Assembly (NCBI GenBank): GCA_903905455.1
Contig: CAIVGN010000067.1
Location: 1 to 54,582, forward strand
Direction of reading: 5' to 3'
DNA length: 54,582 nt
Origin: an uncultured Archangium sp.
Lineage (GTDB): Bacteria > Myxococcota > Myxococcia > Myxococcales > Myxococcaceae
Shown here: positions 1 through 54,582 of the stretch, one piece after another
How the letters are laid out: each line of letters begins with the position of its first letter
Position numbering within the stretch: position 1 is the first letter of the stretch
Notes under the pieces: generated by a model
Told to the model about the DNA's origin: nothing
Databases searched by the model: none
What the model saw: only the letters and a program-made list of their open reading frames with translations
Position numbers and translations under genes: made by a program

Positions 1-861
1 GGCATCGGCAAGTCGCTGCTCTCGGCCAACCTCGGCATCGCCCTGGCCAGGCGCGGGGCGAAGGTGGTGCTCGTCGATCTCGACCTGGGCGGCGCGAACC
101 TCCACACCTGCCTCGGCGTTGGCCAGCCCCAGGTCACCCTGGGCGACTACATCGATCGCAAGGTCGCCAACCTCGACGACGTGCTGGTGCCCACGCACCA
201 CGAGCGGCTCTCGCTGGTCTCCGGCGCGATGGACGGCCTCGACGCGGCGAACCCCAAGCACGGGCAGAAGACCAAGCTCATCCGCAACCTGCGGCTGCTC
301 GACGTGGACTACGTGCTGCTCGACCTCGGGGCCGGCACCGCCTTCAACGTGCTCGACTTCTTCCTCGTGGCGGACACCGGGCTGGTGGTGATGCTCCCCG
401 AACCCACGTCCATCGAGAACGCCTACCGCTTCATCAAGGCGGCCTTCTACCGCCGCCTGCAGGCCCTGGCCCCCGACGACGAGTTCGTCGGCCTGGTGGC
501 CAACGCGCTCGCCCCGCGCGACGGCGCCATGGCCAAGACCCCGTGGGAAGTGGTGGCCCAGCTGCGCGAGACCGACGTCGAGAAGGCCGCCCGGCTCGAG
601 CAGGCGCTCGGCGGCTTCCACCCCTGGGTGGTGGTCAACCAGGTGCGCACCCGGGCCGACTTCGACGTGGGCCCGACCGTCGCCTCGGCGTGGAAGAAGT
701 TCTTCGGCCTCGAGCTGGGCTACCTCGGGGCCGTCAACCACGATGACGCCGTCTGGCAGGCCGTCCGTGCCCGGAAATCACTCCTCGACGCCTTCCCCGA
801 CAGCGGGGCCGCCAACGGTGTGTTGCGCGTCGCGGAAAACCTGATTGCATTGGACCGGTGA
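1..861 (+). CDS. ParA/MinD-family ATPase (5' partial)
   Basis: Deviant Walker-A ATPase of the ParA/MinD superfamily. The window opens inside the P-loop (GIGKS is visible at the first codons), so the true start lies upstream. Further family signs are the VLVDLDLGGANLHTCLG strand and loop that follow and a DYVLLDLGAG segment matching the Walker-B-like strand. Such proteins position cell-surface or polar machinery (FlhG/MinD type) or segregate DNA. Which of these applies cannot be told without the N-terminus and upstream genes. The stop overlaps the next start by 4 bp (GTGA), which suggests translational coupling with the J-domain/HTH protein. Confidence 0.85.
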   Translation, partial: GIGKSLLSANLGIALARRGAKVVLVDLDLGGANLHTCLGVGQPQVTLGDYIDRKVANLDDVLVPTHHERLSLVSGAMDGLDAANPKHGQKTKLIRNLRLLDVDYVLLDLGAGTAFNVLDFFLVADTGLVVMLPEPTSIENAYRFIKAAFYRRLQALAPDDEFVGLVANALAPRDGAMAKTPWEVVAQLRETDVEKAARLEQALGGFHPWVVVNQVRTRADFDVGPTVASAWKKFFGLELGYLGAVNHDDAVWQAVRARKSLLDAFPDSGAANGVLRVAENLIALDR

Positions 862-2069
862 AGTCGTTCCAGTCACAGACGCATTACGAGGTCCTCGAGA
901 TCTCCGTCGGCGCGACCCTCGCCGAGGTGAAGAGCGCCTACGAGCGCCTCTCGCGGCTCTATTCCGATGACCAGGTCGTCCTCTACGGGCTCATCGACCC
1001 GCACCGCGCCAACGCCCTGCGTGCGCGGCTCAAGGAGGCCCTGGAGGTGCTGGGGGATGACGCGCGCCGGGACGCCTACGACGTGAAGATCGGGCTGCCT
1101 CCGCGCGAGGGGCCGAAGAAGGCGCCGGCGCCGAAGCCCGTGGTGCAGAGCAGCGGCGCGAGCGCGGTGGCCGGAACGGGGTGGGGCGCCTTCGCCTTCG
1201 TCACGCCGCCGGTCTCGGTGCCCGTCGCGGCGCAGCCGACCTCGTACACCTACACCATGAACGCCCAGTCGGCGCCGGTGGCCGTGCAGCCCGCGGCGGT
1301 GGTGCCGGCGCCGGTGATCGCCGCTCCCGCGCCCGTGGTGGCTCCGCCTCCGGTGACCGTGGCGCCCCCGCCGGTGGCCGTGGTGTTCTCCCCGGAGCCG
1401 GTGCCCGCCGCCAGCCCCGCCGAGGAGCTCCAGCAGCTCGACCTGGGCATGAACCCCGGCCCGCTCAATGTCTGGGGGGCCCGGGCGCCGGAGCCCATCC
1501 TCGATCCACCCACGCCGGCCGCCCCGGTGCCCGCGCCGCCGGCCCTGACCCCCGTGCCTCCGCCCCTGCCGCAGGTCGTGGCCCCGCCGCCCCCGCCTGC
1601 CTCCGCGCCGTTCGAGGTGATGGTGGTGGCGCCCTCGGCCCCGGTGCCCCCTCCGCTCCCCGTGGCCCCGCCCCCGGAAGTGGTCGAGGCCGCGCCCGAG
1701 CCGGAGCTGCCGCGCCTGTCGGATGAGGTCGAGGTGGCCATCATTCCCGCCCGGGCGTCACCGGCCCGGGAGTTCCGCATCGAGCAGCGGCCCCGGCCCT
1801 ACGAGGTGCCCGAAGACGTCGAATTCAACGGCGATCTGCTGCGCCAGGTGCGCATGGCCCGGGGGCTCACCCTGGTGCAATTGGCCGAGCGCACCCGCAT
1901 CGGCCTCAAGCACCTGGAGAACGTCGAGGGAGATCGTTACGACGCGCTGCCCGTAGGGGTGTACCTTCGGGGCATCCTGATGAACCTGGCCCGCGAACTC
2001 GGGCTTGATGGCCTCAAAGTCTCGAAGAGTTACCTGACGTTCGTCGAGGCGCACCGGTCGAAAGATTGA
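858..2069 (+). CDS. J-domain-like / proline-rich / RodZ-type HTH protein
   Basis: 403 aa, GTG start overlapping the previous stop. Residues about 5-75 look like a DnaJ J-domain (HYEVLEIS, RRDAYDVKIG), but the HPD triad between helices II and III is absent (YSDDQ there), so DnaK stimulation is doubtful. Residues about 90-290 are an Ala/Pro/Val-rich low-complexity linker. The C-terminal ~75 residues are an HTH of the RodZ/HTH_25 type (LRQVRMARGLTLVQLAERTRIG). RodZ normally carries this HTH at its N-terminus followed by a membrane helix, and no membrane segment is visible here. It is probably a cytoplasmic scaffold or regulator working with the adjacent ParA/MinD ATPase. That role is inferred from coupling only. 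Confidence 0.75.
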   Translation: MKSFQSQTHYEVLEISVGATLAEVKSAYERLSRLYSDDQVVLYGLIDPHRANALRARLKEALEVLGDDARRDAYDVKIGLPPREGPKKAPAPKPVVQSSGASAVAGTGWGAFAFVTPPVSVPVAAQPTSYTYTMNAQSAPVAVQPAAVVPAPVIAAPAPVVAPPPVTVAPPPVAVVFSPEPVPAASPAEELQQLDLGMNPGPLNVWGARAPEPILDPPTPAAPVPAPPALTPVPPPLPQVVAPPPPPASAPFEVMVVAPSAPVPPPLPVAPPPEVVEAAPEPELPRLSDEVEVAIIPARASPAREFRIEQRPRPYEVPEDVEFNGDLLRQVRMARGLTLVQLAERTRIGLKHLENVEGDRYDALPVGVYLRGILMNLARELGLDGLKVSKSYLTFVEAHRSKD

Positions 2070-2103
2070 CCCACCCACCCCGCGGCACTACGAAATCTCT
2101 CCG

Positions 2104-2367
2104 ATGACTGAAGAAGAACGAACGAAGGCGATGCGGTTGGCGCGGGCCATTGCTTCGGACATCTCGCTCTACAACGAGCAGAAGATCATCCGAGGCATCG
2201 AGCAGGACAACCTGTTCGAGACGCTCAAGGACGAGATCGAAGAGGGGCGTGAGCTCTTCAAGAGCCGCGTGAGCAAGGAGATCTTCACGCGCACCAACTT
2301 CTTCGATCGCGCCATCGTCGACGTGATCATCAAGCCCAAGGGGCACGTGAAGTCGAAGATCTGGTGA
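2104..2367 (+). CDS. Small conserved hypothetical protein
   Basis: 87 aa, ATG start 34 bp after the HTH gene. Highly charged and mostly helical by composition, with no signal peptide or membrane segment. I do not recognise a named domain. The length, good coding character and 4-bp GTGA overlap with the pseudouridine synthase gene argue that it is real and co-transcribed with its neighbours. Function unknown. Confidence 0.7.
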   Translation: MTEEERTKAMRLARAIASDISLYNEQKIIRGIEQDNLFETLKDEIEEGRELFKSRVSKEIFTRTNFFDRAIVDVIIKPKGHVKSKIW

Positions 2368-3302
2368 GTGAAGCCGTCGTCGTCGTCGTGGCCGGGCCTG
2401 AAGACCATGGGGTCCGAGCCGATCTGTTTCTCGCGCGCAGCCGGCCGGAGTTCAGCCGCGCCCGCCTCCAGGCGTTGATCGAAGCCGGGAAGGTGCGTGT
2501 CGGGGGCACCGCGATCAAGGCCTCGCAGCGCCTCCAGGGCGTCGAGCGCATCGAGCTCACCGTGCCCGAGGCGGTGGCCGTCGAGGCCCAGCCCGAAGAC
2601 CTGCCGCTGGCCGTGGTGCACCAGGACCGCGACATCATCGTGATCAACAAGGCCGCGGGCATGGTGGTGCACCCCGGCGCGGGTCACGCCGGTGGCACCC
2701 TGGTCAACGCGCTGCTCCACCACGTCAAGGATCTCAAGGGCGTGGGCGGCGAGCTGCGCCCCGGTCTCGTGCATCGCCTCGACAAGGACACCTCGGGGCT
2801 GCTGGTGATCGCCAAGCACGACGTGGCCCTGCGCGTGCTCCAGGCCGCGTTCAAGTCTCGCGAAGTGCAGAAGACCTACCTGGCGTTGGTGCTGGGCCAG
2901 CCGCTGGACGAGGGCACCTTCAACACGCTCCACGGCCGCCACCCGACACACCGCCTGCGCTTCACCGGCAAGGTCACCGAGGGCAAGTCGGCCGTCACGC
3001 ACTACAAGGTGGTCAAGCGCTACGCCCACGGCGCGCGCGTGGAGGTGGGGCTCGAGACCGGGCGCACCCACCAGATCCGCATGCACTTCGCGGAGGCCGG
3101 GTACCCGCTGTTCTCCGACCCGCTCTACGCCCCCAAGAAGGCCCAGCGGCCCGACCTCATCGAGCGCCAGGCCCTGCACGCGTGGAAGCTCGCCTTCCTG
3201 CACCCGCGCACCGGCAAGCCCATGGAGTTCACCGCGCCGGTGCCCCGCGACTTCAAGGACGCGGAGAAGCGCCTGTCGCTAGAGCATGCCGATCTGGACT
3301 GA
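2364..3302 (+). CDS. rluD: RluA/RluD-family 23S rRNA pseudouridine synthase
   Basis: 312 aa, GTG start overlapping the preceding stop. An N-terminal S4 RNA-binding domain (about residues 18-65, FSRARLQALIEAGKVRVGG) precedes the RluA-type catalytic domain. The catalytic motif is GLVHRLDKDTSGLL with Asp140 as nucleophile, followed by LETGRTHQIRMH. Length and layout fit RluD, which makes pseudouridines in helix 69 of 23S rRNA, but RluC-like specificity cannot be excluded. The last 24 bp overlap the convergent HD-type gene on the other strand. Confidence 0.9.
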   Translation: MSEAVVVVVAGPEDHGVRADLFLARSRPEFSRARLQALIEAGKVRVGGTAIKASQRLQGVERIELTVPEAVAVEAQPEDLPLAVVHQDRDIIVINKAAGMVVHPGAGHAGGTLVNALLHHVKDLKGVGGELRPGLVHRLDKDTSGLLVIAKHDVALRVLQAAFKSREVQKTYLALVLGQPLDEGTFNTLHGRHPTHRLRFTGKVTEGKSAVTHYKVVKRYAHGARVEVGLETGRTHQIRMHFAEAGYPLFSDPLYAPKKAQRPDLIERQALHAWKLAFLHPRTGKPMEFTAPVPRDFKDAEKRLSLEHADLD

Positions 3303-4592
3303 CTGCTGGCGCTTGGTGAGCACCTTGATCGGCTGGATGGCCATCACGCGCATGAAGACCTTGAGCAGGTCCGGGTCGAACTTGTTGCGCATCTCGGTCC
3401 ACATCAGCATCAGCGCCACTTCCGGGCCGTAGGCGTCACGGAAGGGCCGCTTGGAGGTCAGCGCGTCGTAGGTCGCCGCGATGCTGATCATCTTCGCGTA
3501 GAGCCCCAGGTTGGCCTTGGGGATGATCATCTGGATGTTGCCCTGGCCGTCGCGCACCGCGGTGCCGTAGTCGACCTTGTGCTCGAAGGTGGTGACCAGG
3601 CGCAGCAGGGTGGAGCGGTTGATCTGCCGCTCCTGCAAGATGTTGCGGATCGAGATCAGCGGCGCCCGGTTGATGAGGTTGCGCTCTTCGATGGTCAGCG
3701 CCCCGCGCTTGTTGAGCAGCTCGTCGGGCACGGTGCCCATGCCGGCGTCGTGGAAGAGGGCGATGTAGCCGAGGTCGCGCAGCTGCGGCTTGGTGAGCCC
3801 CAGCTCGGTGCCGTACACGATGCTGATCAGCGCCGTGTTGCACGAGTGGTACGCGAGGTACTCGGAGTCCGAGCGCGTGGTGGTCAGGCCCAGGAAGTGC
3901 GTGCGGTGGTCGATGGAGATGTCGACCAGGTCCTGGATGACGCGCAGCACCTTGCTGGTGTTGATCGGCGCCTCCTTGCGCAGCGACTCGAAGTACTGCC
4001 GCACGAAGAGCACGGCGCGGCCGTAGCAGGTCAGCGCGTACTTCTTGCGGTCGAGCTTGGCTTCGCTCTCGTCCTTCTCGTTCTCGAGCTTGTCCTTGAG
4101 CTTCGACCACTTGGCCAACTTCATCGAGACGAGCTTCTTGCCCTCGACGCCGTCCTCGTCGGCCTGGTCGCTCTGCTCCTTGGAGAAGATCCAGACGAAG
4201 TTCTTGAGCTCGGGGATGCTCACCGAGCGGAAGAGGGTGATGCCGCCCACGTCCTTCCCGCGCATCTCGTCGAGCAGGGTGCGCACGTTGTCGAGCGCGC
4301 TCATGTCGACCTTCACCAGCATGCCGTTCAAGTAGAACGACTGCTTGACCCCCATGAACTCGAGCTTCCCGTCCTTCTGGATGACCTGGTTCATGGTCTC
4401 CTGGAGTTGGGCGATCGGCTTCTCGAAGACGTGGTTGTCGGGGTCGTACATCTTCACCGAGCGCAGCAGCATGTAGAGCGCCGAGATGAGCTGGCGCCCC
4501 GCGGTCTGCAGCTTTTCGTTGTGTTCCCGGGCGAAGACGTCCGGTGAGACGTCGTCGGCTTCGGCGACCTTGGTGACGGAGATCTCAGACAT
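3279..4592 (-). CDS. Degenerate HD-GYP-type signalling protein
   Basis: 437 aa. The N-terminal half (about 1-200) is a sensory or dimerisation region with charged helices and no recognised domain. The C-terminal half resembles an HD/HD-GYP phosphohydrolase: AYHSCNTALIS for the first helix, ALFHDAGMGTVPDEL for the HD motif, then a TYDALTSKRPFRDA segment. The GYP signature is not visible and several HD-GYP metal-ligand positions look changed, so c-di-GMP hydrolysis is uncertain. A strong Shine-Dalgarno (GAAGGAGG) precedes the start, embedded in the end of the upstream HEAT gene only 3 bp away, so the two are co-translated. The 3' end overlaps rluD by 24 bp tail to tail. Confidence 0.75.
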   Translation of the reverse strand: MSEISVTKVAEADDVSPDVFAREHNEKLQTAGRQLISALYMLLRSVKMYDPDNHVFEKPIAQLQETMNQVIQKDGKLEFMGVKQSFYLNGMLVKVDMSALDNVRTLLDEMRGKDVGGITLFRSVSIPELKNFVWIFSKEQSDQADEDGVEGKKLVSMKLAKWSKLKDKLENEKDESEAKLDRKKYALTCYGRAVLFVRQYFESLRKEAPINTSKVLRVIQDLVDISIDHRTHFLGLTTTRSDSEYLAYHSCNTALISIVYGTELGLTKPQLRDLGYIALFHDAGMGTVPDELLNKRGALTIEERNLINRAPLISIRNILQERQINRSTLLRLVTTFEHKVDYGTAVRDGQGNIQMIIPKANLGLYAKMISIAATYDALTSKRPFRDAYGPEVALMLMWTEMRNKFDPDLLKVFMRVMAIQPIKVLTKRQQSVQIGML

Positions 4593-4595
4593 CGC

Positions 4596-6386
4596 TCAGG
4601 CCTCCTTCTCAGGGTTACCGAACAGCTGCTTGCGCACCCGCGCCAGGTGCATGCGGGCAGCCTGGGTCACTTCCGCGGGCTGCGCCTTGTCCTCCACGGC
4701 TTCCTGCAGGAGCTTGGCCGTCTGGATGGTGCACGCCCCGCCCAGGCCGGCCACGGCGAGCGTCTTCTCGGCGATCATCTTCTGCTTGTTGAACAAGCCG
4801 CTCTTCTGCTGCAGCACCTGGGCGAAGTAGTTGATCGCCCCGGGCACGCCGGTGGAGCCCAGGGCCACGTACAGGCCCTCCTTCTCCTGGGGCGACTTCT
4901 CCTCGAACTTCTTGTCCTTCACCATGCGCAGCAGGTCGAGGTAGGCCTTCTCCCGGTCGAACTCGGGCAGCACGCGCGCGGCCTGCAGGCGCACCTGCAA
5001 CGTCTCGTCGTCGAGCAGCGGGGCGATCAGCTTGCGGGCCTCGCCGGTGCGGCCGCGGGCGATGATCGACATCACCTCGAGCTTGAGGGCCAGGTTCTTC
5101 GTCTTGAGCACGGTGCCGAAGAACTTGAGCTTGTCGGGGTGGTTCGAGCGATCGAGCACGTAGACCATGTCGCGCTGCACCTGCGGCTTGTCGGCGGTGC
5201 GCAGCTTGTCGACGAAGAGGTCGGGGTTCTGCTTGGCGAAGATCACCATCACGTCGCACAGCAGGGTGCGGTTCTCGGGCAGCTCGATCACCTCGAGCGA
5301 GGTGAGCAGCGAGGGGATGGCGTCGGCGTTCACGTTCGAGAGGTACTTCACCACCTCCGGCGGGTTCTTCAGCTTCACGTACTTGAGCACCTCGCCGATG
5401 CGGTTGAGGCGCTGCTCTTCCCCCATCTTGGCGATGAACCCGCGCAGCAGTTCGCCGATGGAGCTGTCCGCCCCCGAGCGCTGTTCCATGGCGCGCAGCT
5501 TGAGCACCACCTGGTTGATGATCGCGAAGTCTTCCTGCAGGAGCATGGCGTCGAGCAGTTGGCTGAACATCTCGCTGAGCAGGCTGGCGTCGGTGACGCC
5601 GTTCTCCACGACCTGGAACACGGCGCTGATCAGCTTGGGGAAGAGGCGCTGGTTCTCTTCTTCGTGCACGTCGCGCTGCAGCCGGGCCTTCAGCTCCGCC
5701 GTGGCCGTCAGGCCGGTGATCACGACGCCGCGCATCTGGTCGATGTCGTCCATCTTCATCTCGAGGTCCGTCTCCGAGAGCCGCGCGAAGCGGATGTAGT
5801 CCTCGCTGTTGGTGCGCAGGCGGCGCTGGAGGTAGTCGACGATCTTGTCGACCTCGACCTGCACCTCCTCCTCGGACATCTCGTCGACCTTGAAGCCCTC
5901 GACCATGATGTATTCGAAGTTCGGCATCTGGGCGCGCCACAGCTGCGCGTTGATGTCGTCGGCCCCGCGGTCGGGGTCCGAGAGCGCGATCATCACGAAC
6001 GACGTCATCTCCTCGAGGCTGAAGCCGTCGCGGAAGATGATCTGGCGGATGCCGTCCTTGAAGAACTTGTAGGGGATCGGGTTGTCTTCGGTGAACAGGT
6101 CCTGCTTGAAGATGGTGAAGTTGGTGAGCTCCACGCGCAGGTTGAAGGCCCCGAAGACCTTCGTGTACTCCGAGAGCGCCACCCACGCCTTGGTCAGGTA
6201 CTCGCTGAACTTCGCCTCGTTGTGGCGATACATCGCGATGGTCTTGACGCCCTTGAGCAGGTGGTACGCGACCTGGCGGCCCGCCTCGACCTGCTTGCGG
6301 ACGTTGGGGTCCTGCATCGGGTCAGGCGGGGGAGCAGGGGCTCCGGGAACGGCTGCGGCGGCAGGGGCGGGGGCACGGTTCGGCAT
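4596..6386 (-). CDS. HEAT-repeat protein
   Basis: 596 aa. After an Ala/Pro-rich N-terminus (about 1-25), the protein shares a layout with the neighbouring HD-type protein (VAYHLLKGVKTIAMYRHNEAKF resembles the LYMLLRSVKMYDPDNHVF stretch there), suggesting a common N-terminal module. The C-terminal half consists of helical repeats of HEAT type (for example LDDETLQVRLQAARVLPEF). No enzyme motif was seen. It is likely a cytoplasmic scaffold for the co-transcribed cyclic-nucleotide-binding and HD-type proteins. Confidence 0.75.
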   Translation of the reverse strand: MPNRAPAPAAAAVPGAPAPPPDPMQDPNVRKQVEAGRQVAYHLLKGVKTIAMYRHNEAKFSEYLTKAWVALSEYTKVFGAFNLRVELTNFTIFKQDLFTEDNPIPYKFFKDGIRQIIFRDGFSLEEMTSFVMIALSDPDRGADDINAQLWRAQMPNFEYIMVEGFKVDEMSEEEVQVEVDKIVDYLQRRLRTNSEDYIRFARLSETDLEMKMDDIDQMRGVVITGLTATAELKARLQRDVHEEENQRLFPKLISAVFQVVENGVTDASLLSEMFSQLLDAMLLQEDFAIINQVVLKLRAMEQRSGADSSIGELLRGFIAKMGEEQRLNRIGEVLKYVKLKNPPEVVKYLSNVNADAIPSLLTSLEVIELPENRTLLCDVMVIFAKQNPDLFVDKLRTADKPQVQRDMVYVLDRSNHPDKLKFFGTVLKTKNLALKLEVMSIIARGRTGEARKLIAPLLDDETLQVRLQAARVLPEFDREKAYLDLLRMVKDKKFEEKSPQEKEGLYVALGSTGVPGAINYFAQVLQQKSGLFNKQKMIAEKTLAVAGLGGACTIQTAKLLQEAVEDKAQPAEVTQAARMHLARVRKQLFGNPEKEA

Positions 6387-6410
6387 TCGCCTGCGAGTGT
6401 AACCCCGTCG

Positions 6411-6839
6411 TCAGCGAATGGCGTCGCGGAGTCGGCGGGTGAGCACCTTGACGATGCCCTGCGCGATCTCCGGCTTCTCCGTCATGATGTCCTGGAAGTC
6501 TTCCCGGGTGATCTTGAGCAGCGTGGTGTCTTCCACCGCGGTCACGGTCGCCGAGCGGGGCGCCGCGTCGAGCACCCCGATTTCCCCGAAGCACTCGCGT
6601 TCGCCGAGGTCGGCGATCACCCGGTCGGCCTTGTGCACGCGCACCTTGCCGTCGATCACCAGGTACAGCGCGTCGCCGGCCTCGCCCTCGGCGAAGATCT
6701 CGTCGGAGCTGTCCCGGCCCTCTTCGGTGGAGATCAGGGCGATGGCCGCCAGGTCCTCGCCGGGGATCTGGGAGAACAGATCGATCGACTTGAGGAAGAG
6801 CACCTTTTCGACAGTCGAGAGCATGGGGGCGCCGCCCAT
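6411..6839 (-). CDS. Cyclic nucleotide-binding domain protein
   Basis: 142 aa, a stand-alone Crp/cNMP-binding fold with no HTH domain. Recognisable features are the LFSQIPGEDLAAIA entry helix, the phosphate-binding cassette region ECFGEIGVLDAAPRSATVTA (FGE, then PRSATV) and a C-terminal helix. The PRSA Arg matches the Arg that contacts the cyclic phosphate in family members. It sits between the HEAT protein and the translocase-HEAT protein on the same strand, so it probably serves as a ligand sensor in that cluster. An alternative in-frame ATG lies at 6824. Confidence 0.85.
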   Translation of the reverse strand: MGGAPMLSTVEKVLFLKSIDLFSQIPGEDLAAIALISTEEGRDSSDEIFAEGEAGDALYLVIDGKVRVHKADRVIADLGERECFGEIGVLDAAPRSATVTAVEDTTLLKITREDFQDIMTEKPEIAQGIVKVLTRRLRDAIR

Positions 6840-6887
6840 CGTTGAAGGAAAGCCCGGGGCTGTCCAGCGGTCCTTGGGCCCGAACGG

Positions 6888-9788
6888 TCAGCTGGCGACG
6901 GCGGCGGCCACCGCGGCGGCCCGGGCGCTGAGCACCGCGGCCTGCCTTCGCACCAGGGGCGCGTCGTCCTGCAGGCGCGCCTCGATCAGCGGGGCGGCAC
7001 GGGCCGGGGCCGCGCGGGTGAGGGCCACCAGCGCGATCTCCCGCACCAGGGGGCTGGGGTCGCCCACCGCGTGGGCCAGCACCTCGTCGCGCGCCTGCCC
7101 GTCCTTCGCGGCCTCGGCGAGGCCCCACGTGGCGCAGGCGCGCACCCAGGCGGCCTCGTCCTTCGTGAGCTCGATGAGCATCGCCTCGGGGCTGACGGTG
7201 GGGGCGGGGTAGCGCTCGAGGACCTGCTTGAGCCGCTCGGTGCGGGGGCTCTCTTCGACCAGCGGCAGGAACCGCGACTTGAGATCGCGATCGAGGAGGT
7301 TGTCGAGCAGCTCGACCGCGTTGCCGCGGCGCCGGCTGGCGTCGACGGCGGCCGCGTCCTGGATGCCGGCGCTGATCTGCTCGATGTCGGCGTCGGGGTA
7401 GAGCACGGCCAGCAGGAGGAACACCCGGCCCTCGACCTGCTTCACCTTTTCGACCAGCGCCGAGGCCAGCAGGGCCCGGGCGGCCGGCTCGCCGTCACGC
7501 GGGGTGTTGGGGCCGGGCACCGCGTCGAGCGCCAGCAGCTCGAGCTGGTGCAGCGCCCGCCACGCGCGCTCCAGCTCGCGATCGACGGCCCGCCGCACCG
7601 GGCTGACGTCCTTGAGCAGCAGCCGCTTGCCCTTCACCGCGCGCGCCAGCGAGCGGTACATCACGCCGCGCAGCTCCTCGTCGGGCTCGTCGAGGTGCCG
7701 GGCGATCACCTCCACCGCGTCGCTCGTGCCCAGGCGGCCGAGCACCCGCGCGATGGCCCGGCGGATGTTGGCGTCTTCCAGGTGGTTGCTCAGCACCTTG
7801 GCCAGGGTGCTCAAGATCGTCGCCCCGTAGGCGGTCAGCGACTGGGTCGCCTCGCGCAGCGTCTCGCGCGCCTGGGTGCGGTAGATGAGGGGGATCACGA
7901 ACTCCGGGCTGCGCAGCTGGCCGGCGGCGATCACCGCTTCGCGGCGCACCCGGAAGTCGGGGTCGTTCATCAAGTGCAGCACCGGCTGGTAGAAGTTGCG
8001 CACCCCGATGGCCCCCAGCACCTTCGCCGCGTGTTGGCGCATCACCGGGTCACCGTTGTCGATCAGCGCCTTGAGCGCCTCGGCCGCCACCAGCACCCCG
8101 TCGAGCCCGCCGAAGCGGATCATGCCGGTCACCGCGGCGCTGCGAATGCGCGGGTCGGGGTCGGCGAGGAACAACCGCACCGAGCGCACCGCCTTGTCGC
8201 GGCCCATCGCACAGAAGGCGTCGATGGCCGCCGCCCGCACCGCCGGGTCGCTGTCCTCGAAACGGCGGAAGACCGAGTTGGCGAAGCGCATCGTCTGGCG
8301 GTGCGCGTAGTACTCGAGGGCGCTGACCCGCACCGCCGACGAGCGGTGCTCCAGCAGCAGCTCCACGCGCTGGTCGAGCTCGAGCTTCTCGAGGTGGGGC
8401 AGCAGGGCGAGCGCGTTGAGCACCTCCTGCTCGTCGTCGCTGGCCAGCGCCCGCTCGAGCACCCCGCTGGTGTTGCCGTCGATCACCTGGTGCCGCGCCG
8501 ACTCGAGGTCGAGGCGCCGCTGCTTCAAGTTGTCCTGGAGCGACTTGATGTACTTCGAGCGCATGCTCATCACCACGCCCACCCAGGTGAGCGCGAGAAT
8601 GAGCGAGAACCACGCCAGCCGGTACGGGTCACCCTTGAGCCACAGGCGGTAGCCGGCCAGCGTCAGGCCCGCGAGCCCGATGGCCACCGGCTTGACCACG
8701 CCGTCGATGAAGGCCTTCGCCGACACGCGCACCTGGGCCGGCACCGGGAGGTAGAGGATCTGCGTGGTGGCGTCGTTGACCGAGTAGCGGAAGAGCGTGT
8801 CCGCGCCCTTGGCCATGGAGGCCGCCCACAGGGTGGGGAAGATCAGCAGCGCCGCGTCGCCGAAGGCCAGCGAGATGGGCAGCACCGCCAGCGAGCCGAT
8901 CACCCCGGCCCGGTTGAGCAGCCGGCTGGTGCCGAAGAGCTGCAGCCCCAGCGCCAGCGCGCCCACCATGGCGCTGAAGTACGAGAAGTACGCCGCCAGC
9001 TCGTCGCCCTTGAGCTTGTCGGCGGCCACCACCTTGAACTGGAAGTCGATGAGCGTGGTGGTGAAGAAGGTGACCGCCGAGAGGATGGCCACGGTGCGCA
9101 GGTGCGAGTCGCCCATCACCCGGCTCGCGCCGCCGCTGCGCTTGGTGACCGCGGCTGCCTTGCCCGACGCCGCCCGCGCGAAGAGCCGCTGCCGCCCCAG
9201 GCGCCCGCCCGCGAAGCTCGCGCCGCCGGTGACGAAGAGCAGGGCGCCGCACATCAGCAGCAGGGCGTTGGTGCCGAAGGCCGTGGCCACCCGCGCCCCG
9301 AGGAGCCCGATGAGGATGTTGGCGAACGTGCCGCCGGCGCCGATGAAGCCGTAGAGCCGCTTCGCCTCGCGGGCGTTGAAGAGCTCGTTGGCCAGCGTCC
9401 AGAACTGCACGAGGATCATCGCCCCCATCACCTCGACGAAGACGTAGATGACGCTGTAGATGCCCGGCGGGTGCAGCCGCTCGGCGACCCAGAGCAGCAC
9501 GAAGAGCACGCCGAAGAAAGTGGCCGAGATCAACGCCATCAGGTCCCGGCGCACGCGGTTGGCGAGGCGCGCGTAGACCAGGCCGCTGGCCGTCACGAAA
9601 ACCGCCGAGAGCACGTACATCCACGCGAGCTGCGAGCGATCGCTGTGGGCCAGGAACAGGGCGTCGCGCACCGTGCGGCCGGTGAGGAACGCGCCGACCG
9701 CGAAGAGGCTGTGCAGGAAGAGGGTGAAGGTGAGCTGTCGCTCGCCCTTCCTCACCGGCAACACCATCTCGAGCATCCGCAGCAGCAC
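6888..9788 (-). CDS. ATP/ADP-translocase-like (MFS) membrane protein with C-terminal HEAT repeats
   Basis: 966 aa. Residues about 1-430 are polytopic membrane segments resembling the NTT/Npt1 ATP:ADP antiporter branch of the MFS (GRTVRDALFLAH, FWTLANELFNAREAKRLYGFIGAGGTFANI). The rest is a long HEAT-repeat array (DSDPAVRAAAIDAF, DPDFRVRREAVIAAG, EPDEELRGVMYRSLA). Family members move nucleotides in intracellular parasites. In a free-living bacterium the membrane part may bind rather than exchange nucleotides. The GTG start at 9788 has no clear ribosome site, and an ATG at 9776 is possible. It lies 10 bp after the transglutaminase stop. Confidence 0.8.
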   Translation of the reverse strand: MLLRMLEMVLPVRKGERQLTFTLFLHSLFAVGAFLTGRTVRDALFLAHSDRSQLAWMYVLSAVFVTASGLVYARLANRVRRDLMALISATFFGVLFVLLWVAERLHPPGIYSVIYVFVEVMGAMILVQFWTLANELFNAREAKRLYGFIGAGGTFANILIGLLGARVATAFGTNALLLMCGALLFVTGGASFAGGRLGRQRLFARAASGKAAAVTKRSGGASRVMGDSHLRTVAILSAVTFFTTTLIDFQFKVVAADKLKGDELAAYFSYFSAMVGALALGLQLFGTSRLLNRAGVIGSLAVLPISLAFGDAALLIFPTLWAASMAKGADTLFRYSVNDATTQILYLPVPAQVRVSAKAFIDGVVKPVAIGLAGLTLAGYRLWLKGDPYRLAWFSLILALTWVGVVMSMRSKYIKSLQDNLKQRRLDLESARHQVIDGNTSGVLERALASDDEQEVLNALALLPHLEKLELDQRVELLLEHRSSAVRVSALEYYAHRQTMRFANSVFRRFEDSDPAVRAAAIDAFCAMGRDKAVRSVRLFLADPDPRIRSAAVTGMIRFGGLDGVLVAAEALKALIDNGDPVMRQHAAKVLGAIGVRNFYQPVLHLMNDPDFRVRREAVIAAGQLRSPEFVIPLIYRTQARETLREATQSLTAYGATILSTLAKVLSNHLEDANIRRAIARVLGRLGTSDAVEVIARHLDEPDEELRGVMYRSLARAVKGKRLLLKDVSPVRRAVDRELERAWRALHQLELLALDAVPGPNTPRDGEPAARALLASALVEKVKQVEGRVFLLLAVLYPDADIEQISAGIQDAAAVDASRRRGNAVELLDNLLDRDLKSRFLPLVEESPRTERLKQVLERYPAPTVSPEAMLIELTKDEAAWVRACATWGLAEAAKDGQARDEVLAHAVGDPSPLVREIALVALTRAAPARAAPLIEARLQDDAPLVRRQAAVLSARAAAVAAAVAS

Positions 9789-9798
9789 GGCGCGCAGC

Positions 9799-11802
9799 CT
9801 AGCTGTTTCGGGGGGCGGTGAGGGCGTCGAGCAGGGCCTGGCGCTCGGACTTCGAGAGCGGCCTCCCGCCGAAGCGGGCCTCGAGGTAGCGACGGCTGGC
9901 GCGGCGCACCGGCTCGGCCAGGCGGTGGTGTTCCCGGCGCAGGCGCTCGGGCAGCCGCTCGATGTCTTCGCCTTCGCGCAGGCGAACCTGGACCTGGTCC
10001 AGCCGGCGCTCGAGGGCCGTCAGGAAATCAGCGGCCGGGTGCCGCCGGGCCGAGGCGCCGGTCAGCCGTTGCCACACCACCCACACCGCGATTCCTGCCG
10101 CCAACGCCGCGAGGATCGCCCGCGTGGGCGTGCGCGTGCTGGGCTCTGGCCGCTCGTCGCGGTCCTCCTGCTGGCGGCTGGCGTTGGCCGGAGGGCGGAT
10201 CAGCTCGCGCACGAAGGTCCACTGATCGATGAGCGAATAGTCGACCACGCGGGAACGCCACAGCTCCTCGAGGCGCTCGTAGGCGTCGAGGATCTTCGCG
10301 ATCAGCACCTGAGGCCGGCTCCCGCGGCCGTCGTCGGGCGTCGCGTCGAAGGTCACCCAGCCGCGCGCAGGAGAATACGCCTCGACCCAGGCGTGGGCAT
10401 CGCCGGCGCGCACCACGTAGCGGTCGCTGACGCGCTCCCCGCCGAAGAAACCGCCCACCACCCGCGTGGGCACGCCCCGGGTGCGCAGCATCACCGCCAG
10501 GGCCGTGGCGAAGTGCTCGCAGTGCCCGGCCTTCCTCACGAAGAGGAAGTCGGCCAGCGGGTCTTCGACCTCGCCGGGCAGCTCGAGGGTGTACTCGAGG
10601 TTGTTGCGCAGCCATTGCTCGAGGCGCCGGGCGATCTGCTCGGGGTCGGTGGCGCTCCCGGCGAGCCGCGTCGCCAGCTCGCTCACCCGCGGGTCGATCT
10701 TCGGAGGCAGCCGCCGCAGGGCCTCGAGCACCTGCGGGTCGTCCTCGCGCATCGGGGCGTCGTCGCGGCTCTGCGCGGTGTAGGTGTACGCATTGCCGTC
10801 GTCGGCGATGCGCACCTCCTCGGAGCCCACCTTGATGAGGTTTGCGGGCATGGCGCCGCTGGTGGTCAGGGCCACGGCCGGGCCGAAGTAGACGGGGTGC
10901 TCGAGGCCGACGAGCGTGCGGCTCCCGTAGGCCGGCAGCAGCTCGATGCGCTGGATGATCGCGGCGCTGGGATCCCCGAGCATCACCCGCGGCTTGGGCT
11001 CTTCGGGCTGGCCGGTGCCTCGCCACTCGCGCCCGTCGAAGGTGTCGAAGTGCCGCCCCACCCAGTACTTCTCGAGCTTCTCGGCGGTGGGCCGGGGCTC
11101 GATCTTCGCGCGCAACACCACCCGGGCGCTGGTCTTGATGTCCCCGCCGCCGCCCAGCCGCACCCGGTCGGTCATGCCCGTGGTGCCGCCCAGCAGCCCC
11201 GGCCCGGTGCGCCGAGAGGCGAGGTTCCACGAGAGCCGGGGGAAGAGGATGAAGAAGCTGACCCCGCCGACGAGCGCCAGGGCCACGCCGATGCTCACCT
11301 GGCGCATCACCGGCGCCAGGGGGAGCTCCTCGTCGCGCTCGATGGGGCCCTCGACGACCGTCATGCCCAGCGACAGGCAGGCGAACACGCCGAACGACAA
11401 CAGGCACAGCGCGTACCAGATCTCGCCGGACAGGGCGGCGGCGCCGGTCATCAACAGCAGCGACGCGAGCAGCACCTGCTGGTCGGTCGACGGGGTGGGC
11501 TCCGAGAGCATGCGCTGGCCGGTCACCAGGGTGGCGAAGGCCACCGCGGCGACGACGAGGTCGAGCTGGCCGCGAAAGGCGAGCCCGAAGAGCAGCACCG
11601 CGAGGCCCAGCAGCACCACCACCGACCAGGCCGGGTGGCGCTCGAAGGGGCGCTGGCCCGCGAGGCTCAGGAACAGCGCCGCCCCGAAGACGATGCTCAC
11701 GTAGATCGGCAGGGCCCCCGACAGGGCCACCGCCGCGAACGAAGAAGCGGCCGCGAGATCGCGCAGGCGCAGGCGCAGCGTGCGTCGCTCGGCGAGGTTC
11801 AT
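9799..11802 (-). CDS. TgpA-like membrane transglutaminase
   Basis: 667 aa from the ATG at 11802, which overlaps the DUF58 stop (ATGA). The N-terminal ~200 residues hold several membrane helices (DUF3488-like). A periplasmic transglutaminase-like domain follows with GHCEHFATALAVMLRTRGVPTRVVGGF for the catalytic Cys region, GDAHAWVEAYSPARGWVTFDATP for the His/Asp, and a final DUF4129-like helical tail after one more membrane helix near VLAALAAGIAVWVVWQ. The MoxR-DUF58-transglutaminase order is a widespread conserved trio of envelope or protein-assembly function. Substrate unknown. Confidence 0.9.
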   Translation of the reverse strand: MNLAERRTLRLRLRDLAAASSFAAVALSGALPIYVSIVFGAALFLSLAGQRPFERHPAWSVVVLLGLAVLLFGLAFRGQLDLVVAAVAFATLVTGQRMLSEPTPSTDQQVLLASLLLMTGAAALSGEIWYALCLLSFGVFACLSLGMTVVEGPIERDEELPLAPVMRQVSIGVALALVGGVSFFILFPRLSWNLASRRTGPGLLGGTTGMTDRVRLGGGGDIKTSARVVLRAKIEPRPTAEKLEKYWVGRHFDTFDGREWRGTGQPEEPKPRVMLGDPSAAIIQRIELLPAYGSRTLVGLEHPVYFGPAVALTTSGAMPANLIKVGSEEVRIADDGNAYTYTAQSRDDAPMREDDPQVLEALRRLPPKIDPRVSELATRLAGSATDPEQIARRLEQWLRNNLEYTLELPGEVEDPLADFLFVRKAGHCEHFATALAVMLRTRGVPTRVVGGFFGGERVSDRYVVRAGDAHAWVEAYSPARGWVTFDATPDDGRGSRPQVLIAKILDAYERLEELWRSRVVDYSLIDQWTFVRELIRPPANASRQQEDRDERPEPSTRTPTRAILAALAAGIAVWVVWQRLTGASARRHPAADFLTALERRLDQVQVRLREGEDIERLPERLRREHHRLAEPVRRASRRYLEARFGGRPLSKSERQALLDALTAPRNS

Positions 11803-12739
11803 CGCTCGCGCCCCGGCAACGCGTAGCCCAGCATGGCCAGCGCCGAGAGGATGCGCTTCTCGTGGCCCGGCCCGGACCCGGGGCGGATCTTGCGACCCCC
11901 GGCCTCGAGGCCCACGTCGCCGCCCTCGGAGAGCAGGCGGTTGGTCAGCGCGGCGGTCTCCTCGCAGTCGCGCTCGAGCTGGTCTCCGGGCACCTCGCTG
12001 CCGATGCGCAGGGTGAACTGCTTCTTGTCTTCCCGCTCGCGCTCGACCTTGAGCAGCTTGCCGACCGAGGCGCTCTTCTTCCAGTGCACCCGCCGCGCGT
12101 CTTCGAGCTCTCCCAGCTCGCGCAGCCCCTGCACGTCGCCCGAGCCGTCGCGGTGGCGCTGGTTGCCCAGCTCGCCGGCCTGGCGACCGTGGTCGGCCTG
12201 GGGCGGCGTGCAGGTGAAGCCCCGGCGCGGCCACACCAGCAGCAGGTCCTCCAGCTCGAAGGTGCGCGACTTCTCGAAGAGGCCGAAGGGGAAGAAGGTC
12301 GACAGCTGCACCTCCTTGAGGCGCAGCGGGCCGCGGCGGGGGGCGACCACGTCGGCGCGCGCCACCACCGGTTGCCCCGCGAGCACGGTGGGGATCCACG
12401 CCCAGCCCGCGAGCGCGCCCTCGCCCTCGGACACCTTGACCGCGAAGGCGCGACCTTCCGCCCGCGTCACCTCGTAGCGCAGCGCGAAGGGCTCCTGGGC
12501 GAAGGCCCCGTCGGGCAGCAGGCGGCGCACGGCCAGGTCGCGGATCACGCGCTCCGAGAGCACGCCGGAGAGCACGATGATCGACAGCAGGAAGCCCAGC
12601 ACCAGGTACAGCAGGTTGTTGCCGGTGTTGAGGGCGCCCAGGCCCACCCCGAGGGTGATCACCAGGTAGGTGCGCCCGATGCGCGTGATCTTCAGGGTGC
12701 GCGGCGGCCGCAGCCAGCGCCGCCAGCGTTCGCGCCAGG

Positions 12740-12743
<4 letters not shown>
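11799..12743 (-). CDS. DUF58 domain protein
   Basis: 314 aa from a GTG at 12743 that overlaps the MoxR stop (GTGA). Two adjacent membrane helices at about residues 24-60 precede a cytoplasmic or periplasmic part. The DUF58 region is recognisable from the conserved Arg/His-Trp motif (DARRVHWKKSASVGKLLKVE) that defines the family. DUF58 proteins are VWA-like and partner with MoxR ATPases. A longer upstream reading was rejected because it would run through the MoxR gene in another frame. Confidence 0.85.
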
Positions 12744-13684
<941 letters not shown>

Positions 13685-13739
13685 CGCTTCGGCTTTCGAG
13701 TGTAACGGAGGGTAAGGTCTGCCCGCCCGCACAAAGTCC

Positions 13740-15482
13740 ATGGGTCGAATTCGCCGTCTCAGCGATGAGCTCATCAACCAGATCGCCGCCGGCGAGGTGG
13801 TCGAGCGACCTGCCAGCGTGGTCAAGGAGCTCGCCGAGAACGCCGTCGACGCCGGCGCCACCACGGTGCGCGTGCTGCTGTCGGAAGGCGGGCTCTCGGC
13901 GATCGCGGTGATCGACGACGGCCACGGCATGTCGCGCGAAGACGCGATCCTGAGCCTCGAGCGCCACGCCACCAGCAAGCTGCGTGACAAGGACGGGCTC
14001 TTCCAGATCCGCACCAAGGGGTTCCGCGGCGAGGCGATCCCCTCCATCGCCTCGGTCTCGCGCTTCACCATGATCACCAGCGAGGCCGACGCGCTGGTGG
14101 CCACGAAGATCAGCATCGAGGGAGGCGGGGCCCCGGTGGTCGAAGACGCGCCCCCGCCGGGCGGCACGCGCATCGACGTGGTGGACCTGTTCTTCAACGT
14201 GCCCGCGCGGCGCAAGTTCCTCAAGCGCGAGTCGACCGAGCTGACCCACTGCGAGGAGGCCCTCACCCGGCTCGCCCTGGCCCACCCCGAGGTCGGCTTC
14301 TTCCTCGAGCACGGCGGGCGGCTGCTGATCTCGAGCCCCGCCACCCCGCAGCGCCCCCGGGAACGCATCGCCGCGTTGCTGGGCTCCGAGGTCGAGCCCC
14401 ACCTGCTGGAGATCGACGAGCGGCGCCTCGGGGTGCACGTGCACGGCTTCATCGCGTCGCCCGAATTCACGCTGCCCACGGCGCGCGGGCTCTACACCTT
14501 CGTCAACCGGCGCTACGTGCGCGACCGCGGCGTCAACTCGGCGGTGCAGCGCTCGTTTCAAGACTCGCTGCCCCCGGGGCGCCAGCCGGTGTGCGCCATC
14601 TTCATCGACGTCGACCCCGAGTCCGTCGACGTCAACGTGCACCCGCAGAAGCTCGAGGTGCGCTTCTCCGACCCTCGCACCACGCAAGACGCGCTGGCCG
14701 CCGCGGTGTCACGCGCCCTCAAGGCCGCGCCCTGGCGTCAAGACCCGTCGATGCCGGTGGGCGACGCGCTCAACGCGCACTACGCGCAGGCCGTCGACCG
14801 GTTCCTCTCGCGGGCCAACGAGCTCAGCGGGCTGCCCTTCGACCCCCAGGCCCCGCCCTCGGTGATGGACCAGCCCATGCGCGCCTCGTTCGGCACCGCG
14901 CGCCCCGGCATCAACGAGGCGCCGCCGCCGGGCTACTTCTCGCAGCTCAAGTACCTGGGCGAGCTCGGCAAGCGCTTCTGGGTGTGCGAGGGCCCCGGCG
15001 GTTCGCTGGTGGTGCTCGACCCGCGGGCGGTGCGCGAGCGCATCGTGCTCGACAGCCTGCGCGCCCGGTTCCGCGAGGGAGCGCTGCGCGAGGCGCCGCA
15101 GACGCTCTTCCGCGCCACCCTCACCACCCCCGACGCGAAGGCCATCCTCGCGGCCCAGGATCGCCTGGCGGGGTGGGGCGTGGAGGTGGAAGCCTTCGGC
15201 GGCGAGACCCTGGCGCTGACCCGCGTGCCCCCGGAGCTCGAGGCGACCGAGGTGGCCAGCTGGCTGCCGCTGGTGGCCGCCGCCCCCGACGACGACGCGG
15301 CGCTCAGTGAGCTCGCCTTCGCCGCCGGCGCCGCGCCCCTGCGCGCGGTGACCCACGATGAGATCCGCAAGCTGCTCGCCCAGCTCGACGACGCCGACTT
15401 CAGCGCCCGGGCCCGGCGCGCCGCGGTGGTGGTCAGCGACGTGCCGCTGCTCGACCTCGAGGCCCAGGCCGACCGCGGCTGA
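13740..15482 (+). CDS. mutL: DNA mismatch repair protein MutL with degenerate C-terminal domain
   Basis: 580 aa. The N-terminal GHKL ATPase is canonical: INQIAAGEVVERPASVVKEL, DAGATTVRV, DDGHGM, GFRGEAIPSI. The C-terminal domain is recognisable but eroded. Where endonuclease-type MutL has DQHA-x2-E, this protein reads D427-P-R-A-V-R-E433, and no CPHGRP motif is seen before the stop. Endonuclease activity therefore looks lost while ATPase and dimerisation functions may remain. The start is the standard MutL start. The upstream gap of 55 bp is shared with the divergent MoxR gene. Confidence 0.93.
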   Translation: MGRIRRLSDELINQIAAGEVVERPASVVKELAENAVDAGATTVRVLLSEGGLSAIAVIDDGHGMSREDAILSLERHATSKLRDKDGLFQIRTKGFRGEAIPSIASVSRFTMITSEADALVATKISIEGGGAPVVEDAPPPGGTRIDVVDLFFNVPARRKFLKRESTELTHCEEALTRLALAHPEVGFFLEHGGRLLISSPATPQRPRERIAALLGSEVEPHLLEIDERRLGVHVHGFIASPEFTLPTARGLYTFVNRRYVRDRGVNSAVQRSFQDSLPPGRQPVCAIFIDVDPESVDVNVHPQKLEVRFSDPRTTQDALAAAVSRALKAAPWRQDPSMPVGDALNAHYAQAVDRFLSRANELSGLPFDPQAPPSVMDQPMRASFGTARPGINEAPPPGYFSQLKYLGELGKRFWVCEGPGGSLVVLDPRAVRERIVLDSLRARFREGALREAPQTLFRATLTTPDAKAILAAQDRLAGWGVEVEAFGGETLALTRVPPELEATEVASWLPLVAAAPDDDAALSELAFAAGAAPLRAVTHDEIRKLLAQLDDADFSARARRAAVVVSDVPLLDLEAQADRG

Positions 15483-15616
15483 AAACTTGCGGGGTGGTCG
15501 CGCCCCGCTACCGTCCGCTCCAGACCCGTCGCACTGAGGGAGCGCGCGCGTCGCCCCCGTGCCTCCCCAGATGCCACCGCGCGCCCGTATCGAAGGCTGG
15601 AAGACCTGGTGAGCAG

Positions 15617-16264
15617 ATGAAGCGGTGGTTCGTGGTGTGCGCGCTGCTGGTCAGCGCTTCGGCATTCGCGTCGGGCATCGACGGCATGGGTCGCATCTCG
15701 GTGGGTGGCGGCTTCCGCTGGGTGCCCAACTGGTGGTTCCAGGAGCACGCTGCGGCGGCCGGCACGCCCATGCTCCCCTCCATCGAGGGCGGGCCCCAGG
15801 GCACGGCCAGCTTCGGCCTGGGCGTCAGCAGCCTGCTCGAGGTGTCGATCGATCTCCTCTTCGGCTACCAGGGCTTCTCCCTCGGGCAGCCCGACGGGGG
15901 GAAGAACGACTTCACGGTGATCACCGCCGGCGGCGTGCTCGGCGGCCGGTTGGTGGGCACCGACGTCTTCTTCAAGGGCTTCATGCTCTACCTGGGCGTC
16001 GGGGCGGGCCCGATGCTGGCGGCGATCACCTCGCAGTCGCTCAAGGTGCCCGAGCGCTCGGTGCTGGGCCTCTCGGTGTCGGGCGGGGCCACCTACCGTT
16101 TCGCGGACCGCTACGGCATCACCCTCGAGGTGCGCTACCTCAACGGCCGCAGCACCGTGCCCGACATCTCGGGAATCAACGTGGGCGGGGTGTGGTTCAG
16201 CGCGATGTTCACCGTCTTCATCCCGCCGTCGCTCAAGCGCGACCTCGACGTGCCCGGCTTCTGA
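15617..16264 (+). CDS. Predicted outer-membrane beta-barrel protein
   Basis: 215 aa from the ATG at 15617, preceded by a GGTGAG-like ribosome site. A clear signal peptide (MKRWFVVCALLVSASAFASG) is followed by alternating hydrophobic and polar Gly-rich strands (SFGLGVSSLLEVSIDLLFGY, LYLGVGAGPM) ending in aromatic or hydrophobic strands (VWFSAMFTVFI), which suits a small 8-stranded barrel. No specific family was recognised. It precedes a TPR membrane protein by 17 bp. Confidence 0.7.
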   Translation: MKRWFVVCALLVSASAFASGIDGMGRISVGGGFRWVPNWWFQEHAAAAGTPMLPSIEGGPQGTASFGLGVSSLLEVSIDLLFGYQGFSLGQPDGGKNDFTVITAGGVLGGRLVGTDVFFKGFMLYLGVGAGPMLAAITSQSLKVPERSVLGLSVSGGATYRFADRYGITLEVRYLNGRSTVPDISGINVGGVWFSAMFTVFIPPSLKRDLDVPGF

Positions 16265-16281
16265 TACAGCCCCTCCAAGCC

Positions 16282-17226
16282 ATGGCCGACATCGCACCCG
16301 ACTCCGGAAAGCTGCTGGAAGAGATTCGCCGCGAAGTAGTCGAGTCGCGGAACATGACCATCAAGACCGACAACGCGCTCAAGACGCTGCACGCGGAGTT
16401 GAAGGTCGTCACCGCCCAGCAAGACGCCTTCCAGAAGCGCACCTGGTTCAGCACCGGGGCCGTCTACATGCTCTTCGCGGGGCTCTGCGTGGCCGGCGTG
16501 GTGGTGATCTCCAACGCCCGCGCCTCGGCCGCCAACGCCGACCGCGAGCGCCTCGAGAAGCAGGTCGTCGAACTCAACGCCACCATCGAGAAGCTCAAGA
16601 CCGACGCCTCGGCGCAGCAGGCCGCCGAGCAGTCGGCGCTGCTGGTGTACCGCCAGATGACCACGCTGCCCGGCGAAGAGCGCCTCAAGGGCATCGACGC
16701 GCTGGCGAAGATCGACCAGGCCCGCCTCGCCCCCTTCGCCAAGCTGGTGCTCCAGGACCGCGCGGTGCTGCTGCGCAAGGAGATCGGCGGCGTGGTGCTC
16801 GAGAAGGGCAAGGCCGCCTTCCGCCGCCAGGACTGGCCCGAGACCATCAGCCACTTGAACCGCTTCCTCACCATGGACCCGGTGCCCGAAGACGCCCTCG
16901 AGGCCTCGTTCTTCCTCGGCAACGCCTACTTCCAGTCGCGCAAGTTCGAAGACGCCATCAAGCAGCTCACGCGCTTCACCGAGGGCGACCGCAAGGCCAA
17001 GCTCCGGGACTTCGCGCTGATGATGCTGATGCAGTCCTACGACATGACCGGCAACAAGGACCTGGCCATCGCCACCGCGAAGGAAGGCTACGGCTCGTAC
17101 CCCTCGAGCGACTTCCGCATGCAGTTCATCTCGCGGTTGCAGCGCTCGGCGCCGGCCACGGCCGCCCCGGCGACGGCCCCCGCGGCGACGCCCGCCCCGA
17201 CGACCCCGGCACCTGCCCCCCGATGA
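16282..17226 (+). CDS. Single-pass membrane protein with TPR-like repeats
   Basis: 314 aa. The order is an N-terminal coiled-coil-prone stretch (about 1-55), one membrane helix (about 59-77, VYMLFAGLCVAGVVVIS), a second coiled coil, then TPR-like helices (ASFFLGNAYFQSRKFEDAIKQLTRF) and an Ala/Pro/Thr-rich tail. The topology suggests an extracytoplasmic TPR domain. The ATG at 16282 was chosen because upstream in-frame codons lie inside the barrel gene in another frame. It overlaps the next gene by 4 bp (ATGA). Confidence 0.75.
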   Translation: MADIAPDSGKLLEEIRREVVESRNMTIKTDNALKTLHAELKVVTAQQDAFQKRTWFSTGAVYMLFAGLCVAGVVVISNARASAANADRERLEKQVVELNATIEKLKTDASAQQAAEQSALLVYRQMTTLPGEERLKGIDALAKIDQARLAPFAKLVLQDRAVLLRKEIGGVVLEKGKAAFRRQDWPETISHLNRFLTMDPVPEDALEASFFLGNAYFQSRKFEDAIKQLTRFTEGDRKAKLRDFALMMLMQSYDMTGNKDLAIATAKEGYGSYPSSDFRMQFISRLQRSAPATAAPATAPAATPAPTTPAPAPR

Positions 17227-17699
17227 GCGCTGAAGACCCGCGCGACCCGAGGTTCCGCAACTACCGCCGCGTCACGCTGGCGGTGTACCTCGTCATCTCG
17301 TGTGGCTTTTCGGCGTTGATCATCGGCAGCGTCTACCAGTCGGTGCTGCAGATGACGCCCGAGTTGCCCGAGGCCGCCGGGCCCACCTCCAGCGAAGCCG
17401 AGTGCCTCGGCCAGGCGCGCGGGTTGTTCGAGGAGCTCGAGCTGCAGCGCAAGGGGCTCGTGGGCTCGGCCGACGTCACCCACGCCGACCAGCGGTTCCT
17501 CGACTTCCGGGTCGAGTGGTTGACCCGCAAGCGGGCCATCGAAGCGCGCTGCGGGCTCGAGTCGCGCGAGAAGGTGCGCGGGGTCTACCGGACGCTCGAG
17601 CGCCTGCTCGACCTGTACACCACGGCCTCGGTGCAGTTCACCGGCGGAGTGGGCCCGGTCACCGACGAACTCAAGCGTCAGCTCGAACTCAAGCCTTGA
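17223..17699 (+). CDS. Membrane-anchored hypothetical protein
   Basis: 158 aa, with an N-terminal basic stretch and one membrane helix (about 19-39, VYLVISCGFSALIIGSVYQ), then a helical extracytoplasmic region with two Cys (SSEAECLGQARG, EARCGLES). Overlap with the TPR gene suggests the two proteins work together at the membrane. No known family was recognised. It ends 4 bp from a convergent lipoprotein gene. Confidence 0.65.
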   Translation: MSAEDPRDPRFRNYRRVTLAVYLVISCGFSALIIGSVYQSVLQMTPELPEAAGPTSSEAECLGQARGLFEELELQRKGLVGSADVTHADQRFLDFRVEWLTRKRAIEARCGLESREKVRGVYRTLERLLDLYTTASVQFTGGVGPVTDELKRQLELKP

Positions 17700-17703
17700 G
17701 GCT

Positions 17704-19437
17704 TCAGCGCGACCCGCCGTCGAGGGTCGCCGAGGCGGTGGGCAACACCACCGAGTAGCGACCGCGATCATCGGAGATGGTCGAGCCGAGCAGGATGGAC
17801 GCCGGCTTCCCCTCGACCGTGGTGACGCGGAAGAAGCGCAGCTGCGAGTAGGGCACCGCCTGCGACACCTGCGTGCCCATCGTCCCCGTCACCAGGCCCG
17901 AGACCGCCCGCGCGGCCGAGAGCTGCACCAGGGGCAGATCGATGGTGGCGCCGGGCTGGCCCGATTGCGGGTCGAGCACGGCCTTGATGGTGACCAGGCG
18001 GCTGGCCAGCGGCAGCACCTCGGCGGGGAAGTACTCGAAGCGCCACTTGCCCGGGTCGAGCGGCATCTCGAAGGTGCCGTCGTCGGCGGTGATCGCCTCG
18101 GCGGGCTCCACGGGCAGGGCGCGAACGTCGCCGGTGTTGCCCTTCGTCTCCAGCTGCAGCGTCGCGCGCACCGTCACGCCCTGCGCCGGGCCGTCGCCGC
18201 CGGGGCGCTGGACCTGGCCGCGGGCCACGAGCCGATCTTCGAGGCTGAGGCGGTCGGGGCTGAGCGTCGCCGCTCCGTTGGCCACCTTGACCGTCACCGG
18301 CCGCTGCGAATAGGCGGCCCGGCTCCCGCGGGGGGGCACCACGGACAGCGTGAAGCTGCCCTCGGCCTTGCTGCCCAGCGAGAGCAGGCTGAACTCGCCG
18401 GCCGCGTTGGTCTCGACGATCTTCGAGCGGAAGGTGCCATCACCGGCCACCGTGCCTTCGAGCACCACCTGCGCACCGGCCACGGCCACGCCCTGGCTGT
18501 CGACGATGGTGCCGGTCGCCGTGGCCGCCGCGCCGTAGTCGCCGTACTCGAGCGAGAGGGCCGCCGGCAGTGGGGTGTCGATGAGGAAGCGCCGGGTGGG
18601 AATGGGCACGCCCGGCTCGCGGGGCGCGGCCACCAGCAGCAGCGACGTGCGGGTGCGGGCCTCGGGGCTGACGATCACCGCGAACTCGCCGGTGGTGCTG
18701 GCGATGGGGAAGCGCTGCGAGAGCGGCAGGTTGGTGGTGGGGTCGAAGAGCTGCAACTCGACCACCGGCACCTCGATGCCCGCCCTGGTGAAGGGTTCGC
18801 TGACCAGCAGCGGCTCGGGCGGCGCCAGGGTGGTGTCGAGCTTGCGGATCAGCTGGCCCGCGAGGGCCGGCGCGCCGTCGACCGAGGGGAAGGCGAAGGT
18901 GATCGAGGGAGTGCCGGTATCGGCGCCGACCTGGGCCATGGTGACCGCCGGGGGCACCACGCGATCGGCCGGGGTGGCGGTGATGGTGAAGTCACCTGCG
19001 CCCACCTTCATCTCGAAGAAGCCGCGCTCGGGGTGCTCGAAGCGGCCCTCGAAGCTGCGGGTGATGCCCGGCAGCAGCATGCTCTGCCCGACCGCGCGCA
19101 CCACCACGGCCTCGGTGTACGAGCTGCGCTCCAGCGGGCTCAGGGTCGAGACGGCGCGCAGGAACTGGCCGTTGAGCGAGAGGGCCTGGCCCAGTTCGAA
19201 GTTCTGGTTCGCCCCGAGGGTGCCGCTGGGGAGCGCGAAGTCGCGCGCGAACTGGCCGGTCAACGAGCCGCCCTCGACCTCCACCACGATGCCCTTGTTG
19301 GGGTCACCGCAGCCTTCGGCGAAGCACAGCTTGCCGTCGTCGCACTCGAGATCGCTGGAGCAGGCCGCCGACTGCGGTGCGCTCGTGCTGCCGCACCCGG
19401 CGAGCAATCCGATGAGGACCAGGGGGAGCGCCTTCAC
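17704..19437 (-). CDS. Lipoprotein with carboxypeptidase-regulatory-like domains
   Basis: 577 aa, GTG start. The lipobox is LLAGC within MKALPLVLIGLLAGCGS, and a short Cys-rich segment follows (CSSDLECDDGKLCFAEGCGD), common in myxobacterial surface lipoproteins. Repeated beta-sandwich units of CarboxypepD_reg type follow (GTIVDSQGVAVAGAQVVLEG, ARGQVQRPGGDGPAQGVTVRA). It is probably a surface or periplasmic binding or scaffold protein. Its start overlaps the stop of the upstream lipoprotein gene (GTGA), so the two are coupled. Confidence 0.75.
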   Translation of the reverse strand: MKALPLVLIGLLAGCGSTSAPQSAACSSDLECDDGKLCFAEGCGDPNKGIVVEVEGGSLTGQFARDFALPSGTLGANQNFELGQALSLNGQFLRAVSTLSPLERSSYTEAVVVRAVGQSMLLPGITRSFEGRFEHPERGFFEMKVGAGDFTITATPADRVVPPAVTMAQVGADTGTPSITFAFPSVDGAPALAGQLIRKLDTTLAPPEPLLVSEPFTRAGIEVPVVELQLFDPTTNLPLSQRFPIASTTGEFAVIVSPEARTRTSLLLVAAPREPGVPIPTRRFLIDTPLPAALSLEYGDYGAAATATGTIVDSQGVAVAGAQVVLEGTVAGDGTFRSKIVETNAAGEFSLLSLGSKAEGSFTLSVVPPRGSRAAYSQRPVTVKVANGAATLSPDRLSLEDRLVARGQVQRPGGDGPAQGVTVRATLQLETKGNTGDVRALPVEPAEAITADDGTFEMPLDPGKWRFEYFPAEVLPLASRLVTIKAVLDPQSGQPGATIDLPLVQLSAARAVSGLVTGTMGTQVSQAVPYSQLRFFRVTTVEGKPASILLGSTISDDRGRYSVVLPTASATLDGGSR

Positions 19438-19973
19438 GGGCAGGGCTCCACGTCGAGCACCCAGGTGAAGCTGTCGATGTACCCGTCATCGGTCACCGTC
19501 TCGCCGGTGGGGAGCACCACGGGGGGCCGGGTGACGTTGATCACCCCGTTGCTCACCTCGTCGAACTCGCTGTCGGCGACGTAGGCGGTCAGCAGGTGCG
19601 TGCCCGAGGCCAGGTTCGACAGCGCGTTGGTGAAGGACAACGAAGTCGGTGCTCCGACCGCCCGCTGCTTGCTGCCGTTGGGGGGCGTCTTGGTGGGCGC
19701 GTAGGGCAGGGCGCTGGGGCTCACGTCGATGAACCACAGGCTGCGCAGGGTGTCGCCGGTGTCTTCGTCTTCGACCGTGAGGCTGAAGGTCTTATTGGGG
19801 CAACCGCTCGACGAGTAGTAGGTGGTGCGCGGCGTGGGCGGAGCCTGGCCCACGATGCGGGGCGGGCTGTTTCGCTTGGGGGGCAGCGCGGCGATCACCT
19901 GGTCATCCTGAGGAATCAGGCACCCCAGAAGCGGGGTGCAGACGGTCAGGGCGCAAAGCAACAAGCCTGCCAT
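19434..19973 (-). CDS. Lipoprotein of unknown function
   Basis: 179 aa from the ATG at 19973. This start gives a proper lipoprotein signal (MAGLLLCALTVCTPLLGC), whereas an earlier TTG at 20018 would put 15 polar residues before it. The mature part contains a beta-rich, Ig-like region (TFSLTVEDEDTGDTLRSLWFIDV, LASGTHLLTAYVADSEFDE). Paired with the following lipoprotein gene by overlap. No named domain recognised. Confidence 0.65.
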   Translation of the reverse strand: MAGLLLCALTVCTPLLGCLIPQDDQVIAALPPKRNSPPRIVGQAPPTPRTTYYSSSGCPNKTFSLTVEDEDTGDTLRSLWFIDVSPSALPYAPTKTPPNGSKQRAVGAPTSLSFTNALSNLASGTHLLTAYVADSEFDEVSNGVINVTRPPVVLPTGETVTDDGYIDSFTWVLDVEPCP

Positions 19974-20020
19974 GGCCCGGCTGTCCTGCCTCCGCTGAGG
20001 TTCCAGGTGGTTACGCAACG

Positions 20021-21901
<1,881 letters not shown>

Positions 21902-21922
21902 CGAGTGCTCCTGTGAGGCTTC

Positions 21923-22858
21923 CTAGAAACCAATGGTGACGCCGGCACCGAGACCGCCGGGCGTGGGAAAGAAGCGCAGACGCGCCGTGGGCGGCGTCTC
22001 CTTGCGCTCGGTGACGACCTCGTCTTCGTGGCGCACCACCGCGTCGACGATGCCCACGGCCCACAGCGCGTAGAAGGCGGCGCCGGTGCTGTATTTGAGG
22101 ACCGACCACACGTCGCGCTCGCCCTGCCGGGCCAGCGGCACCGCTCGCACCGTGCGCGTGACGGGCTTGCCGTCGGACGTCAGGAGGCCGTCCCAGGGGA
22201 GGGTCACGTACTCGCGCAGCGACTCGATGGCGAAGAACGAGACGACGCTCAAGATGGCCATCACGCCCTCGGTCACCGCGAAGGCCACGCCGGCGCCGAC
22301 CCGGCCCTGCTGGAACTGGCCCGCGCCGAAGGGCACGAAGTTGAGCAGCATGGAGCGCTTCTCCACGGTGCGCACGGTGACCGACGAGGTGAGGAACTCG
22401 GCCTTGCGGCGCCGCTCTTCCTGCTCGGCCTGGAGCCGTTCGCGCTCGGCGGCGGCCCGCTTGTCCTGCTCGGCGCGAATGGCGATCTGCTGGCGCACCA
22501 GGTTGAGCGCGTCGCCGTTCTCGCGGCGAACCTGGTCGAACACGCGGATCGCCGGCGGGGGCACCGCGAAGGGATCCAGGATGTAGTCGGGGTTGATGCG
22601 TAGCAGCTGGAGGAACGAGGCCTGCGCGCCCTTGGGATCGCCGAGGTTGAAGGCCGAGAGCCCGACCAGCTCGTGCAGCTTCACCCGCTGGGGATCGGAG
22701 AAGTTGGTGACCTGGAGCGACTCGGTGGCCCGCTTCGACGCCTCGGCGTACTTGCCGGTGTCGTAGAGCGACTGGACGATCTCCATCTCCCGCTCGGGCA
22801 CCACCTGGGCCTGGGCCAGGCACGAGACGAGGGCGATCAACGCGAAGGCCTGCTTCAC
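21923..22858 (-). CDS. TPR-like membrane protein of signalling operon
   Basis: 311 aa with a signal peptide (MKQAFALIALVSCLAQAQ). Residues about 25-100 are TPR-like (LYDTGKYAEASKRATESL, GLSAFNLGDPKGAQASFLQL). A charged coiled coil (about 120-160) follows, then Gly-rich hydrophobic segments (LLNFVPFGAGQFQQGRVGAG) and a C-terminal membrane or strand region. Similar proteins recur in myxobacterial genomes, but no function is known to me. The ATG overlaps the kinase stop (ATGA). Confidence 0.7.
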   Translation of the reverse strand: MKQAFALIALVSCLAQAQVVPEREMEIVQSLYDTGKYAEASKRATESLQVTNFSDPQRVKLHELVGLSAFNLGDPKGAQASFLQLLRINPDYILDPFAVPPPAIRVFDQVRRENGDALNLVRQQIAIRAEQDKRAAAERERLQAEQEERRRKAEFLTSSVTVRTVEKRSMLLNFVPFGAGQFQQGRVGAGVAFAVTEGVMAILSVVSFFAIESLREYVTLPWDGLLTSDGKPVTRTVRAVPLARQGERDVWSVLKYSTGAAFYALWAVGIVDAVVRHEDEVVTERKETPPTARLRFFPTPGGLGAGVTIGF

Positions 22859-24654
22859 GGCGCCCCCCGATCGATGACCAGCGGGCGGCCCGGCGCGGCG
22901 TACTTCACGCCCCGGTCGACGACCTGGCCGGCCACGCTCACCTGGTACTCGACCTTGTGCCGCATCTCCTGGCTCCCGGCGGCGGGGGTGGCGAGGCGGA
23001 ACGGCGCGCTCTGCGACTCCTTCACCGTCATCTCCTTCGCGCCGACGCGCACCCGGGCATCGTCGGGCCAGCCGGTGAACGACACCAGCGAGGGCTTGAG
23101 CGGCGCCACCAACGGCACCTGGTCGCCCTTCGCCACCTCGACGCTCACGGTGCGGCCCTGCGACTCGCAGGCGTCACAGGTGACGGTGAAGCGGTGCCAG
23201 CCCGGCGAGACCTTGATCACGTGGCGCGCGAGCTCTTCGGAGGTCAGCGGGCCGTCGTCGACCTGCACGTGGCCGAAGGGGCGAACGATCACCGCCACCT
23301 CCACCAGCTCTGCGTTCGGCTTGACCACGGGCTTCAGGGGAGGCGTCACCACCACCGGGGGCTTCACCGGCTCGACGGGCACCTCGATCACCGGCGCCGT
23401 CTCGACCTTCACCGGCTCGGGGGGCCGGGGCCAGGTCACGCCGGCGAGCGTCACGTCGGTGGGCGAGAGCGGGAAGCGCGGGGTGTAGGGCTTCGGCGCC
23501 ATGGCCACGCGCACGCCCTGGAGCACGCTCATGGCCACGATGAACCCGACGCCGCCGATGAAGGCCAGCCGTTGCAGCCGCTTGACCCTCGCCTCGCGCT
23601 GCTTGCGGGCGCGCATCTGGCCCAGCAGCTCGTTGGCCCGCGCGTTCGATGGCTCGTGGGCCAGCACCTGGTTGAGGGCCGACATGGCGCGGGCCGACTT
23701 CTTCTCGGCGATGAGGCTCTCGGCGCGGGCGAGCAGGGCGGCGGTGATGCGGGGGGTGAGCTCCTTGCGGTAGCCCCGGGGCTCGAGGAAGAACTTCGCC
23801 AGCTCCTCGTGGGGCCGGGTCAGGCCCAGGCCGTTGAGGTACTCGGCCAGCGCGTCGCGCAGCTTGGCGGCGGTGGGGAAGCGGTTGCCGGGCTGGCGCT
23901 GCAGGCACTGCCCGATGATCTCCGCCAGCTCGTCGGACACCGTGGCCAGCACCTGCCGCGGGTCGTCGTACACGCAGTCGAGGATCTTCTTGAGCGTGGC
24001 CGTGGTGTTGGGCGCGGTGAAGGGCAGCTTCCCGGTCACGAAGAGGTACAGCATGGTGCCCAGCGAGAACACGTCGGCCTCGGCGCCGGCCTCTTCGCCT
24101 TCGATGATCTCCGGGGCCATGTGCGCGGGGCTCCCCACCAGCGCGCCGGTCATGGTCATCTTCTCGTCGCGGTCGAGGATCTTGGCGATGCCAAAGTCCA
24201 TCAGCTTGAGCACGCCGTCGTCGCGCACCATCACGTTCTCGGGCTTGAGATCGCGGTGCAGGATTCCGGACTCGTGGGCGTGGGCCAGGGCCGAGGCCAG
24301 CTCGTGCACCACCATGGCGGCGATCTCCGGCGGGGCCAGGGCCTCGTCGGTGATGAACTGCCGCAGCGTCTGCCCGCGGATGTACTCGGTGACGAGGTAC
24401 GCCTCGGTGGCCGACTCACCCGAGTAGTCGAACACCTCGAGGATGTTGGGGTGGTGCAGCCGGGCCACGGCCTTGGCCTCGCGCTCGAGGCGCTTGCGGG
24501 ACTCGACGCGGCCCGCGAGGTGAGGGTGGAGCACCTTGACCGCCACCTCGCGGTCCAGCGTGGTGTCGAGGCCCTTGTAGACGACACTCATCCCGCCCTG
24601 GCCGAGCTGCTCCAGGATCCGGTATCGCCCAATGTGGCGGCCGACGAGTGACAT
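22855..24654 (-). CDS. pkn4: Transmembrane Ser/Thr protein kinase, Pkn4-like
   Basis: 599 aa, complete Hanks-type kinase: Gly-rich loop LGQGGMSVVY (17-26), catalytic Lys40, HRDLKPEN (133-140), DFG 153-155, and MAPE (179-182). A single membrane helix (about 363-380) leads to an extracytoplasmic C-terminal part with Pro/Val-rich linker and PEGA-like beta segments. Its ATG shares one base with the 6-phosphofructokinase stop (TGATG). In Myxococcus xanthus a kinase encoded next to pfk, Pkn4, phosphorylates and activates Pfk (established knowledge). The same gene pair here makes orthology likely but unproven. Confidence 0.88.
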   Translation of the reverse strand: MSLVGRHIGRYRILEQLGQGGMSVVYKGLDTTLDREVAVKVLHPHLAGRVESRKRLEREAKAVARLHHPNILEVFDYSGESATEAYLVTEYIRGQTLRQFITDEALAPPEIAAMVVHELASALAHAHESGILHRDLKPENVMVRDDGVLKLMDFGIAKILDRDEKMTMTGALVGSPAHMAPEIIEGEEAGAEADVFSLGTMLYLFVTGKLPFTAPNTTATLKKILDCVYDDPRQVLATVSDELAEIIGQCLQRQPGNRFPTAAKLRDALAEYLNGLGLTRPHEELAKFFLEPRGYRKELTPRITAALLARAESLIAEKKSARAMSALNQVLAHEPSNARANELLGQMRARKQREARVKRLQRLAFIGGVGFIVAMSVLQGVRVAMAPKPYTPRFPLSPTDVTLAGVTWPRPPEPVKVETAPVIEVPVEPVKPPVVVTPPLKPVVKPNAELVEVAVIVRPFGHVQVDDGPLTSEELARHVIKVSPGWHRFTVTCDACESQGRTVSVEVAKGDQVPLVAPLKPSLVSFTGWPDDARVRVGAKEMTVKESQSAPFRLATPAAGSQEMRHKVEYQVSVAGQVVDRGVKYAAPGRPLVIDRGAP

Positions 24655-25736
24655 CAGGCTCCGAAGGAGATCCCCATCGACTTCGCCAGGCGAACCTTGT
24701 CGCTGCCGAGGTCGACGTGCCGTTCCTTGCGCGACTCACCCAGCGGGCTGAAGCCCAGCTTGCCGTCGCGCAGGCACACCATGTGGTCCCACTTCTCGTC
24801 GCGCACCAGGTCGAGCACCATGGCCCCGTAGAGCGAGGCCAGCACGCGATCAGCCGGGCTTGGCGTGCCGCCGCGCTGCAGGTGGCCCAGCACCGTCACC
24901 CGCAGCTCGGCCTCGAGCCGGGGGGCGAGGAGATCGGCGAGCACCTTGCCCGAGCCACCCAGCCGCACCACGCCGCGCCCGGGCACGGTGTTCGCTTCTT
25001 CGACCACGGCCTGGCGCCCGCCCGTGGGGAACGCGCCCTCGGAGATGGCCACGATGGCGAACTTCTTGGTCTCCCACATCTCGGTCAGGCGGGCGACGAT
25101 GTGGTCCACGTCGTAGGGCTGCTCGGGGATGAGGATGAAGTCGGCCCCGCCGGCCAGCCCGCCCTCGAGCGTGAGGAAGCCCGCGTTGCGGCCCATGATC
25201 TCCACCACCATCACCCGCTGGTGCGCCTCGGCGGTGGTGTGCAGCCGGTCGATGGCCTCGGAGATCACCCCCACCGCGGTGTCGAAGCCGAAGGTCTGAT
25301 CCGTGCCCGAGAGATCGTTGTCGATGGTCTTGGGGCAGCCGACGACCTTCAGGCCGCGCTCCGCCATCTTGTGCGCCATGGTCAACGTGCCGTCGCCGCC
25401 GATGCACACCAGGCCGTCGAGCTTCAGGTCGCGCGCGCGCTGCAACACCACGTCGCTCACGTCCCGGGTCACCAGCTTGCCGTCTTCCTTCACCGGCCAC
25501 GCAAACGGGTCGGCCTTGTTCGACGTGCCGAGGATCGTGCCGCCCTTCTGGTGAATGCCGCGCACCTCGTCGAGGCCCAGGGGCATCGTGAGGTTCGGGA
25601 GGATCAACCCCTCGTAGCCGTTCTGCACGCCCACGAATTCGTAGCCCAGCTCGCTGACTCCGCGACGCACCAGGGCCCGCAACACCGCATTCAGGCCTGG
25701 GCAATCGCCGCCGCCGGTCAGCACTCCAAGTCGCAT
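24654..25736 (-). CDS. pfkA: 6-phosphofructokinase
   Basis: 360 aa from the ATG at 25736, with a GGAGGG ribosome site directly upstream. Converts fructose 6-phosphate to the 1,6-bisphosphate in glycolysis. Motifs: LTGGGDCPGLNAV, ICIGGDGT-type VCIGGDGTLTMAHKM, the catalytic PKTIDND loop, MGRNAGF and an HLQRGGTPSPADR segment. The GGDGT context (Gly after GGD) fits ATP-dependent enzymes. A Thr at residue 223 (EMWETKKF) lies close to where the regulatory Thr226 of the M. xanthus enzyme would be expected, an inference from position alone. Confidence 0.95.
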   Translation of the reverse strand: MRLGVLTGGGDCPGLNAVLRALVRRGVSELGYEFVGVQNGYEGLILPNLTMPLGLDEVRGIHQKGGTILGTSNKADPFAWPVKEDGKLVTRDVSDVVLQRARDLKLDGLVCIGGDGTLTMAHKMAERGLKVVGCPKTIDNDLSGTDQTFGFDTAVGVISEAIDRLHTTAEAHQRVMVVEIMGRNAGFLTLEGGLAGGADFILIPEQPYDVDHIVARLTEMWETKKFAIVAISEGAFPTGGRQAVVEEANTVPGRGVVRLGGSGKVLADLLAPRLEAELRVTVLGHLQRGGTPSPADRVLASLYGAMVLDLVRDEKWDHMVCLRDGKLGFSPLGESRKERHVDLGSDKVRLAKSMGISFGA

Positions 25737-25862
25737 CAACCCTCCAGAATCATGAAGGCAAGCCTGTCAGTAGGACACCGGAGCGTATGACATGCGCGCC
25801 CCAAGGCACCAGCGCTTCCTGACAGTTACGTCAGAGGGCTCTGGCGTGGATGACGCGGTGGG

Positions 25863-26333
25863 TCAGGTGCGCTTGCGGGCGGTGATGCGGTCGAGCAGGC
25901 GCCCGAGCACGACTTCCCGGTTCGCCCCGGGCTGCCGCGTGGGGCTGGCGACCTGGGCCAACTGGAAGAGCTCGGCGAGGCGTTCCTTCACCAGGTCCCA
26001 GTCGGGGCGCTCGGTGAGGAGCTTGCGGTAGACGGTGATCGCCTCGGCGTAGCGGCCCGCGGCGGCGAGCGACTCAGCCTCGTGCATCGGGCTCTTGAAG
26101 GTGCCGCTGGACTCGACCCGGGCCACGGCGACGCGGCGGCGCTCGGCCGGGTCCATGCTCTCTTCGAGCATCGCGAGGCGCTCGGCGAGGCTCGCGTCTC
26201 CGGGGAACTCGTGCGCGAGCTTCTGCAGCAGGGCCCACGCCTCCGACAGCTCGCCCCGGCGGAGGTGCCGGTCGGACTGGCTCTCGAGCGCTGTGCGTTC
26301 CCCGGGCGTCATCGGCAAGGCGAGTTGAAGCAC
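25863..26333 (-). CDS. TPR-like hypothetical protein
   Basis: 156 aa, all-helical and charged, with two TPR-like units (DRHLRRGELSEAWALLQKLAHEFPG and AAGRYAEAITVYRKLLTERPD regions). No signal peptide or membrane helix, so cytoplasmic. It stands alone on the minus strand between pfkA and a divergent membrane protein gene. Function unknown. The 126 bp between this gene and pfkA hold the likely pfkA promoter, where CTGTCAG/CTGACAG elements occur in opposite orientation. Confidence 0.65.
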   Translation of the reverse strand: MLQLALPMTPGERTALESQSDRHLRRGELSEAWALLQKLAHEFPGDASLAERLAMLEESMDPAERRRVAVARVESSGTFKSPMHEAESLAAAGRYAEAITVYRKLLTERPDWDLVKERLAELFQLAQVASPTRQPGANREVVLGRLLDRITARKRT

Positions 26334-26388
26334 AGCCCATGGGGCAGGTCACTTCTTCCGCCGTCCCGTGGGCTACGGTGCCGCGGCG

Positions 26389-27051
26389 ATGCGCGGGTCG
26401 GGTCTTCTCATGGCGTGCCTCCTGCTCTGCGGCGCCGCGGAGCCGCTGGGCCCGGTCGTCCGCCAGGACGGCTTTCAGTTCAAGCCGCCGAAGGCCTTCC
26501 GCATGGCGCGCATGGACCTCTTCCACGGTACCCACGTGGGCGCGGTGACGCGCAACGTGGCGGTGACCCGGTACCTGAGCGCCGCGCTGCTCGACGGGGA
26601 AGGGGAGGACGCGGCCTCGCTCCTGCTCTCGGTGATCGAAGAGCCGCTGACCCTGGGGCCCTCGTCGCGTGACGAGTTTTCGACGGCCGTGGTGCGCCAC
26701 GTACACGACGAGCTGGGGCAACCCTTTCAGCTCGAGCGCGCGGAGGTGACCAACGGGCGGGTCGAGGTGCTGGGCTCCATCCGCCAGGGCAGCCAGCTGC
26801 GCCGGGTGCTCGTCGCCGCCTGGCCCGGCGAGGGGCGGCACGTGGTGGCGCTGTGCAGCGCGCCGGCCGGCCGGTGGGAAGCGCTGGCGCCGGTGCTCGC
26901 CGAGAGCTTCAGCTCCCTGAAGCTGGAGCCAGTCTCGTCGTCGCGGCTCCCGCAGCGCTACGTGTGGGCCTTCGCGACCCTGGTGGCCGCGATGTTGATG
27001 ATCTCCGTCGGGCTCTGGCGGCGAAGGCAGGCCTCGCGGTCCGAGGGCTGA
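26389..27051 (+). CDS. Exported or membrane protein with C-terminal membrane anchor
   Basis: 220 aa from the ATG at 26389. The N-terminus MRGSGLLMACLLLCGAAE looks like a signal peptide with a possible lipobox (LLLC). The middle is beta-rich, and a C-terminal membrane helix (WAFATLVAAMLMISVGLW) ends in an Arg-rich stop-transfer tail (RRRQASR). An earlier in-frame start at 26368 is possible but adds no signal sequence. Known function not recognised. Confidence 0.6.
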   Translation: MRGSGLLMACLLLCGAAEPLGPVVRQDGFQFKPPKAFRMARMDLFHGTHVGAVTRNVAVTRYLSAALLDGEGEDAASLLLSVIEEPLTLGPSSRDEFSTAVVRHVHDELGQPFQLERAEVTNGRVEVLGSIRQGSQLRRVLVAAWPGEGRHVVALCSAPAGRWEALAPVLAESFSSLKLEPVSSSRLPQRYVWAFATLVAAMLMISVGLWRRRQASRSEG

Positions 27052-27061
27052 GCGGCCCCTC

Positions 27062-27589
27062 TCAGTTGGAGACGACGTCGACTGCGACCGAGCCCAGCTC
27101 CTTGTCGCCCCGGCTCACCTTGATCGTCCACTTGCCGATCTTGTTGAAGTTGTTGCCGCGCCAGCCGCGCGTGCGCCCGAAGCCCGCCACGGGGATGTCC
27201 ACGGTCTGCCGCACCGCGCCCTCGTGGAGGAACTGGATCTGCACGTCCTCGTACTTGCCCTCTTTGGGGCAGTACCACTGCAGCCAGGCGAAGACGGTGG
27301 TGCCCTTCTTGACCGGCCCGGTGGCCACCTCGACGCACTGGAACTGCGTCGGGCTGCCCTTGGTGTTGTCGATCTTGAGGCAGGGGATCACGTCGAGCAG
27401 CGCCGGCCCCCGGTCCTTGCCGTTCTCGAGGTAATCCACGACCTGCTTGATCATCTCGGCCGAGGGCGGCGGCTCCAGCGGGCCCACCGGCGCGGGGGCC
27501 CCGGCGTCCTGGGCGGGGGTTCCGGCGTCCTGCGCGAAGGAGAACGACGAGACACACACCACGGCAGCAATCACGGCCCGACGAATCAT
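27062..27589 (-). CDS. Secreted hypothetical protein
   Basis: 175 aa from the ATG at 27589, which gives a clean signal peptide (MIRRAVIAAVVCVSSFSFAQ). A GTG at 27598 would add three residues. A repeated DAG(T/A)PAQDAGAPAP linker follows, then a beta-rich domain with Cys pairs (PCLKI, QCVEVA, WYCPKEG). It is probably periplasmic. Divergent from lepA with about 100 bp between the starts. Confidence 0.65.
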   Translation of the reverse strand: MIRRAVIAAVVCVSSFSFAQDAGTPAQDAGAPAPVGPLEPPPSAEMIKQVVDYLENGKDRGPALLDVIPCLKIDNTKGSPTQFQCVEVATGPVKKGTTVFAWLQWYCPKEGKYEDVQIQFLHEGAVRQTVDIPVAGFGRTRGWRGNNFNKIGKWTIKVSRGDKELGSVAVDVVSN

Positions 27590-27692
27590 GCGGCACACCC
27601 CCGGAAGGAAAAAGACCGCCCGAGTGTGCCTAACCGGCCGCCCGGGAGGAATGGATTTCGAGAAGGGTGGGTGCTAGTCGCGACGGACGCTC

Positions 27693-29504
<1,812 letters not shown>

Positions 29505-29505
29505 C

Positions 29506-30828
29506 GTGGCCGCTGCGCCGACGCCCACCCTCGCCAAGGCCGTGCTCGCGCGGCTCAGCGCGGACGACCAGAAGACCGTCAACACGTGGCGCTGGCACGA
29601 TCGCCTGGTGAGCCTGTGGGCCCCGGTGACCGTGCTGGCGATCCTCTTCGCCGTGTACCTCACCATCGTCGAGACGGCGGTGTGCACCTACCTGTGGCTC
29701 CAGCCGCTGATGCAAGGCGTGGGGCTGCTGTGCTTCGCGTGGTGGGCGGTGCTGCTGGTGGTTCGCACGCCCGTGGCGAAGAAGTGGAACGACGCCCGCG
29801 ACGCGAGGTACCGCGCCGAGGAGATCCTCACCGAGGTCGAGGCCACCGCCCAGCGCGCCCGCAAGCACCTCAAGGACAAGGCCTGGGACGACGTGGTCGC
29901 GGCCTGCGAGGGCCAGGTGCGCGCGTTCGGCAAGCCGGCCGAAGAAGTGCGGGCCGCCACGCGCGTGCTGGAGCAGACCTGGGACAAGCACCTCAAGGCC
30001 CACAAGGGCGGGCTGCTCGATCTCGGCGGCGGCTTCGTGCGCGCCCTGGCCATCGCGCTCGCGTTCCGCGCGGTGCTCCTCGACCCCTTCAAGATCCCCT
30101 CGGGATCGATGATCCCCACGCTCGAGCTGGGCGACCAGATCTTCGTCAACAAGTTCATCTACGGCGTGCGCCTGCCGTTCACCAACAACGTGCCCTTCGT
30201 GATCGTCCGCCCGCCGAAGCGCGGCGACGTGATCGTCTTCAACAACCCGGTGCGCCAGGAGGTCGACTACATCAAGCGCGTGGTCGGCGTGGCCGGCGAC
30301 AGCCTCGAGTTCACCGACGAGGGCCTGGTGATCAACGGGAAGCTCGCCGAGCGCACCTCGGAGAACGAGCAGTACCGGTTCTGGGAACACAACGAGGTGC
30401 AGGTCACCAGCCTCGAGGGCCTCAAGTACTGGGTCAGCACCTGGCGCGACGACGACTGGGTCGACCGCCCCGAAGGCCTGTACCGCGAGACCTTCGACGG
30501 CGTGCCCCACCTGGTCCTCGACGAGCCCGGCCGCCGCCGCTCGACCCTCGACAAGATGACCCAGGGCACCAGCACGAAGGTCCCCGAGGGGTCGGTGTTC
30601 GTCATGGGCGACAACCGCAACAACTCGGCCGACAGCCGCTTTGGCCTGGGCGTCACCCAGGGCTTCGAGTTCGTGCCTTACGGGTCGATCAAGGGCAAGG
30701 CCACGGTGATCTGGTTTTCCCTCTCCCACGGGGGCTTCCTGAGCTCGCTCTTCGGGGGCACCGGCATCCGCTACGATCGGTTCTTCACCCCGGTCACCAT
30801 GTGCGGGGACGAGAAGCCCCGGAAGTAG
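29506..30828 (+). CDS. lepB: Signal peptidase I
   Basis: 440 aa, GTG start. Type I signal peptidase cleaving exported pre-proteins at the membrane. Two N-terminal membrane helices (about 40-75) are followed by a charged insert (about 90-165) and a further hydrophobic segment before the catalytic Ser201 (PSGSMIPTLELGDQ). The general-base Lys257 is in YIKRVVGVAGD, and the GDNRNNSADSRFGLG signature is present. It is longer than E. coli LepB because of the N-terminal insert. Directly behind lepA. Confidence 0.95.
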   Translation: MAAAPTPTLAKAVLARLSADDQKTVNTWRWHDRLVSLWAPVTVLAILFAVYLTIVETAVCTYLWLQPLMQGVGLLCFAWWAVLLVVRTPVAKKWNDARDARYRAEEILTEVEATAQRARKHLKDKAWDDVVAACEGQVRAFGKPAEEVRAATRVLEQTWDKHLKAHKGGLLDLGGGFVRALAIALAFRAVLLDPFKIPSGSMIPTLELGDQIFVNKFIYGVRLPFTNNVPFVIVRPPKRGDVIVFNNPVRQEVDYIKRVVGVAGDSLEFTDEGLVINGKLAERTSENEQYRFWEHNEVQVTSLEGLKYWVSTWRDDDWVDRPEGLYRETFDGVPHLVLDEPGRRRSTLDKMTQGTSTKVPEGSVFVMGDNRNNSADSRFGLGVTQGFEFVPYGSIKGKATVIWFSLSHGGFLSSLFGGTGIRYDRFFTPVTMCGDEKPRK

Positions 30829-30853
30829 TCAGCGACGCTGCTTGACGCACCGC

Positions 30854-31300
30854 ATGGGCCGTGGCTACTTCGCCCTCGTGCGGAAGAACGGCGAAACGAA
30901 CCCGGTCACGATCCTCGTCATCCTCCTGTTGGCGGCGGCGGGCTTCTACATCTTCCACGTCGGCCCGCTGTACATGGACAACCTCGAGGCCCGGGAAGCC
31001 GCCGCCGAGGCGTTCAACGTCTACTTCGTCGACGGCGAGGCCATCGCCCGGCCCCGGTTGATGATCCGCCTCAACCAGAAGACCCCCAGCACCAGCCACT
31101 ACGAGGTCGACGAAGACGGCGTCGAGAGCGTCAAGCCGGGCTTCGGGCTCAAGGACGAGAACGTCACCTTCTCGTTCGACGAGACCACCAAGCGCCTGCT
31201 GGTGCGCATCGAGTACGACCGCATCGTCGAGTTCGCGCCGCTCAAGAAGCGCAAGATCTACCACCTGATCGCCGAGAAGACCGGGCAGCGCGTCAAGTGA
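30854..31300 (+). CDS. Membrane protein of unknown function (DUF4845-like)
   Basis: 148 aa from the ATG at 30854. A TTG 12 bp earlier is less likely. One N-terminal membrane helix (about 18-37, PVTILVILLLAAAGFYIFHV) is followed by an extracytoplasmic domain (VTFSFDETTKRLLVRIEYDRIVEF). Resembles the small membrane proteins often found behind lepB, but the family link is from memory. Its stop overlaps the pyrB start (GTGA), tying it to the pyrimidine operon. Confidence 0.6.
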   Translation: MGRGYFALVRKNGETNPVTILVILLLAAAGFYIFHVGPLYMDNLEAREAAAEAFNVYFVDGEAIARPRLMIRLNQKTPSTSHYEVDEDGVESVKPGFGLKDENVTFSFDETTKRLLVRIEYDRIVEFAPLKKRKIYHLIAEKTGQRVK

Positions 31301-32196
31301 CCACGCGCCGACATCTCCTCGGCATCGAGGGGCTCCCGGGAGCGGAGATCGAGCAGTTGCTGGCCCGCGCGCACCAGTACCGCGAAGGCCACGTGGGTGG
31401 CCGGCACCTCGTGGGCCGCGTCGTGGCCAACGTGTTCTACGAGCCGTCGACGCGCACCCGCTCGAGCTTCGAGGTCGCCGCCGCGGGCCTGGGCGCGCAC
31501 GTCCTCAACTGGACGGTGAGCGGCTCGTCGGCCTCCAAGGGCGAGACCCTGGTCGACACCGCGAAGAACATCGCCGCGCTGGGCGTGAGCATCATCGTGG
31601 TGCGGCACCAGAGCAGCGGCGCCGCGGCCCTCGTGGCTCGCTCGGTGGGCTGCGCGGTGATCAACGCCGGTGACGGCCAGCACGAGCACCCCTCGCAGGC
31701 GCTGCTCGACGCCTACACCCTGTGGCGTCGCTGGGGCGGGGCGATGGCCGGCAAGCGGGTGGCGATCGTCGGAGACATCCTCCACAGCCGCGTCGCCCGC
31801 TCGAACCTCCACTGCCTCAAGGCGCTGGGCGCGCACCTGGTGTTCTGCGGCCCGCCCACGATGCTGCCCCCGGGCCTCGCGGAGTTGGGCGCGGAGGTCA
31901 CCACCGAGCTCGACACCGCCCTGGACGGCGCCGACGCGGTGATGATGCTGCGCATCCAACGCGAGCGTCAGTCGGACGCCCTGTTCCCCACCACCGCCGA
32001 GTACCACGCGCGCTGGGGCCTCACGAACGAGCGCGCCGCGGCCCTCAAGCCCGAGGCCGTGGTGCTGCACCCCGGCCCGGTGAACCGCGGGCTGGAGCTC
32101 TCGCCGGAGGTCGCCGACGGCCAGCGCAGCTTGATCCTCGAGCAGGTGGAGAACGGCGTGGCCGTGCGCAAGGCCGTCCTGGAGGCCGTGTCATGA
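31297..32196 (+). CDS. pyrB: Aspartate carbamoyltransferase catalytic subunit
   Basis: 299 aa, GTG start overlapping the previous stop. Joins carbamoyl phosphate and aspartate in the second step of pyrimidine synthesis. Carbamoyl-phosphate loop YEPSTRTRSSFE, the KGETLVDT loop, HPSQALLD, the aspartate-binding segment MLRIQRER and the HPGPVNRG tail are all present. No pyrI-type regulatory subunit gene is adjacent. The stop overlaps the start of the dihydroorotase-like gene, so the two products may assemble together. Confidence 0.96.
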   Translation: MTTRRHLLGIEGLPGAEIEQLLARAHQYREGHVGGRHLVGRVVANVFYEPSTRTRSSFEVAAAGLGAHVLNWTVSGSSASKGETLVDTAKNIAALGVSIIVVRHQSSGAAALVARSVGCAVINAGDGQHEHPSQALLDAYTLWRRWGGAMAGKRVAIVGDILHSRVARSNLHCLKALGAHLVFCGPPTMLPPGLAELGAEVTTELDTALDGADAVMMLRIQRERQSDALFPTTAEYHARWGLTNERAAALKPEAVVLHPGPVNRGLELSPEVADGQRSLILEQVENGVAVRKAVLEAVS

Positions 32197-33305
32197 AGCT
32201 GCTGCTCAGGGGCGGGCGCCTGATCGACCCCGCGGCGCGCCGCGACGGCCCGGGAGAGGTGTTGATCGTCGACGGGCAGATCGCCGCGGTCGGGCCGAAG
32301 CTCGACGCTGCCGGCGCCACGGTCCTCGAGCTGGGCGGCGCGTGGGTGTGCCCCGGCTTCGTGGATCTCCACAGCGTGGTGCGCGACGAGCGCGACCTCG
32401 AGGCGGCGCTGCGCGGGGGCTTCACCACGGTCGTCGCCGCGCCCGAATCACCGAAGCTGCACACCGACCTGCTGACCCTGCTGTGGGCCGCGCCGCTGAC
32501 CCGCGACCTCGCCGGCGAAGAGCTGGGTGAGGTCACCACCGGCGCGTGCTGCCTGAGCCAGGGCTTCAAGCCGCTGGCTCGCTCGGGCGTGCTGCGCCGG
32601 GCGCTGCAGTACTCGGCGTCGCGCGGCAAGCTCATCGTGCTGCACGCCGAGGACCCTTCGCTGACCGGCGCCGGGGTGATCGGCGAAGGGCTCACCGCGA
32701 CGCGCCTGGGCCTGCCCTCGGTGCCGGTGGCCGCCGAGGCCGCGGTGATCGCCCGCGACCTGCTGATCCTCGAAGAGACCGGTGGCCGGCTGCACTTCGC
32801 GCACGTGACCACCGCCCGCGGCGTCGAGCTGGTGCGCGCCGCCAAGCTGCGCGGCCTGGAGGTCTCGGCCGACGTCACGCCGCACCACCTCACCCGCGAC
32901 ACCCGCATCGCCGAGGACTACTCGTTGGACGCGCGGGTGTGGCCTCCGCTGCGCAGCGAGCGCGACGTCGCGGCCCTCAAGGCGGGCCTGGCCGACGGCG
33001 CCATCGACGCCCTGGCCTGCGATCACGTGCGCGTCGACGTGCTCGACCGCGAGCACCCCTTCGAGGCCTGCGCCCCGGGCTGCGAGGCCTTCGAACAGGC
33101 CGTGCCCGCGCTCTTCAGCTTCGAGCTGAGCCCCTCGCGGCTCGTCGAAGTGCTCTCGTCGGCCCCGGCGCGCCTGCTGGGCCTCTCTTCCGGCCTCGCC
33201 CCCGGTCTGCGGGCGTCGATCACCGTGCTCGACCCACACACGCGCTCCGTCCGGGGCGTGGTCGTGGGCGGGCGTCACACCTTCCCCATAGGAGTCTCCC
33301 CGTGA
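32193..33305 (+). CDS. pyrC: Dihydroorotase-like protein, probably catalytically degenerate
   Basis: 370 aa, ATG overlapping the pyrB stop. The amidohydrolase fold is clear (GFVDLH, HAEDPSL, SADVTPHHLT, LGLSSGLAPG). However the metal motif HxHLR of active dihydroorotases reads H60-S-V62-V-R64, losing the second His. The MPNT loop is APES, and TDHAPH is ACDHVRV with only Asp277-His278 kept. These changes resemble the inactive PyrC' of Pseudomonas, which supports assembly of aspartate carbamoyltransferase. A second, active PyrC is expected elsewhere. Between pyrB and carA with 4-bp overlaps at both ends. Confidence 0.85.
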   Translation: MKLLLRGGRLIDPAARRDGPGEVLIVDGQIAAVGPKLDAAGATVLELGGAWVCPGFVDLHSVVRDERDLEAALRGGFTTVVAAPESPKLHTDLLTLLWAAPLTRDLAGEELGEVTTGACCLSQGFKPLARSGVLRRALQYSASRGKLIVLHAEDPSLTGAGVIGEGLTATRLGLPSVPVAAEAAVIARDLLILEETGGRLHFAHVTTARGVELVRAAKLRGLEVSADVTPHHLTRDTRIAEDYSLDARVWPPLRSERDVAALKAGLADGAIDALACDHVRVDVLDREHPFEACAPGCEAFEQAVPALFSFELSPSRLVEVLSSAPARLLGLSSGLAPGLRASITVLDPHTRSVRGVVVGGRHTFPIGVSP

Positions 33306-34432
33306 AGCGCGCCGTCCTCGCCCTGGCCGATGGAACCGTCTTCGAAGGCCGCTCGTTCGGCGCCTCGAGCGAAACCGTCGGGGAAGTCGTCTTCAACACC
33401 TCGATGTTCGGGTACCAGGAGATCCTCACCGACCCGTCGTACGTCGGGCAGATCGTCACCATGGCGTACCCCCACATGGGCAACGTGGGCACCACGCCGG
33501 AAGACGAAGAGTCGGCGCGGCCGCACGCGGTGGGCATGGTGGTGCGCGAGTACTCCGAGCCGTCGAACTGGCGCTCCAGGGAGTCCCTGGACGCCTACCT
33601 CGCGCGCTGGAAGGTCGGCGGCATCGAGGGCCTCGACACCCGTCGCCTGGTGCGGCACCTGCGCACCCACGGCTCGCAGATGGGCGTGCTCTCGACCGAG
33701 GGCCTGACGCCGGCGGCGCTGATCGAGAAGGCGAAGCAGGCCCCCGGCATGGAAGGCCTCGACCTGGCGACCGGCATCTCGACCAAGGCCGCCTACGAGT
33801 GGTCGAAGCCCACGCCGCGCTTCGTGGTGGGAGAGACCGAGCTCAAGGTGGTGCCCCCGCGGTTCCGCGTGGTGGCCGTGGACTACGGGCTGAAGAAGGC
33901 GATGCTGCAATTCCTCGTCGACGTCGGCTGCCAGGTGACCGTGGTGCCCGCGTGGACGACCGCGAAGGACATCCTCGATCGCAAGCCCGACGGCGTGTTC
34001 CTCACCAACGGCCCCGGTGACCCGGCGGCGGTGAAGGGCGCCGACACCACGGTGGCCGCGCTGCTGGGCAAGGTGCCGGTGTTCGGCATCTGCCTGGGCC
34101 ACCAGATCCTCGCGCTCGCCCTGGGCGGCAAGACCTGGAAGATGAAGTTCGGTCACCGCGGCGCGAACCAGCCGGTCAAGGATCTCGCGACGGGCAAGGT
34201 CGAGATCACCAGCCAGAACCACGGCTTCGCGGTGGACGCCCAGAGCCTCGAGGGCAAGGCGGTGGTCACCCACCTCAACCTGAACGATCTCACCGTCGAG
34301 GGCCTCGCGGTGCCCGACGCGCGCGCCTTCTCGGTGCAGCACCACCCCGAGGCGTCGCCCGGCCCGCACGACGCCCGCTACCTGTTCCAGCGGTTCGCCG
34401 ACGTGATGGCCGGCGCGCGTGTCACCGCTTGA
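33302..34432 (+). CDS. carA: Carbamoyl-phosphate synthase small subunit
   Basis: 376 aa, GTG start overlapping the previous stop. Glutamine amidotransferase subunit that feeds ammonia to CarB. N-terminal CarA domain motifs (LADGTVFEGRSFGA, GEVVFNTSMFGYQEILTDPSY) are followed by a class I GATase domain with nucleophile loop VFGICLGHQILA and the FSVQHHPEASPGPHD His-Glu pair. carB is not in this window. The next gene is an unrelated hypothetical, so the large subunit is encoded elsewhere. Confidence 0.96.
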   Translation: MKRAVLALADGTVFEGRSFGASSETVGEVVFNTSMFGYQEILTDPSYVGQIVTMAYPHMGNVGTTPEDEESARPHAVGMVVREYSEPSNWRSRESLDAYLARWKVGGIEGLDTRRLVRHLRTHGSQMGVLSTEGLTPAALIEKAKQAPGMEGLDLATGISTKAAYEWSKPTPRFVVGETELKVVPPRFRVVAVDYGLKKAMLQFLVDVGCQVTVVPAWTTAKDILDRKPDGVFLTNGPGDPAAVKGADTTVAALLGKVPVFGICLGHQILALALGGKTWKMKFGHRGANQPVKDLATGKVEITSQNHGFAVDAQSLEGKAVVTHLNLNDLTVEGLAVPDARAFSVQHHPEASPGPHDARYLFQRFADVMAGARVTA

Positions 34433-35076
34433 GCTCCGCACCGCATCCGCTGCTCGATGAGCTGATCGCCTGGGCGACCCCCGAGGGCACCAAGGAAGAC
34501 CTGCTCGTCGCCCGCGCCGACTGGTTCACCCGGAACGGCGAGGTCTTCGAGGAAGATCGGCAGATCGAGCTGCGCATGTCGGGGTTCCTCGAGCACTACG
34601 TGTGCGATCGCCCGGCGCCGCACTTCGGAAAGACGCCGGCCCGGGAGCGCTACGAGCAGTCGCTGCGCGACGACGTGCCCGAGCGGGCGGCGGCCTTCCG
34701 CGCCTTCACCGAGACCACCCACGGGGTGTTCGAGGTGCGGCGCATCTCGCCGGGCGAGGTGCGGCTGCGGGGGCTGTTCACCGGCGTCACCTGGGACGTC
34801 ACCGAGCGGCGGCAGATCGTCGGCTTGACGGTGGGCGACGTGCTCGAGGCGCGGCTCATCCCCTTTGCGGGGCACCTCCATTTTTCCCCGGCCTACGTCT
34901 TCCACGCCCACGAGGCGGCCCCGCAGATCCGGGCCGAGGCGAAGCGGCTGGCGAAGGAGGGCACCATCGAGCAGGTCACCTTCGTGCAGGACTGCGCCCG
35001 GCGCAGCCTGAAGGCCGACCGGTACCGGCAGATCGCGGTCGAGAAGATCTACGAGTTCGCCAGCCGGAAGATCTGA
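34429..35076 (+). CDS. Conserved hypothetical protein
   Basis: 215 aa from a TTG that overlaps the carA stop (TTGA). Soluble, charged, no signal peptide. Recognisable features are limited to alternating helix and strand segments (LHFSPAYVFHAHEAAPQI, FVQDCARRSLKADRYRQIAVEKIYEFA). No domain recognised. It is co-translated with carA but need not be involved in pyrimidine synthesis. It ends 4 bp from a convergent PilZ gene. Confidence 0.65.
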   Translation: MSSAPHPLLDELIAWATPEGTKEDLLVARADWFTRNGEVFEEDRQIELRMSGFLEHYVCDRPAPHFGKTPARERYEQSLRDDVPERAAAFRAFTETTHGVFEVRRISPGEVRLRGLFTGVTWDVTERRQIVGLTVGDVLEARLIPFAGHLHFSPAYVFHAHEAAPQIRAEAKRLAKEGTIEQVTFVQDCARRSLKADRYRQIAVEKIYEFASRKI

Positions 35077-35080
35077 GCGG

Positions 35081-35452
35081 TCAGCGGCTGTCGATCAGGT
35101 CGAGGAAGTCGCGCAGCCGCTCGAGCTCGTCGTCGGCGAGCTGGTCGAACTCCACCCCGTAGCCCCGCACCGCCACGCTCACGTGCTCGGCCCGTGGGGT
35201 CTTCACATCGAGGCGGCCGAAGCCCGCGTGGTGAAAGCGGACGTGCGCCACCCACGGGTCGCCGCCGGGGAGGGGGATGCCGATGACCCCTCCATCACCG
35301 GCCTGCACGTCGTCGAGGCCGGGCACCTCCTCGAGGAAGGCACCGGTCTCCGAGAGCTCCAGCACCCGCGTGCGGGCCGCGTCGCCCCCGGTATCGAGCT
35401 CGACCTGGCTCTGGATGTCGCAGCGGTAGCGGACCGGGCGGTTCGTCGTCAT
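35081..35452 (-). CDS. PilZ-domain protein with altered c-di-GMP motif
   Basis: 123 aa. The PilZ fold is suggested by RPVRYRCDI at the start, VLELSETGAFLEE as the second motif and a beta-barrel pattern after it. The canonical RxxxR and (D/N)xSxxG signatures are not met exactly: spacing of the Arg residues differs, and the second motif begins with Glu. Binding of c-di-GMP is therefore uncertain. Divergent from a second PilZ gene with a 175-bp shared intergenic region. Confidence 0.65.
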   Translation of the reverse strand: MTTNRPVRYRCDIQSQVELDTGGDAARTRVLELSETGAFLEEVPGLDDVQAGDGGVIGIPLPGGDPWVAHVRFHHAGFGRLDVKTPRAEHVSVAVRGYGVEFDQLADDELERLRDFLDLIDSR

Positions 35453-35499
35453 GTGGCCGCCCGACTATAGGGTGAGTCGGTGTCAGGAAAACGCTCCAA

Positions 35500-35529
35500 T
35501 TGACGGTTTGAGCAGCGACTTTCTACGCT
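35500..35529 (+). promoter_or_regulatory. Candidate sigma70-type promoter
   Basis: TTGACG at 35500-35505 and TACGCT at 35524-35529 are spaced by 18 bp, about 100 bp before the PilZ gene that starts at 35628. The -35 matches consensus in five of six positions, while the -10 is weaker. No experimental support. Confidence 0.35.
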
Positions 35530-35627
35530 GTGACCAGGTTGGCCTTTGGTTTGGGCCAGCAGGTGGCGGTGCAGTGCCATCCGGGGGGAGCGCAGGAGTC
35601 GTACCTTGCGTCATTCGGAGGCCGGAA

Positions 35628-35969
35628 GTGACGATCAACAATCGGAAGTTCGAGCGAGTGCCCTCCCGCCTTCGCTGCTGGTGTGAAGGGGAGAACATCA
35701 CCGTGTACGCCCGCATCGGGAACCTCAGCGAAGGGGGCATCTTCCTGCGCACCAGCACGCCGCTGGAGCGGGGGAGCCGGGCCATGCTGCGCTTCGGCAC
35801 CCTGGGGGTCGAGGCCGTGGCCCGGGTGGTGTGGAGCCGCATGGAAGGACAGGGCGGGCCGCCCGGCATGGGGCTCGCGTTCGAAAACATCGACGACGTG
35901 GTACGGGAAGCGATACGTCGTCTCATCGAAGAAGACACCTCGCCTGCGAAGCTGCAGGCCGCCAACTGA
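35628..35969 (+). CDS. PilZ-domain protein
   Basis: 113 aa from the GTG at 35628. Longer readings upstream run into non-coding-looking sequence. Both c-di-GMP motifs are present: RVPSR (RxxxR) near the start and NLSEGG (NxSxxG), followed by the barrel strand pattern GSRAMLRFGTLGVEAVARVVW. This is a single-domain PilZ receptor, the probable functional one of the divergent pair. It precedes a phosphoesterase gene by 24 bp, which suggests co-transcription. Confidence 0.85.
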   Translation: MTINNRKFERVPSRLRCWCEGENITVYARIGNLSEGGIFLRTSTPLERGSRAMLRFGTLGVEAVARVVWSRMEGQGGPPGMGLAFENIDDVVREAIRRLIEEDTSPAKLQAAN

Positions 35970-35993
35970 CGACAGCCGCCCCAAGGGGTCACA

Positions 35994-36725
35994 TTGCGGA
36001 TCGCCATCATCTCCGACATTCACAGCAACATCGAAGCGCTGACGGAGGTCCTCAAGACCATCGACAAGCTCAAGGTCGATCGCATCGTCAGCCTCGGTGA
36101 CGTGGTCGGCTACGGCGCTTCGCCCAACCCCTGCTGCCAGCTGGTGCGCGAGCACGCGGAGGTCACGCTGCTGGGCAACCATGACGCCGCCGTCGCCGGC
36201 CGCATGGACTACTCGTTCTATTACGACGCCGCCCGCCACGCCCTCGACTGGTCGGCCAACGTGCTCGACGAGGAGAACCTCGCCTGGCTGCGGAGCCTCC
36301 CGTACACGTACCGCATCGGCGACGTGGGCTTCTGCCATGGCTCGCCCGTGGAGCCGCGGAGCTACGAGTACATCTTCGCCCTCGAGCAGGCCCGCGAGCT
36401 GACGCCGTTCTCGGGTGACCTGCCCGAGGTGACGTTCATTGGCCACAGCCACCTGTGCAAGGCCTTCGCGATCGGTTCGGGCGAGGTCAACGACGTGGTG
36501 GCGCAGAAGTTCGCCATCCGCAAAGGCTACAAGTACATCATCAGCGTCGGCTCGGTGGGCCAGCCCCGGGACTACGACAACCGCGCGTGCTTCGTGATCC
36601 ACGACACCGAGAGCCGCACCGTCGAGTACGTGCGCGTGGAATACGACATCCAGCAGTCGGCCCAGCGCATCTTCGACGCCGATCTCGCGCTCAACTTCGG
36701 CAAGCGCCTGTTCCTCGGGGTGTAA
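35994..36725 (+). CDS. Metallophosphoesterase
   Basis: 243 aa from a TTG start. Calcineurin-like phosphoesterase motifs are complete: SDIHSN, LGDVVGYG, LLGNHDAA, and GHSHLCK for the metal-binding His. The fold is that of the YfcE/MJ0936-type family. Substrate unknown. Neighbouring PilZ suggests a signalling link but this is only context. No signal peptide, so cytoplasmic. Confidence 0.9.
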   Translation: MRIAIISDIHSNIEALTEVLKTIDKLKVDRIVSLGDVVGYGASPNPCCQLVREHAEVTLLGNHDAAVAGRMDYSFYYDAARHALDWSANVLDEENLAWLRSLPYTYRIGDVGFCHGSPVEPRSYEYIFALEQARELTPFSGDLPEVTFIGHSHLCKAFAIGSGEVNDVVAQKFAIRKGYKYIISVGSVGQPRDYDNRACFVIHDTESRTVEYVRVEYDIQQSAQRIFDADLALNFGKRLFLGV

Positions 36726-36773
36726 TTCACCCTTGCGACTGGTGCGCGGCGGGGTGAGAACACCTCGTCACCG

Positions 36774-37616
36774 ATGCGCGATCAAACTTTCATGACGTTG
36801 ATGCGGTTGCTGCCGAAGTCGGCCCTCTCCACGGTCGTCGGCAGGGCCACCCGGCTCCCCGTTCCCGCTGCGCTGCACCAGGCGGCGATGCGGGTGTTCG
36901 CCAAGCAGTACGACGTGAACCTCGAGGAAGCCGAGGGCACGCTCAGCGACTACCCGACCTTCGGCTCGTTCTTCACGCGCAAGCTGAAGCCCGGGCGGCG
37001 CACCATCGACCTGGGCGCGAACGTGGTGGCGAGCCCCGTCGACGCGCACGTCTCGCAGATCGGCACCATCGAGCGCGGCGCCTGCCTGCAGGCCAAGGGC
37101 ATCAGCTTCCCCGTCGACAAGCTGCTGGGTGACGCCCGCCGGGCGCTGGACTTCGAGCACGGCTCGTTCGCCACGCTCTACCTCTCGCCGCGCGACTACC
37201 ACCGCTTCCACGCGCCGCTCTCGGGGCAGATCACCGGTTACCACTACCTCCCCGGCGAGTTCTGGCCGGTGAACCAGGCCTCGGTGCGCACCAAGGACGC
37301 GCTGTTCGCGATCAACGAGCGCCTGGTGACGTACCTCGACACGCCGGCCGGCCAGTGCGCGTACATCGCGGTGGGCGCCACCTGCGTCGCGCGCATCCAC
37401 GCCGCCTACGACGAGGTGATCACCCACGAAGGGCAGGGCGCGAAGGCCCACACCTACGGCCGGGGCATCGCCATCGAGAAGGGCGCGGAGTTGGGCATGT
37501 TCGAGATGGGCTCCACGGTGATCATGTTGTTCCAGAAGGGCCGCGTGACGTGGGACCCGTCGCTGAAGCCCGATTCGCCCGTGGTGCTCGGGCAGCGCAT
37601 CGGAGTCTTTCAGTGA
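36774..37616 (+). CDS. psd: Phosphatidylserine decarboxylase
   Basis: 280 aa. Produces phosphatidylethanolamine from phosphatidylserine at the inner membrane. The self-cleavage site is EMGST (G246-S247-T248), giving the pyruvoyl group on the small subunit. Asp90 (ASPVDAHV) and His146 (DYHRFHAP) complete the catalytic triad. Type I by length. Its stop overlaps the hisS start (GTGA). Confidence 0.95.
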   Translation: MRDQTFMTLMRLLPKSALSTVVGRATRLPVPAALHQAAMRVFAKQYDVNLEEAEGTLSDYPTFGSFFTRKLKPGRRTIDLGANVVASPVDAHVSQIGTIERGACLQAKGISFPVDKLLGDARRALDFEHGSFATLYLSPRDYHRFHAPLSGQITGYHYLPGEFWPVNQASVRTKDALFAINERLVTYLDTPAGQCAYIAVGATCVARIHAAYDEVITHEGQGAKAHTYGRGIAIEKGAELGMFEMGSTVIMLFQKGRVTWDPSLKPDSPVVLGQRIGVFQ

Positions 37617-38920
37617 GCGGACCGAAGATCGCCGGCGTGAAGGGGATGAACGATCTCCTGCCTCCGCAGATCGAGACCTGGCAGTTCATCGAAGGCATCG
37701 CGCGCTCGCTCTTCGGCCGCTACGGCTTCGCGGAGATCCGCACCCCCATCGTCGAGCACACCGAGCTCTTCGTGCGCAGCGTCGGCGAGGTGACCGACAT
37801 CGTCGGCAAGGAGATGTACACCTTCAACGACAAGGGTGACCGGTCGATCACCATGCGCCCCGAGGGCACGGCCCCGGCGGCGCGCGCGTACATCGAGCAC
37901 GGGGTGGCCAACACCGAGCCGCTGACCCGCTGGTTCTACACGGGCCCCATGTTCCGCTACGAGCGCATGCAGACCGGGCGCTACCGCCAGTTCTACCAAC
38001 TGGGCGCCGAGGCCTACGGCTCGCTCGACGCGGCCCAGGACGTGGAGGTGATCTCGCTGTGCGCCGAGTTCTTCAAGCAGGTAGGCGTGCCCGACGTGGT
38101 GCTGCACCTCAACTCGCTGGGTGACGCCTCGACGCGGCCGGCCTACCTCGAGGCCCTCAAGGCGCACTTCGCGCCGCTAGTCGAGGTGATGAGCGCCGAC
38201 GCCAAGCTGGCCTTCGAGCGCAACACCATGCGGCTGCTCGACTCGAAGGAAGAGGCGCTGCAGGCGGCGATCAAGACCGCCCCGGCGATCATCGACTTCC
38301 TCGACGAGGGCTCGAAGAAACACTTCGACGACGTGCAGCGGCTGCTGACGAAGCTGGGCATCGGCTTCGAGCTCGATCGCCGGCTGGTGCGCGGTCTGGA
38401 CTACTACACGCGCACCACCTTCGAGTTCATCTACCAGCCGAAGTCGGGCGAGAGCTCGCTGGGGCGCGCGGGCACGGTGTGTGGTGGCGGTCGCTACGAT
38501 CGCCTGGTGCACGAGCTGGGCGGGCCCGAGAAGCCGGCGGTGGGCTTCGCCATGGGTCTCGACCGCCTGGTGATGCTGCTCGACTCGCTCAAGAGCGTGC
38601 CGCGCAGCGCGCCGACGCTCTTCGTGGGCACCTTCGACGGGCCGGAGCGGGACGACGCGATCGCCCTGGTGATGGCGCTGCGCAACGAGGGCTTCCACGT
38701 CGACTTCGACCCCCGCGGTGGAAAGTTGAACAAGCAGAAGGAACGCGCCAGCAAGGTGAACGCGGCGTGGTTCGCGGCCTACGGCGACGCCGAGCACAAG
38801 GCGCGCACGCTGAAGATCGACAACATGCGCCTGGCGAAGGACGCCCCGAGGGAACAGCTCGACGTTTCCTTCGATGCGCTCCGCGCCTGGCTGAATGGCG
38901 CCAGCAAGGGCTCGTCGTGA
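37613..38920 (+). CDS. hisS: Histidyl-tRNA synthetase
   Basis: 435 aa, GTG start overlapping the psd stop. Class II synthetase with KGMNDLLPPQ at the N-terminus, motif 2 (TGPMFRYERMQTGRYRQFYQLGAE), the histidine-binding segment LVRGLDYYTRTTFEF, motif 3 (GFAMGLDRLVMLL), and a C-terminal anticodon-binding domain. No unusual features seen. Confidence 0.96.
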   Translation: MSGPKIAGVKGMNDLLPPQIETWQFIEGIARSLFGRYGFAEIRTPIVEHTELFVRSVGEVTDIVGKEMYTFNDKGDRSITMRPEGTAPAARAYIEHGVANTEPLTRWFYTGPMFRYERMQTGRYRQFYQLGAEAYGSLDAAQDVEVISLCAEFFKQVGVPDVVLHLNSLGDASTRPAYLEALKAHFAPLVEVMSADAKLAFERNTMRLLDSKEEALQAAIKTAPAIIDFLDEGSKKHFDDVQRLLTKLGIGFELDRRLVRGLDYYTRTTFEFIYQPKSGESSLGRAGTVCGGGRYDRLVHELGGPEKPAVGFAMGLDRLVMLLDSLKSVPRSAPTLFVGTFDGPERDDAIALVMALRNEGFHVDFDPRGGKLNKQKERASKVNAAWFAAYGDAEHKARTLKIDNMRLAKDAPREQLDVSFDALRAWLNGASKGSS

Positions 38921-39501
38921 CCCCGTCTTTGACTCTCTCCCGAAAGCCCTCCATGACCCGACAGTTGCTGGTGCTGGCGCTGATCTCCGCCCCGGTGTTC
39001 GCGGAGGATCTCGCCGAGGTCGACAAGCCGGCGCCGACCTTCCGTCTGCCCGTCTACAACGCCAAGGAATACGGCGAGTCGACGGTGGCGATGGACTCCT
39101 TCGTGGGCCCGGAGTCGGCCGACAAGAAGACCAAGGCGCTGCTGGTCTCGTTCATGGCCAGCTACTGCGGGCCCTGCAAGAAGGAGATGCCGTACCTGCA
39201 GAAGCTCCACCTCAAGCACCACGACGCCGGGCTGCGGGTGATGATGATCGCCATCGACACCGAGGCGGACGGCCAGAAGAAGGTGCAGGACCTGATCGCC
39301 GAGAACAAGGTGACCTTCCCGGTGGCGAAGGACCGCTTCAACATCGTGGCGCGGCGTTGGCTGGGCACCAAGAGCCCCCTGCCGTCGCTGTTCATGGTGC
39401 GCCCCGACGGGACCATCGCCACCGTGCACCGCGGCTACTCGGACGACGGCGCGGACCTGCTCGGCAAGGAAGTCGAGACGGCGCTGGGGCTCAAGAAGTA
39501 G
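38917..39501 (+). CDS. TlpA-like thioredoxin-fold protein, exported
   Basis: 194 aa from a GTG at 38917 preceded by AAGGG with good spacing and overlapping the hisS stop. An ATG at 38953 would give a tidier signal peptide (MTRQLLVLALISAPVFA) but has no clear ribosome site. The redox motif is FMASYCGPCKKEMP (CGPC), and a cis-Pro segment (LPSLFMVRPDG) follows. Probably a periplasmic thiol-disulfide reductase-type protein. Confidence 0.85.
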   Translation: MTPSLTLSRKPSMTRQLLVLALISAPVFAEDLAEVDKPAPTFRLPVYNAKEYGESTVAMDSFVGPESADKKTKALLVSFMASYCGPCKKEMPYLQKLHLKHHDAGLRVMMIAIDTEADGQKKVQDLIAENKVTFPVAKDRFNIVARRWLGTKSPLPSLFMVRPDGTIATVHRGYSDDGADLLGKEVETALGLKK

Positions 39502-39511
39502 CACCCGCACC

Positions 39512-40396
39512 TTGCTGACCGTGATCGCAGGGCCCACCGCGTCCGGCAAGACCGCCCTGGCGATCGCCGTGGCGCGGCGCCTCGACGCGGAGATCATCAG
39601 CGCGGATTCGCAGCAGGTCTACCGGCACTTCGACATCGGCACGGCCAAGCCGTCCCCCGAGGAGCTGGCGGCCGTTCCTCACCACCTGCTGTCCTGCGTG
39701 GACCCGCTCGACCCCGACTTCTCGGCGGCGCGCTTCGGCAAGCTGGCCGACGCGGCGATCGCCGACATCACGGCGCGGGAGAAGCGGGTGGTGGTGGTGG
39801 GCGGCACCGGGCTCTACCTGCGCGTGTTGCTCCATGGGGTGATGCCCGGCCCGGCGCGTGACGAGGCCCTGCGCGCCGAGCTCGAGGCCTACGCCGATCG
39901 GGAAGGCAACGAGGCGCTGCACGCGAGGCTGTTGGCCGTCGACCCGGTGACCGCGGCCAAGCACCCGGTGCAGGATCGCCTGCGGGTGATCCGCGCGCTG
40001 GAGATCCACACCCTGACCGGCAAGCCCGCCAGCGAGCACCGCGAGGCGCACGCCTTCTCGGCGGATCGCCACCCGTACGCGCTGTGGGTGCTCAACCCGC
40101 CACGGGAGCGCCTCTACGAGGTGATCAACCAGCGCACGAAGAAGATGTTCGCGTCAGGGCTGATCGAAGAGACGAGGTCGTTGGTCGACCGGGGGTACCG
40201 GCAGGCGGCCCCGATGCGCGCGGTGGGGTACCTGCAGGCGCTGCAGGTGGTCGACGGCGCGATGACCGAGGCGGAGGCGATCACCGACGTCGCTCAAGCC
40301 ACCCGGCACTACGCGAAGCGCCAACTCACCTGGTTCAAGAAGGAAAAGGGCGCCCGGACGGTGACCGCCGAAGAGGCCCTGCAGTCGATCACCTGA
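39512..40396 (+). CDS. miaA: tRNA dimethylallyltransferase
   Basis: 294 aa from a TTG at 39512. Transfers the dimethylallyl group to A37 of tRNAs reading UNN codons. P-loop GPTASGKTALA at the very N-terminus supports the TTG start. Also DSQQVYRHFDIGTAKPS, VGGTGLYLRVLLHG and the C-terminal TRHYAKRQLTWFKKE region. It overlaps the convergent TPR gene by 8 bp. A tRNA-Leu(CAA), whose UUG codon makes it a likely MiaA substrate, lies about 800 bp downstream. Confidence 0.95.
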   Translation: MLTVIAGPTASGKTALAIAVARRLDAEIISADSQQVYRHFDIGTAKPSPEELAAVPHHLLSCVDPLDPDFSAARFGKLADAAIADITAREKRVVVVGGTGLYLRVLLHGVMPGPARDEALRAELEAYADREGNEALHARLLAVDPVTAAKHPVQDRLRVIRALEIHTLTGKPASEHREAHAFSADRHPYALWVLNPPRERLYEVINQRTKKMFASGLIEETRSLVDRGYRQAAPMRAVGYLQALQVVDGAMTEAEAITDVAQATRHYAKRQLTWFKKEKGARTVTAEEALQSIT

Positions 40397-41129
40397 AGCC
40401 GCGGCGACGACCACCACCGGCGAACTGCGGCTGCTGCATGGGAGGCGCCTCGAGGCCCAGCTGCCACCACATCGGCTCCCAGGGCGACATCTTGAGGCGC
40501 TTGTCGTTCTGGAGCGCCGCCAGCGCCTTCTTGAGCTTCTCGTCGCTGGGGTTGGCTTCCACGCCGCGGGAGAGCACGCGCAGGGCCTGGTCGTTGTCCT
40601 TGGTCTGAAGGAGGCACCACGCGTACGCGGCCCACATCAGGCTCTCCTTGTTGCCGTGCTTCACGGCGTCTTCGAAGGACTTCTGCATCGCGGCGAAGTC
40701 CTTCTTCTGGAAGTAGATCGCGGCCTGCATGGCCTTGGCGAAGTAGTTGCGCTGGCTCGACTTCTGGAACGCGGCGAGGGCGCCGTCGAAGTCCTTGAAG
40801 AGGTGCTTGATCATGCCGATCTGGCCGTAGATCTCGCCTTCGATGAGGAACTGCCAGCGGCTCAGGGGCAGGGCGGCCTCGAGCATCTTGATGGCCTTGT
40901 CGGCCTTGGCCTGCTGTTCCTTCTTGTTGGCGTTCATCGACGAGAGCTCGACCTGCACGGCCTGGACGACGGCCTGGAGCTGCACGAACGAGCGGCGGCC
41001 CATGACCACGAGGATCGCGAGGAAGACGACGGTCCCGGGGACGATGCCGGCGAGGACGCTGAAGCCGAGCAGCTTCACGAGGATCACCACGGCGATGCCC
41101 GCGGCGAGGGAAACGAGCAGATTGATCAT
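40389..41129 (-). CDS. Membrane-anchored TPR protein
   Basis: 246 aa. Two N-terminal membrane segments (about 1-20 and 22-43) are followed by a coiled-coil-like stretch and TPR-like helices (QIGMIKHLFKDFDGALAAFQKSS, ALRVLSRGVEANPSDEKLKKAL). The tail is Gly/Arg-rich. No family recognised. Last gene before the island. Confidence 0.7.
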   Translation of the reverse strand: MINLLVSLAAGIAVVILVKLLGFSVLAGIVPGTVVFLAILVVMGRRSFVQLQAVVQAVQVELSSMNANKKEQQAKADKAIKMLEAALPLSRWQFLIEGEIYGQIGMIKHLFKDFDGALAAFQKSSQRNYFAKAMQAAIYFQKKDFAAMQKSFEDAVKHGNKESLMWAAYAWCLLQTKDNDQALRVLSRGVEANPSDEKLKKALAALQNDKRLKMSPWEPMWWQLGLEAPPMQQPQFAGGGRRRGFR

Positions 41130-41208
41130 GACGCGAACCCTCTACACTGCTCTCTGCGCTTCCGTCGATGTCCGGTTCTGATAAGAGCCGCGTCCGTCCG
41201 GGGAGAAT

Positions 41209-41292
41209 GGCCCTCTGACGAAACTGGTAGACGTAGCGGACTCAAAATCCGCCGCCTTCACGGGCATCCCGGTTCGAGTCCGGGGAGGGCCA
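41209..41292 (+). tRNA. tRNA-Leu(CAA)
   Basis: 84 nt without an encoded CCA. The acceptor stem pairs GGCCCTC with GAGGGCC. The D-arm stem is ACG/CGT. The anticodon arm is GCGGA-CTCAAAA-TCCGC with anticodon CAA (reads UUG). A long variable arm as expected for tRNA-Leu follows, and the T-arm is CCCGG-TTCGAGT-CCGGG. Discriminator A at 41292. A T-run follows directly. It is the integration target of the island to its right. Confidence 0.93.
41258..41292. other. Candidate attL within the tRNA-Leu 3' end
   Basis: The 35 bp shared between the tRNA 3' half and the integrase 3' end are the expected core of the attachment site, because tyrosine recombinases typically use the T-arm and acceptor end of tRNAs. 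No second copy was found by eye to the right, so attR is probably beyond the window. Exact core boundaries are unknown. Confidence 0.6.
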
Positions 41293-42517
41293 CTGTTTTT
41301 GGGTAATGACTGCTGAGGGTTGCGGCGGCCGGTAGCAAAACGGTAGCAAATCCGCTCGCGGTGACCGCCGAAGTCCCCGGAATCACGACGATGGCCTCCC
41401 CGGTCTCCTGCTCGATTCTCAGCTTCAAGACCTCGCGGCAAACGACCTCCCACTCGTAGGTCGTGTAGCCCTCGATGACCTCTGTGGGCGGCTTGTGCGT
41501 GGCGCGCCGGAGGATGTCGGTCATCGCGCCCGCGGAGCGCGCGAGCGAGATGAAGGTCCTCCGCAGGTCGTGGCTGCGCCGGTGCCGGAGGCCCATCATC
41601 TTCAGGTCGTTTTCGAAGTGGTCGTAGACGTAGCCCTTGCGGCGCCACGGGCCGAACCTCGATGAAGTTCCCGGTACCCGAGGGACCACGAGGTCGTCGG
41701 GCGTCGGTTGCCGTCCCATCAACTGTGCCCAGCCGTGCAGCTTCCACTCGGCGAGCATGGTCGCGAGGGTGGGGTGGATGGGTACTGGGCGACAGACGTT
41801 GCCCTTCGGAAATGGGCGACCATACGAGAAGGCGACGAGGACCATGCCGAGTGGGGGGTGCTCGGGCTGCACGCCGCAGTTGCGCCAGAGGAGGCCCGAG
41901 ACCTCGCCCAGGCGGAGACCTGCAAGTGCTTCGAGCGCGTAGAAGACCCGTCGGTCCATCGGAATGCGGTCGTCGGAGATGAGCCTCCGAACTTCGGTGG
42001 TGGTGAACTGGGCCTTGGAGCGCCACTCAGGGTCCTTGTCGACCTTTGGCCCGAGTTGCCGTTTCTTGAGCATGCACGGGGTGCTGGTCAAGAGGTCGTC
42101 GAGGCAGGCGTCGCGAAAGAGCGCCGAGACGACGGAGTAGTCGCTGTAGATGGTTCGGGGGGCGAGCGTCCGCTTCCACTCGTTCACCATCGTGATGAGG
42201 TGGCGAGGGCGAACCTCGTCGAGCCGCATGTGTCCGATGGCCTTGAGGACGCGCAGGCGCAATGCCGACTCGTCGTTCTTCCACGTGATGACTTCACTGC
42301 GGCGCCGCTCCAGCCAGGTCTTCGCGAAGGCTGCGACCGTGACGGGACCACCAGGAACGATCTCGCCACCCGCGGTGCGGGTCCTCTCCATCTGCTCGAG
42401 CATCACGCCTGCTGCTCGTTCTTGGCCGACCTTGAAATCAGTCCTGAGGCCCTTCCACTTCTCCCCGATCTTGAGGCGGAAATAGAGGCGGCCGCCCTTT
42501 GCGTAGATGCTGCTCAT
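41258..42517 (-). CDS. Tyrosine recombinase (island integrase)
   Basis: 419 aa from the ATG at 42517 (GGAGAG ribosome site). Core-binding region about 60-150, catalytic domain about 170-370. Catalytic residues: Arg202 (LAGLRLGEV), His316 and Arg319 (SHDLRRTF), His341 (RRATHK) and Tyr351 or Tyr354 (GYTTYEW). The last ten residues (ALPGLEPGCP) are translated from the antisense of the tRNA-Leu 3' half, so integration restores or defines the integrase C-terminus. It converges on the tRNA. Overlaps the upstream HTH gene by 4 bp. Confidence 0.95.
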   Translation of the reverse strand: MSSIYAKGGRLYFRLKIGEKWKGLRTDFKVGQERAAGVMLEQMERTRTAGGEIVPGGPVTVAAFAKTWLERRRSEVITWKNDESALRLRVLKAIGHMRLDEVRPRHLITMVNEWKRTLAPRTIYSDYSVVSALFRDACLDDLLTSTPCMLKKRQLGPKVDKDPEWRSKAQFTTTEVRRLISDDRIPMDRRVFYALEALAGLRLGEVSGLLWRNCGVQPEHPPLGMVLVAFSYGRPFPKGNVCRPVPIHPTLATMLAEWKLHGWAQLMGRQPTPDDLVVPRVPGTSSRFGPWRRKGYVYDHFENDLKMMGLRHRRSHDLRRTFISLARSAGAMTDILRRATHKPPTEVIEGYTTYEWEVVCREVLKLRIEQETGEAIVVIPGTSAVTASGFATVLLPAAATLSSHYPKTVALPGLEPGCP

Positions 42518-42858
42518 TTGCTCTCCGATTTGTGCAGCCGGTTCATGAGGATGGTGAGGTGCTTCTTGGGATCGAGTTCGGGCTCTTGATTCGAGCTTGC
42601 GAGGAAGGCGTCGAGATCGACGTGGTGCACCAGGTACCGCCTGCCTGCGCGTCGAGCAGGCAGGTTCCCTGAGTGAATCCACGACCGGACCGTAGTGGTG
42701 GTCACCGAGCAGCGACTGGCCACGGCATCGACCGTGAGCAGGGGGGGTGGTTGCTCCGCACGTTCGCCACGAAGCGCAAGGAGCGCCTCGCGGAGTTCGC
42801 GGGTCTCCTCGCGGATGATGCGCCGCAGGTCCTCGTCAGTGGTGACGACGATGGTCAT
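42514..42858 (-). CDS. HTH DNA-binding protein, excisionase/AlpA-like
   Basis: 114 aa from the ATG at 42858. A MerR/Xis-type HTH_17 domain lies in the C-terminal half (LLTVDAVASRCSVTTTTVRSWIHSGNLPARRAGRRYLVHHVDLDAFL). The ATGA overlap with the integrase gene supports a role as recombination directionality factor for island excision, though transcriptional regulation is equally possible. Confidence 0.8.
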   Translation of the reverse strand: MTIVVTTDEDLRRIIREETRELREALLALRGERAEQPPPLLTVDAVASRCSVTTTTVRSWIHSGNLPARRAGRRYLVHHVDLDAFLASSNQEPELDPKKHLTILMNRLHKSESK

Positions 42859-43295
42859 GGCTGACCACCGAACGCGAGAAGGGTGAACAGCCGGTGCCCC
42901 GGCTGGGTGCTGCCAGTAACTGATTGCAAGACTCGACCTGCGCAGCCGGCACGGTGCGTCCATCAACACTGCCGCCGGTCGGGTCGATGTCAGCGAAGCG
43001 CTGACTCCACCGGCTATGAGGCTCGAGGGCACGTCGCTGCTTCCGACGGTGGCTCCCTCGTTCAACAGGTGCTGCGCCAACGACGTGGTGACCGAGGTCA
43101 CTCACGAATTGAGGTCGAAGGACCGGTGTGCCGCCGGAGATCTCCCGCCCGCTCTTGGCGGGCCCTCATCACTACCGGCGTTCAATCCCACGAGGGGAGA
43201 AGACCCGTCAACGAGCCAAATCGTCGCTACGCTTTACGCGTGCGAACCGCGTTTCCTGCGCTCGGTCGCCGCTCGCTTTACGAGCCCAACTATTT
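42859..43295. other. Non-coding region with palindrome
   Basis: 437 bp without a supportable gene between the excisionase-like gene and the next island gene. It holds a perfect 6-2-6 palindrome, GTGACCGAGGTCAC (43088-43101), a possible operator, and a CCCGCC/GGCGGG hairpin at 43144-43162. Both could control the downstream recombination genes. Neither has other support. Confidence 0.45.
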
Positions 43296-43829
43296 TCAGC
43301 GCTCAGGTGGCTCAGCACTTTCGAGCCAGACGAGGGGCACCAGGAGCTGCTCCTGCGGCTCCCGCTGCGCCCCTGGCTGCCCGACTCGCGGCCGGTGCAG
43401 GCGCACGAGTCCGGTCGCGGCGTACTTGTAGTACCAGCCCTCTTGGCGCTGTGACGCGTGGGGGTCGGTGACGAAGGTGCCGGTACGCCCGCGCAGCTCC
43501 TCGGGGATGGGCATGCCCCAGTACGGTGTCTGCTCCGGCGGGTACAGCGCCTCGGTCCATTCGGGGTGGAGGAGCGGCGTCTCCCGCAGCCGCACGTACC
43601 TGGTGCGGATGCCGAGGCGTCGGAGCTCGTCGTAGTACTCGGGGCCGTGGACGTAGGCGACGGTGACCTTCACCCCGGCGTCGTTGATGGCGACCATCAC
43701 CCGGGAGCCGTCGGGCAGTCGCTTCATCTCGGCATGCGCGGGCACGTGGCTCAGGTCGTGCGTCGGCAGCAACTTTCCGTGCTCGGCGAGGACGAACGCC
43801 CAGTAGGAGTCGTGCTTGCGGGTGCTCAT
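43296..43829 (-). CDS. Hypothetical protein
   Basis: 177 aa from the ATG at 43829, preceded by a GGAGGGGG-type site. Soluble, with a stretch that looks beta-rich (SRVMVAINDAGVKVTVAYVHG) and Tyr/Arg-rich tail. No domain recognised. Overlaps the upstream receiver-like gene by 4 bp, so the two are probably co-expressed. Confidence 0.6.
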   Translation of the reverse strand: MSTRKHDSYWAFVLAEHGKLLPTHDLSHVPAHAEMKRLPDGSRVMVAINDAGVKVTVAYVHGPEYYDELRRLGIRTRYVRLRETPLLHPEWTEALYPPEQTPYWGMPIPEELRGRTGTFVTDPHASQRQEGWYYKYAATGLVRLHRPRVGQPGAQREPQEQLLVPLVWLESAEPPER

Positions 43830-44299
43830 GCCCCCTCCTCGGCGTCCTCGTCGAGCTCGGCGCGGCGGTCCTTCACCTTCTCGAGCCAGGCGATGAATCG
43901 GGAGGGCTCGGCGACCAGCTCGCTGAAGTGGATGCGGGTGACGTCGAAGCCGGCGCCCTTGAGGGAGTTCTCCATCACCGGCGCCATCTGGCTGTTCGCG
44001 CTGTGCACCAGGGCCGGGGTGGCCACGTCGACCTTGGCGATGATGGTGTCGACGACCCGACGGCCATCGGAGCGGAGGACCGCGCTCTCCGTGTAGAGGT
44101 CGTGGTCCAGAAGCAGCCCCGAGTGGGTGTCGGGAGCGTCCTTCTTCAGGAGGGTGATGGCGGCGATGCCCGTCTTCGCCCAGACCAGGTGGACGTCTGG
44201 GATGCAGGCGAGTTGCGCGGTGAACCACGCGTGGCGTCGCTGGTCGTCTTCCACCAGGAGAATGCGGGTGAACCTGCGGGGCTTGGGGCGACTCGGCAT
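43826..44299 (-). CDS. Receiver-like protein, cyclic-phosphate-processing type (cREC)
   Basis: 157 aa. The CheY-like fold is seen in ILLVEDDQRRHAWF (acidic triad 17-19), LLLDHDLYT and LVHSANSQMAPVMENSLKGAGFDV. The LDHDL and HSxN motifs match the cyclic-phosphate-processing receiver family rather than classical phosphoacceptor receivers. That family is proposed to act on cyclic phosphates in RNA-repair or defence contexts (established as a prediction). No partner histidine kinase is nearby. A different receiver-like function is possible. Confidence 0.65.
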   Translation of the reverse strand: MPSRPKPRRFTRILLVEDDQRRHAWFTAQLACIPDVHLVWAKTGIAAITLLKKDAPDTHSGLLLDHDLYTESAVLRSDGRRVVDTIIAKVDVATPALVHSANSQMAPVMENSLKGAGFDVTRIHFSELVAEPSRFIAWLEKVKDRRAELDEDAEEGA

Positions 44300-44416
44300 G
44301 GGGCGGTGAGCTCCTTTGCGGCGGGTGGGTATTCAGTTTTTCGGGTCTCCTTCTCGGGCGCCGGGTTGACGCGGGGGAGGAGGGTGCCTGACCGTCGCGG
44401 CCAATCGGACAAACGG

Positions 44417-44713
44417 TCAACGGTCCCCGGGGATGATGACGAGCACGTAGTCGCGCCTCACTCCCTTGCGCTTGATGCTCAGGGTCTGGAAGTCGCAGCT
44501 GTCGAACTCGGCGATGAGGCCAAGGCGCCGGCTCTCGGAGTTCTCGTCGCAGCCGACCTGCTCGCCGTCTTCGGTGTTCTTGACGGGCAGGGCCTCGCAC
44601 CAGAAGCGAGCGCCCGCGATGGTGATGGCCCCGGTCAGGCGGCCATCGGTGCTGAGCGGGTCGCCCTTGAGGCAGTGGAAGGGGAAAGGGACTTCGGGGT
44701 CGATGGAAGGCAT
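44417..44713 (-). CDS. Hypothetical protein
   Basis: 98 aa from the ATG at 44713, chosen because AAGGA lies at ideal distance. A start at 44749 would overlap the upstream gene by 8 bp with no spaced ribosome site. Beta-rich pattern (RLGLIAEFDSCDFQTLSIKRKGVRRDYVLVII). Three Cys. No family recognised. Confidence 0.55.
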   Translation of the reverse strand: MPSIDPEVPFPFHCLKGDPLSTDGRLTGAITIAGARFWCEALPVKNTEDGEQVGCDENSESRRLGLIAEFDSCDFQTLSIKRKGVRRDYVLVIIPGDR

Positions 44714-44741
44714 GGCGGTTCCTTGCGAGGTGGAAGAGGCG

Positions 44742-44990
44742 TCACTCATCTCCCTCGACGGGCCACCCCCGCTCGTCGAGCCAGACGTCTTCGACGAAGA
44801 GGTCGGGCGGCATTGGCTTCGTCGCCCGCCAGTACGAGACGACGTTGACGAAGTGGAAGCCGACCGACGCCGCCCAGTCGTCGGTATCTCCGTCGACGAT
44901 GGTGAGCACGAAGGCCGGCGGCGCCGCGTACGCCTCAGCCTTGGTGAGCTCCTTCCAGGGCCCGTAGGCGCTCAGCTTGGTGGCGGCCAT
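44742..44990 (-). CDS. Hypothetical protein
   Basis: 82 aa, acidic, with a Trp/Tyr-rich core (DDWAASVGFHFVNVVSYWRATKPMPPD). No signal peptide, no membrane helix, no known domain. Follows the 209-aa gene by 3 bp and precedes the 98-aa gene, so likely in one transcript. Confidence 0.55.
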   Translation of the reverse strand: MAATKLSAYGPWKELTKAEAYAAPPAFVLTIVDGDTDDWAASVGFHFVNVVSYWRATKPMPPDLFVEDVWLDERGWPVEGDE

Positions 44991-44993
44991 CGG

Positions 44994-45623
44994 TCAGTAC
45001 CAGGCCGCGAAGCCGAAGCCCTTGGCACCCCAGTACCTGAGCCACTTCACGGCGGCCGTGATGTCGGTGCGCCCATGCCGGTGACGCTCACCGACGCCCA
45101 CGAGCGCTGCCTCGAGCCGGTCGGCGTAGTCGAGGCACTCTTCGCTTGAGTGGTCGTCGTAGGCCTCGTTCTTGAGCTCGTGGTCGATGCACTCGGCCTG
45201 CCCGACGACCTTTCCGCGGAAGTCGAGCGCCCCCGTCAACATGCCGGTGATGCTGGCCACGCCCTCCGGGTCCTTCGCGAGCTCGACGACGTACTTGCCG
45301 CACTCGTCCTGGACGACCGCCTCAAAGGCGCGGCGCCAGTAGGCGATGAATTGCGGGTTCTTCGACTGGGGGAGCTGCAGCTGAATGGGGACGTAGACCT
45401 CGCGCCGGAACCACGCGGTGGCGTCAGCGTCGATGCCGACCCGCGGCGCGCCGATGACGTCGTACGGCGACATCGAGACGGACTTGAGCGCCAGCTCGAG
45501 CTCGTCTCGTTCGTGCTCGCCAGCATCGGCGCCGAGCGCCGCCAGCTTGTTGTTGATGCGGTGGTACTGCTTCTCGTGGCCGGCCCTCGGCATGCGGCCG
45601 CGCAACATCCAGTCGAGGCCCAT
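44994..45623 (-). CDS. Hypothetical protein
   Basis: 209 aa from the ATG at 45623 with a GGAGAG site. Starts with MGLDW, a beginning shared by several phage and plasmid proteins I know. Mostly helical (KQYHRINNKLAALGADAGEHERDELELALK; ECLDYADRLEAALVGVGERH). First gene of a short minus-strand transcript, with the C-rich leader motif upstream. Function unknown. Confidence 0.6.
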   Translation of the reverse strand: MGLDWMLRGRMPRAGHEKQYHRINNKLAALGADAGEHERDELELALKSVSMSPYDVIGAPRVGIDADATAWFRREVYVPIQLQLPQSKNPQFIAYWRRAFEAVVQDECGKYVVELAKDPEGVASITGMLTGALDFRGKVVGQAECIDHELKNEAYDDHSSEECLDYADRLEAALVGVGERHRHGRTDITAAVKWLRYWGAKGFGFAAWY

Positions 45624-45640
45624 GGGGACTCTCCGTTTCT

Positions 45641-45669
45641 TGGTTGATGGTGGGGGTGTTGGGGTGGGG
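45641..45669 (-). promoter_or_regulatory. C-rich leader motif copy 1
   Basis: On the minus strand the sequence reads CCCCACC... ending in CACCATCAACC, about 18 bp before the 209-aa gene. Similar elements precede three other island genes (51220, 52864, 53669). Role unknown. Confidence 0.4.
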
Positions 45670-45804
45670 ACAGCGGTTCAGCGCGCAGCCTCGTGCGCGT
45701 GGGCAGACCGGCTGGCGTCAACTGGATGCGGTAGGTGCCAGTTCGGCCGCGCTGGTGCAGAATTGCCCGGTCAGATGCACTCGCTACAGGGGCAGGGGGG
45801 ACGG

Positions 45805-46107
45805 ATGATCGAACACGCCATCGTCATTGCGTTCGACTACGGGCTGCCGGATTTGTCGGCTCTGTTCGCGCTCGAAGAAGAACTCGAGCTGTTGATTCCG
45901 CCGGGTGTCGGGGAGGTGGACGGGAACGAGATCGCGGTCGATCTGAGCGACGGCTCGCTCTACCTCTACGGCCCAGATGCCGATGCTCTCTGGGCGGCGA
46001 TTTCTCCTGCCGTAAATGCCACCGGGTTCATGCGGGGCGCAACCGTGCGGCTGCGCTATGGGCCGCCGGAAGACGGTGTTCGCGAAGTCCTTCACAGGAT
46101 TCAGTGA
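45805..46107 (+). CDS. Immunity-protein-like hypothetical 1
   Basis: 100 aa from the ATG at 45805, with a GGGGGG ribosome site. Acidic, alpha/beta (IVIAFDYGLPDLSALFALEEELELLIPP; NEIAVDLSDGSLYLYGPDADALWAAISP). Size, acidity and pairing suggest a polymorphic-toxin immunity family, but this is recognition of style, not of a named domain. Forms a two-gene cassette with the next gene, opposite in strand to its surroundings. Confidence 0.6.
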   Translation: MIEHAIVIAFDYGLPDLSALFALEEELELLIPPGVGEVDGNEIAVDLSDGSLYLYGPDADALWAAISPAVNATGFMRGATVRLRYGPPEDGVREVLHRIQ

Positions 46108-46577
46108 TGGGTTCCAACTCATCGCAAGAAGGCCCTGGCGAGGGGATGCTGTCTCTCGCGGGATTGACAGTGACGGCGGTGCCACGCCCCACCAACGTCG
46201 CAACGGAGTGGTTCGATTGTGTCATCGAAGTCGAGTGCGACCCCTTCAGTGGAAGGCTCTCGACCATCCTGACGGCAGATGACCTGTGCGGATTTGCTGC
46301 TGCGCTCGAGGGTCTCAATCCAGAGGGAACTGCCGTTCTCGGCGGAGGCAGGGCGGCAGAGCTTCGGTTGGTCGCCGCGAAGCAACAGGGAGGAACCCCC
46401 GGTTCGCTGGCACTTCAGTGCTCCCTGTGTCCGAGCGGTGATGATCCGTGGCCGCGTTTGTCGTTCTTGATCTTCGATGTAGCCCCGTCGTTTGCGTCTG
46501 ATGCGGCGCTTCGCCTTCGGGCTCTGGCTGCAACGGAGCTTTGGCCCAAGCCCGGCCACGAGACCAAGAAGGGCTGA
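46107..46577 (+). CDS. Immunity-protein-like hypothetical 2 (WapI/DUF6228-like)
   Basis: 156 aa from an ATG that shares one base with the previous stop (TGATG). The pattern WFDCVIEVECDPFSGRLSTILTADDLCGFAAAL then GTAVL, LRLVA, LALQCSL, LSFLIFDVAPSF resembles the WapI/DUF6228 immunity family, in which such strands and a DL-x2-F helix recur. The link is from memory. No toxin gene is present, so it would be an orphan immunity gene. Visibly less GC-rich than the backbone genes. Confidence 0.55.
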   Translation: MGSNSSQEGPGEGMLSLAGLTVTAVPRPTNVATEWFDCVIEVECDPFSGRLSTILTADDLCGFAAALEGLNPEGTAVLGGGRAAELRLVAAKQQGGTPGSLALQCSLCPSGDDPWPRLSFLIFDVAPSFASDAALRLRALAATELWPKPGHETKKG

Positions 46578-46611
46578 TGCGAACGGGTTTCGGTTGGCGC
46601 ATTGAGCGGTA

Positions 46612-46636
46612 CCGGCCGGCCGCGTAGGCCGACCGG
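46612..46636. terminator. Bidirectional terminator-like hairpin
   Basis: Ten-bp arms (CCGGCCGGCC and GGCCGACCGG, one mismatch) around a 5-nt loop, located between the convergent ends of the immunity-like cassette and the 103-aa gene. T-runs are weak on both sides. Confidence 0.55.
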
Positions 46637-46638
46637 CT

Positions 46639-46950
46639 TCAGCGCTTCTTCTTCGTGGGCAACGGCGGGAGCACGACGTCCGGGTCATCTCCCTCGCCGC
46701 GAGGCAGCGCCTGGTTGTTGCGGTGCTCGAGGAGGCCCGCGTCGGCCGCGCCGATGACCACCTTCCGCAGGAGCCGCACCCGCCCCACGGCGAGGGCGAG
46801 CACGGACTCCAGCATCCTCGGTGCCCTCTTGACGGTGTCGTCATCGGGCAGGCCGCTGTTGACCAGCAGCTCCGCGATGAGCTGCGCGGACTCCAGGGTG
46901 TCGGCGATGGCAGCAAGCTCGGCGGCCAGGCTCACCTTCGTCGGGCGCAT
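46639..46950 (-). CDS. Hypothetical protein
   Basis: 103 aa from the ATG at 46950, GGAG at good spacing. Helical (LAAELAAIADTLESAQLIAELLV; ALAVGRVRLLRKVVIGAADAGLLEHR) with a Pro/Lys tail (PTKKKR). One base from the nuclease stop, so it belongs to the same operon. No domain recognised. Confidence 0.6.
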   Translation of the reverse strand: MRPTKVSLAAELAAIADTLESAQLIAELLVNSGLPDDDTVKRAPRMLESVLALAVGRVRLLRKVVIGAADAGLLEHRNNQALPRGEGDDPDVVLPPLPTKKKR

Positions 46951-46951
46951 G

Positions 46952-47755
46952 TCATCGCTCCGACTCGCACAGGGCCCGGTACGGGCAGCTCTTGCAGGCC
47001 CACCCGCGCACGGGGAAGGAGACCCCGGCGTCGATGGCCGTGAGCACGCCCAGCGCCGTCTTGAGGAAGTCCGACATGTCGCCGTCATCACGGCGGACGT
47101 CCTCGACCTGCACGGCCGGCACCTTCGTCTTCGTGGTGACCGAGAAACGCAGGCCGACCTCGCCCCACTTCAACTGCTCGGCGGCGAAGGCGTACCCAGA
47201 GAGCTGCGTGTCGAACACGAGCTGGTCGAGCGAGTACTTCTTGGCGCTCGTCTTGTGCTCGACCAGCACCCGGTGCCCCTCTTCCTCCAGCACGAGGTCG
47301 ATGACGCCCTTGAGCTTCTCGTCCAGCACCTCGCCCGACGTCGCGTCGTAGAGGTCCACGGTGAAGGGCACCTCGACGCCCAGCACCTTCGCTGGTTGCG
47401 CCGAGGGGTGCGTCAACGTGACGTCCAGCATCTGGAGCCCCTTCACCAGCGCGGCGTCGAAGCCCGTGCCGTCCTCGTCTTCCTGCAGGGGCACCGGGCC
47501 ATTCTTTGCCAGCGTCATCGCATCGACGAAGCGCTGCCTCACCTCATCGACGGGCGCCGGCTCGCCCCTCATCAGCCACTGGTAGTGGTGGGCCAGCGCC
47601 AGGTGGAACGCCGAACCGAAGGCCAGGGGCATCGGCACAAACGCCGGCTCCGCGCCGACGATGTACCGGTACTCGAACTTCTTCGGGCACATGAGCCACG
47701 CCTTCATCTGCGACACGCTGAAGTGCAGCGTGTCCTGCGCGACAGGGGCATTCAC
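46952..47755 (-). CDS. PD-(D/E)XK nuclease with Fe-S cluster motif
   Basis: 267 aa, GTG start overlapping the annealing-protein stop. RecB/Cas4/AddB-like exonuclease. N-terminal SVSQMKAWLMCPKKF (Cys23), active site GVID (Asp153), VEHK (Glu166, Lys168) and QLSGY (Gln184). The C-terminal C254-x2-C257-x5-C263 completes a four-Cys [4Fe-4S] layout typical of this group. It likely resects DNA ends for the adjacent annealing protein, as in RecE/RecT-type pairs. Confidence 0.9.
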   Translation of the reverse strand: MNAPVAQDTLHFSVSQMKAWLMCPKKFEYRYIVGAEPAFVPMPLAFGSAFHLALAHHYQWLMRGEPAPVDEVRQRFVDAMTLAKNGPVPLQEDEDGTGFDAALVKGLQMLDVTLTHPSAQPAKVLGVEVPFTVDLYDATSGEVLDEKLKGVIDLVLEEEGHRVLVEHKTSAKKYSLDQLVFDTQLSGYAFAAEQLKWGEVGLRFSVTTKTKVPAVQVEDVRRDDGDMSDFLKTALGVLTAIDAGVSFPVRGWACKSCPYRALCESER

Positions 47756-48552
47756 GACGCGAGGCTTTCGCTCGGCGAATCAGCGTGGAGCTGGGCGTCG
47801 AGGCTCTTGATGACCTGGCTCGCCTGCTCACGCGAGATGAACTCCACCTGTGCGCCGAACTGCGTCTTGACCCGCGAGCGCAGCGCCGACGGCTCGACCC
47901 CCAGCTTCCTGGAAATCGACATGATGGCCGCGAGCTGCTTCGAGCTGAGGCGGTTCCGCTCCGGCGGAGAGGGGCGGGTGTCGACGGCCGGCCCGGTGCG
48001 CACGTAACCGGGGGGCGTCTGCTGGGGCTGCGTCGCCGGCGGCTTCGGCGCCGACTGCACGGGCGCGGACTTCGGCGGCGCCGTGGCGAACGACGGGTCG
48101 ATCGGTTCGTTGTCTTCGTCGATCACTCCGGCGAACGCCTGCCAACCGCAGTTGAACATCGCGGCAGCCTTTTTTAGCCCGTTACTCGTCGCACCCTTGC
48201 GGGAATCGGCCTCAGACGAGTAGCTGATGTGCCCACCGTCGGCGACGGCCTCCGCGTAGGCCACGGCCGTGCCGTCCACCCACTCGACCAACTCGAGGAC
48301 GACGTCGGCGACACAACTCCAGCCCTTGCGGCCCGACTGAGTCGTGATCTCCGTGCAGGTGACTTCGCGGTGCAGGCGCCAACCCCCGAGCCCGCACACG
48401 GCGTTCAGCCTCATGATCACGTACATCACTTTGACGCCGGTCGTGTTGTAGCCGCGGCCTGTGGCGCGAGCCTCGGTCCTTTCGATCGCCTCCTCGGGAA
48501 AGGCGGCGCTGAGGTCCTGCAGCATCTGCTTCAACTTCGCTTCGTTGGGCAT
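47752..48552 (-). CDS. Rad52/Sak-like single-strand annealing protein
   Basis: 266 aa. The N-terminal ~140 residues resemble Rad52/Rad22-type annealing proteins (VKVMYVIMRLNAVCGLGGWRLHREV; EADSRKGATSNGLKKAAAMFNCG). A Pro-rich linker (about 155-195) leads to a C-terminal helical module (LSSKQLAAIMSISRKLGVEPSALRSRV), a frequent tail in phage Sak/Erf proteins. It probably promotes island or phage-like recombination together with the coupled nuclease. Ribosome site AAGGAG. Confidence 0.8.
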   Translation of the reverse strand: MPNEAKLKQMLQDLSAAFPEEAIERTEARATGRGYNTTGVKVMYVIMRLNAVCGLGGWRLHREVTCTEITTQSGRKGWSCVADVVLELVEWVDGTAVAYAEAVADGGHISYSSEADSRKGATSNGLKKAAAMFNCGWQAFAGVIDEDNEPIDPSFATAPPKSAPVQSAPKPPATQPQQTPPGYVRTGPAVDTRPSPPERNRLSSKQLAAIMSISRKLGVEPSALRSRVKTQFGAQVEFISREQASQVIKSLDAQLHADSPSESLAS

Positions 48553-48581
48553 GACTTCTCCTTGCTGCGTTGAAACGACGA

Positions 48582-48614
48582 AGCCCCCGCTCCGCGGGAT
48601 GCGGGGCGAGGGCT
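48582..48614 (-). terminator. Terminator-like hairpin upstream of the annealing gene
   Basis: A 14-bp stem with one mismatch and one G-U pair around GGGAT lies between the 31-aa gene and the annealing gene. On the minus strand a short T-rich stretch follows. It may end the RavA-ViaA transcript or attenuate read-through into the recombination genes. Confidence 0.5.
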
Positions 48615-48647
48615 CGGTCGGTGATGCGGTGAAGTTGAGCTGCTGCT

Positions 48648-48743
48648 TTAGCGCCGCTTCGGCGCCGACTTCTTCGCGCAGTAGGCCTCAGCTGCGCCGA
48701 TGGCGATGGTGACCAACGTCTTCAAGACGGTCTTCCAGAACAT
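48648..48743 (-). CDS. 31-aa micro-protein
   Basis: Too short for routine calling. ATG at 48743, TAA at 48648, with an excellent GGAAGG ribosome site 8 nt upstream and 16 bp after the viaA-like stop. The peptide is hydrophobic or amphipathic at the N-terminus (MFWKTVLKTLVTIAIGAAEA) and strongly basic at the C-terminus (CAKKSAPKRR), which suggests membrane association. It would be the third gene of the RavA-ViaA unit. Function unknown. Confidence 0.55.
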   Translation of the reverse strand: MFWKTVLKTLVTIAIGAAEAYCAKKSAPKRR

Positions 48744-48759
48744 GGTGGTGGCCTTCCAA

Positions 48760-50022
48760 CTAGATGGTGAAGAGCGCCTCGGCCGCGGTGTCGTCCACCG
48801 TGTCGAGACGCGTGATGGCGTGGGCGTCGTCGCACCAGGGCTTCAGCGACTCCGCTGATACGCCGATGCCCACGCCCAGAAGCGTTACGCGGAGTTGCGC
48901 TGCGAACTGCCTGATGACGGGAGCGTCCTGCGTCTCGCTCTCTCCGTCGGTGATGAGCACCACGTCGGCGGCCTTCATACCCCCGGTGCTCGTCTGGATG
49001 ATGGACATCGCCCGGGACAGCGCGCCGGTGATGTTGGTGCCGCCGCTGCATGCGGTGAACAGCGTCTCCTCGGGGAGCTGCCCGCCCACTTCGACGATGT
49101 CCTGCCGCTTCACGTCGCCGTCGAAGGCCACCAGCGCAAACGGCCTTCGCTGCCGCTGCGCTACGTCGAGCAGCGCCAGCGCCACCGCAGTCGCCCAGAT
49201 GTCGCTCGTGCCTTCCATGCTGCCCGACTTGTCGATGCACACGATGAGACTGCCTCGCCCCAGGCTGTCGGTGCCGGAGAGCCGGTACTGCATGACCTTG
49301 CCCTCGGTGAGGCGGGCCAAGAAGGCGCGTCTCATCAACGGGTGGCCGAGCTGCGCCAACTCGGAGGGGAGGACCCTCGACAGGTTCGACCCGAGCTCGA
49401 CGTCGCTCACTTCGTCGGCGCCGTGGCGCACCTTCGCCTTCTGCTTCGCGGCGGCGATGCGCTTGAACTTCCCCGCGAGAAGCGCGATGCGGGAGAGCCG
49501 CTCGTCCCGCTTGAGGCGCTGGCTGAGCCGACGGGCCTGGGCGCCCGAGGTCTTCGTGTGCTGCCCCGCGCCCGAGCCGAAGCCCACGCCCGCGAGACCG
49601 TCCATCGTCTCGCGCTGCTGGTCCACGGCTTCCGACGCCTTGTCGCAGGCGCGGTTGAGGGCACGGCGGAGCTGGGGCGGCTGCACCTCGTCCGACTTCT
49701 GCTTGAGGTGCGGCCCGAGGGCCTCCATGAGCTTCTCGGTCGCCGTGCCTGCGGCGTCGGCGTCCCCGAGGCACTCGTGCGCGAGCCTGTTGAAGTTCGG
49801 CAGCTCGGCGGTGATGCCGTGGAGCTTCTCGGCCCAGGAGGTCAGCTCGGCCGAGGTGTCCGGCTTCACCGCCTTCTCCGACTCGCCCGAGTACAGCTTG
49901 TCGAAGAGCTCATCCTCGAGCTTCCTCACCGGCGTATCGTCCTTGTCGACGGTGGGCAGCTCACGCGCGTCCCGGTGGAGGTACACGTGCCACCGGGGAA
50001 CGTCGTTCACGAGGCGCAACAC
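48760..50022 (-). CDS. viaA: ViaA-like VWA protein
   Basis: 420 aa from the GTG at 50022, preceded by GGGGAG and 2 bp after the ravA-like stop. The N-terminal half is helical. The segment SRVLPSELAQLGHPLMRRAFLARL followed by KVMQYRL resembles the region before the VWA domain of E. coli ViaA. The VWA MIDAS is D264-x-S266-x-S268 (DKSGSM), with GGTNITGAL and LITDGES supplying the other ligands. ViaA works with RavA, in E. coli linked to respiratory complexes and aminoglycoside sensitivity. Its presence on an island is unusual. Confidence 0.82.
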   Translation of the reverse strand: MLRLVNDVPRWHVYLHRDARELPTVDKDDTPVRKLEDELFDKLYSGESEKAVKPDTSAELTSWAEKLHGITAELPNFNRLAHECLGDADAAGTATEKLMEALGPHLKQKSDEVQPPQLRRALNRACDKASEAVDQQRETMDGLAGVGFGSGAGQHTKTSGAQARRLSQRLKRDERLSRIALLAGKFKRIAAAKQKAKVRHGADEVSDVELGSNLSRVLPSELAQLGHPLMRRAFLARLTEGKVMQYRLSGTDSLGRGSLIVCIDKSGSMEGTSDIWATAVALALLDVAQRQRRPFALVAFDGDVKRQDIVEVGGQLPEETLFTACSGGTNITGALSRAMSIIQTSTGGMKAADVVLITDGESETQDAPVIRQFAAQLRVTLLGVGIGVSAESLKPWCDDAHAITRLDTVDDTAAEALFTI

Positions 50023-50024
50023 GG

Positions 50025-51164
50025 TCAGCTCCCCGTGCGGCGCAGGCCCAGCCCGGTCGAGACGGTCCGGGCCAGGTCCTCGTGGAGGCTTCGGATGTCG
50101 GCCAGGGACGCCTCGATGGTGGCCTTCGCCCGTCGGCCGGCGGACTTCTCCAACTTCTCGAGCTTGGTGACCTGCTGCTGGTACTGGTCTAGCCCCTGGG
50201 CGCAAGCGGCGATGTACATCTTGCGGTCCCCGCTCTTTTGCCCCGCGATCTTCAGGGCGATCTCGTTGGCCGCGTCCATCACCTCCGCCGCCTGAACTGA
50301 CGCCGGGTCAGCGAGCTGGCCCACCAGCTTGGCCACCTTCGCTCGCTCCTTCGGTTCTCGCCAGAGCGCGTCCACCAGCAGGGTGAGGTCCTCGGGGGTG
50401 GTCTGCTTCTCGCCCGCCATCCAGGCCGTCGCCTGCACCAGTCGCAGCGACTTCTTCCAGCGGCGGTCGCTGGCGATGATGCCCTCGGCCTTCAGGGCGT
50501 CGCGCACCGCGATGAGGGCGTCCACCGTGGCGTCGGTGAGCTTCACCTTCTGGACCTCCGCCTGCGCCGCGCGAAGGGTCTTCATGTCGAGGACGTTGGT
50601 GAGCTTGGGCTCCGACGCCACCAGCACGTCCTTCAGGTTCTGCGGCCGGAGCAGGTAGTCGACCTGGAAGCGCAGCGCGAAGCGGTCGAACAGCGCCTCG
50701 AGCTCCTTGCCCTCGGGCAGCTCGTTGCTGGCGCCGAACATGGCCACGAGGGGCACCGGCAGGGGCGCGCCACCGTTGCTGTAGGTCCGCTCGTTGATGA
50801 GCGTGAGCATCGAGTTGAGGATGGCGCTGTTGGCCTTGAACACCTCGTCGACGAACGCGAACTCGGCGGTGGGCAGCATGCCGGTGGTGACGCGGGTGAA
50901 CTTGTCCTGCTCGAGCCCCTTCAGGCTGACCGGCCCGAACAGCTCCTCGGGGGTGCTGAACTTCGTGAGCAGACGCTCGAAGTACGAGCCGCCGAACGCC
51001 TGGGCGAGGGCGCGCACCAAGGCCGACTTGGCGGTGCCCGGCGGGCCGACGAGCAGGACGTGCTCTCCGGCGAGAACAGCAGCGAGCGAGCCGTCGATGA
51101 CGCTGGCTCGCTCGGGGAAACGGGACATGAGCTCCGCCCTGAGGGCGGCGAAGGTCTTCTGCAT
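50025..51164 (-). CDS. ravA: RavA-like MoxR AAA+ ATPase
   Basis: 379 aa from the ATG at 51164 (AAGGAG upstream). Walker A GPPGTAKS (40-47), KFSTPEELFGPVSLKGL, Walker B FAFVDE (102-107), LNSMLTLINER, sensor-1 GASNELPEG and the SDRRWKKSLRLVQATAWMAG segment match E. coli RavA closely. It is shorter than the ~498-aa E. coli protein: the C-terminal ~100 residues are a coiled coil instead of the known triple-helical and LARA domains. It heads a minus-strand run with viaA and the recombination genes. Confidence 0.88.
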   Translation of the reverse strand: MQKTFAALRAELMSRFPERASVIDGSLAAVLAGEHVLLVGPPGTAKSALVRALAQAFGGSYFERLLTKFSTPEELFGPVSLKGLEQDKFTRVTTGMLPTAEFAFVDEVFKANSAILNSMLTLINERTYSNGGAPLPVPLVAMFGASNELPEGKELEALFDRFALRFQVDYLLRPQNLKDVLVASEPKLTNVLDMKTLRAAQAEVQKVKLTDATVDALIAVRDALKAEGIIASDRRWKKSLRLVQATAWMAGEKQTTPEDLTLLVDALWREPKERAKVAKLVGQLADPASVQAAEVMDAANEIALKIAGQKSGDRKMYIAACAQGLDQYQQQVTKLEKLEKSAGRRAKATIEASLADIRSLHEDLARTVSTGLGLRRTGS

Positions 51165-51219
51165 GGTGGTGCTCCTTGGTGGTGAGGGCGCAGCCGGGCC
51201 TCTGCGACGGGCCGCTTGC

Positions 51220-51237
51220 GGCGGTGGTGGTGGGGTT
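51220..51237 (-). promoter_or_regulatory. C-rich leader motif copy 2
   Basis: Minus-strand AACCCCACCACCACCGCC lies about 55 bp before the ravA-like start. Related to the copies at 45641, 52864 and 53669. Confidence 0.4.
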
Positions 51238-51365
51238 GTGGGCCGGTGCACCGGCCCGCGGGCCACGAGCAGCGGACCGGCGGACCAGCGTTGCGCCGGC
51301 TCCGAGGTGTCTATTTACGAGGGGTTACGGCCGATGGAGGGCGTCTGTGGGCCGGTTGGTCCGGT

Positions 51366-51474
51366 TGGTCCACTTCCCAGGAGGAGGGTAGGGCTCACGT
51401 AGAGGAATGTTCTCTCTCTGCCTTGGCGTGAACGCGGCGGCCTACACGAGGGGTCTCCTCCTGGGAGTGGACCA
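51366..51474. repeat. Inverted repeat, 20-21 nt arms
   Basis: Arms TGGTCCACTTCCCAGGAGGA (51366-51385, continuing one base) and its reverse complement at 51455-51474 differ by one inserted T. The 68-nt interval between them has no gene. Weaker similarity extends outward through the TGGTCC units. Confidence 0.75.
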
Positions 51475-51688
51475 GGTGGCCCAATCGGACCAGCGGCCCC
51501 CTTCTTCTTCTTCAATCTTCAATAAAATTAGTTAGTTAGTGGTAGTTGAGGGCGAGGCGCTGGTCCGGTGAGGTCTCGGATTGGTCCGCTTCGCCACCGA
51601 ATTGGGCCGCTGCTCAGGCGATTTGGTCCGGTCGCCGGCGTCGGCGGGTCGGCCTTGGTCCCCCCCCCTCGGCCCGCCGCAAAGATCC

Positions 51689-51943
51689 GGCGAGCCCTGG
51701 TTCGTCGCTGAAGACCTATGCGCGGCGCTCGGCCTCACCTCGGTGACCGGGGCCGTTGGTCCCATCCCTGGCGAAGAGAAGGGGGTCCATCCGATGGATA
51801 CCCCTGTTTGAAATCAGAAGGTTACGGCGCTCGCCGAGGAAGGCATGTGGCGCCTCGTCATGCGCTCCGACAAGCCCAAGGCGCTCGAGCTGCAGCATGC
51901 AGCAGGCGCCAAGGGTAGGTGCCAGACACCGACCCTTTCATGA
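51689..51943 (+). pseudogene. BRO-N domain pseudogene
   Basis: The in-frame translation starts with GEPWFVAEDLCAALGL, hits TGA at 51809-51811, then resumes in the same frame with QKVTALAEEGMWRLVMRSDK. These are the two conserved blocks of the BRO-N/Ant domain of phage and viral DNA-binding proteins, separated by one stop codon with local erosion where an intact copy would have a Gly-rich link. No BRO-like sequence is seen before GEPWF, and the region after MRSDKPKA is degenerate. It is a remnant of a phage-type gene. Confidence 0.8.
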
Positions 51944-51953
51944 CGGCGGGCGC

Positions 51954-52835
51954 TTACGCCGCATGCTTCGCGTTGAGCAGCGACTCGATGGACGACGCCA
52001 GCTGGTCGAGCGAGGTGTCCAGGTCCTTCACCTGGACACTCAAGACGGAGCGATACAACTCGGCCCGTCCGCGCAGCGCGTCGAAGGCGTCAAAGCGCCG
52101 CACCAGGGTGCTGGTGCGCTCCGGCGGTGAGGCGAGGAACGACTCCACCTCGGCCTTGAGCTCCGCCAGGTCGGTCTCCAGGCTCTTCGTAGCGGCATCC
52201 CCGAGGGTGCGGCTGGCGTCGGGGCCGTCGTGCACCGGCAGCAGGTACAGCTTGCTGTGGCCGATGCCCTCGATGCACCCCTGCAACCGGCGCAGCTTCT
52301 CCGCGTTGGGCGCGGGCACGTACCAGATGGCGCCCGAGTCGCGCAGGAGCACCGCCGAGAAGCTCTGCAGCGTCTTGGTGATGGTGCGCCTGATGTCGTC
52401 GGCGGTGTGCGTGTCCTTGAGCGCCGTGAAGCGCGTCTGGACGGCCGTCACCAGGTCGTGGGTGGGGGCGTCGGTGTTGATGGCGCCGGTCAACAAGTCG
52501 AGGCCAACGCGTGCCTCCTGCGTATAGACCAGCGTGCCGTCGGCATGACGGGCCTCGTGCACGATGGCGAACACCACGCTCGCCTCGTCATCCACGGCGA
52601 CGCGGATGAGCCTGTCGGTGAGCCCGGTCTGCGTCTCGCGCACCGCCAACTTGAAGCTCTTGATGACGGTGGGGGGCTCCGGCAGCAGCTCCATCGGCAG
52701 CTGCGCGGCCTTCCACTTCGACTCAAGGTCGCTACGGCTGGTGCTGGCCTCCGCGAGCATCCAGAAGACGATGTCGCCAAGGTGAGCGCCGCCCTTGGCC
52801 AGGACGGCGGTGAGGTTCTGCATCGTTGCATTCAC
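51954..52835 (-). CDS. DUF6744-like hypothetical protein
   Basis: 293 aa from a GTG at 52835, chosen because AAAGG precedes it and its leader matches that of the 153-aa gene. An ATG at 52823 is the alternative. The order of segments (PPTVIKSFKLAVRET, RLIRVAVDDEASVVFAIVHE, a middle helical part, then SGAIWYVPAPNAEKLRRLQGCIEGIG) resembles a phage and actinobacterial family I know as DUF6744. The match is from memory. Function unknown. Confidence 0.65.
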   Translation of the reverse strand: MNATMQNLTAVLAKGGAHLGDIVFWMLAEASTSRSDLESKWKAAQLPMELLPEPPTVIKSFKLAVRETQTGLTDRLIRVAVDDEASVVFAIVHEARHADGTLVYTQEARVGLDLLTGAINTDAPTHDLVTAVQTRFTALKDTHTADDIRRTITKTLQSFSAVLLRDSGAIWYVPAPNAEKLRRLQGCIEGIGHSKLYLLPVHDGPDASRTLGDAATKSLETDLAELKAEVESFLASPPERTSTLVRRFDAFDALRGRAELYRSVLSVQVKDLDTSLDQLASSIESLLNAKHAA

Positions 52836-52863
52836 GGAGAGGTGCCTTTGCGCGGGTACGCGC

Positions 52864-52883
52864 GGTTGATGGTGGTGGTGGGG
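52864..52883 (-). promoter_or_regulatory. C-rich leader motif copy 3
   Basis: Minus-strand CCCCACCACCACCATCAACC, 28 bp before the DUF6744-like start. This is the clearest of the four copies. Confidence 0.45.
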
Positions 52884-52902
52884 AAGGGGAGGGGCGGAAC
52901 GA

Positions 52903-53139
52903 CTACTGGCGGGGCTCGCGGTCCGAGGCCCAAGCCACCAGAACCAACGCCGTGATCGGAGCGAGGGAGGTGGCGAGTTGATGCACAGCAGCGACAAGGA
53001 ACGGCTCGTCACAGGTCCAAGCGGAGAAACCTACGCCGCAGATGCTTGCGTGGTGCACGCCCACGGCGATCCACGCGCAGGGCCAGACTGAGAGAGCGAG
53101 GGCCCAGCGTGCCTTTGATGCGATGCGTTTCGCGAACAT
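52903..53139 (-). CDS. Small membrane protein
   Basis: 78 aa from the ATG at 53139 (GAGG at 6 nt). Two predicted membrane helices (ALALSVWPCAWIAVGV; LATSLAPITALVLVAWA) with a Cys-containing loop (ASICGVGFSAWTCDE). Sits between two island genes on the same strand. Could be spurious, but the ribosome site and hydrophobic pattern support it. Confidence 0.45.
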   Translation of the reverse strand: MFAKRIASKARWALALSVWPCAWIAVGVHHASICGVGFSAWTCDEPFLVAAVHQLATSLAPITALVLVAWASDREPRQ

Positions 53140-53174
53140 GGTGAACCTCGCGATCAACATAGCGGTTGGGTGTG

Positions 53175-53636
53175 TCAGCTGGGGGCGCTGGCCTGCTCTT
53201 CAGCCCAGCTGGCGGTGTCGATGAACTTGATGCCTTTCGCGGTCACGAAGGCCGCGCCGCCACCAAATTCGCCGGGTCTCATTTTACTGCACGTGAAGGC
53301 CCAGGAGAACGAGAGCGAGCCGGTCGGCTGGAACCGCTCGAGGTACTGCTGCAGGAAGGCCGCGACGAGTTCCGGGTTGCCGCTCTCTTCCGCGTAGATG
53401 TGCATCTCGGTGGCCGAGCAGAACCACTCGAAGTCGATGAAGTCGTAGCCCTCGGACATCACGACGTGGCCGAGGTCGCCGAGCTCCTTCGCGAGCTGGG
53501 TCTTCTCGTCGGGGTCGCCGTCGGCGCTGCACTCGAGCAGGTCGGTCAGCGCCGTCATGGTCTTCTCGCACCACTGCTGCTCGGCGCGGGTCTTCAACGG
53601 GAAGGAGAGGGCGAACTGCAGGTAGTTGTTGGCCAT
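53175..53636 (-). CDS. Conserved mobile-element hypothetical protein
   Basis: 153 aa from the ATG at 53636, preceded by AGAGG. Begins MANNYLQFALSFPLK and ends with a Gly-rich FTCSKMRPGEFGGGAAFVTAKGIKFIDT block. I recognise this pattern from plasmid, phage and island proteins without known function. Acidic, soluble. It is the first minus-strand gene of the visible island block. Confidence 0.65.
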   Translation of the reverse strand: MANNYLQFALSFPLKTRAEQQWCEKTMTALTDLLECSADGDPDEKTQLAKELGDLGHVVMSEGYDFIDFEWFCSATEMHIYAEESGNPELVAAFLQQYLERFQPTGSLSFSWAFTCSKMRPGEFGGGAAFVTAKGIKFIDTASWAEEQASAPS

Positions 53637-53668
53637 GGCTGTGCCTCTGCGCGGTGAGCGCGGTGAAG

Positions 53669-53689
53669 GTGATGTTGGTGGGGTGGGGG
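53669..53689 (-). promoter_or_regulatory. C-rich leader motif copy 4
   Basis: Minus-strand CCCCACCCCACCAACATCACC lies 32 bp before the 153-aa gene start. Confidence 0.4.
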
Positions 53690-53899
53690 ACGGTGCCTCG
53701 CGGGAGATCAGCGGGGCAGCGAGACGGGGTTGCTCAGGGACTTATACCCAGGGAGGGGTGGGGATTTCGGTCACGGCCGCAGGCCACGCTGCACCAGCAC
53801 CTCCTGCGCTGCCCTCAGCACGCTGCCGAACCCCCCCTCAAGTCTGGGATCCGGGTCTCCCGGTTTGTTGTTCGCCTTCCTCGGGGCTAGGTTCAGCCC

Positions 53900-54268
53900 A
53901 TGCGCTGGGGCCTGCTAATGATCGCCGTTGTTGGGTGCGGACCTGCGCTGAAGCCCAACGGGAGCGGGTGCGACGTTCAAGCCGACTGTCAAAACTGCTG
54001 CCTTCTGGGGGTCTGCAAAGACTGTAACAGTGGATCCGGTGGCGGTGCCGGCGGCGGCGCGGCCTACTCTGGCCCGGTGCAGTACATGTGTAACTACTCG
54101 CAGACCTGCACCGGCGTGCAGACCATGAGTTTGTCGAAACTGGTGTGCGCGGCCTCGGCCACTGCGGCGAGCCAGACCATCGGGAGTGCCTGCGGTTCTG
54201 GTTGTGTGTGTTCACCGAAGGGTTGCTCGAAGTGGGGCGGCGAACCAGGCGATCGCTGCACGCCATAA
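53900..54268 (+). CDS. Cys-rich lipoprotein
   Basis: 122 aa. Lipobox VVGC within MRWGLLMIAVVGCGP. The mature part carries many Cys (CDVQADCQNCCLLGVCKDC, CGSGCVCSPKGC) around a Gly/Ser linker, like other myxobacterial surface lipoproteins. Transcribed toward the right edge, away from the rest of the block. Function unknown. Confidence 0.65.
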   Translation: MRWGLLMIAVVGCGPALKPNGSGCDVQADCQNCCLLGVCKDCNSGSGGGAGGGAAYSGPVQYMCNYSQTCTGVQTMSLSKLVCAASATAASQTIGSACGSGCVCSPKGCSKWGGEPGDRCTP

Positions 54269-54582
54269 GGCCGGTCTTCCGCGGGCCGGTCCAACAGATC
54301 GCCAAGGTGCGGCGCTGGCGGCTTCAGGTTCTCCTCAACAGGCGCAGCCGTCGATGATGGTGGCAGGTACGCCGCCAGGTTCCCCGCCAAGAACAGGGCA
54401 CCACGCCCTGAAGGCCTACCGCGCCCGGAAGGGCTCTTGGCTGTCACCACCGAGGTGACCGAGATCCACTTTCACCGAGATCACCGGAGACCCGGGTCCG
54501 TCGGTCGAGTGATCGCTGTCGTGTCGGCTGGCTCCGCCGGAGCGAGCGCAGCGAGCGAAGGCGCCCTGTCATCGGCACGCAA
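54269..54582. other. Non-coding edge region with repeats
   Basis: No gene supported. Near 54443-54485 there is an inverted repeat (GTCACC/GGTGAC around ACCGA) followed by two CCGAGATC-x-CAC-like units (TGACCGAGATCCACTT and TCACCGAGATCACCGG). Such terminal repeats occur at ends of some insertion sequences. Whether one begins here cannot be seen from the window. Confidence 0.35.

Follow-up and report, generated by a model that had tools for sequence, protein, structure and literature searches.

The locus analysed here raises the question which task a RavA-ViaA-like gene pair has on a mobile island, and whether a tiny gene next to it belongs to the same unit. What is known of MoxR-VWA machines comes for the most part from assembly processes and the metabolism of hosts. 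In a preliminary description of this DNA a RavA-like protein, a ViaA-like partner and a peptide gene were taken together as one unit on an island, possibly a conflict or chaperone system. All three reading frames were found within the range given for them (48648-51164), on the minus strand. The window, i.e. the whole stretch of DNA which was analysed, is the complete contig G000:C67 (54,582 bp) of an 8.6-Mb draft genome in 251 contigs, and its nearest relatives were found within the Myxococcota records. The data used for comparison are draft genomes and MAGs, for which the gene calls of the neighbours are crude.

All called genes from a tRNA-Leu gene (41209-41293) to the end of the contig are encoded on the minus strand. 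The 3' end of this tRNA-Leu(CAA), which was assigned by ARAGORN to the plus strand (41209..41293), overlaps the 3' end of a tyrosine integrase gene (41258..42517, minus strand; Phage_int_SAM_3 4.6e-7, PHROG 1 integrase 1.4e-30). Since the integrase reading frame enters the tRNA 3' end (41258-41293), the attachment site probably lies within the integrase gene. Integrative mobile elements are marked by an integrase gene adjoining the 3' end of an RNA gene, and this feature bears out the assumed mobility of the island. A second copy of the element in the source genome, on contig C242, is cut within the VWA gene and has its own integrase adjoining a tmRNA gene. The window itself holds one end of a mobile element which has integrated at a tRNA gene. 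The contig stops inside this element, 1 kb beyond the last core gene, and therefore the cargo region of the window's own copy is located off the contig. Neither terminase, portal, capsid nor tail genes were found in the visible 13 kb of the element, nor were any recognised among the searched proteins of its relative MY1. Genes for a relaxase and a coupling protein, both present in the Anaeromyxobacter form described below, were likewise not found in the visible 13 kb.

We also looked for further traces of integration. No att direct repeats were found at tRNAs near the relatives of the element. On another contig of the source genome (G000:C106:98079-98106, L022) 28 bp of the tRNA-Leu 3' end occur again next to a degenerate integrase C-terminus. 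This copy was rejected as the missing end of the island, because its neighbours are the degenerate integrase fragment and host-like genes, and is the relic of a related element.

The smaller genes of the element, all on the minus strand, encode a 177-aa protein (43296..43829; a gene call with no Pfam match at E<1e-5), a 157-aa protein (43826..44299; PF20274, 7.9e-9), a 209-aa protein (44994..45623) which is found in C242 and VK1538 at 53-67% identity, a 103-aa protein 3' of the exonuclease gene (46639..46950) which is conserved in seven loci, and a 153-aa protein (53175..53636) also present in VK1538 and G009. PF20274 is the cREC cyclic-phosphate processing receiver domain, and this protein is kept in the element relative VK1538 with 49% identity.

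The MoxR/RavA-type AAA+ ATPase (379 aa; 50025..51164, minus strand, ATG at 51164, stop at 50025) matches PF20030 (bpMoxR, 1e-58) and PHROG 19600 (ATPase, 7.7e-75). Its residues 7-273 align to E. coli RavA (5e-54), and Walker A/B, sensor and arginine finger of this core are intact. Nothing aligns beyond residue 273 of 379, and therefore the protein has neither the LARA domain nor the C-terminal triple-helical part of RavA; its approximately 106 C-terminal residues have no sequence relation to RavA. The source genome encodes another strong bpMoxR protein (G000:C142:54293-54871, 205 bits), without a VWA gene of the window type nearby. In one further locus, L097 (G044:C49), a partial second MoxR-VWA pair follows in tandem behind the first pair.

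The VWA gene (420 aa; 48760..50022, minus strand) starts with GTG at 50022, 2 nt past the MoxR stop. The protein matches Pfam VWA_2 and VWA_CoxE as well as PHROG 24053 of unknown function (4.3e-38), and its MIDAS residues (DKSGS...T...D) are intact. With E. coli RavA-ViaA the pair shares the MoxR AAA+ core adjoining a VWA partner and, according to a low-confidence model, a helical N-terminal region ahead of the VWA domain. In contrast to the E. coli system the LARA domain is missing, and so is the C-terminal helix of ViaA, which is arginine-rich, amphipathic and binds lipids (PMC9489729). In the window protein and in its close relatives the C-terminus (in the window ...VDDTAAEALFTI) follows directly after the VWA domain, and no such helix was found in any of them. 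A DUF6744 partner and the mobile setting are additional differences. A RavA-like protein with a differing C-terminus and a ViaA-like VWA partner were thus correctly recognised in the preliminary description.

The third member, a DUF6744 protein (51954..52823, minus strand; PF20529, 7.2e-20), was not part of the unit as originally proposed. Its gene adjoins MoxR-VWA in about 20 of 195 Myxococcota genomes. In the high-scoring VWA loci of these 195 genomes the MoxR gene is located directly 5', and in all but a few of them the DUF6744 gene lies 0.5-2 kb further upstream. The conserved unit is therefore DUF6744-MoxR-VWA, with a fixed order in Myxococcota and in viral contigs. In the window it is followed by the micro-ORF, a strong hairpin and the genes for a Rad52-type annealase and an exonuclease. 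The idea of one unit of MoxR, VWA and micro-ORF holds as far as these genes are adjacent, but the conserved unit includes DUF6744 and the micro-ORF is not specific to the pair. DUF6744 is not mentioned in the open-access literature searched. The AlphaFold models of the DUF6744 and VWA proteins are of low confidence (pLDDT 57-58), and were discarded as queries for structure searches as too weak.

The recombination genes beside the trio, which had also been noted before, encode a Rad52/22-type single-strand annealing protein (47752..48552, minus strand; PF04098, 2e-8) and a PD-(D/E)XK exonuclease (46952..47755, minus strand; PF12705 6.7e-28, PHROG exonuclease 3.3e-25). A survey with the annealase profile revealed 19 places in the 195 Myxococcota genomes, one of them broken. 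The annealase occurs without MoxR-VWA as well as MoxR-VWA without the annealase, and a direct link between them was not found. In locus L109 (G009) a 356-aa gene between exonuclease and DUF6744 looks by eye like a DNA polymerase III beta clamp, which recalls the clamp gene adjoining MoxR-VWA in phage CL131.

The micro-ORF (48648..48743, minus strand, ATG at 48743, stop at 48648) starts 16 nt past the VWA stop and encodes a product of 31 aa, MFWKTVLKTLVTIAIGAAEAYCAKKSAPKRR, with a hydrophobic stretch and a basic tail. Its ribosome site, GGAAGG, precedes the ATG by about 8 nt and is good but not exceptional. No match was found in Pfam, PHROG or PADLOC. The micro-ORFs of the survey have 30-42 residues, a ribosome site and a hydrophobic stretch, the basic tail being usual but not constant. 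When the thresholds were chosen the first five loci were already known, and because the criterion was tuned on these loci the following numbers are to be read as a contrast and not as an exact probability. A micro-ORF is located at the VWA stop in all 12 MoxR-VWA elements carrying the annealase/exonuclease, and at none of the 13 MoxR-VWA loci without a recognised annealase/exonuclease. In total, 17 of the 18 intact annealase loci of the 195 genomes have it, compared to one of 450 other gene ends used as a control, and that single case lies 3' of an exonuclease gene in an annealase element. The micro-ORF is therefore a genuine gene beyond chance, as had been claimed. Lack of recurrence in other genomes, together with a missing phenotype, had been named beforehand as the outcome that would speak against the proposal; both the micro-ORF and its neighbourhood clearly recur among the 195 Myxococcota genomes.

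The sole intact annealase locus without a micro-ORF is L163 (G196:C80). There a RadC-like fragment (MIVLHNHPSG...), which lies 5' of the annealase at a distance of about 240 nt, takes the position expected for the micro-ORF. One copy in G196 carries a homologue of the G021 micro-ORF peptide. A clear constraint was seen in the codon comparison of C242 with MY1 (pN 0.11, pS 0.33), and in that pair only. L109 (G009:C1) and L165 (G009:C24) both have another conserved ORF for a microprotein 3' of the exonuclease gene, MKKKLVRLFLGLLHLAGKLAFVLLAGWITGR and MKMKLVRLLLGLLHLAGKVAFVLLAGWITGR, respectively.

In three intact annealase loci a DUF932 gene takes the place of MoxR-VWA, and the micro-ORF is still found upstream of the annealase. 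Two of the three DUF932 proteins match the family with 6e-54 and 6e-41; the proteins of the G054 and G035 loci are near identical by eye. Therefore the micro-ORF belongs to the annealase element and not to MoxR-VWA. The reverse case is given by conjugative elements and viral contigs, in which MoxR-VWA-DUF6744 lacks the micro-ORF, so that the micro-ORF is no pair-specific partner either. We also considered that the microprotein supplies the basic membrane helix of ViaA in trans. This was rejected, because the micro-ORF and MoxR-VWA each occur without the other.

The micro-ORF is separated from the annealase gene by a strong GC-rich RNA hairpin (48574..48618, minus strand; -33.7 kcal/mol, z -5.1), which was missed in the preliminary description. 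The same hairpin is present in C242, VK1538 and MY1, and strong hairpins occupy the equivalent position in L160 and L161. All six loci that were folded show such a structure 3' of the micro-ORF, with z values of -3.3 to -5.7 over different stretches. Most simply, it is likely the terminator of the upstream unit.

The DUF6744-MoxR-VWA unit is not restricted to elements of the window type. In elements of genomes which we assign to Anaeromyxobacter, the name being inferred from their kinship with the L011 record, it occurs with ParB and RadC genes and without annealase-exonuclease and micro-ORF. Members of this group encode a TrwC relaxase, a TrwB coupling protein and a TraC-like ATPase, and judged by these genes they are conjugative-element-like. 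A scan of IMG/VR with the MoxR profile revealed 18 viral contigs, all of which have the VWA gene and 14 of which have DUF6744; single-sequence scans of viral contigs and a scan with the VWA profile gave no matches. A micro-ORF 3' of the VWA gene was absent from the 18 contigs. Moorella phage MTATph1 combines DUF6744-MoxR-VWA with terminase, portal and tail genes, and its trio is located near genes for a ribonucleotide reductase and a Holliday junction resolvase; an annealase-like match there is weak. The micro-ORF candidate of this phage overlaps an antitoxin gene and was discounted. In Aphanizomenon phage CL131 the gene 3' of MoxR-VWA encodes the sliding clamp of a DNA polymerase III. The recognised families among 104 neighbours surveyed from 15 viral contigs belong mainly to DNA metabolism: exonuclease in four, Sak4-like annealase in three, polymerases, clamp loader, thymidylate synthase and dCMP deaminase, besides one terminase.

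Virus-borne AAA+/MoxR-VWA pairs have been described before. In the Acidianus two-tailed virus (ATV) p618 (MoxR) binds the VWA protein p892 and a role in tail development was assigned to it (PMC4124505), while the AAA-vWA pair of the halovirus Hardycor1 is located in a replication/accessory region (PMC7911831). Both belong to another lineage, and DUF6744 was not reported for them. MoxR-vWA ternary conflict systems, according to their authors chiefly of multicellular prokaryotes, were described by Kaur et al. 2020 (PMC7159879), and VMAP-type units occur near CRISPR loci (PMC10910872). The unit of the window resembles the former in having a PF20030 MoxR gene adjoining a VWA gene and a third protein. 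However, by Pfam the third protein is DUF6744 instead of VMAP, a beta-propeller or FtsH, effector modules are missing, and the unit sits in the backbones of phages and mobile elements.

Known defence genes were identified in all seven relatives with readable flanks. MY1 carries a type I RM system, Gabija (GajB 762 bits) and GmrSD, VK1538 a type I RM system, and so does G059, where the proteins cluster with HsdM and HsdR of MY1. In the Anaero element DpdA/DpdC, HerA-like and GajB-like proteins are encoded, in G108 HmaA/HmaC and Lamassu LmuB, in G158 DpdE-, DrmMI- and DruE-like proteins, and in G159 BREX BrxC. A control of 37 host proteins gave few kinds of matches, namely to PD-T4-6-type kinase and RtcR-type activator models, among the families shown. 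PADLOC matches to the PD-T4-6 kinase were discounted as cargo, as a host kinase scores equally. The trio is constant in the backbone, and the defence systems vary between the relatives. Defence-carrying integrative elements and phage satellites share the integrase at a tRNA or tmRNA gene and the defence cargo of the relatives, but the backbone here consists of DUF6744-MoxR-VWA, the microprotein, the Rad52-type annealase and the exonuclease. No description of an element family with a DUF6744-MoxR-VWA-annealase backbone was found in the open-access literature.

How is the trio then to be explained? We favour a role in the DNA life cycle of the element, because the copies of MoxR-VWA in phages are found among genes for replication and recombination; that DUF6744-MoxR-VWA is an early AAA+ module for establishment, replication or recombination of the DNA of mobile elements has in our judgement an even chance of being right. 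A replication-region neighbourhood is compatible with any early gene, counter-defence included. MoxR and VWA would form a RavA-ViaA-type machine, in which a MoxR hexamer may supply ATP-driven remodelling, the MIDAS site of VWA may recruit the target and DUF6744 could be an adaptor or a substrate. The trio would act early after entry or induction of the element or phage, on a host or element complex on DNA related to replication, recombination or restriction. It is improbable that the annealase itself is this target, as the trio occurs with and without it. The conflict part of the earlier proposal draws support indirectly, and only from the defence systems in the relatives of the island. These systems beside the unit, the described ternary systems and the VMAP-type units near CRISPR loci would fit a stand-alone conflict or defence system against competitors in the sense of Kaur et al. 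2020. This is less supported than the DNA module and rather improbable, since neither an effector, nuclease or toxin domain nor a known third component was found, the trio is fixed while the defence systems differ, and the phage copies sit among replication genes. An assembly chaperone for virions or a transfer machine, suggested by the binding of p618 to p892 and by MTATph1 being a tailed phage, is very unlikely: apart from one terminase the families listed for the viral neighbours include no recognised morphogenesis family, and the similar pair of Hardycor1 lies in a replication/accessory region. We give hardly any credit to a true RavA-ViaA orthologue carried as cargo, with respiratory or membrane complexes of the host as its targets; the AAA+ core does align to RavA, but the LARA domain and the basic helix of ViaA are both absent, the partner DUF6744 is constant, and the unit is spread on mobile elements.

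The microprotein may be a small, probably membrane-associated accessory of annealase-exonuclease elements, which would be made from the end of an upstream early operon, of the MoxR-VWA or the DUF932 type alike. Its short hydrophobic helix with basic tail, its own ribosome site and its one to two copies per element would also suit a toxin, an addiction factor or a lysis-type membrane peptide. We consider that unlikely, as no antitoxin or antisense partner and no match in the three databases was found, and such a sequence fits many roles. Even less probable is a leader peptide which regulates the annealase operon via the downstream hairpin. The hairpin is indeed found between micro-ORF and annealase in all six loci folded, but in G108 the annealase is 3.7 kb away with opposite-strand genes in between, an HNH-like gene separates micro-ORF and annealase in Anaero, and neither of the G009 copies has an annealase 3' of the micro-ORF. 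Furthermore, the hairpin of the window begins about 30 nt past the stop, as a plain terminator would.

Phages, conjugative elements and defence-carrying islands all have the trio, so that it probably acts on something which every invading DNA has to handle, and DUF6744-MoxR-VWA is apparently a standard working part of such mobile elements and of some phages. We tentatively suggest, as a possibility which is still rather doubtful as a whole, that myxobacterial integrative elements of a family not yet described carry defence systems from host to host with a dedicated DNA-processing machine, comprising a RavA-ViaA-like ATPase together with DUF6744, an annealase of the Rad52 type and its exonuclease, and a conserved membrane microprotein of 30-42 residues that would be obligate for the annealase machine. 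For annealase-exonuclease elements the microprotein is a new component which can be tested, and further defence-carrying elements may be found with the backbone genes as a marker.

Follow-up and report, generated by a model that had tools for sequence, protein, structure and literature searches.

A phased, two-stranded array of TGGNCC sites beside an AT-rich patch in an integrated myxobacterial island: a tentative origin-like reading

We analysed a stretch of 54,582 nucleotides, referred to below as the window, which is one entire contig of an 8.6-Mb genome of an uncultured Archangium sp. The region of interest (51165-51953) is intergenic and lies between the gene of a RavA/MoxR-like AAA ATPase (bpMoxR; 50025-51164, minus strand), which is its downstream neighbour in the sense of the operon, and a DUF6744 gene (51954-52829, minus strand), which is its upstream neighbour. 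The conserved core of the island continues on the same strand with genes for a VWA (ViaA-like) protein (48760-50205), Rad52 (47752-48552) and a PD-(D/E)XK nuclease (46952-47755). The island boundary is marked by a tRNA-Leu(caa) gene (41209-41293, plus strand), a tyrosine integrase gene (41258-42682, minus strand) and an HTH_17 excisionase-like ORF (42514-43101, minus strand), and recognised genes are carried by the minus strand from this integrase/HTH_17 end to about 53.6 kb. Because an integrase is found at a tRNA gene together with a phage-type recombination module, the setting is that of a mobile element; the array region sits inside an integrated mobile island.

The ATPase and the VWA protein resemble RavA and ViaA, respectively, with scores below the NCBI cut-offs, and the ATPase matches bpMoxR above the cut-off. 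Of 145 genomes of the order, 21 gave a match to the VWA protein. DUF6744 adjoins MoxR and VWA in 17 of 20 fetched regions, eight of which also carry Rad52 and the nuclease; of the other three, region L044 begins within VWA, and no match to DUF6744 was seen in L045 or L046. L044 is a second, partial copy of the island on another contig (C242) of the same genome, with genes for an integrase and a tmRNA beside it. It should be noted that type I restriction-modification genes lie near the core in three genomes (L027, 14161-19831; L028, 13328-16974; L029, 1278-4423), which suggests defence cargo. Queried by the single MoxR protein, viral contigs gave no match, and 52 loci came up when a MoxR alignment was used; a weak DUF6744 relative occurs in one phage record, and MoxR relatives of below 60% identity in 160 plasmid records. 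In the literature searched, DUF6744 is named nowhere, and there is no paper on myxobacterial integrative islands with Rad52 and MoxR.

The intergenic region holds 10 of the 23 copies of TGGTCC in the window, on both strands (51282 to 51762), and all six copies of TTGGTCC. With the relaxed word TGGNCC there are 15 sites between 51239 and 51757, a count from which duplicate readings of self-overlapping words (at 51367, 51468 and 51477) are omitted. Three outlying sites stand on the left (51239-51287), TGGGCC at 51239 on the plus strand and TGGCCC at 51260 and TGGTCC at 51282 on the minus strand, spaced by 21 and 22 bp, and a perfect palindrome with 9-bp arms (GGGCCGGTG/CACCGGCCC, 51240-51257) overlaps the first of them. 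They are followed by a triplet of plus-strand sites with a 9-bp period (51348, 51357 and 51366; 51348-51371), which includes the tandem GGTTGGTCC at 51354-51371, and by a mirror-image triplet on the minus strand (51469, 51478 and 51487; 51469-51492). The two triplets and their flanks form an inverted repeat with 20-nt arms (left, 51366-51386, plus strand; right, 51455-51474, minus strand) that lie 68 nt apart and are perfect except for a single bulged T. To the right is a direct array on the plus strand (51560-51661), with sites at 51561, 51582, 51603 and 51624, exactly 21 bp apart, and a fifth at 51656. Its spacers differ among units, and thus it is not a simple tandem repeat. A further TGGTCC is at 51757. 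Between the minus-strand triplet and the direct array lies an AT-rich patch (51501-51547) with three TTAG units (51528-51539), a candidate unwinding element; its 75% A+T over 40 bases is the maximum of the window, in which no 40-mer elsewhere exceeds 57.5%. The tandem, the spaced TGGTCC units, the inverted repeat, the TTAG tandems and the AT-rich patch in a GC-rich setting had all been named in an earlier sequence-only reading of this DNA, and all of them are present. That reading placed the feature at 51165-51688; the array is real, and its TGGNCC sites run past that end. It also missed the phased 21-bp arrangement of the right half and a broken gene immediately to the right.

Across the window TGGTCC is not in excess (23 copies observed versus 32 expected), and it is the clustering that stands out. 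The array is the best hexamer cluster of the window, with a log10 P of -12.3 versus -8.4 for the best of 20 order-2 Markov sequences, and also the best heptamer cluster (-11.2 versus -6.9 in 20 such sequences). With nine random sites, a run of four neighbouring sites on one strand in exact arithmetic progression arose in a fraction of 0.0001 of simulations, and a looser simulation with 14 sites yielded a progression of four in 0.005. The array is real and non-random. Since comparably strong clusters of short words (log10 P of -11 or lower) were found in 5 of 29 other fetched regions (L029, L032, L251, L046 and L037, the last being a long tandem repeat), short-word arrays are not rare in such DNA.

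The cluster could have been left by a decayed repetitive protein, in which the words would be Gly-Pro codons (GGNCCN). Ten consecutive sites are in the same codon frame (with a P of 0.0002 if single sites are placed at random, a value inflated by the tandem groups), and the shared frames read Gly-Pro every three or seven residues. Moreover, when TGGTCC density was determined in the viral-contig loci that two pattern scans had yielded (at least 148), the four densest were, by eye, collagen-like coding repeats. However, all six frames of the region contain stop codons, the sites are inverted relative to one another, and six ORFs that we tried had no Pfam match except for the Bro-N domain described below. 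The G+C content by codon phase is flat in the region (0.62/0.73/0.66), compared to 0.94/0.43/0.67 in the adjoining moxR gene, so that the signal of coding DNA is absent. A coding relic is therefore very unlikely in our estimation.

The sequence-only reading had offered a replication origin, a transcription factor array or an RNA structure. The first two fit the anatomy, given the phased sites, the AT-rich outlier between groups of sites and the non-coding profile of codon phases; the third draws on the inverted repeat only, as a hairpin in a transcript. The folding z-scores of -5.6 (plus strand) and -4.3 (minus strand) agree with such a hairpin, but any inverted repeat of this kind would fold well on both strands. 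Rfam gave no match in the window at the gathering score, no terminator-like site was found, and no conserved homologue that could show covariation was found in the 145 genomes. We consider a functional RNA highly improbable, the faintest of the explanations weighed here.

The sequence-only reading also held that a lack of conservation of the repeats in related islands would refute it. The repeat sequence is indeed not conserved, and one related island (L029) has an array of a different word in the same place. Searched as DNA against 145 genomes of the order, the region gave short partial matches only. A pattern of three units at 21 bp was found in four of these genomes; here a single array accounts for two matches that overlap, and in the other three genomes the matches are, by eye, clean tandem repeats. 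Reversed-pattern controls matched in five genomes. For an array with variable spacers, there was no second case in the own genome or in the 145 genomes. A dispersed repeat of the REP or MITE type is ruled out by searches of the own genome, in which the 791-base region had one match at an E-value of 0.001 and the paired-site pattern had eight matches versus 13 for its reversed control.

In relatives, the gap between DUF6744 and MoxR measures 78 bp (L027), 45 bp (L028) and 88 bp (L031), and in several other islands 0.5-1.5 kb; some of these longer gaps seem, by eye, to hold unrelated small genes. The gap is a spot that receives insertions. Neither of the two closest islands (L027 and L028) shows a comparable cluster, whether in the 20 kb retrieved for each of them or in additional stretches of their contigs. 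Because these two islands have neither room for the array nor a comparable cluster, the array is not a core origin of the island family.

The DNA to the right of the array is a decayed Bro-N domain of a phage anti-repressor gene (51686-51910, plus strand; 75 codons), truncated and interrupted by one in-frame TGA; the TGGTCC at 51757 is inside it. It came to light through the best of the short matches in the DNA search of relatives, which turned out to be coding. The domain is read in the frame of 51662 on the plus strand, and its C-terminal part is absent. A genome search with PF02498 gave the remnant 42.6 bits versus the curated cut-off of 25.6, and with an X in place of the stop codon it scored 44 bits; either half alone is below the cut-off, and the halves match different parts of PF02498. 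PHROG anti-repressor families match it at 2.5e-16. It is the sole Bro-N match in the genome at an E-value of 1e-6 or lower, and its closest Bro-N relatives in the order are less than 50% identical. The other eight Bro-N places have open frames of 269-350 amino acids, while the frame of the remnant is broken; the Bro-N gene beside the array is dead. We infer that the array and the remnant arrived as one accessory, phage-derived insertion. Since the anti-repressor of this insertion is now broken, the array itself may be a relic.

The position of the sites raises the possibility that they are operators only, bound by an island repressor or activator that controls either the minus-strand moxR operon or the plus-strand former bro gene, without a role in replication. 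The sites stand between two genes, directly 5' of the Bro-N remnant; all six TTGGTCC copies face the remnant or lie inside it in the sense direction, and Bro-N proteins are classed as phage transcription regulators. In addition, L029 has seven copies of TGACGCA (10893-11172) directly upstream of the orthologous moxR, in the same gap as the window array. Nevertheless, when 35 entries (33 distinct places, as L101 and L102 duplicate L032 and L030, with nine viral-contig loci, L177-L185, included) were examined over 1.6 kb on the upstream side of moxR, a comparable cluster turned up in only two, so that a conserved upstream element of moxR is ruled out; no sigma-70-like promoter was found in the region either. 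A typical Bro-N promoter region is likewise unsupported. When 17 other Bro-N loci (orientation unconfirmed for three of them) were examined over the preceding 1 kb, no hexamer cluster equalled the array (best value -6.2 versus -9.0), although one locus (L242) is about equal at the heptamer level (-8.0 versus -8.1). A pure operator function is possible, and we give it appreciable weight while doubting it.

Given the array of L029, the position and style of arrays may recur among the islands while their sequence does not. Locus L032 has an array of GAGTGGAT (17476-17720), with a triplet spaced by 11 bp and an inverted pair, between a gene for an excisionase-like protein (phrog_66) and tRNA-Cys; these may be Int/Xis sites. 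On the same contig, which belongs to another genome of the order, locus L251 (4807-5165) has seven copies of CTGTGTCAG on both strands, which flank the AT-richest 40-mer of that stretch and adjoin a small protein that weakly matches the C-terminus of a phage helicase. This layout is clearly origin-like and is the same as that of the window array. No AT-rich outlier coincides with the arrays of L029, L032 or L030. In related genomes, 18-bp palindromes (TTGAACCacgtGGTTCAA and TTGGACCacgtGGTCCAA) occur in pairs separated by about 290 bp (L036, 14355-14656; L042, 13172-13466), and the word ACGCGTC is very dense at L046 (11160-11418; 13 copies, log10 P of -21).

Sites for control of excision and integration would be another explanation of the window array itself. 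The array of L032, beside both a tRNA gene and an excisionase-like protein, points in this direction, as does the HTH_17 excisionase-like protein of the window island, which belongs to the same PHROG as the L032 protein. Each of four related Bro-N loci is likewise preceded, at about 900 bases, by three AGTGAAC sites, close to a gene that by eye resembles a recombinase gene. On the other hand, the integrase and tRNA genes, with the attachment site there, lie over 8 kb away from the window array, there is no TGGTCC cluster near 41.3 kb, and a second att copy was not found on the contig. The other end of the island is beyond the contig, and the array might conceivably lie near a site at that end. 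We therefore regard an Int/Xis-type function as unlikely.

Our preferred reading is that of an element-specific iteron or operator array with origin-like anatomy, carried by the integrated mobile island. We advance it tentatively and with somewhat less than even confidence; it is preferred to the pure operator because of the AT-rich outlier and the phasing of the sites. Two properties of iteron origins are seen at the locus, namely direct repeats at a helix-phased spacing (21 bp three times, then 32 bp) and, beside them, an AT-rich stretch. Of the ORFs scanned between 41.2 and 53.6 kb of the contig, which ends at 54582, none was recognised as coding for a replication initiator, a primase or a helicase, and no DnaA-box-like site (TTWTNCACA with at most one mismatch) occurs between 29274 and 52979.

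According to the origin-like reading, the approximately 15 putative binding sites, with the core YTGG(T/G)CCG, would be recognised by a DNA-binding protein of the island. An initiator or regulator would occupy sites lying along one helical face, and the resulting nucleoprotein structure would bend the DNA and open the AT-rich stretch. The opening would, in turn, start replication of the island, which is the outcome that we prefer, or transcription of the flanking genes. The array would have come in together with the Bro-N anti-repressor, in one phage-derived insertion. The region is probably of a type already known for control regions, met here in a new setting. A broader proposal is that islands of the DUF6744-MoxR-VWA-Rad52-nuclease type carry iteron origins that are specific to each element and change fast, each built on a distinct word of 7-9 bp (TTGGTCCG, TGACGCA, GAGTGGAT, CTGTGTCAG), and that the RavA/ViaA-like pair and Rad52 aid the start of replication; we regard this as a long shot. 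If the array works, it offers a handle on the control or copying of little-studied myxobacterial islands whose shared, conserved core has no known purpose. Should the array be a relic instead, it is an unremarkable trace of phage-derived DNA at an insertion-prone spot between two core genes.

Iteron-type plasmid origins are described as having two to seven iterons of 17-22 bp (PMC4980987). The window array is similar to the origins of RK2, F, P1, R6K and pPS10 in that short direct sites about two helical turns apart stand beside an AT-rich stretch. Unlike those origins, however, it is conserved over only some 8 bp per 21-bp unit and also has inverted triplets, with no Rep gene and no DnaA box seen. 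In SaPI origins, short iterons flank an AT-rich region on both sides. In the PLE of Vibrio cholerae, repeat 3 is bound by RepA and is required for replication (PMC7145576). The window array shares with these satellite origins, which are bound at their repeats, a mobile island and repeats in non-coding DNA; no RepA_N or SaPI-type Rep was recognised in the window island, and the resemblance seen here is one of layout. The remnant at 51686-51910 matches both the Bro-N domain (PF02498) and the PHROG anti-repressor Ant, but it differs from other Bro-N genes in being broken and truncated, and the upstream DNA of its relatives has no comparable array of the TGGTCC word. Finally, the ATPase and VWA proteins of the island are like those of MoxR-VWA (RavA-ViaA-like) modules, with the difference that here they are joined to DUF6744, Rad52 and a PD-(D/E)XK nuclease in integrated islands.
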